Shown here one piece after another: positions 1 to 30,419 of a stretch of 30,419 nucleotides of DNA (position 1 is its first letter; each line of letters opens with the position of its first letter). The stretch is from a virus. Below the pieces are notes generated by a model. That model searched no databases. It had not been told where the DNA came from and worked only from the letters and a program-made list of their open reading frames with translations. The stretch spans positions 1 to 30,419 of IMG/VR virus record IMGVR_UViG_3300013100_000329; one strand, 5' to 3'. Position numbers and translations under genes: made by a program.

Positions 1-68
1 AAAGGGGTGGCGGTGTAGGTTTTCTGTGTGTTTTTCTCCAGCACGTACACGAAGTCGAAATAAACGCT

Positions 69-89
69 CCCCCCCCCCCCCCCCCCCCC
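69..89. repeat. Poly-C homopolymer tract of 21 bases
   Basis: Twenty-one consecutive C residues lie in a stretch with no recognisable gene. Such tracts slip during replication and can act as phase-variation switches when placed in a promoter or coding region, but no reading frame could be tied to this one. It may equally be a sequencing or assembly artefact at the end of a contig. Confidence 0.9.
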
Positions 90-225
90 TTCCAGCATTT
101 TTCTCACCAAATTCATATAAGCTCACTGTCAGAGATCCCAACAAAGTTCGGTCATCCATATCGCCTACATCCGCACATATGCAGTCTGACTGAATTTGGC
201 CGAGGCGCTCGAACTGTTTTTGACG

Positions 226-268
226 CAAGTCGCTGGCTGATTAATGAAGTCATATGGCCAGCGACTTG
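226..268. repeat. Perfect 12-bp inverted repeat
   Basis: The arms CAAGTCGCTGGC and GCCAGCGACTTG are exact reverse complements separated by 19 bases. There is no T tract after either arm. It could be a protein-binding dyad, an RNA hairpin or the remnant of a mobile element end; nothing nearby decides between these. Confidence 0.6.
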
Positions 269-581
269 GCGATTTAAGCACTACTAATGGCCGTGTGGAG
301 GTGTGAGTCGCTATCGGAGAAACGGTTCATATTGACCAAGGCAACGAACAGAGCAGCCCTGATTGACGCAGTTTTTTATAGGCCGACAACCTGGTCGTCA
401 GCATGAGTCGTCGAGTAACAGCTAAGACAACGTCGTAGTTGAAAGTTTTTTCTGGCTGCTGACTTGGAAACGAATCAAGAGCAAAACATACACCACGCGA
501 CAACATACTCGTGGGTATGTACTCAATTGCATCCAGTGGTTAACGTTACGACTCAAAAATCAACTGTGGAAGATTAAGAGC

Positions 582-1625
582 TTATTCTAAGAGCCCTATA
601 AAAACTTGATTGCGCCCGTTTCTTTTTGCATGGTATAGATTCTTGTCAGCCAGAACGAGCCAACTGTCCACGTCAGCAATACTGGGGCTCCAAGGCATAA
701 TTCCAGCGCTTAGAGTTGCATTAGATGATGGAAAAGCCTTCTCCACCTCAGCTTCAAATATTTTACCAACCTCAACCATTCTCGCCACTGACTCTTTAGC
801 TGAAATATCCGTGAGAAATATACAAAATTCGTCCCCACCAAATCTGCATATATAGTCCACACCTCTAAGTTTTGACCTGAGAGCATCTGCCAACAAACAA
901 AGCGCTCTATCACCAGCATTATGGCCATACGCATCATTAACAAACTTAAAACGATCAATATCAACCATTATAAGAAAAGCTGACTCCATTAATTTTGGCC
1001 GACTCATACGTACAGAAACCAGCTCACACCAATATCGACGATTGAGCAAACCAGTTAAAGAGTCAGTACAACTTAACCGCCTCAGCAGCATCTTACTATT
1101 CTTTAATTCAGTGGCCAAATTATAAAATGATAACCCCAGCACAATTGGGTATATACCCACCAAAGGAAGACATAGCAAGACCTCAGAGACCGCACTAATA
1201 TCAAACTTATAATCCACACCAAAAAATAAAAACACCAACGCAAAACCTAGAAACTTGCAACCCAAGCCTTTAAGTAAAAACCTCGGACCTCCAATAGCCA
1301 CATTATTCATAGCCACCATTGAAAATATTGCAACTGAAGGAAGTGGCTTTGCATGCATTACCGCGATCCAAAACCCACAAAATATTGAATCAGCTAGAAA
1401 GTTAATCTTCTCCATTTTGAATGGATTACTAGAATTGCGCGATAGCCAAAAAGCGACGTGCCCCCACACCAAACTATTAAGAGCGAGAAAAACACACTCT
1501 ACCAATGACATTTTTTCGTACGCTGTAACCGCGATAATAAACCCGCATAACATTGTACCTAAAACTCTAGGAAAGTATATTCTTCGCGCAAATAGCAATC
1601 CCTCTCTCACATCTTCCAAATCCAC
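582..1625 (-). CDS. MASE2-GGDEF membrane diguanylate cyclase (DgcC/AdrA-like)
   Basis: Predicted to make cyclic di-GMP from two GTP at the inner membrane. The 347-residue protein begins with a MASE2-type sensor region: RRIYFPRVLG near residues 14-23, several hydrophobic segments up to about residue 165, and the conserved AMNNVAIGGPR at 105-115. This is the arrangement of E. coli DgcC/AdrA. The C-terminal GGDEF domain has DIDRFK at 222-227 and an intact GGDEF active site at 263-267. An RxxD inhibitory I-site (RGVD, 254-257) sits five residues before it, so product feedback is expected. The start is a GTG preceded by a G-rich Shine-Dalgarno-like stretch. The gene is AT-rich compared with the phage genes to its right and diverges from the winged-helix gene at 2015. 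It is probably host or cargo DNA rather than phage core. Confidence 0.93.
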   Translation of the reverse strand: MDLEDVREGLLFARRIYFPRVLGTMLCGFIIAVTAYEKMSLVECVFLALNSLVWGHVAFWLSRNSSNPFKMEKINFLADSIFCGFWIAVMHAKPLPSVAIFSMVAMNNVAIGGPRFLLKGLGCKFLGFALVFLFFGVDYKFDISAVSEVLLCLPLVGIYPIVLGLSFYNLATELKNSKMLLRRLSCTDSLTGLLNRRYWCELVSVRMSRPKLMESAFLIMVDIDRFKFVNDAYGHNAGDRALCLLADALRSKLRGVDYICRFGGDEFCIFLTDISAKESVARMVEVGKIFEAEVEKAFPSSNATLSAGIMPWSPSIADVDSWLVLADKNLYHAKRNGRNQVFIGLLE

Positions 1626-2014
1626 AGCAGTACCCCACCCACAATCAATATAGACCTAATTAAACTTTGTTTTTAAAGCCATGAGCCCGCCACATGCCAG
1701 AGAGCTCAACACCATAAATTTGACGCCAAATTATTGCTATGGATTTTAAACCAAGGTACTGATAGATACACTGACGAAACCTAACATCTACCTCTCATTC
1801 TCGTAAATCCCCCCTTATAATTCACACGCGACTGAACCCTGGGATTCGCATCTAGCTAAGTAAGGGAGACTCTCAACAATAACGCCAATACCAAATCATC
1901 CAGAAAAATTCAACACCACAAAAAAATAATTACAGCCATAATTGTGTAGGTAGTTACCGAATTGCATCTAGACGCCGTAAACCTCACCACAGCGGAAGCA
2001 AGAAAATTCACCTA
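1626..2014. other. AT-rich divergent intergenic region
   Basis: This 389-base spacer separates the minus-strand diguanylate cyclase from the plus-strand winged-helix gene, so both promoters should lie in it. The sequence is AT-rich with many A and T runs. No single convincing promoter or operator could be picked out by eye, and no reading frame of interest was seen. Confidence 0.5.
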
Positions 2015-2311
2015 TTGGACATTAAAAAAAAAGATAAAACGCTAGTAAGTCATTGCAACAACATCATTATTCCTCTGACCCCGACAGAGCGGGACGTGAT
2101 TTTTACAGTTTCAAGCCAACCTAGGCGGCCAGTGAAAAACGAAATGATAATAGAGTACATTCAAAGAGACCCTAACCAATATAAGGGTCTTTGCATGTGC
2201 ATAAGCAGACTGCAAGCAAAATTTGAAAAATTTTCACACGGAGAAAAGCTTTTCCGCTCAGTAAGAAACAGAGGTTATTACCTGATACAGCATATTTTTG
2301 TAGACACCTGA
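2015..2311 (+). CDS. Small winged-helix DNA-binding protein (OmpR/PhoB C-terminal type)
   Basis: A 98-residue protein that looks like a stand-alone effector domain of the OmpR/PhoB family. LTPTERDVIF at about residues 22-31, RRPVKNEMIIEYI at 37-49, the recognition-helix segment CMCISRLQAKFEKF and the wing RNRGYYLI match the order of the trans_reg_C fold. There is no receiver domain, so phosphorylation control is not expected. The start given is TTG; no ATG is available and the ribosome site is weak, so the real start could lie slightly upstream. It is transcribed away from the diguanylate cyclase and could regulate it, which is inference from position only. It is AT-rich like its neighbour. 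Confidence 0.7.
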   Translation: MDIKKKDKTLVSHCNNIIIPLTPTERDVIFTVSSQPRRPVKNEMIIEYIQRDPNQYKGLCMCISRLQAKFEKFSHGEKLFRSVRNRGYYLIQHIFVDT

Positions 2312-2451
2312 TAGCCCATCAATCAATATTCAATAATATAAATATAAGAAATCTATCAGAAAATTAGGCAGATCCAACTTACCAGGGATGGTTTGACAAA
2401 CGACTGACAACATTTAAAACCTTTATGCCTCTATACTTTTCTCCTGACAAC

Positions 2452-2979
2452 TTATAAGTTACCTCCCCTTAGTTTCGAAATTTCTCTAGCATAATCCTGA
2501 CAGCCCCGCAATGCGATCAATCCTCTGTCGCCGGCATCTGTGATGCCGATAATTCGTTGAGCATGCGTTGGGTCAAGTTGGGCTCGACGGGCCGCATGAA
2601 CCACGCCGACGGTCGAGGGGGTGGCAGACACGTTGCAGCGACTGGCTGAATCCTTGGCGTCGAGAAGGACTGACAGCCGCACATCAGCAGTAGCAAGGTG
2701 ATCACGCAATAGAGCTTGATTACGTTTGGCATCGTATAGTTCTCGGGAGTGCTCTTGATCGGAGACGGCGAGTTGTTGCTCTATGGCTAGGCGCTTGACC
2801 TGTTCGGTCTGCATCTGGCGGAGCGCGGCTTGGGTCAGATTGTTTAGATCGTCAGCCTGAAGCGCGGCCTGGCTTTCGAGCTTTCCCTTGTAACGCCACG
2901 CTTGTACTTGCCAAGCCGCGCCGAAGGCAAAAGCCATCGCGATCAACAAAACAGCCGATTTCGGTTGCGTGGTCAGCAT
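2452..2979 (-). CDS. Rz: Rz-like inner-membrane spanin
   Basis: The inner-membrane subunit of a two-component spanin, which disrupts the outer membrane in the last step of phage lysis. The 175-residue protein has one N-terminal membrane anchor (about residues 9-27). A long periplasmic helix rich in Gln, Leu, Ala and charged residues follows (about 33-110), as expected for the coiled-coil Rz family. A second frame inside the gene encodes the lipoprotein partner Rz1. The start ATGCTGA overlaps the stop of the small gene at 2973-3161, implying translational coupling. It is the last recognisable gene of the late operon, and holin and endolysin are encoded upstream in the same direction. Function is known for the family; intactness here is read from the sequence. 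Confidence 0.88.
   Translation of the reverse strand: MLTTQPKSAVLLIAMAFAFGAAWQVQAWRYKGKLESQAALQADDLNNLTQAALRQMQTEQVKRLAIEQQLAVSDQEHSRELYDAKRNQALLRDHLATADVRLSVLLDAKDSASRCNVSATPSTVGVVHAARRAQLDPTHAQRIIGITDAGDRGLIALRGCQDYAREISKLRGGNL
2517..2732 (-). CDS. Rz1: Rz1-like outer-membrane spanin lipoprotein, nested in Rz
   Basis: A 71-residue lipoprotein encoded wholly inside Rz in another frame, the arrangement found in phage lambda. The N-terminus has a basic Lys, a hydrophobic stretch YCVITLLLLM and a lipobox ending in CGC, with Cys20 as the likely lipidated residue. The mature part contains proline-rich segments (LPPPRPSAW) as in other Rz1 proteins. The lipoprotein should sit in the outer membrane and bind the periplasmic tip of Rz. 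Nested position, signal and proline content together make this a secure call although the reading frame is short. Confidence 0.88.
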   Translation of the reverse strand: MPNVIKLYCVITLLLLMCGCQSFSTPRIQPVAATCLPPPRPSAWFMRPVEPNLTQRMLNELSASQMPATED

Positions 2980-3161
2980 TGCTCATCCCTCCAACTGGGT
3001 AGATCGACGGAATGCCCCGCCAATTGGTGACTGCAGTCATCAAAGAACTGGATAAGCCCGCCGATCACGAACGAATTACAAACTCGGGGGCCGTCAGAAC
3101 AGCTGTATCGGACCAGAATGCTCGACGTGAACGTCGGCAAGTCCAAAAGCTCCCAGTCCAC
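2973..3161 (-). CDS. Hypothetical 62-residue protein coupled to Rz
   Basis: A small protein of unknown function lying between endolysin and Rz. The start is GTG at 3161; a TGA stop two codons upstream in the same frame rules out a longer start. Its stop overlaps the ATGCTGA start of Rz, the kind of join used for translational coupling, which is the main argument that it is real. It has two Cys in the middle (YSCSDGPRVCNSF) and no signal peptide. A role in lysis is suggested only by position. Confidence 0.5.
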   Translation of the reverse strand: MDWELLDLPTFTSSILVRYSCSDGPRVCNSFVIGGLIQFFDDCSHQLAGHSVDLPSWRDEQC

Positions 3162-3164
3162 CCT

Positions 3165-3275
3165 TCACCGTGACCGGGGTCCATTCTCATGCGAATTACC
3201 ATGAGCTATACCGCAACTCAGGCAATCAAGACATACACAATCCTACTCGGCCTGGGCGATGCAGCGAATCTCCAT
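3165..3275 (-). pseudogene. Possible Cys-rich mini-gene broken by an in-frame TAG
   Basis: Reading from an ATG at 3275 gives MEIRCIAQAE, then a TAG stop, then DCVCLDCLSCGIAHGNS and a normal stop at 3165. The part after the TAG has a dense set of Cys and His residues (CxCxxCxxC and HxxxH) such as small zinc-binding proteins show, but has no start codon of its own. It fits exactly between endolysin and the next gene. Either a point mutation made the stop, or this is chance. No homologue is recognised. Confidence 0.3.
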
Positions 3276-3282
3276 AGTGCCG

Positions 3283-3792
3283 TCATGACCGCACTCCATC
3301 CGCCAAACGGTACTGCTGGATCAGATCGTCAACACGGTGTTCACGCTGCCCATACCCTGCACCAGGCAGGCTCGCCCAGATGTTCCGGCACTTTGCGATA
3401 GCGGATTCGACCTGGCCTGCATGCACGTCCGATAGTGCGCGGCATTCGCGGATGTGCTGCAGAGCCAGCAGGTCCTGACTGATCGGACTGAAATCAGGCA
3501 GGGCCAGTAGACTTCGGTAGTACGGCCAGTCCCTCAACATTTGCTGGTAACGGCCCGAGGCATTCGAGGTCAGCCCCCTACTGTTGATGACCTTCGACGG
3601 ACGCCCTTTTGCGAACGGATGATCACTGAAGTCCTTGAAGATCTCGGGTTTCATGTCGACTCCTGTAACAATGACGTCATAGCCATCCAATACAGTGACC
3701 GGCGATCTACTGGTCCCCTCAGACCAAGCAAGCATGTCGAGAAAGGCGAGCGCGTTACTGCTGCCCGCCTGAGCAACTGAAAGTTGTGACAT
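3283..3792 (-). CDS. R: Lambda R-like endolysin (lytic transglycosylase)
   Basis: Soluble phage endolysin that cleaves the glycan strands of peptidoglycan. The 169-residue product aligns along nearly its whole length with phage lambda R. Shared segments are FLDMLAWSEGT with the catalytic Glu, GYDVIVTG, the DFSDHPF region, GRYQQM, DFSPISQDLLALQ and NIWASLPGAGYGQ. Lambda R is 158 residues, so this is full length. The frame stays open upstream to 3939, but ATG 3792 is chosen because a GGAG lies just before it and homology begins shortly after. No signal peptide is visible, so export through the holin hole is expected. It lies downstream of the tail fibre and before the spanins; the holin is encoded far upstream at 13896-14240. 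Confidence 0.93.
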   Translation of the reverse strand: MSQLSVAQAGSSNALAFLDMLAWSEGTSRSPVTVLDGYDVIVTGVDMKPEIFKDFSDHPFAKGRPSKVINSRGLTSNASGRYQQMLRDWPYYRSLLALPDFSPISQDLLALQHIRECRALSDVHAGQVESAIAKCRNIWASLPGAGYGQREHRVDDLIQQYRLADGVRS

Positions 3793-3977
3793 TTTCCCAA
3801 CTCCAAAATTCGCAACGCGGGTAGTTTCAATTAAGTTATGCAAACTGCAATACAGACATTTACCCCTCTTAACTAGACAATCTAAAACCAAAAGAACGTT
3901 ATTATTTGTCAGCCCCCAAATATAGCGCTTTGATATCATTCCGAGAAAACTTTAGCTTCAGCAATAAGGGCAGCTGT

Positions 3978-4172
3978 ATGAATGCTAACTCCGAAAAAAA
4001 AACGAACAAACAAGGTTGGTTGTGGGCGTATCGAAAGGTGAGAAGTTTTGGATTTTCTAGAACTACGGCTTTTTACAGGGCAACCCGCTATACCGTCTTC
4101 GGTGATTCTGGAAGAATTGAATCCAGGTCGAGATGGGAAAAGTATCGTCTCAAAAAGAGAACCCGCTCATAA
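3978..4172 (+). CDS. Small basic protein, probable moron
   Basis: A 64-residue protein on the strand opposite to the late operon, between tail fibre and endolysin. ATG 3978 is preceded by AAGGGC at good spacing; the frame is open further upstream but without a better start. The product is rich in Arg, Lys and aromatic residues (WLWAYRKVRSFGFSRT, then RSRWEKYRLKKRTRS) and should be strongly basic, perhaps nucleic-acid binding. It sits in an AT-rich island (about 3800-4320) between GC-richer phage genes, the usual picture of an independently transcribed moron. No family is recognised. Confidence 0.5.
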   Translation: MNANSEKKTNKQGWLWAYRKVRSFGFSRTTAFYRATRYTVFGDSGRIESRSRWEKYRLKKRTRS

Positions 4173-4323
4173 GCCCTATGCGCTTCGCCGCCATGGAAGG
4201 CAGTATTTATTTAATATTTAACACCAATCAATGTGACCTATTTAGCAAGACGTCAAAATTACGCCCATCAAACATCACTCCCCCTTAAAAAATTACGCAT
4301 TACGATATACGATATAAACTCTA

Positions 4324-6381
4324 TCAGCGACTATTAATAAACCTTCCCATCAAGTTGCCAAGAATGTCAGCCCCAAGCTGATTGGGATGAAGATTGTCTG
4401 TCGTGTAGATGGATAAGTTATAACTATTGATACAGCACTGGCCACCTATGTCTAAACACGGCACACCCATTTCCCGGCATACATCTATCATGGCCTTGCC
4501 AATACTTTGGATGCTCAAGCCATAACTGTTCAATGCCGGCGGCACTGGTTCAGAGCCAAATTGACCGCGGTTGGTCGGCGTGAAGAAAAAAAGCTGTACC
4601 GTAGGCTTGATGGTCAGGATCTTATCGATCAAATACCGTACGTTCCCGTGAATGGAGATCGTTTCCTTCGGATCGGCCAGAGTGCCCAGGGGACAGTTGC
4701 CGTGGCCGTAGTCATTCGTACCGCCCCAGGTGGTCACCACATCAATTCCGTCCAAATCACCGGTCGCCAAGTTATCCGCCATCGTACGTAACAGCTGGCC
4801 GCTGACTCCCAGATTTTTAGTTTGCTGCAGCCCGGTAACCTCACACAACTTCGCCGCGTACAAATTCAGCTGAGTGAACGAGTCCCCTAATGCGCACCAT
4901 TTCTTCCCCCAGAACGGTGGGAGTATATTGGTCACACGTGTTAGCGATAACGAAGAATGATAGGGCTCATACCTGATAGGCAAGTCGGCGCCCTTGGTAA
5001 ACATGATCTTCTCCGGTGAAGCACTGTTGGAGGAAATACGTATATAAGCGGCATCTGCAGGCGCGGTCAGGCTGTTCAAGTTCACTATTCCGGCCAAGAA
5101 ACGCTTGTCGGCGTCATACCATGCACCTGTCACACCTTGCGTACTGAACTGCGGCTGGGGCATGACGTTGATGGTTGATGACTTTGTTGTTGATCGGTAA
5201 GTCGCACCGTCATTAGCAACGGGAATAAAACCCGTCGCCCACCAGCCTTCGACGTTGACCTCCAAGCCATTTGTCGAACTAATATTTTTACCGATTATCC
5301 GTGCTCTGTAATCAAACAAATTAGAGGGTGTGTCGATAAAAGAGGCATGTCGCTCAGTCACATAATCCAGTTGAGGTGACAACCCGGCGACTATGGCAGA
5401 ACCCGTTTCAACAAGCGTTTTCGATAACAGGTCTTTACCAATGTACAGCCCCGCCTCGCTGCTATTACCGTTCATCTCCAGCCGGTATGGAACGTACTGA
5501 CCAGGAAGCGCATCTGCAGCGACTATTGCCGTGATGGGACCTGCCCAGTTAAAGCTTACCCGCAGGTATGCAGCTCCAGCCGGAGCACTCACACTGTTGG
5601 CACCTCCAGCGCCAGAAATAAACGCTTTAGCGGCGGTATAAAAGGCATAAGCCATATTCGCTGCTGCAGGGACAGCAGCAAGAGAGAACTTATACGTTGC
5701 GCCAGCTGCCACTGGAATGTACTCGCTACGATACCAAGACCCACCCGGCGCCGTATCTCCCCCAGTTGTCGTATTAAAGGATCCACCTGCAACCTGCGTG
5801 GCGTTGTTGTAAAGGTTTTTGCCGACTTGGATACTGAGTGACTTAACCGGAGGCTCGATACTTGCCACCCGGGATGTCACACCACTCACGGCCGCTGCGC
5901 TTGGGTAGCGCTTGACCTCAATCGCAACCCCGGAACTGTTCTGGTACAGAATCAAATATTCATTGTTATCGGCGGTTGGCACACTGAAGTATTTCCCCGA
6001 CACCGTACCTGCTAAACCGAGCGCCGTAGTCGCAAAGATTCCTGCAGATAGCTGAGCTTGACTACTCGCAATTTCAGCCCGATCTGCAGCCTCAACCACC
6101 ACATTTAAAATGTCCTCGGGATCAGTCGTTACGATGTCCTTCAGCAAAGGCGCAACATACCCTCCGTAACCAATCGATACGTCAATCCTTCGTTCTTTTG
6201 CATAAAAAAACACCCGTGCGCTCGCATCCGCATGAGTCGGATTGGCAAGTGGGACAGTCGCCTCTGCGTCGCTAAACAACGCCGTAAGGATTGAGGTACC
6301 ACTGCTGTAGACGTGAACGGTGGCTCCAGGCAGCAATACGCCGTCCTCAGCCCTTGCGGCAAAGAATTGAATAGGTTGCAT
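4324..6381 (-). CDS. Tail fibre/tailspike with C-terminal SGNH hydrolase domain
   Basis: A 685-residue receptor-binding protein. The N-terminus (about 1-100) resembles prophage tail-fibre attachment regions. Two related modules follow (about 187-300 and 364-474). Each begins with GKN, contains a YIPVA/FIPVA segment followed by GATY, later a PA-AAYxR strand, and ends in VPYR or YEPY; this looks like an internal duplication of a carbohydrate-binding fold. The C-terminal domain (about 494-685) carries SGNH/GDSL hydrolase blocks: GDSF at 499-502 with Ser501, GVSG near 525-528, GGTND at 553-557 and DNLHPN with Asp662 and His665. It may de-acetylate or cleave host surface polysaccharide. It is complete, although the hub gene before it is truncated. 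Confidence 0.85.
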   Translation of the reverse strand: MQPIQFFAARAEDGVLLPGATVHVYSSGTSILTALFSDAEATVPLANPTHADASARVFFYAKERRIDVSIGYGGYVAPLLKDIVTTDPEDILNVVVEAADRAEIASSQAQLSAGIFATTALGLAGTVSGKYFSVPTADNNEYLILYQNSSGVAIEVKRYPSAAAVSGVTSRVASIEPPVKSLSIQVGKNLYNNATQVAGGSFNTTTGGDTAPGGSWYRSEYIPVAAGATYKFSLAAVPAAANMAYAFYTAAKAFISGAGGANSVSAPAGAAYLRVSFNWAGPITAIVAADALPGQYVPYRLEMNGNSSEAGLYIGKDLLSKTLVETGSAIVAGLSPQLDYVTERHASFIDTPSNLFDYRARIIGKNISSTNGLEVNVEGWWATGFIPVANDGATYRSTTKSSTINVMPQPQFSTQGVTGAWYDADKRFLAGIVNLNSLTAPADAAYIRISSNSASPEKIMFTKGADLPIRYEPYHSSLSLTRVTNILPPFWGKKWCALGDSFTQLNLYAAKLCEVTGLQQTKNLGVSGQLLRTMADNLATGDLDGIDVVTTWGGTNDYGHGNCPLGTLADPKETISIHGNVRYLIDKILTIKPTVQLFFFTPTNRGQFGSEPVPPALNSYGLSIQSIGKAMIDVCREMGVPCLDIGGQCCINSYNLSIYTTDNLHPNQLGADILGNLMGRFINSR

Positions 6382-6393
6382 GATGAGTCTCTG

Positions 6394-7248
6394 TCAGGTG
6401 ATGAAGGTGATCGCCGGAGCGAAGTTGAGTTGACTGCGCACACTGCTCCAGGTGTCGTACGCTGCAGCGCAGAGGTAATACGTGGTGTCTGGCGTCAGCC
6501 CCGTGATCTGCCCGGTGCGTGATACGCCTTGATAGCCGATCGTTCCTGCAGTTGCCGGATCAAAGTCCTCCTCTGTCGAATACACAAACACATAGCCGGC
6601 CGCGTCTGGCTCAACACTGGCTGCGCAACTGACATCCGCTGTGGTGGTTCCAGTGACCGTGACGGTGGTTCCCGTAACGGGCACAGGCGCCGTATTGGTG
6701 ACCAACAGCGACACCATTGGTGCCTGGCCTGCAGCGTTTCGCTCGATGATTTCTACCCGATAGCTGCGAATGAGCGCACCATCCACCAACGCATCTTCAC
6801 GTTGGTAGGTGAATGCCGTACTGGTGGTAGCCACCTCTCGCAGGAGAGCATTGCTGCCCGCGTGACGAACACGTACCAAGCGATCCTCGGCACGAGCTCC
6901 GGCCACCCAGCTCACGGTGAAGTATGGCGCCTCGAAGGCACCGACCAGAGCGAGGTTTTGCGCAGTATCAGGCGCTACCCGGGCGGGTGATAACGTGACG
7001 CTGTAGGCCGTGACATCCGCCAGATCCTCAAGCGCTCGGCCGAACACGTTAAATGAGCGGAACTTGACCCAGTCAGTCTTGCCGACCTGGTCGGATGTGT
7101 AGCTGTATTTCCAGACCGCATCATCCAACCGCACAAACGGTGAACCGATCGAGTGACTGGAGATGGCCGTGCTCAGACGCCCGCGTCTCAGATAGCTCAG
7201 CTCATACCCTCCGACTCCGGTGAGCACCGCGTCACGGTAACTCAGCAA
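6394..7248 (-). pseudogene. Central tail hub/host-specificity protein, 3' fragment
   Basis: The last roughly 285 codons of a lambda J-like or GTA-type hub protein. The first residues, reading LLSYRDAVLTG and then YLRRG, match the interior of such proteins, not an N-terminus. The frame remains open upstream only to the fusion point with the tape measure gene at about 7249-7266. The rest has fibronectin type III-like character, for example TGLTPDTTYYLCA near the end. The nominal start is a TTG without a good ribosome site, so expression is doubtful. Its upstream part and the genes normally before it (M, L, K, I) are missing. The tail fibre follows after a short gap. Confidence 0.8.
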
Positions 7249-8189
7249 TTCACCACACCAACACCCGTCATGCTTTTCAGAAGGTTATTGAACCAACTGG
7301 CAGTCTCCGACAGCCGCTTGTTCAGGCTGATGAAGACAGGCTCAAGAATGGTACCGATGGTGACCTGCAGCTGGTTGCTTTTGGAGTCGAGCTCGGCCTG
7401 GCTGCCGGTCAATCCATCGGCCGCCTTGGCGGCGTTGCCGACCTGGGCCTCGGTCTCTTTCATGATGCCGTTGTATTCGGCGGTGATCTGTTGCGAGTCG
7501 GACAACTTGTCACGACTGGTGCCGATGCTTTTGGCGTACTCCTCCCACATTTTTGCGACGTTTTTGGTCACGCCGGCGTTATCAACCAACTGCGAGTTTT
7601 GATTTTTCAGGCCTTCAGTTGCCCCTACCACCGCTTCCGACATACTGAGATTGGCTTGCCGGTTGAACGCCGCAGCATCTTTCAGGCGGTTGATCACCGC
7701 CACCGCCTGGTCGACGTTGTAACCACGACTGAGCAGGTTTTGCAGGGCTTTGGCCGCGTCACCGACGCTGAGCAAGCCGTCAGAGGCGAGCTTGTTGGCC
7801 TCATCCATGGCCCGGCCAATACCGACGCCGGCATGATTGGCCACCGCTTCGAGTCCACGATAAGCAGCCTCCTGTTGGATCGCCGCGTCCTTGCTATCGC
7901 TAACGATTTGACCCAGCTTGAAAGCGCCAAGACCAAACACACCCGCAATGCCAGCCGCCACACCACCGAGGCCCGAACGCATAATGGTACTGACGCCGGA
8001 GAAAGCCTCATTCACCGCCGGACCAAAACGAGCGAGCCGGGTTTGGCTGCCCACCATTTCGGCGTTGATCGTCCTTAGCTCGCGACTAAAAGTGGTCCGT
8101 GCCTCACGCATGTTGCGCTCAATGCTTTCGACTGCACGGTCGAAACCTTGGGTGCCAGCCGTAAACTGATAAGCGATAGTTCTTTCCAT
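7242..8189 (-). pseudogene. Tape measure protein, 5' fragment
   Basis: The N-terminal 310 or so residues of a phage tape measure protein, which sets tail length. The ATG at 8189 follows a TGAGGTGCC ribosome site. The sequence opens with MERTIAYQFTAGTQGF, then helical segments, a Gly/Ala-rich stretch (GGVAAGIAGVFGLGAF) and SMSEAVVGATEGLKNQ. Full proteins of this class usually run from about 700 to well over 1000 residues. This one stops after TGVGVVNC because it is joined out of frame to the hub gene near 7249-7266. It cannot work as a tape measure in this form. It is separated from the chaperone genes by an AT-rich moron. Confidence 0.85.
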
Positions 8190-8434
8190 ACCGGCACCTC
8201 AATATCCGCAATACAAAGTCACAATTGACGAAGCGTTCTTAGGAAAGGGGCAAACTCAAACAGTACGCGCCTACTTATAAAATATGGACAATTCATAACA
8301 TTCCATAACAACCTACAAACGAACGTGTAAATTAAAATTAGACATAAGACACAAAATTCTCGCTTTGAACCATTGACTTTACGCTCAGTCTTAATACTGA
8401 AGAATGCAAGTCATACTTAAGGGGGGGGCCTGCT
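8190..8434. other. AT-rich leader of the moron
   Basis: This gap lies between the tape measure start on the minus strand and the moron start on the plus strand. It is AT-rich and holds a possible minus-35 TTGACT at 8373-8378, with a weak minus-10 (TACTGA) 16 bases further on. A TCAGT/ACTGA dyad at about 8386-8400 overlaps that minus-10. A run of eight G at 8421-8428 serves as the ribosome site for the moron. Confidence 0.35.
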
Positions 8435-8644
8435 ATGTCAACATTCGCTGACAAGCTTGAATATATGCACAATCAAGATATACAGGCACTATTCGAATTC
8501 GGAGGAAAAATGTATCCAGGTAGAATTGTCAATGTATCGGAGGACTACGTACTAATAGAAATAGAGCACAATGAGAAAACTGTGCTCTTACATAAACACA
8601 TTAGTGCTATAGGATTCATTACCGGTTCAGGCATCGTTAGCTGA
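8435..8644 (+). CDS. Moron protein with Sm/Hfq-like pattern
   Basis: A 69-residue protein on the strand opposite to the tail genes, with a strong purine-rich ribosome site (G run at 8421-8428) six bases before its ATG. A short N-terminal helix precedes a pattern like the Sm1 motif of Hfq: IQALFEFGGKMYPGRI then EDYVLIEI. A second segment, VLLHKHISAIGF, resembles the Hfq Sm2 region (YKHAIST). Hfq-type proteins bind U-rich or A-rich RNA as hexamers and pair small RNAs with mRNAs. The match is by eye and weak in identity; another small beta-barrel fold is possible. Its AT content and reversed orientation between T and the tape measure gene mark it as a moron that could be expressed in the lysogen. 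Confidence 0.5.
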   Translation: MSTFADKLEYMHNQDIQALFEFGGKMYPGRIVNVSEDYVLIEIEHNEKTVLLHKHISAIGFITGSGIVS

Positions 8645-8944
8645 CATAGTGACCATTTGAAACGCATCCAGCCCTTTTCGCAGATGCTTGGGCAGGTCGT
8701 CTCTTAGATCTTCGGCCATCGCAGCAATGTCGCGCTCCAAATCGGGCGCATCAGTGAAATCATGGGTCGGCTTGTAGCCTATGTATCCGGCAACAAGAAT
8801 GTGAACGGGGGGATGGATTCGCCAATAGTCCGTCATATGGCCGACCATCACCATGTCCCAGTCCCGTCGCAACGTGACCGGGCTATGGCCGGTACTGGCG
8901 ATCAGGTGAGCGTAGAGTTGGCCCCAGTCGAAGGGGCCTGGCCT
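8627..8944 (-). CDS. Tail assembly chaperone T domain, reached by -1 frameshift
   Basis: The downstream half of a G-T type tail chaperone. Its frame is open from within the end of gene G and has no ATG near the overlap. Read from a -1 slip at 8944-8950 it gives GRPGPFDWGQLYAHLIAST, then YWRIHPPVHILVAGYIGYKP, which is typical of this chaperone class. A TTG at 8872 would give only a truncated product lacking the conserved beginning. The fusion protein is expected at a minor fraction of G and recruits tail-tube subunits to the tape measure. Its 3' end overlaps the last 18 bases of the moron on the other strand. Confidence 0.72.
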   Translation of the reverse strand, partial: RPGPFDWGQLYAHLIASTGHSPVTLRRDWDMVMVGHMTDYWRIHPPVHILVAGYIGYKPTHDFTDAPDLERDIAAMAEDLRDDLPKHLRKGLDAFQMVTMSANDA

Positions 8945-9249
8945 TCCCCCGGCGCTGGCTCCGTGACTTCCAGACCCGAAGCGCTCATAACAGCATCCAA
9001 CGCGTCACGCATGTTGCGAAGGTCCAGCAGCGCTGCCACCTCTGAGCGCTCGATGTCGGGGTAGTTCCGACGCAATGCCGCGTGCGTGGCATCAATGACC
9101 GTCGCGATGCTTTCACGGTCCATGTTGCCGGCCATCACCGCGTTGATCCGATCCAGCAGTTGCTCCAAATCCCCCAGGGCCAAGGGTGGAATGACAAGCG
9201 TCTTACCGGGAAACGGAAACGAAACGCCAGGGACATTCACAACGGTCAT
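8902..9249 (-). CDS. Tail assembly chaperone G
   Basis: A 115-residue protein starting MTVVNVPGVSFPFPGKT, with GGAG nine bases before ATG 9249. It lies directly after the tail-tube gene, whose stop overlaps in ATGA, and before the tape measure, the fixed position of lambda gpG. The C-terminal tail is Pro/Gly/Ser-rich (EPAPGEGQAPSTG), the usual place where these proteins are cut short or extended by frameshifting. A slippery GGGGGAA lies in that tail. Chaperones G and G-T assist assembly around the tape measure and are not in the virion. Family assignment rests mainly on position and architecture. Confidence 0.75.
   Translation of the reverse strand: MTVVNVPGVSFPFPGKTLVIPPLALGDLEQLLDRINAVMAGNMDRESIATVIDATHAALRRNYPDIERSEVAALLDLRNMRDALDAVMSASGLEVTEPAPGEGQAPSTGANSTLT
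8944..8950 (-). promoter_or_regulatory. Candidate -1 ribosomal frameshift site
   Basis: On the minus strand the bases are GGGGGAA, read in gene G as ..G GGG GAA. A -1 slip keeps GGG paired with GGG and moves GAA to GGA, entering the T frame. The T frame is open from just upstream of this point, and conserved T sequence begins about five codons later. The heptamer is not the exact lambda GGGAAAG but has the same logic. Confidence 0.6.
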
Positions 9250-9503
9250 TCGTTGGCACTCCAATAGCACACCTCGCCGAACTCATCCGCGTAACCAGTG
9301 AACTCAAAGTCCGGGATGGTGTAGTCGTCCTGTTTGGTGGCGATTCCCAGCTTATTGCTGACGAAATTAGGGACGCGCACATACACAGTCTTGCCCTTGT
9401 ATTTCAGGACCAATTCGCCCTGGAACACCGGCATGTCGCCCATGGGCAGGTTTTTCACCGACAGGCTTTTACCCGTCGTAACGGTGTAGCGGTACAAACC
9501 CGG
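9246..9503 (-). pseudogene. Major tail tube protein, 3' fragment
   Basis: About 84 C-terminal codons of the gene that lies just before the tail chaperones, the place of the major tail protein (lambda V) in siphophages. The product reads YRYTVTTGKSLSVKNLP and continues through beta-strand-like sequence to CYWSANE. The frame runs upstream only into the portal gene at about 9495-9510, where the two are fused. The only nearby start is a TTG with no ribosome site. The missing N-terminus means no functional tube subunit. Identification is by position and general character. Confidence 0.65.
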
Positions 9504-10069
9504 TCGGCCTCAATCAGTTGGATGCACGCCGAGTAGTGCTGACCCGGTTGTTCTTTGTGCGTGAGCAACGTAAAGACGTCACCGCTGCTCAGCACCGACC
9601 GCCATGTCAGATCCTGCAGACCATAAAAATTCTGCTCGCGAGTGATGTCGCAGCTGGTGGTTTCTGCCCAGGACTTGAACAGCGATTCCGTTTTGCGTTG
9701 CCACTCCCTGGCCTGGTCTTCGTTCCAGCCTAGAATCGAGCGATTGACCACCGACTTAAGCGCCAGGCCGGTGCCGACCGTCTTCGTCGTCACCGTATTG
9801 ATCGCACCGCCGCCGATGGGGTTGTTGCGTTCTAGATCTCGGCAGCGTTCGCGAAGCGTGGGCAAATCGGGTAGCAGATCTGCCGCCGCACTGCCTGCTG
9901 TCGGGGTCCAGGCGCTCAGCGAACGCTTGGCCTTCGACGCGCCGCTGTAACCGCCCAAGGCAGTCATGGTCAACCGGGCGTGCATGCGCTTGGCGCCGCG
10001 TTCGGGGCTGAGCCAGGTGATGGCCTTATCCAGCAGCGTCGGCTCTGGCACTTTCGGCGCGCGGCTCAT
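9455..10069 (-). pseudogene. Portal protein, 5' fragment
   Basis: The first roughly 187 residues of a lambda B-like portal protein, followed by a short out-of-frame tail. The start overlaps the gpW-like stop in ATGA. Portal features include LERNNPIGGGAINTVTTKTV, WRSVLSSGDVFTLL and a final LIEADRV, which normally continues for another 300 or more residues. After that point the frame enters the tail-tube gene and stops. The portal ring is the DNA entry channel of the head, so its loss alone would block packaging. The head protease, capsid and connector genes that should follow are absent. Confidence 0.88.
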
Positions 10070-10287
10070 CGCGGCGTAATCCCACGCAGGACGATCCCCC
10101 GAGGGCGACCGCTTTCAAGGCGATCAACTTGCTGTTGCCAGTAGTCGATCGTCTTGGTGATTTCGGCAAGGTCGGCGTATTCCAACTGCCGGGTGCCGAT
10201 GCGGTAGCTCTGCTTTTGGCTGACCTTCATGCTCGCATCGAGCCAGGCTTGCAGCTGGCCCTGCGCTTGTTCCAGGGTGATAGCCAT
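10066..10287 (-). CDS. gpW/DUF6148-like head protein
   Basis: A 73-residue protein between terminase large subunit and portal, the position of lambda W. The sequence MAITLEQAQGQLQAWLDAS, then QSYRIGTRQLEYADL and IDYWQQQVDRL, matches the DUF6148/gpW-type pattern of two helices around a short hairpin. In lambda, W helps stabilise the packaged head before tail joining. The start follows the terL stop closely and the end overlaps the portal start. It appears intact but has no head to act on here. Confidence 0.8.
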   Translation of the reverse strand: MAITLEQAQGQLQAWLDASMKVSQKQSYRIGTRQLEYADLAEITKTIDYWQQQVDRLESGRPRGIVLRGITPR

Positions 10288-10290
10288 GAA

Positions 10291-12603
10291 TTAATTCCTG
10301 CGTTGGGAGAGCACGCGCATTGCACTACGGCGCCCAGAAACAAGTCTCCCGCCAGAGGGCGGGAGATTGGGTGGTTCGACTGGTGTTGTTGGTTCCGGAC
10401 TAGCCCCGTCCGTTTCGGGATCGGGACCTGTCTCGGCTTGATCGGGCTCGGGTGGGTCAAACAACGCCCCTTGACGGATCTGTGCATCAAGCCCTGCCCA
10501 ATCTTGCTCCCGCATCAAGTGCGTTTTCAGGGAGCGGGCCGCGTGCAATGCATACGTTTCACAGTCGGTACCTTCGTTCGGCTGGCCGGCCTTTTTCTGC
10601 CAGACCTTGCGGTAGTGGTGTCGCCGGCTGGGCGCCTTCACTTCGGCGGTGATTTGGCGGAAATAATCCGGACGCACCGTTTTGTAAAAGTGCATCCGAC
10701 CAGGGCCATCACCGGTCAACGGCAAACGCCCCTCAATCCACAGATCCTTGGCTCGTGACGTGCCGACGATATAAGGGCGAAGGCCGTACTTCGAGGCCTT
10801 TTGCTCTTTGTCCGTATCGACACCCTGCCGAGGGGCGCTAAAGATCTCCCGGCGCTCATCGTCGCGTGTGTTACCGCGCTCGCTCGCGCCCTTGATCGCC
10901 ATCACACCATTGCGCTGATGCTTACGGCAAAACGCATACGCCGCGTCCTGGGTGATGGTGCCGTCCGAGGTATCCAGCGAAGTAGCCAGCACTCTCAGCT
11001 TGGCGCCGCAGGCGTGTGAAATCGGCGCAAACAGCAACTTTTCCAGATCAAGCCAGACGCCCTGGTCGGGCAGTACCACCTCGCCGTAAATCTCGCCCCA
11101 GTAGATCAGCCAGGATTCCTCGCCTCGGCCCCAGGCCCGCATCACCACCGCCAGGCGATCGTGCTGCACGTCGACTCCGGCGGTGATCACCAGGCCCCCC
11201 ATGGGCACAAACAACTCCGGGTAGTCCTCTGCCCGCTCAGCCAGTTTATCGGCCTCAGGCAGGTCGGATTTGTACTCGTAGGCACGGCCCTGTTTCTGGT
11301 TGACGAACTTGATCAGCAACGACAGGTTGCCAATCGACGCCTGGTGTTCGGCGTTGAGTTTCTCTCGCACGATATCGGCCAGGCTGGTACCGGGGAGGCA
11401 CGCGTACAGTTCGTTCAGCTCAATGAATCCAGCACGACCGGCAAAGGGCTTGGTGGGCACCCAGCCGCAATAGGGGTCGCCGGCATCAATCGCATTGAAC
11501 ACCGTGTTGCGGATGTTCTCTTTGCGCTGGTAGTCGTCCCAGCAACTGCCACAGTGCGGGCAGGCGTAATAGGCTGTATCCGGGAGCGCTCGGCCATAGA
11601 TTTCATGCGGTTGATCAAGTATTTGAGCAAGCTTTACGGCCCCCTTCCCAAGACGCTTTAAATCCTTGACCAGATCGCTATTGTCTCGAAGCCAATCGTC
11701 ATCACGTTTATCTAATGCCTCGAAATGGGACTGTTCGTCCTGCTCAAACCATTTGATGTGCTCAAAATCCAAGACATGAGCGCTGCCACAGTCATGGCAA
11801 ACAATCGGCAACACCCGGCAATCGGTCTGGGCCAGGCGCGCTTCGGTCTTGCTTGCACCCTTAATCGCCGGCGTACCGCCCACCAGCATTTTAGAGCCGG
11901 GGTAGCGCTTGCCGCGCTCCTCCAGCAGGGCGATCGCATCACCCTGCCCCTTTACGTCATCGCTGGTATCGTCCGGTTCTTCCACCACCGATAAGCCCAC
12001 CGACGACGTGGACTTAACGTTGCCGGGTGAGTTCGACGCTACCAGTTTGAGGAACCCGCCCGGGAAGGTCTTATGGTCCCAACGGTTCCCCGAGGTGCGG
12101 CTCACATCGACCGGCATCAATTTGGCCACCTCAGTGTTCGCCGTCACGCCAAACTTGAGCTTTTCATCGTGGAAGTTTTTGCCGTCTTTTTCCTTGGCAA
12201 ACAGGATCATGATCGGGCGCGGCAGGTGATGGATGAACTTGAACAGGTAGCCGATCAAGAACCACGTCCAGCCGATCTGCGCCGCCTTCATCAGGTCGAC
12301 CTCACTCACCCGGGGATCATCCAGGGCAGCGGCAACGCCGAGGAAGTAAGGCGTGTAGTGGAAATCGTACAGGCCGTGCAGCACGCCGCTTTCAGCGGGC
12401 AGGTAAAACTCGGTGCTCAGGTAGTGCGCGGTCGGGATGTCACGCGGCGGGTTGAATTCCCCCGCCGCTGCCAACAAGCTTCGCGCCAAGTTTTCGCGCG
12501 TAACCTGCAATTCGCTCGGTTGTAGGTCCAGCAATTTTGGCCACCACTGATCGATCAACCGTGACTTTTTGCACGCTCTCGATTTCCTGAATGATGCGTT
12601 CAA
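10291..12603 (-). CDS. terL: Terminase large subunit, lambda gpA family
   Basis: DNA-packaging motor with ATPase and cos-cutting nuclease. The roughly 730-770-residue product follows the GpA family: FYLPAESG near the N-terminus, the divergent Walker A region MKAAQIGWTWFLIGYL, and VVEEPDD in the Walker B zone. A Cys-containing insert (CHDCGSAHVLDF) and a second pair (ACPHCGSCW) follow. The nuclease part contains TAGVDVQHDRL, as in other members. The C-terminus is Pro-rich. The true start is uncertain: the open frame begins at a TTG at 12603 and overlaps terS by 164 bases, and homology starts near residue 45-50, so a TTG around 12480-12540 may be used. It looks intact. Confidence 0.92.
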   Translation of the reverse strand: MNASFRKSRACKKSRLIDQWWPKLLDLQPSELQVTRENLARSLLAAAGEFNPPRDIPTAHYLSTEFYLPAESGVLHGLYDFHYTPYFLGVAAALDDPRVSEVDLMKAAQIGWTWFLIGYLFKFIHHLPRPIMILFAKEKDGKNFHDEKLKFGVTANTEVAKLMPVDVSRTSGNRWDHKTFPGGFLKLVASNSPGNVKSTSSVGLSVVEEPDDTSDDVKGQGDAIALLEERGKRYPGSKMLVGGTPAIKGASKTEARLAQTDCRVLPIVCHDCGSAHVLDFEHIKWFEQDEQSHFEALDKRDDDWLRDNSDLVKDLKRLGKGAVKLAQILDQPHEIYGRALPDTAYYACPHCGSCWDDYQRKENIRNTVFNAIDAGDPYCGWVPTKPFAGRAGFIELNELYACLPGTSLADIVREKLNAEHQASIGNLSLLIKFVNQKQGRAYEYKSDLPEADKLAERAEDYPELFVPMGGLVITAGVDVQHDRLAVVMRAWGRGEESWLIYWGEIYGEVVLPDQGVWLDLEKLLFAPISHACGAKLRVLATSLDTSDGTITQDAAYAFCRKHQRNGVMAIKGASERGNTRDDERREIFSAPRQGVDTDKEQKASKYGLRPYIVGTSRAKDLWIEGRLPLTGDGPGRMHFYKTVRPDYFRQITAEVKAPSRRHHYRKVWQKKAGQPNEGTDCETYALHAARSLKTHLMREQDWAGLDAQIRQGALFDPPEPDQAETGPDPETDGASPEPTTPVEPPNLPPSGGRLVSGRRSAMRVLSQRRN

Positions 12604-12937
12604 GGCCGCCCAGGTATTCCCGGTTTGCGAAACTGGCCCAGTCGATAAGCACCCGATCAGCCTCGCCAGCCGGAATCAATGAACGCAGTTTTTCGTGATA
12701 CAGCAGGCGACCGTTAGCGGCCTTGACTCGGCCTTCATCGATCCGCACAGCGTTAAGTTCTTCCAACTGGCTGCCTCCGCGCCCAGCGGCTTTTGCGCGC
12801 AAGTCGCGGATGTAAGCAATCCGGATTTCATCTAGGCAGGCTGTCTGCCAATCGCTTATGCCGATTCCCTTCAGCACGTCGCGGGCGTTTCGCTCGCTCA
12901 TGTCCAGGTGATCAGCAATTTCACGCTGTGTAGGCAT
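12440..12937 (-). CDS. terS: Terminase small subunit
   Basis: A 165-residue DNA-recognition subunit of the packaging terminase. It starts MPTQREIADHLDMSERNAR, a helix-turn-helix of the Nu1 type that binds cos or pac DNA, followed by a charged helical region likely to mediate oligomerisation and contact with the large subunit. ATG 12937 is chosen because GGAG lies six bases before it; a second ATG two codons upstream is too close to that site. It is immediately followed by terL. The dyad-rich gap upstream (12938-13144) is a candidate binding site. Confidence 0.85.
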   Translation of the reverse strand: MPTQREIADHLDMSERNARDVLKGIGISDWQTACLDEIRIAYIRDLRAKAAGRGGSQLEELNAVRIDEGRVKAANGRLLYHEKLRSLIPAGEADRVLIDWASFANREYLGGLERIIQEIESVQKVTVDRSVVAKIAGPTTERIAGYARKLGAKLVGSGGGIQPAA

Positions 12938-13144
12938 GCTCATCTCCAAGGTCGGGACTAGGAAGCGGAACCCCCTACGTCGGGTTGAATCTGCAAAAAA
13001 GTCGGGGTTCGAATTACCCCGATTGCCCCGCTGACTGGAAGGACCCATTGATTTTGGGTCGCAGGTCGACCTGTTAAGCAAAACCTACGACAAATCATTG
13101 AAAATAAATGGTTTTTAGAAAAAATTCACGATCCGGACAAGAGG
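12938..13144. other. Dyad-rich gap upstream of terS, candidate cos region
   Basis: This 207-base gap has three dyads: CGGGGT/ACCCCG (13003-13008 and 13016-13021), GACCCA/TGGGTC (13042-13047 and 13055-13060) and the perfect palindrome CAGGTCGACCTG (13062-13073). In lambdoid phages with gpA-type terminases, cos and the terS-binding sites lie just upstream of terS. The overhang sequence could not be identified by eye. Confidence 0.4.
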
Positions 13145-13876
13145 TCAGCCTCGCTCCATCTCCCGTACAAGGGCACGTCGGAACAGCGGCTCGAACTCGG
13201 CCTCGACGACGCGATTGGCTAACCCGTAGAAGTCAAAGCGCCGCCGATACGTCGGACGCTTGACGAAGATCAGAATGGGCCGTGCCCCGTTGCCGATCCG
13301 CTGCCAGATACCCAAAGGGCCAGTGCCGTTGCCAGGTCGACCCACGAAATAGTCCGGTGCGTTGCGGTTGCGGCGTCGGCTACGCTGAGTGCGGTTGGCC
13401 ATGAAGCCCGACACCCGCTCAGCTGCTCCGAGTGTGGACAGGATCTGTACGATCTGGCCGCGACTGATGTTGCCATTGCCATCCATCATAGCGCGCCGAC
13501 CAGGGACGGCGTACATGTCCGCTGGCATCAAGCCGTAGTGGATCAGCGCTTTCTCCAATCGCTTGTGTGGTCGGTTGCCACCGTCAATGTGGACCGGCAG
13601 GTACTTGGACGCGGGCACGCCTGAGCTGGCTTCGTCCTTGATCCACACACGGGCAAACAGGCGGCTGGCCGTGGCACTGCGCTTGAAGACCGAGTTGAGC
13701 GTCCACCGTGTGGGCCTATCGAACACTCGCTCAAGCTCGACCTTTTCAGCTACCTGGACGCGTTCGGCGGTGAAGGTCAGCGCTTTGGCAGCTGCTATTG
13801 GCACCTTCGACTTGCTGAGCCCACGCATCTCCCTGACGATCTTGTCGATGTTGTCACGCATCTCAAGTCGCAACAT
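13145..13876 (-). CDS. Phage structural-type protein, minor tail Z-like
   Basis: A 243-residue protein between holin and terS. It begins MLRLEMRDNIDKIVREM, continues with an Ala-rich helix (VPIAAAKALTFTAERVQ), and has PASKYLPVHIDGG, PGRRAMMDGNGNIS and a C-terminal RPILIFVKRPTYRRRFDF followed by a helix. This order resembles the minor tail or tail-completion proteins often labelled lambda Z-like, but the position before terS is unusual for that. ATG 13876 has GAGG about nine bases upstream and avoids overlap with the holin; ATG 13882 is the alternative. It appears intact. The function call is tentative. Confidence 0.6.
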   Translation of the reverse strand: MLRLEMRDNIDKIVREMRGLSKSKVPIAAAKALTFTAERVQVAEKVELERVFDRPTRWTLNSVFKRSATASRLFARVWIKDEASSGVPASKYLPVHIDGGNRPHKRLEKALIHYGLMPADMYAVPGRRAMMDGNGNISRGQIVQILSTLGAAERVSGFMANRTQRSRRRNRNAPDYFVGRPGNGTGPLGIWQRIGNGARPILIFVKRPTYRRRFDFYGLANRVVEAEFEPLFRRALVREMERG

Positions 13877-13895
13877 GGTCATTGCCTCTAGATGT

Positions 13896-14240
13896 TTATG
13901 GTCCAGCGTCACCGTTGGCTTGTGCTTCACGCAGACCAAGGCGCTTGGCCGCCCAGCGCTCGTACAGCCCGATCGCTACGTCTGCACCTGCCATGGCGGT
14001 CAAGCATCCCAGTGCCCCGGAGGTCCAGATCGACATGCCTGCCGCATACAGCAGCATGATGGCCGACACTCCGCACACCACGCAGGCGCCGGACCGGAGG
14101 GCCAATCGGCGGATCAACGCCCAGCCACGCGCACCCTCCTTGTCCGCTCGCCACATCTCGCCCGACACACCGCCCACCAGGGCCAGGACGATCACTAACC
14201 AGATCGGCATTTCTGCCAGCGCTTGCTGTTCGTTCGTCAT
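13896..14240 (-). CDS. Phage holin (holin family 3/LydA-like)
   Basis: A 114-residue membrane protein that should form the lesion releasing the endolysin. Three hydrophobic segments are visible: PIWLVIVLALVGGVSG (about 12-27), CVVCGVSAIMLLYAAGM (about 53-69) and a weaker Ala/Gly/Leu-rich one (about 74-92). Charged loops and a polar C-terminus (KRLGLREAQANGDAGP) complete the holin layout. It is the third gene of the late operon, far from endolysin and spanins at the operon end; this split is common in Pseudomonas prophages. A terminator lies just upstream, so expression should depend on antitermination. Confidence 0.78.
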   Translation of the reverse strand: MTNEQQALAEMPIWLVIVLALVGGVSGEMWRADKEGARGWALIRRLALRSGACVVCGVSAIMLLYAAGMSIWTSGALGCLTAMAGADVAIGLYERWAAKRLGLREAQANGDAGP

Positions 14241-14259
14241 TGCCTTGGCCCCTTAAACG

Positions 14260-14286
14260 AAAAAGCCCTGCACTGGGCAGGGCTTG
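14260..14286 (-). terminator. Intrinsic terminator after the 74-residue gene
   Basis: On the minus strand, stem AGCCCTGC/GCAGGGCT (14277-14284 and 14264-14271) with a five-base loop is followed by a T run. It lies between a small gene and the holin, so it must be read through for lysis genes to be made. Confidence 0.85.
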
Positions 14287-14304
14287 AATGGGAAGTTAGT
14301 CAGA

Positions 14305-14529
14305 TTAGGTTTGAGGGACTGGGACCTCATCAACGCTAACGCAGTGCTCAATATCCGTGATTTTCTGGAGAGCTTGCTCAGCAGTTGAATACGCGCCAAA
14401 CATTCGCCCTTGATAAAAAACAACCCATGCAAATTGGATGTCCGCTTCACCAGAATGCCCAACCACCAACGTCTTGAATCTTTCAGCCAAGTCGTCGACA
14501 TGCATCTGTGCCATGCCACGCAAAACCAT
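14305..14529 (-). CDS. Small hypothetical late-operon protein
   Basis: A 74-residue protein starting MVLRGMAQMHVDDLAERF. ATG 14529 is preceded by AAAAAGGGGAGAGCGTC, a strong ribosome site, so the longer frame up to 14643 is rejected. The middle reads FAWVVFYQGRMFGAYSTAEQ, like a small alpha-beta fold. No membrane segment or known family is recognised. Terminators lie on both sides (14260-14286 after it, 14730-14756 before it), so it is made only when the upstream terminator is read through. Confidence 0.6.
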   Translation of the reverse strand: MVLRGMAQMHVDDLAERFKTLVVGHSGEADIQFAWVVFYQGRMFGAYSTAEQALQKITDIEHCVSVDEVPVPQT

Positions 14530-14729
14530 GACGCTCTCCCCTTTTTTAGTCAGAGGCCCGTTTTTTTTCGGCCTTCGACAATGTGAGCGCAAAAAAACCG
14601 ACTCAATGGTCGGGTGAAGACCACTCCTCAGTCCAGCCCCCAAATGAGAGGGATGGAGGGCGGACTGAGGAATGGCGGCGCAAGCATATCAGAGCTTGCT
14701 GAAAATTCATCATCGCGTCGACGCGCCAA

Positions 14730-14756
14730 CAAAAAGCCCTGCACTAGGCAGGGCTC
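14730..14756 (-). terminator. Intrinsic terminator after the DUF2513-like gene
   Basis: On the minus strand, the stem AGCCCTGC/GCAGGGCT (14748-14755 and 14735-14742) is followed by TTTTT. It is nearly the same sequence as the terminator at 14260-14286, which suggests duplication together with a small gene. Confidence 0.85.
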
Positions 14757-14770
14757 AAAGACGTTGTTGT

Positions 14771-15070
14771 CTAGTGGATGGGAAGCTCACTGCTGCGCAA
14801 ACTCAGCCTTTTACTTCTGTCGAGATAGTTATATCCCGCATTGGTGACGCGCTGGATACGTATATCCGGAGTTTCCCCTTCAACATTGATACAACCCAAA
14901 TCTACAAGCAGCTCGATATGGCCATCCACGACTACACCGGACCAATCAACACACTCGGTGCGGGAGAATTTGCTGCGTATATCCTTGGCCGATAAATCGA
15001 GCTTCCAGTCATCGGAGTCCTTGATGCAGACCTCTAGAATTTTCACCAACAGCCTCTGATCTCGTTCCAT
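14771..15070 (-). CDS. DUF2513-like phage protein
   Basis: A 99-residue protein beginning MERDQRLLVKILEVCI, with a central HIELLVDLGCINVEG and the closing IQRVTNAGYNYLDR. This is the pattern of DUF2513 proteins, which look like small winged-helix proteins. It is the first gene after the late promoter, and ATG 15070 follows GGAG by eight bases. A terminator precedes it (15126-15154) and another follows it. A regulatory role is possible from the fold, but nothing in the sequence shows a target. Confidence 0.65.
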   Translation of the reverse strand: MERDQRLLVKILEVCIKDSDDWKLDLSAKDIRSKFSRTECVDWSGVVVDGHIELLVDLGCINVEGETPDIRIQRVTNAGYNYLDRSKRLSLRSSELPIH

Positions 15071-15125
15071 TTCTCAGCTCCAAAGGAAAATTGTCTGTAC
15101 GAAGTAGTACGTCTGAGGAGAAATG

Positions 15126-15154
15126 AAAAAACCCGGCACAAAGGCCGGGTTTTT
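15126..15154 (-). terminator. Intrinsic terminator just downstream of the late promoter
   Basis: A strong stem AACCCGGC/GCCGGGTT (15130-15137 and 15144-15151) with A and T runs on both sides can terminate in either direction. On the minus strand it comes about 35-60 bases after the expected start of the late transcript, like lambda tR'. Transcription into the late genes would need antitermination, consistent with the Q-type gene just upstream. Confidence 0.88.
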
Positions 15155-15194
15155 GGTGAGATCGCTGTTTGCGTACCTCTTTGAACATGACTGA

Positions 15195-15223
15195 TTTATA
15201 CCCCTTCAGTCCGGTGGCAGCAA
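15195..15223 (-). promoter_or_regulatory. Candidate late promoter
   Basis: Reading the minus strand, TTGCTG (15218-15223) and TATAAA (15195-15200) are separated by exactly 17 bases. The minus-10 matches consensus at five of six positions; the minus-35 is weak, as expected for an activated promoter. The PrtN-like repeat array lies immediately upstream. A dyad GTGGCAGC/GCTGCCAC (15214-15221 and 15233-15240) overlaps the minus-35. Transcription would run into the late operon. Confidence 0.6.
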
Positions 15224-15240
15224 GAGCTCAGCGCTGCCAC

Positions 15241-15289
15241 CCTGCAATCAACGGTAATCAACGGCAATACGCCTGCAATCAACGGACAT
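15241..15289 (-). promoter_or_regulatory. Tandem P-box-like repeats (PrtN binding-site candidate)
   Basis: On the minus strand the sequence falls into consecutive 10-11 base units: ATGTCCGTTG, ATTGCAGGCGT, ATTGCCGTTG, ATTACCGTTG, ATTGCAGGGTG (the last running a few bases past the array). The P-box recognised by pyocin activator PrtN is remembered as tandem ATTGnn(n)GTnn(n). One unit matches exactly and the others closely. AATCAACGG on the plus strand starts at 15246, 15256 and 15277, so the sites share one helix face. The array ends about 18 bases before the minus-35, and the prophage encodes a PrtN homologue at 21861-22181. Confidence 0.65.
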
Positions 15290-15595
15290 ATAACGTCACT
15301 GGCTATAGCGCCGCAGGCATTGACCCTCCTGTCCCACTGATTTCAAGAGAGGCGCGACGACTCAAACACCGATAAATCAAAGCGGCGCCCCTCCGTCCTA
15401 CCATTTATTACTTTTTCCATGTAAAGGGAGAATTAATAAACGCTGCGCGTACGCGCGCGCGTATGTGGGTGTGTGCGTCACATGCGGGAAAGATGCAAAA
15501 ACGGTGGGACGGTGGGCCATCATCAATTAACACGCGGCGCGCAGTTGACCCACCCGCCAAAACACTAGCAGGCCGTACAGGGACGCGCCGCGCCA
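15290..15595. other. Gap between Q and the late control region
   Basis: No convincing gene was found here. The stretch contains a 24-base alternating purine-pyrimidine run at 15444-15467, rich in CG, and GC-rich sequence just downstream of the Q stop. A Q utilisation site could lie near the promoter but cannot be recognised by eye. A minus-strand frame at 15408-15692 overlaps Q and has no phage character. Confidence 0.4.
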
Positions 15596-15943
15596 TCAAG
15601 CTACGCGCTCCAGCAGCATGCCTGCGATCTCCAGATGTGCCGAGTGTAAGCGCGCATAGAACTGCGTTCGACCACACCCGCAGTGCGCCCATTTCTGGCG
15701 TTCTACGCTTTCACGGTTCAGGTAATGCTCCTGCACCACTTGGGCCAGATGCCAGGACAGACGCTTGTTTACGATCACCTCAATGTCTGCACTCCATGGC
15801 AGCAGCATCTTCGAACCGCCGCGCGTGCCTCGAATCAATTCCCCCCGGCAATCGATCAATTGACCCAACATACTGCTGGCAGATCCGTTAGGGCCGCCGC
15901 CACCGTGCATATCGAGCGCCCACAATTTCAACATCTCATCCAT
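15596..15943 (-). CDS. Q-like late antitermination protein
   Basis: A 115-residue protein of the phage antiterminator Q family (antitermQ type), which modifies RNA polymerase at the late promoter so that it passes terminators. Recognisable parts are an N-terminal MLKLWALDMHGGGG, a helical middle (SADIEVIVNKRLSWHLAQVV) and a C-terminal sigma-like helix-turn-helix containing CGCGRTQFYARLHSAHLEIA. It is the last gene of the early leftward operon and lies directly before the late promoter and three terminators, the classical Q position. ATG 15943 is used; a TTG at 15955 with GGAG eight bases upstream, overlapping the primase stop, is a serious alternative. Confidence 0.75.
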   Translation of the reverse strand: MDEMLKLWALDMHGGGGPNGSASSMLGQLIDCRGELIRGTRGGSKMLLPWSADIEVIVNKRLSWHLAQVVQEHYLNRESVERQKWAHCGCGRTQFYARLHSAHLEIAGMLLERVA

Positions 15944-15951
15944 TTCCGGGA

Positions 15952-18174
15952 TCAAAATGCGGTCTCCTGCCTGGGCACCGCCGACCTTCGCTTCCACTCC
16001 GGCGGTTTCACATACTCATAGCTGCGCACACCACGCACACAGTTACCCTTGCGCCGGCGGGGCCAATTCATCCGATGCATAATCTTGCCGATGCGCATTT
16101 GCTCGGGTCGACCCCAGTGGCTTGGATCGATGTTAAGCGCGTGCTCAAGCAAGTGCGCGCCTGTCACCGTATCGCCAATATGCTTGTCGGCTAGGTAGCC
16201 GACCACCAGGTCTTCCCACATATCGGCCTGATAACGCTGATCCTGCTCAGCGGCAAAAACATCAGCTTCATCGCGCTCCACCCACCATATGTCACCCGCG
16301 CGAAAACAGGCTAACGCTTCGGCCCAGAGTTGATCACGGTCGGCTCGCAAGCCCTCAAGATCAACTTTGGTACACATCACCGGCCAGTAACGGCGGTTGC
16401 CCGTATCGTCCTTCAGGTACTCATCCTGGTTGGTCGTACCGATAAAAACGCTCTGCCGGAGCACATCCAGCATCCGCCGGCCATAGCTCTCGCGGTAGGT
16501 ATCGATGGGCGATGAGACGAATTGCTTGGCCTTGGTCGACTCTGCCTTGTTCAATGAGTCCAGCTCGGCCATCTCCACAATCCACTTGCCCCGGATCGCC
16601 TGATAGGCGTCTTTGCTGCTCAGATCAAATGACGTATCCATGAACCACTCGCCGCCCAATACCCGCGCAGCCGTGGATTTCCCCTCGCCCTGCAAGCCTT
16701 CCAAAATCAACATTGAGTCAGCCTTACAGCCAGGTCGACACACGCGGGCCACCGCAGAAATCATCCAGCGCTTGCCCACCTTGCGGGTGTACGAACTATC
16801 CTTAACGCCCAGCCGATCCTGCAACCAACGCTCAAGGCGTGGCAGGCCATCCCACTCAAGGCTTTCTAGATACTCGCGCACCGGGTGGTAAGCGTTGTCA
16901 TTCGCCACCGCACTTACTGCCTCAACCACGTGGGCAGTCTTCACCCGCAGCCCGTACACATCAGCAAGCCACAGCGCCACCCTAATATCGTCCAGATCAC
17001 TCCAGTCGCCCTTGCCACCACCATATGGAGGCGTACGTAACTTGCGGGTCTTTGAACTGAACGAATCCCAGGCGATTACCCCGGCCCAGCGTTTATCATT
17101 ACCCAGAATCAATGCCACATTGAATGGATGTACGATCAACCCGCCTTTTTCGGAATACTGCAGCTTCTCGCGCCACCCCTCATCAGCAGACGGACGCACC
17201 ACCGCTAGTGCCTGACGGCGCACCGTATCCAGGCCCTCAGCGCAGTGAAGATCGTTGAAATCGGTCCAGCCGTCTTCCCGGTTGTTGTCGAATACCGGCA
17301 TAACCACCTGGCCACCAACCACAACCGCCGCATTGCTAGCCTTGATTACCCCCGCGTTATACGGGTGCCCATTCACTACAGTCTTCCAATCATCATCTGC
17401 GCAAAACACCAGCTGCCGGCCGGGATACTTTGTGCGCATGGCTTGTGCCACCGCCAACAGGTTGCCAGCATCAAAGCAAATACATACCGTCAACGAGGTC
17501 GCCATGTGCAGGCTGGCGCCGGTCGCGTATCCCTCTGCAATCAGAATCACATCGCCCGGCTCAGGCTCCGGGCCGATCAGGTGAAATGCGCCTTCCTTCG
17601 CCAAACCATACGGCCAATAGGTTTTGTTCCTGCCCGTAGCTGCTTGCTTTTCGGGATACAGCACCTGCAGGCCGACGATATCGCCTTTCACATTGCGCAT
17701 CGGCACAAAAGCCGTACCGCTTTTCGCCTTGTAACGCAGACCGATCCCGACTACCCGCTTGGCATCCAAATAACGCGATCCGCCCTTTTCAGATAGGTGC
17801 TTCCACATACCAGCAGCGCGCCGGGCGGCAGTGCGATGCTTTCGATCCTCGGCCAAGGAGGCCTTACGCTGACCCTCCTCGGCCCTGGCGCGCATCACCG
17901 CTCGATCTTCAGCGCTCAGCCGCCCGCCCTTAGGCTTGATCTTCTGCCAACTGCCTTTTTCACCCTGACGCCAGTCGCCAAACGCGCCGCAATACAGTGT
18001 TTTGCCGTCACCAGTCAGATGGTCATAGATCACATACCAGCCCGTTTTCTCCGGGGCCTTATCACCGTCGCACTCGCAACGCGTTCGCTTACCAATCACC
18101 AGTGGCGTTTCTGGTTTAAGTCCGTAGCCCTGCAACTGGGCCAACACATCATCAAGTAGTTCGTGATTAGTCAT
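15952..18174 (-). CDS. Toprim primase / VapE-type helicase replication protein
   Basis: A 740-residue bifunctional protein for initiating phage DNA replication. The N-terminal half carries a Toprim primase core: AEGYATGASLHMA (Glu214 region), CADDDW with acidic residues 260-262, and TDFNDLH at 304-310. The C-terminal half is a VapE-type superfamily III helicase with Walker A GLQGEGKST at 493-501, an acidic segment IVEMAELDSL at 532-541 and the conserved IGTTNQDEYLKD. ATG 18174 is preceded by GGGG at suitable spacing and overlaps the upstream stop, so the open frame to 18237 is not used. The stop is followed directly by Q. It appears complete. Confidence 0.92.
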   Translation of the reverse strand: MTNHELLDDVLAQLQGYGLKPETPLVIGKRTRCECDGDKAPEKTGWYVIYDHLTGDGKTLYCGAFGDWRQGEKGSWQKIKPKGGRLSAEDRAVMRARAEEGQRKASLAEDRKHRTAARRAAGMWKHLSEKGGSRYLDAKRVVGIGLRYKAKSGTAFVPMRNVKGDIVGLQVLYPEKQAATGRNKTYWPYGLAKEGAFHLIGPEPEPGDVILIAEGYATGASLHMATSLTVCICFDAGNLLAVAQAMRTKYPGRQLVFCADDDWKTVVNGHPYNAGVIKASNAAVVVGGQVVMPVFDNNREDGWTDFNDLHCAEGLDTVRRQALAVVRPSADEGWREKLQYSEKGGLIVHPFNVALILGNDKRWAGVIAWDSFSSKTRKLRTPPYGGGKGDWSDLDDIRVALWLADVYGLRVKTAHVVEAVSAVANDNAYHPVREYLESLEWDGLPRLERWLQDRLGVKDSSYTRKVGKRWMISAVARVCRPGCKADSMLILEGLQGEGKSTAARVLGGEWFMDTSFDLSSKDAYQAIRGKWIVEMAELDSLNKAESTKAKQFVSSPIDTYRESYGRRMLDVLRQSVFIGTTNQDEYLKDDTGNRRYWPVMCTKVDLEGLRADRDQLWAEALACFRAGDIWWVERDEADVFAAEQDQRYQADMWEDLVVGYLADKHIGDTVTGAHLLEHALNIDPSHWGRPEQMRIGKIMHRMNWPRRRKGNCVRGVRSYEYVKPPEWKRRSAVPRQETAF

Positions 18175-18388
18175 GCCGTACCCCACGCCGGTCTGCCAGG
18201 TCCTGGCAGTCAGTGCAGCGCGTACAGCCGCGATCAAGCATTGCCAACCGCCGAGCCTCTAGGATGACATCCCCGCAGTCCACGCACTCGAGCGTACATT
18301 GGCCTGGATTGGCAGTAGGTCGCGCGGCCATGGCCACTGCGAAATTAAGAGCAATGACGTTATCAGCCACATCTGCGTTGTCAGACAT
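18167..18388 (-). CDS. TraR/DksA-type C4 zinc-finger protein
   Basis: A 73-residue protein whose C-terminal half is a TraR/DksA finger: CVDCGDVI, then ARRLAML and CTRCTDCQ. The spacing CxxC-n-CxxC is that of the family, which binds the RNA polymerase secondary channel and alters promoter choice or the stringent response. The long coiled-coil of full DksA is absent, as in phage TraR-type proteins. ATG 18388 overlaps the CII stop and the stop overlaps the primase start, so it is part of the early operon. The longer upstream frame is a shadow of CII. Confidence 0.75.
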   Translation of the reverse strand: MSDNADVADNVIALNFAVAMAARPTANPGQCTLECVDCGDVILEARRLAMLDRGCTRCTDCQDLADRRGVRHD

Positions 18389-18890
18389 AATGCAGATCCT
18401 CCGCATGCATCTTGCGGAGCACTGCGCGCAACTTGAACACCGCCTGCACCATTCGCTCGGCCAGCAGTTCAAACTCAGCCAGTTCGTCTTCATCCAATTT
18501 GTCATCAGACAACGACGTCGATACATGCGTGGCTAACTCCCCCTCACGAGAAAGCAACTCGCCAATGCCTGCCATCAGCGACTGCGCCGTGTCGGTGTCG
18601 CTCAACTCGGAAACGTCGATTCCCACCCAACCGATTGGATGCAGCAACGCGTCTACGATGCGCGGATCGCGCGTGGCATCCAGCACCAACTCAAGATCGC
18701 CAATGTTAGGCGTGTGGCTGGTGTTGGTCAGGCTCAGCTTGTGATTGAGGGTAGTGGCGTTGCCGCCGTCGATAGCGGCAATGGCAGTGGCGCCGCCCGG
18801 ATAATCACGTGCGGCGTGGAGCAAAGCTTGCGGTAGAGTCAACAGCGAACGCCGTGCGCGCTCAATGGAATTGAACTGTTTACGGTTCAT
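18381..18890 (-). CDS. Phage regulatory CII-family protein (CP76 type)
   Basis: A 169-residue member of the Phage_CP76 group. Typical parts are LTLPQALLHAARDYPGGATA, AIDGGNATTLNHKLSLTN and a following GDLELVLDATRDPRI. The second half has an acidic helical region. The family name comes from CII-like regulators that help decide between lysis and lysogeny; direct DNA binding is assumed from the family. GGAG lies seven bases before ATG 18890. It follows cro after a 277-base gap with several hairpins, and its stop overlaps the zinc-finger gene. Confidence 0.82.
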   Translation of the reverse strand: MNRKQFNSIERARRSLLTLPQALLHAARDYPGGATAIAAIDGGNATTLNHKLSLTNTSHTPNIGDLELVLDATRDPRIVDALLHPIGWVGIDVSELSDTDTAQSLMAGIGELLSREGELATHVSTSLSDDKLDEDELAEFELLAERMVQAVFKLRAVLRKMHAEDLHYV

Positions 18891-19167
18891 GGCAAAACTC
18901 CAAAAACTCTGCCAGTGACCGCCGCATGCCTGTTTGGTACAGTTACGCCGTGGTCACTTACAGGTGGTCGCATGCAGCCGGTTGCTCTGTGGTAGAAAAC
19001 CCGGCTGCACCCCAATGGCAAGGCACACGCTCCGCATGTGCCCTGTCGTTACAGCCTGCAGATCGTGGTGGGTTAGCAGGCAACCCAAGGCATCCGTGCC
19101 CTAGGGGGGGGTGGTAGAACGGCGCGTGGTATTGGTTTGCTCCGCGCCGCTCTGCCCTTTACTTCAT
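18891..19167. other. Hairpin-rich gap between cro and cII
   Basis: No secure gene. Inverted repeats are GCAGCCGG/CCGGCTGC (18974-18981 and 19001-19008), GGCACA/TGTGCC (19022-19027 and 19037-19042) and a GC-rich CGGCGCG/CGCGCCG pair near 19123-19150. A run of eight G lies at 19104-19111. In lambda the terminator tR1 and nut site lie between cro and cII, so these could be attenuation or processing structures of the early transcript. A plus-strand frame at 18926-19117 has no recognised product. Confidence 0.45.
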
Positions 19168-19356
19168 TCAAGCGGCTTGCTGGGTTGACGCTTTAACTGT
19201 CGCCCGGAGCTTTCCATCTGTAAGCACTTGAACCTGGTATTGGCGTGACTGCGGCGGCTCAGTACCCCATTGCGATACTGCAGCGGGAGAGACTTTCAGA
19301 GCCGCAGCCACTTTAGATTTCCCTCCGAAGAAGGCGATTACTTCTGTCGTGAGCAT
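19168..19356 (-). CDS. cro: Cro-like repressor
   Basis: A 62-residue DNA-binding protein of the P22 Cro type. It begins MLTTEVIAFFGGKSKVAAAL, followed by the recognition part KVSPAAVSQWG and a short beta-like tail. AGGAG lies six to seven bases before ATG 19356, which excludes the longer frame to 19395. It is divergent from CI with about 98 bases between, the expected genetic switch. Cro should repress CI synthesis and early promoters after induction. Confidence 0.85.
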   Translation of the reverse strand: MLTTEVIAFFGGKSKVAAALKVSPAAVSQWGTEPPQSRQYQVQVLTDGKLRATVKASTQQAA

Positions 19357-19454
19357 GGTGCTCTCCTGTTTGCCTGCCCAATACAGTAAGCACACTTAAC
19401 TTATTTGGCAAGCAAGTGAAGGACTCCAAACAAAGTAAGCCTTAAGCTAGCTTA
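19357..19454. promoter_or_regulatory. CI-Cro operator and divergent promoter region
   Basis: The region between the two repressor genes. On the minus strand, TTGCCA and TACTGT separated by 17 bases are a plausible cro promoter. The heptamer AGTAAGC occurs twice on the plus strand (about 19386 and 19434), and a perfect 14-bp palindrome TTAAGCTAGCTTAA at 19442-19455 touches the CI start codon. These are the best operator candidates. Confidence 0.55.
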
Positions 19455-20111
19455 ATGAATACTCCAGCGGAAAGAATCGCATACGCCATTTCCAAGTGCG
19501 GAAAGAAAGCCAGCGTCTTGGCCATAGAGTCCAACCTGAGTGCTGCCAGAATTAGCCAGTTAGCCCAGGGAGACGGGAGCCTCAAGGCTGAAAATCTTTT
19601 CTTATTCGCACGCGCTACCGGGTTCTCAGCACAGTGGCTTGCCGAAGGCATTGGGGACAAATATGACGCCGGTGCCCTCGAGGAGGGCCATGTGCTGATT
19701 CCCCAATTCACCGCCAAGGCGGGTGCAGGCCCGGGTCACACAAACCACCACATAGAAGACCTCGGCGGCCTAATGTTTAGGAGAGACTGGCTTAGCCGAA
19801 TGGGCTTGAAGGAAAAGAACCTCAAGGTCATCTACAGCACAGGAATGAGCATGTTCCCGACCATTGCTGATGATGATGTGCTGCTGATTGACGAAGGCCA
19901 GCGGGAGCCATTGAACGGTAGAATCTATGCAATTCAGCGCCCAGACGGAGACATCAGCATCAAGCGCTTAGTCCACACGCTCACCAACGGCTGGATAATT
20001 CGAAGCGACAACGAGGACAAACGCGCTTATCCGGATGAGAGCGCTACCGATACAAGCATTGGTCATCTACTCATCATCGGACGGGCCGTATGGCACGCCG
20101 GCCCCCTATAA
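19455..20111 (+). CDS. cI: CI-like repressor with S24 self-cleavage domain
   Basis: A 218-residue lysogeny repressor. The N-terminal helix-turn-helix contains VLAIESNLSAARISQLAQGD. The linker has the Ala-Gly cleavage segment AKAGAGPG at about 87-94. The C-terminal LexA/S24 peptidase has Ser132 in GMSMFPT and Lys170 in ISIKRL, so RecA-stimulated self-cleavage after DNA damage is expected. No ribosome site precedes ATG 19455; the bases are the operator palindrome, so the mRNA may be leaderless as for lambda CI from PRM. It looks complete, which implies the prophage is still SOS-responsive. Confidence 0.92.
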   Translation: MNTPAERIAYAISKCGKKASVLAIESNLSAARISQLAQGDGSLKAENLFLFARATGFSAQWLAEGIGDKYDAGALEEGHVLIPQFTAKAGAGPGHTNHHIEDLGGLMFRRDWLSRMGLKEKNLKVIYSTGMSMFPTIADDDVLLIDEGQREPLNGRIYAIQRPDGDISIKRLVHTLTNGWIIRSDNEDKRAYPDESATDTSIGHLLIIGRAVWHAGPL

Positions 20112-20144
20112 TTCTAGCCCTCTTAACAAAATACATAAGCAAGC

Positions 20145-20173
20145 TTGACTTGAAAAGTTAAGAGAACTTTAAT
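20145..20173 (+). promoter_or_regulatory. Strong sigma-70-type promoter for the rightward operon
   Basis: TTGACT (20145-20150) and TTTAAT (20168-20173) are separated by exactly 17 bases; each matches consensus at five of six positions. An AAAGTT/AACTTT dyad (20154-20159 and 20165-20170) occupies the spacer, and a larger inverted repeat begins in the minus-10. It should drive the operon from 20210 to 28015. Confidence 0.7.
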
Positions 20174-20206
20174 TGCCTCACTCTCCTACCACAGAGCGAG
20201 GCAATT
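20171..20206. promoter_or_regulatory. Inverted repeat over the minus-10 and start, operator candidate
   Basis: Arms AATTGCCTC and GAGGCAATT are exact complements, and the dyad continues inward with CTCT/AGAG after one mismatch. It overlaps the minus-10 and the expected transcription start, and its right arm includes the GAGG that serves the first gene. It fits a repressor operator better than an RNA hairpin, because much of the left arm would not be transcribed. Confidence 0.6.
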
Positions 20207-20209
20207 CCC

Positions 20210-20380
20210 ATGCAAACCGCAACCTTGCACGTCCTACCAACGTGCCCAGAAAGCCGCGTTTTCGAGGTGCGCCGCCTAGCCATAATCCACGGCTGCGCCT
20301 TCGCCCCCACTAAACGCAAATCAACCACCAGCCCAACTCCAACTCCCTCCAATCCAGACGATGGAGGGCGCGCAGCATGA
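20210..20380 (+). CDS. Small hypothetical protein, first gene of rightward operon
   Basis: A 56-residue product beginning MQTATLHVLPTCPESRVFE and ending in a Ser/Thr/Pro-rich tail. GAGG lies about eight bases before the ATG, and its TGA overlaps the next gene start in ATGA. Both facts, plus position right after a strong promoter, support a real gene despite its size. No family is recognised. Confidence 0.55.
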   Translation: MQTATLHVLPTCPESRVFEVRRLAIIHGCAFAPTKRKSTTSPTPTPSNPDDGGRAA

Positions 20381-20934
20381 GTAAACTATCTCTCAATGCC
20401 AGCGCCTACATCCGACTACAGGCCCAGGTAAACCTTAGCGGCACGTTCAATCACACCCTGCATTCGTGTGATGGCTGCCAATCCGTAGCGGCTCGGGTCG
20501 AGATCGATCAGTGCAATGCCGGCATCACGGTCTTGGTGCAGATTTGCGGGACGCTCAACTCTGTCACCCTTGATAAGCACCGCAAAAACAACGCCACGCG
20601 CATTGCGAGCTTTATTGAAGGTATCGCCAATGGCCGCAGCACTACCGGTGTGCCTGACGTAGATGAGCATGAAGCTGTCAGCGATATAGAGGCCACCCTA
20701 CGTCTGGCTATCCGACGTGGGCGCGGCATCTACCACCTTATCGCCGATGAACTAGAGCCGTCACTTCAGATCCAGCGCAACCCACGTGGCGGTTATATCG
20801 CCACGCTCGAACTCGACGACGCCGGCTACTTGTTCACCCTGCCCGCCGACAACCAGCGCGCCCACACAATCCTGGCTGAATACCTCAACCAATTCCTGCA
20901 GGGCTACCGCAATAGCCTCGCAGCCGCCGCATGA
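20377..20934 (+). CDS. Hypothetical phage protein
   Basis: A 185-residue protein starting MSKLSLNASAYIRLQAQVNL, with a GGAGG upstream of the ATG and a start overlapping the previous stop. Short Cys-containing segment HSCDGCQS at about 28-35, then a basic stretch KHRKNNATRIASFIEG and acidic-to-basic helical sequence; the end is Ala-rich. No known domain is recognised. As part of the operon carrying KilA-C, PrtN and integrase, a regulatory or host-takeover role is possible but not shown. Confidence 0.7.
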   Translation: MSKLSLNASAYIRLQAQVNLSGTFNHTLHSCDGCQSVAARVEIDQCNAGITVLVQICGTLNSVTLDKHRKNNATRIASFIEGIANGRSTTGVPDVDEHEAVSDIEATLRLAIRRGRGIYHLIADELEPSLQIQRNPRGGYIATLELDDAGYLFTLPADNQRAHTILAEYLNQFLQGYRNSLAAAA

Positions 20935-20943
20935 GGTGCCGCC

Positions 20944-21234
20944 ATGAGCCTATCCCTCAAACGCGTAGCCGAACGCCTGGGCCTGGGGCACCGCGAGTTG
21001 ATGAAACGCATGCGCGACAAAGGCCTGCTGGATCAACGCAACCTTCCAACCAACCCTGCCCTGACCAAAGACTTTTTGGTCACCCGTGAAAGTCGCTGGT
21101 TTCACGAGAAGCATGGCATGCAATACAAGCGCACTACGCGCGTGACCGATATTGGCATTTCCTGGCTGGCCAGGCAGATCGGTATTGAGCGCCCAGCCCC
21201 ACCCACCGTACCTGACCCGCGAGAAGTCGCGTAA
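20944..21234 (+). CDS. KilA-C/antirepressor C-terminal domain protein
   Basis: A 96-residue protein that matches the C-terminal domain of phage antirepressors (KilAC/ANT). The pattern is LKRVAERLGLGHRELMKRMR, then WFHEKHGMQY, and TRVTDIGISWLARQI. Normally this domain follows a BRO or KilA-N DNA-binding part; here it stands alone. Such proteins can interfere with CI-type repressors. GAGG lies before the ATG, and its TAA overlaps the next start in TAATGAG. Operon position beside the CI gene fits a role in switching. Confidence 0.72.
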   Translation: MSLSLKRVAERLGLGHRELMKRMRDKGLLDQRNLPTNPALTKDFLVTRESRWFHEKHGMQYKRTTRVTDIGISWLARQIGIERPAPPTVPDPREVA

Positions 21235-21416
21235 TGAGACAGCCCGAAGCATGGCCGCGCCAGTACGCCCGCCAGATCACGGCGATGCGAACCCGCGAGG
21301 AACGCGTCGCCGCGCTGGCAGAAGTACCGGAGCACCTACGCGCTCTGGTACGTACCCACGTTGAGATCGCCTGGAACCACCCCCGAGGGAACACACATGG
21401 ACCGCAAACTGATTGA
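21234..21416 (+). CDS. Small hypothetical protein
   Basis: A 60-residue, Arg-rich protein beginning MRQPEAWPRQYARQI. Its start overlaps the KilA-C stop and its end overlaps the start of the next gene by 20 bases, the tight packing seen all along this operon. Middle helix EERVAALAEVPEHLRALVRT. No family is recognised. Confidence 0.55.
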   Translation: MRQPEAWPRQYARQITAMRTREERVAALAEVPEHLRALVRTHVEIAWNHPRGNTHGPQTD

Positions 21417-21864
21417 CACCCTACTGATCGAACTACTGAACCTGCCTGAAGAACGTCGTACGGCTGAGAAAATTCTTGCCAATCTCACCCTGGCCGCAAC
21501 TGCCGCCGACGTTTCCCTCACCATCACCGGCGCACCGCTGCAAATCGAGCACCTACAACTGGCGGCCGCTCTCGACCAACTCGTGATTGATCTCGGCCCC
21601 AACTACCGTGCTCGCGCCATGCTGCGCCTTGGCAATGGCATTGAAGGCGTTGAACTGGGTGCCGTTCTCGAACCGCTAGACAGTACTTCACCACTACCGC
21701 GTTTCGTGGCGTTTGCCAGCACGGCACGTACAGCACTGGCAGCCATCAACCGAGACATTCGAGCGAGCCACCAACCCCACACTAAAGAACCGACACAACG
21801 TAAATCTGGAAAGCTGACGCTCGGCACGCTCAAGGCGCAAGTAGATAAGGCAAATGCAGCATGA
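21397..21864 (+). CDS. Hypothetical phage protein
   Basis: A 155-residue protein starting MDRKLIDTLLIELLNLPEER at ATG 21397, preceded by GAGGGAACACAC; the frame open from 21361 lacks such a site. The sequence is mostly helical with a Leu-rich N-terminus and a Lys-rich tail (KSGKLTLGTLKAQVDKA). The stop overlaps the PrtN start in ATGA. No domain is recognised. Confidence 0.65.
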   Translation: MDRKLIDTLLIELLNLPEERRTAEKILANLTLAATAADVSLTITGAPLQIEHLQLAAALDQLVIDLGPNYRARAMLRLGNGIEGVELGAVLEPLDSTSPLPRFVAFASTARTALAAINRDIRASHQPHTKEPTQRKSGKLTLGTLKAQVDKANAA

Positions 21865-22181
21865 CGGCCTCCGTACAGCGCGAACTGCGCCTGCCGATAG
21901 CGCCGAGAAGTCAGACCGTTGACCTGTTGTACCGAACGCTCGGGGATCTGCTCGTACCCGTCGAACAGGTACGTGAACGCTACTTCAGCAATCTCAACCA
22001 GGACAACTTCACTCGTGCACTGACAAGCGGCCGTGTAGCGCTACCCATCACGACTCTGGATACCAGCGCCAAGCGCCCCCGCTTTATCGCCATCCGCCAT
22101 CTGGCCATCTTCATTGATACACAGGCAGATGCTGCGGACGAGGAGCTGACAAACACTCAACCCCAGCCAGAAGAGCGATGA
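21861..22181 (+). CDS. prtN: PrtN-like pyocin/late-gene activator
   Basis: A 106-residue protein of the PrtN family. LLYRTLGDLLVPVEQVRERY (about 23-42), FTRALTSGRVALPITTLD and RPRFIAIRHLAIFID correspond in order to the pyocin activator of P. aeruginosa. PrtN binds tandem P-box repeats and turns on pyocin genes after DNA damage, when the repressor PrtR is cleaved. Here the CI-like S24 protein would be the PrtR counterpart. A matching repeat array lies upstream of the late promoter at 15241-15289. The C-terminal tail is acidic and polar. It is translationally coupled to the gene before it. Confidence 0.82.
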   Translation: MTASVQRELRLPIAPRSQTVDLLYRTLGDLLVPVEQVRERYFSNLNQDNFTRALTSGRVALPITTLDTSAKRPRFIAIRHLAIFIDTQADAADEELTNTQPQPEER

Positions 22182-22270
22182 CTTTTTGACCGACACACGT
22201 CGATAACAGTCGCACCACCGCAACCGCTGCGCCACCAGCCAAGCGGTATACAACCCAAGGGGCAAACCAA

Positions 22271-22669
22271 ATGACAGCATTTGAAATTTTCGCATTGATC
22301 AGCTTCGTAATTGCACTCGCCATTCTGTATTGGGTCGGGTATCGAGGCGGCTTAAAGGATGGCTGGAGCGAAGGCTACGACGACGGCCACGGTAAGGGCT
22401 ATATCGAGGGCATTGAAGAGGGCGAGTCGTCGGGCGCCACTGCTCTCGAAAACGCCACACGGCGATGTGAGCGCCTAGAACTGATTTTGATGAGGGAACC
22501 CCAGGACCGTCAGATCCTTCTGGCCATCGCGGGAAAACTCAAACTCGCCGCCGACTTCTTTCAAGCGATCAAATCGGAAGGCCACGCAACTCAAGCACTC
22601 ATTCTGCGCGGCCACGCTTTGAGCATGGCCGCCGAGTTGGATTCCTTCTATCAGGAGGATGCAGCATGA
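22271..22669 (+). CDS. Membrane-anchored protein with Gly-spaced repeat
   Basis: A 132-residue protein. Residues 3-25 are a hydrophobic membrane segment (FEIFALISFVIALAILYWV). Next comes a stretch with Gly at every fourth position or so (GYRGGLKDGWSEGYDDGHG), then a polar helical region. AAGGGG precedes the ATG at good spacing. It could be a tail-anchored or single-pass inner-membrane protein whose Gly-zipper mediates self-association. The stop overlaps the next start. Confidence 0.62.
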   Translation: MTAFEIFALISFVIALAILYWVGYRGGLKDGWSEGYDDGHGKGYIEGIEEGESSGATALENATRRCERLELILMREPQDRQILLAIAGKLKLAADFFQAIKSEGHATQALILRGHALSMAAELDSFYQEDAA

Positions 22670-22887
22670 GTCGCCCTATCCCAATGATGCGTCTGACGCC
22701 CCAGGCCGCTGGAACACTGCAACAGCAGTACAACAAGGCTATGAAGGAACTGAGCGTAATGACTCGACATAACAAAGAGTTTGACCGGCAGCTGAAAGCG
22801 CTGATCGGTTACGACGCCCTGCGCAAATTGCATAAGGCAACTGACAACGCCCTGCTGCTGGCCGATCTCGTGAAGGAGGCCGCATGA
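22666..22887 (+). CDS. Small hypothetical protein
   Basis: A 73-residue helical protein starting MSRPIPMMRLTPQAAGTLQ, with ATGA overlaps at both ends and GGAGG before the start. It is rich in Lys, Gln and Leu (AMKELSVMTRHNKEFDRQLK). No family is recognised. Confidence 0.6.
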   Translation: MSRPIPMMRLTPQAAGTLQQQYNKAMKELSVMTRHNKEFDRQLKALIGYDALRKLHKATDNALLLADLVKEAA

Positions 22888-23426
22888 ACTGGATCCTCAC
22901 CCACACCGGCAAACGTTTTGACCTGTTCGAACCTGACGCCGACATGATCGACCCACGGGATATTTCCCACTCACTGGCACACCTCTGCCGCTTCAACGGG
23001 CATACCCGCGAGTTCTACAGCGTGGCGCAACACTGCTGCATCGTCGCCGAGCTGGTGCCGGAAGAACACAAGCTCGTAGCCTTACTCCACGACGCGCCAG
23101 AGGCGTACCTGGGCGACATGACCAAGCCACTTAAGCAGTGGCTACACGCATACCAGGACTTTGAAGACTGGGTATGGCAACGCGTGTGCCAACGCTTCGA
23201 CATTGCTGCACAACTTCCTGCATGCGTTCACCAGGCCGACTTGATTGCGCTGGCCACCGAACGCCGCGACCTCATGCCAACCGATCCGGCTATCTGGGAT
23301 TGTTTGGTCGGCATACAACCTATGGCCGAAATCATCCGTCCATGGCCTGCCGCAGAAGCCAGACTCACCTACTACCAGCGCCTGATGGACCAACTCGCTG
23401 TCGAACATCGGAGGAAAGCGGCATGA
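22884..23426 (+). CDS. HD-domain nucleotide phosphohydrolase (YfbR-like)
   Basis: A 180-residue HD-superfamily phosphohydrolase. Metal-binding residues are in place: His33 and His40 in the SLAHLCRFNGH segment, His50 in YSVAQHC, and the HD pair His69-Asp70 in LLHDAPEAYLGDMTKP. The layout is that of YfbR-type 5'-deoxynucleotidases, which remove phosphate from deoxynucleoside monophosphates. In a phage it may reshape the nucleotide pool or remove signal nucleotides. GGAGG precedes the start, and both ends overlap neighbours. Confidence 0.82.
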   Translation: MNWILTHTGKRFDLFEPDADMIDPRDISHSLAHLCRFNGHTREFYSVAQHCCIVAELVPEEHKLVALLHDAPEAYLGDMTKPLKQWLHAYQDFEDWVWQRVCQRFDIAAQLPACVHQADLIALATERRDLMPTDPAIWDCLVGIQPMAEIIRPWPAAEARLTYYQRLMDQLAVEHRRKAA

Positions 23427-23710
23427 AGAACCAACTGGAAAACACCAGCGCCCTGCCCGCTTTGCTCCGCAGCACCAGTGGTGTCGACACGTCAGAAACA
23501 AACAGTCTCTGCTGCGCAGCAGCAGGCATTATTGCTCCTTCCAGCGCCACTGCCGAGGCACGTATACCCCACGAAAAGCTGCGCGGGGCAGCGGTCAGTG
23601 ATGCAACGCTTACCGCTTCGGGACGCCCGCCTGCGCAGCCTGTCGCGGGGTATACGCACGTTTCGGGGAATGTGAGTTGCTATGCCGTGCGGGAGGCTTC
23701 CCATGCTTAA
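23423..23710 (+). CDS. Hypothetical protein overlapping the methyltransferase
   Basis: A 95-residue product starting MKNQLENTSALPALLRSTSG, rich in Ala, Ser, Thr and Pro. ATG 23423 overlaps the previous stop; GGAGGAAAGC lies just upstream. The C-terminus runs 8 bases into the methyltransferase gene. There are no membrane segments or recognised domains. Overlaps on both sides support expression, but the low-complexity composition makes the coding call less certain than for its neighbours. Confidence 0.5.
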   Translation: MKNQLENTSALPALLRSTSGVDTSETNSLCCAAAGIIAPSSATAEARIPHEKLRGAAVSDATLTASGRPPAQPVAGYTHVSGNVSCYAVREASHA

Positions 23711-25694
23711 GCGCACCCTCACCCACTTCCATCTTTGCTGCGGTCTCGGCAGCGGCGCTGCTGGTTTCAGCGACTCCAAACCGGTCCTGGGACCTGTGCA
23801 AGCTGAATGGCGCTGCCTGGGTGGCGTCGACGTCGACCCCGCCGGGTTGCGCGATTTCCAGATGATGACCGGTGTATCTGGCACGCTGATGGACCTGTTC
23901 ACCCGCGAACAATACACCGCGTTCCACGGCCAACAGCCGCCCGCCGGTTGGAAGGAAGCCACCGCCGAGGATCTGCGCCGCGCTGCCAGCAACGAAGATC
24001 CGGATGCAGTGTTCATCAGCAGTCCCTGCAAGGGTGCCTCGGGCCTTTTGTCCGAGACCATGAGCCAGACGCCCAAGTACCGGGCGCTCAATGAGCTCAC
24101 GTTGCGTTGCGTATGGCTGATGTGCGAAGCCTGGAAGTACAACCCGGTGTCGCTGATCGTGTTCGAAAACGTACCGCGCCTGGCTACCCGTGGCCGGTAC
24201 TTGCTGGACCAGATCACCAAGCTGCTAAGACACTACGGATACGCGGTGGCTGAAACCACCCACGACTGTGGCGAAATTGGTGGATTGGCCCAGAGCCGAA
24301 AACGCTTCTTGCTGGTGGCCAGGCACGTAGAGAAGGTCCCGGCGTTCCTGTACGAACCAGAGAAACGCAGCCTGCGTGCCGTCGGTGACGTGCTGAGCCG
24401 CATGCCGCTGGCAGGCGATATAGATCAGGCAGGGCCGATGCACCGCGTGCCGGCGTTGCAGTGGAAAACATGGATACGCCTAGCCCTGGTCGAGGCCGGG
24501 AAGGATTGGCGCAGCCTGAGCCGGTTTGCGATCGAGGACGGGCACCTGCGCGACTTTGTGATCGTGCCTGACTACCAATACGGCGTACTCGGGGTTGTCG
24601 ATTGGGACGATACAGCCGGGGTGGTTGCAGGTGCGAGCCGCCCAATGAACGACAAGTTTTCCGTGGCAGATCCGCGACCCACCAACAAATTCGAGTACAC
24701 CCAATTCGGCGTACTGCCCTATGACCGCCACTGCGGTGTCGTAACCGGTCAACGCAGCCCGGGGCAAGGGACGTTCAGCGTTGCTGATCCGCGCATGACC
24801 GACGAGCGCCACAATAATATGTTCCGCGTGGTACGCAATGATCAAACCGCCGGCACTGTGACTGCAGGACAAGGGCCGAGCTCTGGCGGGCAGGCCGTGG
24901 CCGACCCTCGGCAACCGTCCAAGGGTTTCGGCAAGTACCTGGTCACCGACTACAGCAAGCCGGCCGGCACCGTCATCGCCGGCAGCACCACCGGGCAAGG
25001 CGCTTTCGCCGTGGCAGATCCCGCCTATAAAACATGGCACCCGAATGCCAGCACGCAAAAGTTGCGGATCACGCCCTGGTGCGAGAGCGCCAAGACCGTG
25101 ACTGGCTCGCAACAGGTTGCCAGCGGCGCGTTATCGATCGCAGATCCTCGCCCAGGAATGTCGCGCAGCAAGGGCGATGCGTACCTGACTGGCGGGCATT
25201 ACGGCGTGGTCGAATACAGCGCACCGGCCGGCGCCATATCTGCCAGTGCTTGCCACGATAACGGCCGCTGGTCAGTTGCCGATCAGCGCATGCCGGCGCA
25301 CAACGATCGGCTGACCTGCATGATCACCAGCCTCGACGGGACCTGGCACCGGCCGTTCACCACGCTGGAGTTGGCCGCGCTGCAATCACTGTTCGACCCA
25401 GAAGATCACTGGTCAGCAGATCCACAGACCGCCCATGAGATCGAGCGCATGCAGCGCGTTCGCAAGATTGAACAGGCGGGAGTCTTCCGGCTGGACGGAA
25501 TCAACGACGGCCAGCACCGGGAGCGGATTGGCAACGCGGTACCACGCGCAGCGGCACGGGCAATGGCGGATGTGTTCGGCATGACGCTGCTGCTTTCCGA
25601 GGCTGGGGAGACATTCATACTCAGCAACATTTCGGTTTGGGTGCAGCCAGTGGCGATTGCGCTGAGTCTGGCCCAGCAGGAGGTTGGCGTATGA
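23703..25694 (+). CDS. C5-cytosine DNA methyltransferase with repeated insert
   Basis: A 663-residue protein of the DNA (cytosine-5)-methyltransferase family. Motif I is LCCGLGSGAAGF (11-22), the catalytic Pro-Cys is in SSPCKG with Cys109, motif VI is ENVPR (155-159), motif VIII is QSRKRFLLVAR (197-207), a motif IX-like part is PFTTLELAALQSLF (551-564) and motif X is IGNAVP (609-614). Between VIII and IX, where the target recognition domain normally lies, are six imperfect repeats of about 40 residues, each ending in VADPR or a close variant. ATG 23703 with GGGAGG six bases upstream is preferred to 23682. It may protect phage DNA from host restriction. Confidence 0.92.
   Translation: MLKRTLTHFHLCCGLGSGAAGFSDSKPVLGPVQAEWRCLGGVDVDPAGLRDFQMMTGVSGTLMDLFTREQYTAFHGQQPPAGWKEATAEDLRRAASNEDPDAVFISSPCKGASGLLSETMSQTPKYRALNELTLRCVWLMCEAWKYNPVSLIVFENVPRLATRGRYLLDQITKLLRHYGYAVAETTHDCGEIGGLAQSRKRFLLVARHVEKVPAFLYEPEKRSLRAVGDVLSRMPLAGDIDQAGPMHRVPALQWKTWIRLALVEAGKDWRSLSRFAIEDGHLRDFVIVPDYQYGVLGVVDWDDTAGVVAGASRPMNDKFSVADPRPTNKFEYTQFGVLPYDRHCGVVTGQRSPGQGTFSVADPRMTDERHNNMFRVVRNDQTAGTVTAGQGPSSGGQAVADPRQPSKGFGKYLVTDYSKPAGTVIAGSTTGQGAFAVADPAYKTWHPNASTQKLRITPWCESAKTVTGSQQVASGALSIADPRPGMSRSKGDAYLTGGHYGVVEYSAPAGAISASACHDNGRWSVADQRMPAHNDRLTCMITSLDGTWHRPFTTLELAALQSLFDPEDHWSADPQTAHEIERMQRVRKIEQAGVFRLDGINDGQHRERIGNAVPRAAARAMADVFGMTLLLSEAGETFILSNISVWVQPVAIALSLAQQEVGV
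24582..25292 (+). repeat. Six imperfect ~40-residue coding repeats in the methyltransferase
   Basis: VADPR or its variants occur at residues 321, 360, 399, 437 (VADPA), 479 (IADPR) and 525 (VADQR). The preceding part of each unit has the form aGxVxxG followed by GQG or similar. Spacing is 39, 39, 38, 42 and 46 residues. The units are divergent, so the duplication is old. Confidence 0.8.
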
Positions 25695-25972
25695 CCGTTT
25701 TCCTACTGCTGTACCCGTGCGCGGACGCAACCCATACAGACTGCCAGGTGGTGAAGGCTGATAGCTGGAAGGGACCTCACGCCTACGAGCAATGCCTTGA
25801 CGTTCTGCCTGATCTGACCAAGGCGCTGACTGCGCCCAACCGGAAACGACACAGATTCGTGTGTGAGATCCAATCCGACGGCGCACAACCCCGCAGAGCA
25901 GAAGCTACTGCCGTCGCGCGCTCATCAATCGTTTCGGATCTAACAGGAGAGGGCGATTGCAATGGCTTGTAA
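25691..25972 (+). CDS. Small hypothetical protein
   Basis: A 93-residue product starting MTVFLLLYPCADATHTD; AGGAGG lies seven bases before the ATG, which overlaps the methyltransferase stop. The first part looks folded, with Cys at 10, 18 and 35, while the C-terminal third is polar and Arg/Ala-rich. The end overlaps the next gene start by 11 bases. No family is recognised. Confidence 0.55.
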   Translation: MTVFLLLYPCADATHTDCQVVKADSWKGPHAYEQCLDVLPDLTKALTAPNRKRHRFVCEIQSDGAQPRRAEATAVARSSIVSDLTGEGDCNGL

Positions 25973-26225
25973 GCATGAAGACTTCAAGGCGACCGTAAGT
26001 GTTGCTCGAATCAAAAACAAAGGTCGATTCATGGCAGAAATCAGCATCGTATGCACGCACTGCGGCGTTCCGATGCAGTTCATGGGTCTCGAGCCGGGAC
26101 TCAACTATGACGGCGCCACTGTCAACCTCGATGGTTTCAAGGCGCGCATTGGCATTCATCCTCGCGGCGAACGACCGAATCCCCTGCAGAAGCTTGCAGG
26201 CTATTCGATCCGCAATCACAACTGA
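25962..26225 (+). CDS. Hypothetical protein with possible zinc-binding Cys/His
   Basis: An 87-residue protein starting MACKHEDFKATVSVARI, with AGGAGAGGG upstream. CKH near the start and CTHCG in the middle could bind one zinc ion, and the strand pattern FMAEISIVCTHCG resembles a zinc ribbon. It may act on nucleic acid. No family is named with confidence. Confidence 0.6.
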   Translation: MACKHEDFKATVSVARIKNKGRFMAEISIVCTHCGVPMQFMGLEPGLNYDGATVNLDGFKARIGIHPRGERPNPLQKLAGYSIRNHN

Positions 26226-26235
26226 GGCATTGGCC

Positions 26236-26667
26236 ATGATCACCAAGCAAATGAATGACGGCATGCCGAAGCGATACCGGGCAAGCATTGGCAAATGGGG
26301 GGCTTCTCGGCGTGAATCGGTATACCTGTGTTCTGACATTGATAAGATGAACGAGGGCTTTTTTAAAATGGTTTCGGCGCTGCGCACCCTGCTTGATGGC
26401 CAAGATCGTCATGACAGTGTGCAGCGCTTCTGGTCCTACAACGCACAAAACATCCGCTGCGTTCGTGAGTCGGACTACGACGCCCTATCGCAACGTCTCG
26501 CCAACGCCGAGGCTGCCCTGAAGTGGGAATCGGAACGAAACGCGCTGTTACTAGCCCAGTTTAAGGACGCTCAAGCCCAGCCCCTGGGCGAGCAAGTGGT
26601 AATTATTGATATTGTTTACAGCGGAATGATCGAAGGGCTTCATATCTGTAAGCGGGAGGCAGTATGA
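26236..26667 (+). CDS. Hypothetical phage protein with helical C-terminus
   Basis: A 143-residue protein starting MITKQMNDGMPKRYRASIG at ATG 26236, with GAGG about nine bases upstream; the longer frame from 25999 is a shadow of the previous gene. A coiled-coil-like helix (YDALSQRLANAEAALKWESE) lies in the second half. The stop overlaps the DUF4224 start. Function is unknown. Confidence 0.6.
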   Translation: MITKQMNDGMPKRYRASIGKWGASRRESVYLCSDIDKMNEGFFKMVSALRTLLDGQDRHDSVQRFWSYNAQNIRCVRESDYDALSQRLANAEAALKWESERNALLLAQFKDAQAQPLGEQVVIIDIVYSGMIEGLHICKREAV

Positions 26668-26870
26668 GCGCAGCCCGTGTACTTGAGTTTGAAGACTTAC
26701 AACGCGTAACCGGATATAGCCGCCGGGCAGACGTTGAAAAAGCGCTGCGCTCCCAAGGAATTCGAATCTTCAGTGGACGAAAGGGGCCCTGGACTACGGT
26801 GGATTTGATCATCCAGGCGGGCGGGCTAAAAACCTTGGATACCGGCAGCTACAGTGCGGACATCGTATGA
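26664..26870 (+). CDS. DUF4224-type small DNA-binding protein (excisionase candidate)
   Basis: A 68-residue protein with the DUF4224 pattern: LEFEDLQRVTGYSRRADVEK, then LRSQGIRIFSGRKGPWTTVD. These proteins have an excisionase-like helix-turn-helix and occur directly upstream of phage integrases, as here, with a 4-base stop/start overlap. A role as recombination directionality factor is inferred from size, fold and position. Confidence 0.7.
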   Translation: MSAARVLEFEDLQRVTGYSRRADVEKALRSQGIRIFSGRKGPWTTVDLIIQAGGLKTLDTGSYSADIV

Positions 26871-28015
26871 AACGTGGTCGAAAGCGCCAACACAATCCCA
26901 ACATCCCTGGGCACATTGACCAGGCGGCTTTGCCGCGCTCGGTCTATTTCGACCATAGGGGCGCTGGGTGCTGGTACATCCTGTATTTCAATGAGGCCGG
27001 GCGGCGACAGCGGCAGAACCTTTGCGCGGGTAACGTGACGCTTTCAGAGCTTCACCGCCTCATTGAGGAGCGCAACGGCGTCGACCGCGACAGCCTGCAA
27101 TACCTCTGTGATGAGTTCCACAAGAGCGACCAGTATAAGGTCCTCAGCGAGAAAACCCACGACGACTATGTCTACTCCCGCGATGTTCTTTTAGCGTTTC
27201 CGACGAAGCTTGGCAAACCGCTGGGCGAACTGGCGGTGCTCAAGTTCACGCCGGCGCTCGTCCAGCGGATCATCGACAAGATAGCCCAAGATGGCACCCC
27301 CTCCAAAGCTGCCCACTCACTGCGCTACCTGCGCCGAGTGATGCAGTGGGGCCGTAACCGTGGTTTTGTGAAGGACAACCCAGCCAAGGGCATTGAGTCG
27401 CCGAAAGAGCGAAAGCAGCGCCGACTGCCAGACGATACTGTCATGGTTAACCTAATCAGGTTCGCGAAACAACAAGGCCAGCTCAAGAGCGGTCAGCCAG
27501 GGGCCTGCTCCCCTTACCTGTGGTATGTGATGGAAATCGGTTACCTCTGCCGCCTACGCGGTATCGAGACGATCACGCTCACCGACGAGAACGAGCTCGC
27601 CGAAGGCGTCCTCACCAACCGCCGCAAGGGCAGCCGAGACAATATTGTCCGTTGGACGCCCAGGCTGCGGGCGGCGTGGGATGCAGCCAAAGCCATCAGG
27701 TCGGAGACTTGGGAGCGGAAGCGTGTGCCGGTGCCGATCCGCGCAGACCAGCGCTTCCTGATCATCGCCGCCACCGGCAGACAGTTGTCGAAGTCGGGGC
27801 TTGATACAGCATTCCAGCGGCTGATCGTGCAGGCGATCGAGAAAAGTGTTCTGACCGAGGATCAGCGATTCGGGATGCACGACTTCAAGCGCAAGGGCAT
27901 CACTGACACGGTGGGCACCCGGGCGGATAAGCAGCAGGCGTCAGGGCACAAAGATGAAGCGATGATGGACGTCTATGATTTGAGCTTGCCTCTGGTAGAT
28001 CCATCCGGAGGCTAG
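26867..28015 (+). CDS. int: Tyrosine site-specific integrase
   Basis: A 382-residue phage integrase. The N-terminal basic part and arm/core-binding domains are followed by a catalytic domain with Arg231 in CRLRGIE, Lys254 in RRKGS, His338 in MHDFKRKG, His361 in SGHKDE and the nucleophile Tyr370 in MDVYDLS. The box II motif is HDFK instead of HxxR, a substitution seen in this integrase group. It should recombine at the tRNA-Thr 3' end, a copy of which lies at about 30294-30345. Its stop overlaps the end of the convergent cassette by 4 bases. It appears intact. Confidence 0.93.
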   Translation: MKRGRKRQHNPNIPGHIDQAALPRSVYFDHRGAGCWYILYFNEAGRRQRQNLCAGNVTLSELHRLIEERNGVDRDSLQYLCDEFHKSDQYKVLSEKTHDDYVYSRDVLLAFPTKLGKPLGELAVLKFTPALVQRIIDKIAQDGTPSKAAHSLRYLRRVMQWGRNRGFVKDNPAKGIESPKERKQRRLPDDTVMVNLIRFAKQQGQLKSGQPGACSPYLWYVMEIGYLCRLRGIETITLTDENELAEGVLTNRRKGSRDNIVRWTPRLRAAWDAAKAIRSETWERKRVPVPIRADQRFLIIAATGRQLSKSGLDTAFQRLIVQAIEKSVLTEDQRFGMHDFKRKGITDTVGTRADKQQASGHKDEAMMDVYDLSLPLVDPSGG

Positions 28016-28569
28016 ACGTTTATCGGTACCTTTGTGAATGCGTCCGCAAGGTCCTTTCGAGCTTGCTTCTTTTCCGCATTCGAACGTCCCGCAACTTCGA
28101 AAACGTCGGCATGGACTACGTTATCCTCGAGAGCGGTGTCGTACACCGCTAAGAGCCTCTTGTTATCCATCATCAGGCTGCGAAGCGCCACGCAAGTCGC
28201 TGTGACGGCTCCGAGGTAGGTCCTCTCAGGCTTGTCCTCTGGCTTGACCAGATTGTAAGCCACAGCCTGCTGGCGTCCACGCTCATGACTTTGCGGGTCG
28301 ATCGCTGCCGTATCAGCTCTTTCGCAAGATAAGCCTTTATCCTTGGCATCGGAAAACAGCGCTGGGAGCACTTCACCATCGTGCAAATGCAGCGGTGAAA
28401 AAACGAATCTGTGTAAATGCTCCTCAGCGCCTACCACGCGAGGAGAGAATTTACTGACGGACTCACACTCGCAGTATGCATCTGGAAAGCTGGCGTCGAT
28501 CAGCTTAGCGCGGGTAGAGACCTCGCCCCTCCCAGTCGGTAATCCTTCAAACAATGCCCTACATGACAT
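28012..28569 (-). CDS. Cassette protein 3, unknown function
   Basis: A 185-residue protein, last of a three-gene minus-strand cassette between integrase and attachment site. ATG 28569 begins MSCRALFEGLPTGRG, seven bases after the preceding stop; the longer frame to 28668 overlaps the gene before and is rejected. HRFVFSPLHLHDGEVLP is followed by FSDAKDKGLSCER, and a C-terminal polar helix contains NAEKKQARKDLADAF. No membrane segment and no catalytic motif are evident. Ribosome site is weak, so it may depend on translational coupling. Confidence 0.62.
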   Translation of the reverse strand: MSCRALFEGLPTGRGEVSTRAKLIDASFPDAYCECESVSKFSPRVVGAEEHLHRFVFSPLHLHDGEVLPALFSDAKDKGLSCERADTAAIDPQSHERGRQQAVAYNLVKPEDKPERTYLGAVTATCVALRSLMMDNKRLLAVYDTALEDNVVHADVFEVAGRSNAEKKQARKDLADAFTKVPINV

Positions 28570-28576
28570 ATATAAG

Positions 28577-29083
28577 TCAGACCAAATCCAAATGGGCCAA
28601 GAAGCCAGAATGAAGAACCGCTTCGTTGAGCGCCAAATCGGCACTCGCGAATCTTTGGCCGGGAGCATTATATATGTAGTGAAACGTCCCGTCCCCAGGG
28701 AAGGATATCTCTATGTAGCTATCAGCTTCCTTCCAAAAAAGGGAAATCTCTCCGTCACCGGCCAGCATGTGGATAGGAGCTTCAAATCTAATCGGAAGGA
28801 CGTGCAGAAACTCAACTGCGTTGACCCACGAGGCATAGGTGGCCGGCACTCCGCCGTATCCGTCCCAGTCGTTATCCGCCTGGAGATACGAATGTAGCTT
28901 CGCGTAAAGCCTGCTCATACCCACATCCCTGCTATTGGTGTGCGTGGGAGGAAGCTGCACAAAAAAACCCGTAAGCCCTTGAGGGATCACCGTTTTAGGC
29001 GCGTTTTTGGTAGTCGGGATCTGCACCACGTATGGTGGAGGCTGATCCAGAATCGTGGACTGTGTTTCCATAGCTACGGCCAT
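28577..29083 (-). CDS. Cassette protein 2, unknown function
   Basis: A 168-residue protein; AAGGAG lies seven bases before ATG 29083, and its gene starts 11 bases after the TIGR04255-like gene ends. The N-terminus is Pro/Thr-rich. The core DNDWDGYGGVPATYASWVNA is a recurrent pattern in small uncharacterised bacterial proteins of this type, followed by FLHVLP, GDGEISLFWKEADSYIEI and FPGDGTFHYIY. This looks like a compact alpha-beta fold. Function is unknown; it is expected to work with its two neighbours. Confidence 0.68.
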   Translation of the reverse strand: MAVAMETQSTILDQPPPYVVQIPTTKNAPKTVIPQGLTGFFVQLPPTHTNSRDVGMSRLYAKLHSYLQADNDWDGYGGVPATYASWVNAVEFLHVLPIRFEAPIHMLAGDGEISLFWKEADSYIEISFPGDGTFHYIYNAPGQRFASADLALNEAVLHSGFLAHLDLV

Positions 29084-29094
29084 AGCAACTCTCC

Positions 29095-29964
29095 TTAGTT
29101 GGGATGGACTGTGTTGAACGAGATCATATCTTTAACCTGATCCGTCAGCATATCCCCCACTACCAATTTATTCTGATCATGCAGGTATTGGAATACGTCA
29201 TTCATCTGATCGTTCAACTGACCATTTACAACCGGGTTGAACATTTCAAACAGCTGGTACTTATGGACTGTCGTAATTTGAACGTCGAACACCGAAGCGG
29301 TTTCGGTTACATTTACATTCACGTTGGTCAGTAGCTTGCCACGAAGGCCGAACTCGGGCCGGCTGAAATAACCATGATGAGAATGGAAAGCGTCAGTCAG
29401 CGAGGTGAAGGTCGGTGGCAAGTACTTATTCTGCGGGCTAAAAAGCTCTACAAGGGGTTGAGCTTCACCTCGCGGGAAATTCACCTTAAAGGCGTCTGTG
29501 TACTGCAAAGACAGCGCAGAGAACTTCGTGTCTCCCAGCCAAGGGGTCAGAATTGATAGGTATTTCCTGACCTCTGCCCACAGTCCAGCCCAGCGCACGT
29601 ATTCGCCGCACACGATGATGAGCGCATTCGCCTGAATGTTGACTGAAAGCGCTGGTTCGCCGTTTGGCTTAACCCTATCGAAGGCAATGCCTGAGATTGG
29701 CCCTGCAGGGCCAAAGGGTCCGCCAAAGGGACTGGGAAACGGCGCGCCAAAAAATTGCTCAGCACCAGCCCCTTGGGGGATGTTCAACATCATCTGCTGC
29801 TGCTTAGAAACCCGAGGTAAATCCCCCACCAACTGGTCGTGGAGCTGGGTCCCCTCCAGCAAGCTGGCGAAAGCGTGCGGTGCCAATGGCGCAGAGAACT
29901 CGAACAGAAACAATACGTTACTGATCGCATGTTTACCGCCGTGGGGCTTGATAGTAGCTGCCAT
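29095..29964 (-). CDS. TIGR04255-like protein, first gene of cassette
   Basis: A 289-residue protein that resembles the sporadically distributed TIGR04255 family. The central part VNIQANALIIVCGEYVRWAG, then FSALSLQYTDAFKV and, later, TTVHKYQLFEM, follow the strand/helix order of that family; the match is by eye. A Gly/Pro-rich loop (APFPSPFGGPFGPAGP) is unusual. GAGG lies five bases before ATG 29964. It heads a three-gene operon in the cargo position between int and att, where defence or other host-benefit genes often sit. Confidence 0.65.
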   Translation of the reverse strand: MAATIKPHGGKHAISNVLFLFEFSAPLAPHAFASLLEGTQLHDQLVGDLPRVSKQQQMMLNIPQGAGAEQFFGAPFPSPFGGPFGPAGPISGIAFDRVKPNGEPALSVNIQANALIIVCGEYVRWAGLWAEVRKYLSILTPWLGDTKFSALSLQYTDAFKVNFPRGEAQPLVELFSPQNKYLPPTFTSLTDAFHSHHGYFSRPEFGLRGKLLTNVNVNVTETASVFDVQITTVHKYQLFEMFNPVVNGQLNDQMNDVFQYLHDQNKLVVGDMLTDQVKDMISFNTVHPN

Positions 29965-30293
29965 GGAACCTCAAAGGATCTTGTACAAAGCTTTAGCACT
30001 ATATATAGCAGCTGCAAAGGGAATGCGCATGACACGCCAGCGCCGTTCACCCTACCGCTGTGGCCGCGGATAGTAGCACAGCGTACTCGTTCGTCTAACG
30101 CCAAAAGCGAAGCACGACGGGGCGCAGATGGCTGCGAATCTCGAGCAGTTATCCACAAGCGCAGCTGAATCTTCAATGAAAAAACGTTTCTTCACCACGT
30201 ACATTAGATCGGCAGCAGCCAGTGAAACATGAGCCGTAGCTTATGCGTCACGTACATAAAATGTACGCAAGCCTATGATTATTCGAGCTAAGG
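29965..30293. other. Cassette upstream region and att flank
   Basis: No gene was recognised. A TATA-rich element near 30000-30012 on the minus strand may be the minus-10 of the cassette promoter. The sequence ACGTACAT occurs near 30197 and 30250, and CGTACAT/ATGTACG form a dyad at 30251-30267. Such repeated short sites near an attachment core could be integrase arm-binding sites. Confidence 0.4.
30251..30267. repeat. Inverted repeat CGTACAT-N3-ATGTACG
   Basis: Exact 7-bp arms flank three A residues. The same heptamer begins at 30198. The dyad lies about 30 bases from the tRNA-derived attachment sequence and could bind integrase, a directionality factor or a cassette regulator. Confidence 0.6.
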
Positions 30294-30345
30294 CAGCTGA
30301 CTTGTAATCAGTAGGTCCCGGGTTCGACTCCTGGTGCCGGCACCA
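30294..30345 (+). tRNA. tRNA-Thr(TGT) 3' fragment, attachment-site core
   Basis: From the anticodon arm on, the sequence is a good tRNA. The stem CTGA/TCAG surrounds loop CTTGTAA with anticodon TGT, followed by a TPsiC arm containing GGTTCGACTCC, then TGCCGGCACCA. The 5' half is not tRNA-like: no D arm can be formed, and only the first three bases of a 75-base window could pair with the acceptor end. This is the pattern left when a phage integrates into the 3' end of a tRNA gene and the other junction keeps the whole tRNA. Confidence 0.8.
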
Positions 30346-30352
30346 TATCTCG

Positions 30353-30374
30353 AAGCCCCGCAATGCGGGGCTTT
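30353..30374 (+). terminator. Intrinsic terminator after the tRNA end
   Basis: Stem AAGCCCCGC/GCGGGGCTT with a three-base loop, followed by T residues, lies directly after the CCA. It is most simply the original terminator of the bacterial tRNA gene, marking host sequence right of the attachment site. Confidence 0.88.
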
Positions 30375-30419
30375 GTGGTTTCTGGGGTTTGGGAAACACT
30401 GAAAATCTATACTACGGTT

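Follow-up and report, generated by a model that had tools for sequence, protein, structure and literature searches.

A PrtN-type repeat array, a late promoter and a candidate antiterminator gene in a Pseudomonas prophage and in R- and F-pyocin loci

Gene organization around the late promoter

The window, that is the whole stretch of DNA analyzed, is a 30.4-kb IMG/VR virus record. Its region carrying the lysogeny genes, the late promoter and a repeat array matches a prophage of Pseudomonas aylmerensis S1E40. The arrays are identical, the PA0613-type proteins are 100% identical and the PrtN proteins 99% identical. On the minus strand, towards lower coordinates, the genes encode a Cro-like protein (19395-19168), a CII-like protein (18890-18381), a primase (18237-15952) and a 119-residue protein with a TTG start codon (15596-15955), which belongs to the PA0613 family (NF051483, phrog_4300) and is a candidate antiterminator. 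The array and promoter region comes next. It is followed by the beginning of the late operon (10291-15070), with two small open reading frames, a holin (13896-14240), a minor tail or neck protein and the small and large terminase subunits.

An S24-type repressor resembling CI and PrtR is encoded on the plus strand (19455-20111). About 1.75 kb past its end and on the same strand lies the gene of a 106-residue PrtN homologue (21861-22181). The presence of this homologue in the prophage had been proposed from the sequence alone, and PF11112 recognized it with 85.7 bits for a cut-off of 24.2. The protein is 58% identical to PrtN of the R-pyocin locus OQ658366; its fold is a generic winged helix with no specific match. 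Operators for CI common to the cro-cI gap and to the gap after cI were also considered. The candidate matched at 13 of 16 positions, no better than in shuffled sequences, and was rejected.

A P-box-like repeat array lies 5′ of the late promoter

The array occupies positions 15237-15290 on the minus strand. Four units are clear, ATTGCAGGCGT, ATTGCCGTTG, ATTACCGTTG and ATTGCAGGGTGG, starting at 15279, 15268, 15258 and 15248, respectively, with spacings of 11, 10 and 10 bp. A fifth unit, ATGTCCGTTG, found near 15290, is degenerate. One of the four clear units follows ATTGnn(n)GT strictly and each of the other three carries one mismatch. When the window was shuffled 200 times with its dinucleotides preserved, a four-unit chain of this kind arose once. 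The repeat array close to ATTGnn(n)GTnn(n) that the original prediction placed in front of a promoter is therefore confirmed, on the minus strand.

Comparison across relatives makes a stronger case for the array than the window alone. We used 32 IMG/VR loci having a PrtN relative and 57 further Pseudomonas loci collected by scanning genomes with a PA0613-type protein; non-redundant relatives numbered 24 to 25. Tandem units were found 5′ of the same promoter core in nearly all relatives. In 24 non-redundant ones, the TT of each unit peaked at positions -103, -92, -81, -70 and -59, which corresponds to an 11-bp register. The TT power at 11 bp reached 0.134 in the arrays of the relatives, as compared to at most 0.034 in 2000 shuffles. 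Five helically phased units had been predicted. This description holds for the family, as the 11-bp TT register, and in the window four units are clear and one is degenerate. As expected of a repeat array, the number of units differs between near-identical phages (L008 and L009). The unit sequence also varies by group, being CCGTTGATTG in the window, GGGACGAGTTC in phage U5 and of the CATTCACC type elsewhere.

At S-pyocin genes, 60-100 bp separate the P-boxes from the downstream ribosome-binding site (PMC4905994). The array stands at about 150 bp from the ribosome-binding site in the window and at about 165 bp in the case of the R-pyocin locus, outside this rule because a leader terminator intervenes. 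A stretch rich in CGCGCGCG and GTACGCGC (15440-15475) lies upstream of the array; many relatives, for example L029 to L035, show it in this position too.

The promoter core resembles the AlpA-dependent alpB promoter

The late promoter (15195-15223, minus strand) consists of a -35 hexamer TTGCTG (15223-15218), a 17-bp spacer and a -10 hexamer TATAAA (15200-15195), with a predicted start near 15188. The weak -35 and good -10 elements next to the array thus stand where they had been described. Phages and pyocins share a conserved core, TTGCTG-N17-TA(T/A)AAA. In the P. aylmerensis genome, a mismatch-free core occurs only beside the two PA0613-type genes.

Previous studies have shown that AlpA binds GGGACG-N5-GGTA at positions -25 to -11 of the alpB promoter, that a -10-like pause element, CACGAT, covers positions -1 to +5 and that a terminator begins at +54 (PMC7969949, PMC9371919). 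We located the alpB promoter of strain PA7 through its AlpA element and compared it with all 43-mers of the window, both strands included. The late promoter was the best match (25 of 43 positions, the runner-up having 24), and the -35 hexamer, the spacer element, the -10 hexamer and the pause were all in register. The spacer element of the late promoter, CGGACT-N5-GGTA (15199-15213, minus strand; -25 to -11), agrees with the AlpA-binding element at 8 of the 10 specified bases in the same register. The -10-like pause hexamer is CATGTT (15184-15189, minus strand; -1 to +5), the counterpart of CACGAT. Among relatives, positions -25 to -20 of the spacer mostly read CGGA(A/C/T)T, and GGTA or TGTA comes next after N5. 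A pattern search that did not require the pause found CAnnnT at -1 to +5 in all 24 non-redundant loci. The product of the PA7 alpB gene itself (L109, about 1561-2088, region of G001:C1:4726457) is holin-like and similar to the first late gene of some of the phages, such as those of loci L033 and L034.

A perfect dyad, GGTGGCAGC-N11-GCTGCCACC (15213-15241), lies between the array and the -35 hexamer and overlaps the latter. As judged by eye from the sequences, nearly all phage relatives, as well as a Halomonas phage, retain the form TGGCA-N15-TGCCA. In locus L035, the two arms covary to GTGGCG/CGCCAC. The dyad is absent from the R-pyocin promoters listed, whose sequences were also read by eye. 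Reading TGGCA...TTGCT as a sigma-54 promoter was ruled out by the wrong spacing.

A terminator is retained in the leader

A strong intrinsic terminator is found in the leader of the late operon (15121-15154, minus strand), its stem beginning at about +35. A pattern search that also demanded the core detected a leader terminator in 84 of 92 loci, and its start ranged from +38 to +51 in the relatives. Loci L061, L063, L096 and L080 have differing stems at this position, which indicates that termination rather than sequence is conserved; in relative L051, no leader terminator could be recognized. In R-pyocin loci L040 and L088, a separate terminator stands right behind the PA0613-type gene and the leader terminator is retained too. 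Therefore, termination of that operon does not require the latter. Covariation gave no support to a conserved first hairpin of the leader RNA, and this possibility was rejected.

The gene upstream of the promoter encodes a PA0613-family protein

The 119-residue protein obtained 171 bits with the NCBIfam model NF051483 'PA0613 family' (cut-off 100) and is found in phrog_4300, labelled 'function unknown'. In the parts of the open-access literature consulted, PA0613 is mentioned as a table entry or as part of a regulatory or pyocin locus range, with no mechanism proposed. We modelled the family protein with AlphaFold using 46 alignment rows, phage-collection rows being omitted. The model (pLDDT 77, a moderate value) is all-helical and has a C-terminal helix-turn-helix resembling sigma region 4. 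A Foldseek comparison with the PDB gave 59 matches, none of them significant (E 0.5-4.5). Sigma region 4 came on top, 21Q was at rank 6 (E 1.2, TM 0.45) and the two AlpA complexes occupied ranks 15 and 26. The predicted fold is compatible with antitermination and also with a sigma-4-like activator.

Sequence profiles of the family revealed no homology to AlpA (hhalign probability 0.4%) and matched neither 21Q nor any PDB chain. AlpA and 21Q likewise have no profile similarity to each other (PMC9371919). Weak matches were obtained with Sigma70_r4_2, with DUF1492 and with the phrog_36 and phrog_248 regulators. The homologue from the Halomonas phage is annotated 'antitermination protein'. In the stretch of that phage that was read, the dyad and a leader terminator are present and no PrtN is annotated.

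The array follows PrtN and the core follows the PA0613-type protein

A PA0613-type gene was present in all 29 PrtN-relative IMG/VR loci, of 32, that are not cut by a contig end. In 16 genomes, a PF11112 protein was found within about 10 kb, on the same contig, for 16 of the 20 full-length PA0613-type genes. Contig ends cut off three of the other four genes, and the one of P. protegens FD6 is a genuine exception. In this complete genome (L081), the PA0613-type gene is accompanied by array, promoter and terminator, with no PF11112 protein. Many modules contain two PF11112 (PrtN-like) genes 0.7-5 kb apart (G027, G029, G030, G031, G032, G035, G036, G037).

Partial rank correlations were calculated with 38 distinct PrtN sequences. 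Array similarity correlated better with PrtN (0.37) than with the PA0613-type protein (0.18). The core promoter showed the opposite preference, with 0.62 for the PA0613-type protein and 0.40 for PrtN. Because shared ancestry inflates all four values, only their contrast was used. Overall, array, PrtN and late promoter co-occur, and these sequence comparisons give good support to the view that a PrtN-type array would control phage late genes.

R- and F-pyocin promoters are built in the same way

The gene order of R-pyocin locus L040 (OQ658366) is that of the window: PrtN, PrtR, a DksA-like protein, the PA0613-type protein, promoter, terminator and holin, baseplate genes coming after. This record is deposited as 'Pseudomonas phage sp., complete genome' though it is an R-pyocin locus, and its PrtN is annotated as an excisionase. 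Downstream of the promoter, GGGAATCGGGCGGTAAAAAGTAGTCATTCTTG, stands the same CCCGGCC...GCCGGGTTTTTT terminator as in the window. We then searched the PA7 genome for the core with up to three mismatches. Three sites were obtained, one at the R-pyocin operon, one at F-type tail genes and one unrelated; the reversed control gave 0. The second promoter is located 13 kb beyond the R-pyocin promoter and has its own array and leader terminator. It lies between an endolysin gene and the F-type tail genes (L121, about 3395-3500; G001:C1:775894). Upstream of S-pyocin genes, no clear P-box array was seen at six PF06958 loci of P. aeruginosa-group genomes, so that these loci are uninformative about P-boxes that lack the core.

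The link between pyocin and prophage regulation is thus deeper than originally proposed, since the R- and F-pyocin promoters are constructed alike. Cross-talk with chromosomal pyocin loci had also been suggested as possible. It is not supported. The two modules of the host genome differ in unit sequence; in the second one, which has a PA0613-type gene of its own, the unit is of the CATTCACCGG type and clearly distinct. As far as unit sequences can tell, this speaks against a free exchange of PrtN.

Discussion

The idea that a pyocin activator controls the late genes of this prophage is likely to be right. As simple activation it is incomplete, in view of the leader terminator, the spacer element, the pause and the PA0613-family neighbour, none of which had been described. 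We propose, as the most economical explanation, a two-key late switch, to which we give a probability of roughly 0.6: PrtN, on the array, would fire the promoter and the PA0613-family protein would carry the polymerase past the terminator. From what is known of the families, SOS cleavage of the CI/PrtR-like repressor would allow PrtN to be made. PrtN would then cover the phased array, from about -102 to -49, and activate the weak promoter. The polymerase would pause at -1 to +5, and the PA0613-family protein, positioned on CGGACT (-25 to -20), would load onto it. The loaded polymerase could pass the terminator at about +35 and reach the late genes, among them those for holin and terminase. If a PA0613-type protein were lacking, transcripts would not extend beyond a short leader RNA. 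Control of the R- and F-pyocin operons would depend on the same two keys.

Several observations weigh against the two-key switch. None of the fold matches reaches significance, and the model itself is of moderate confidence. The antiterminator role is inferred from a weak resemblance in fold to 21Q and to AlpA, neither of which shows sequence homology to the family. The top fold matches, sigma region 4, would also suit an activator. The terminator might serve to end the early operon as well. The FD6 genome has a PA0613-type gene and no PF11112 protein at all, no leader terminator was recognized in L051, and the alpB match exceeds its runner-up by one position only.

PrtN might act by itself, either as an ordinary activator whose promoter outruns the terminator or as the antiterminator, the PA0613-family protein being unrelated. 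The model of the pyocin literature requires PrtN and PrtR only (PMC8609362, which cites Matsui 1993), and the 60-100 bp between S-pyocin P-boxes and the ribosome-binding site leave little room for a leader terminator (PMC4905994). However, the spacer element and the pause are separate from the array, the core tracks the PA0613-type protein more than PrtN, and the Halomonas phage combines a PA0613-type gene with the dyad and the leader terminator where no PrtN is annotated in the stretch read. We consider that PrtN acting alone is unlikely. Slightly less probable still is that the PA0613-family protein is a late activator of the ArpU/DUF1492 type, with the terminator just shielding late genes from early transcription. 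A terminator placed 3′ of the late start must be crossed by every late transcript, the R-pyocin loci own another terminator for the early operon, and the pause hexamer is invariant at its key positions; these points argue against such an activator, despite the sigma region 4 matches by fold and the weak ones to Sigma70_r4_2, DUF1492, phrog_36 and phrog_248.

That the PrtN homologue is an excisionase and the array a recombination arm site appears very improbable. The label comes from phrog_1300, and phage records are annotated likewise. However, another excisionase-like gene (phrog_1266, DUF4224) overlaps the integrase start in the window, prtN and the array are 4.7 kb and 11.6 kb away from the integrase, and the array keeps a fixed register with the promoter. 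Moreover, PrtN and the same promoter are found in R-pyocin loci, which are not integrating phages.

The proposed two-key switch can be compared to three known systems. With the PrtN/P-box control of P. aeruginosa pyocins (PA0610-PA0614), it shares the PF11112 activator, the S24-type repressor and tandem 10-11 bp ATTG-type units 5′ of the promoter. It differs in that the array of the window would drive the entire late operon of a phage, including terminase, that a CII-like gene and a primase gene lie in between, and that the dyad over the -35 is absent from the R-pyocins. Like the late promoters of lambdoid phages controlled by Q (lambda, 21, 82), that of the window has a regulator gene just 5′, a spacer element in the place of the Q-binding element (QBE), a pause, a leader terminator and a late operon behind it. 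In contrast, no sequence homology to Q was detected and the weak fold similarity concerns 21Q only. We know of no PrtN-type array at lambdoid late promoters. Antitermination of alpBCDE by AlpA shares the spacer element at -25 to -20 with N5-GGTA, the pause at -1 to +5 and a nearby downstream intrinsic terminator, as well as an SOS-linked repressor and a holin as early target (PMC9371919). However, AlpA has no sequence homology to the PA0613 family, and its target promoters need only positions -37 to +5, with no P-box-like array (PMC7969949). The holin-like product of alpB suggests that the alp system, too, is derived from the late switch of a phage.

Extended to pyocins, these considerations would make PA0613 the antiterminator so far missing for the P. 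aeruginosa R- and F-pyocin operons, and also for a widespread prophage family of Pseudomonas. PrtN would only initiate, every full-length pyocin or late transcript would require PA0613 to pass a leader terminator, and the protein would represent a new antiterminator family without sequence homology to Q or AlpA. We hold this extension to be evenly balanced. Pyocin and tailocin production, explosive lysis and late expression of Pseudomonas prophages are currently explained by PrtR and PrtN alone. If true, the proposal would add to pyocin control a second obligatory step, consisting of the leader terminator and the PA0613-family regulator. It would explain why PA0613 is retained in the regulatory block and would give an unnamed family a function. 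Pyocin regulation would then be a phage late switch preserved intact.
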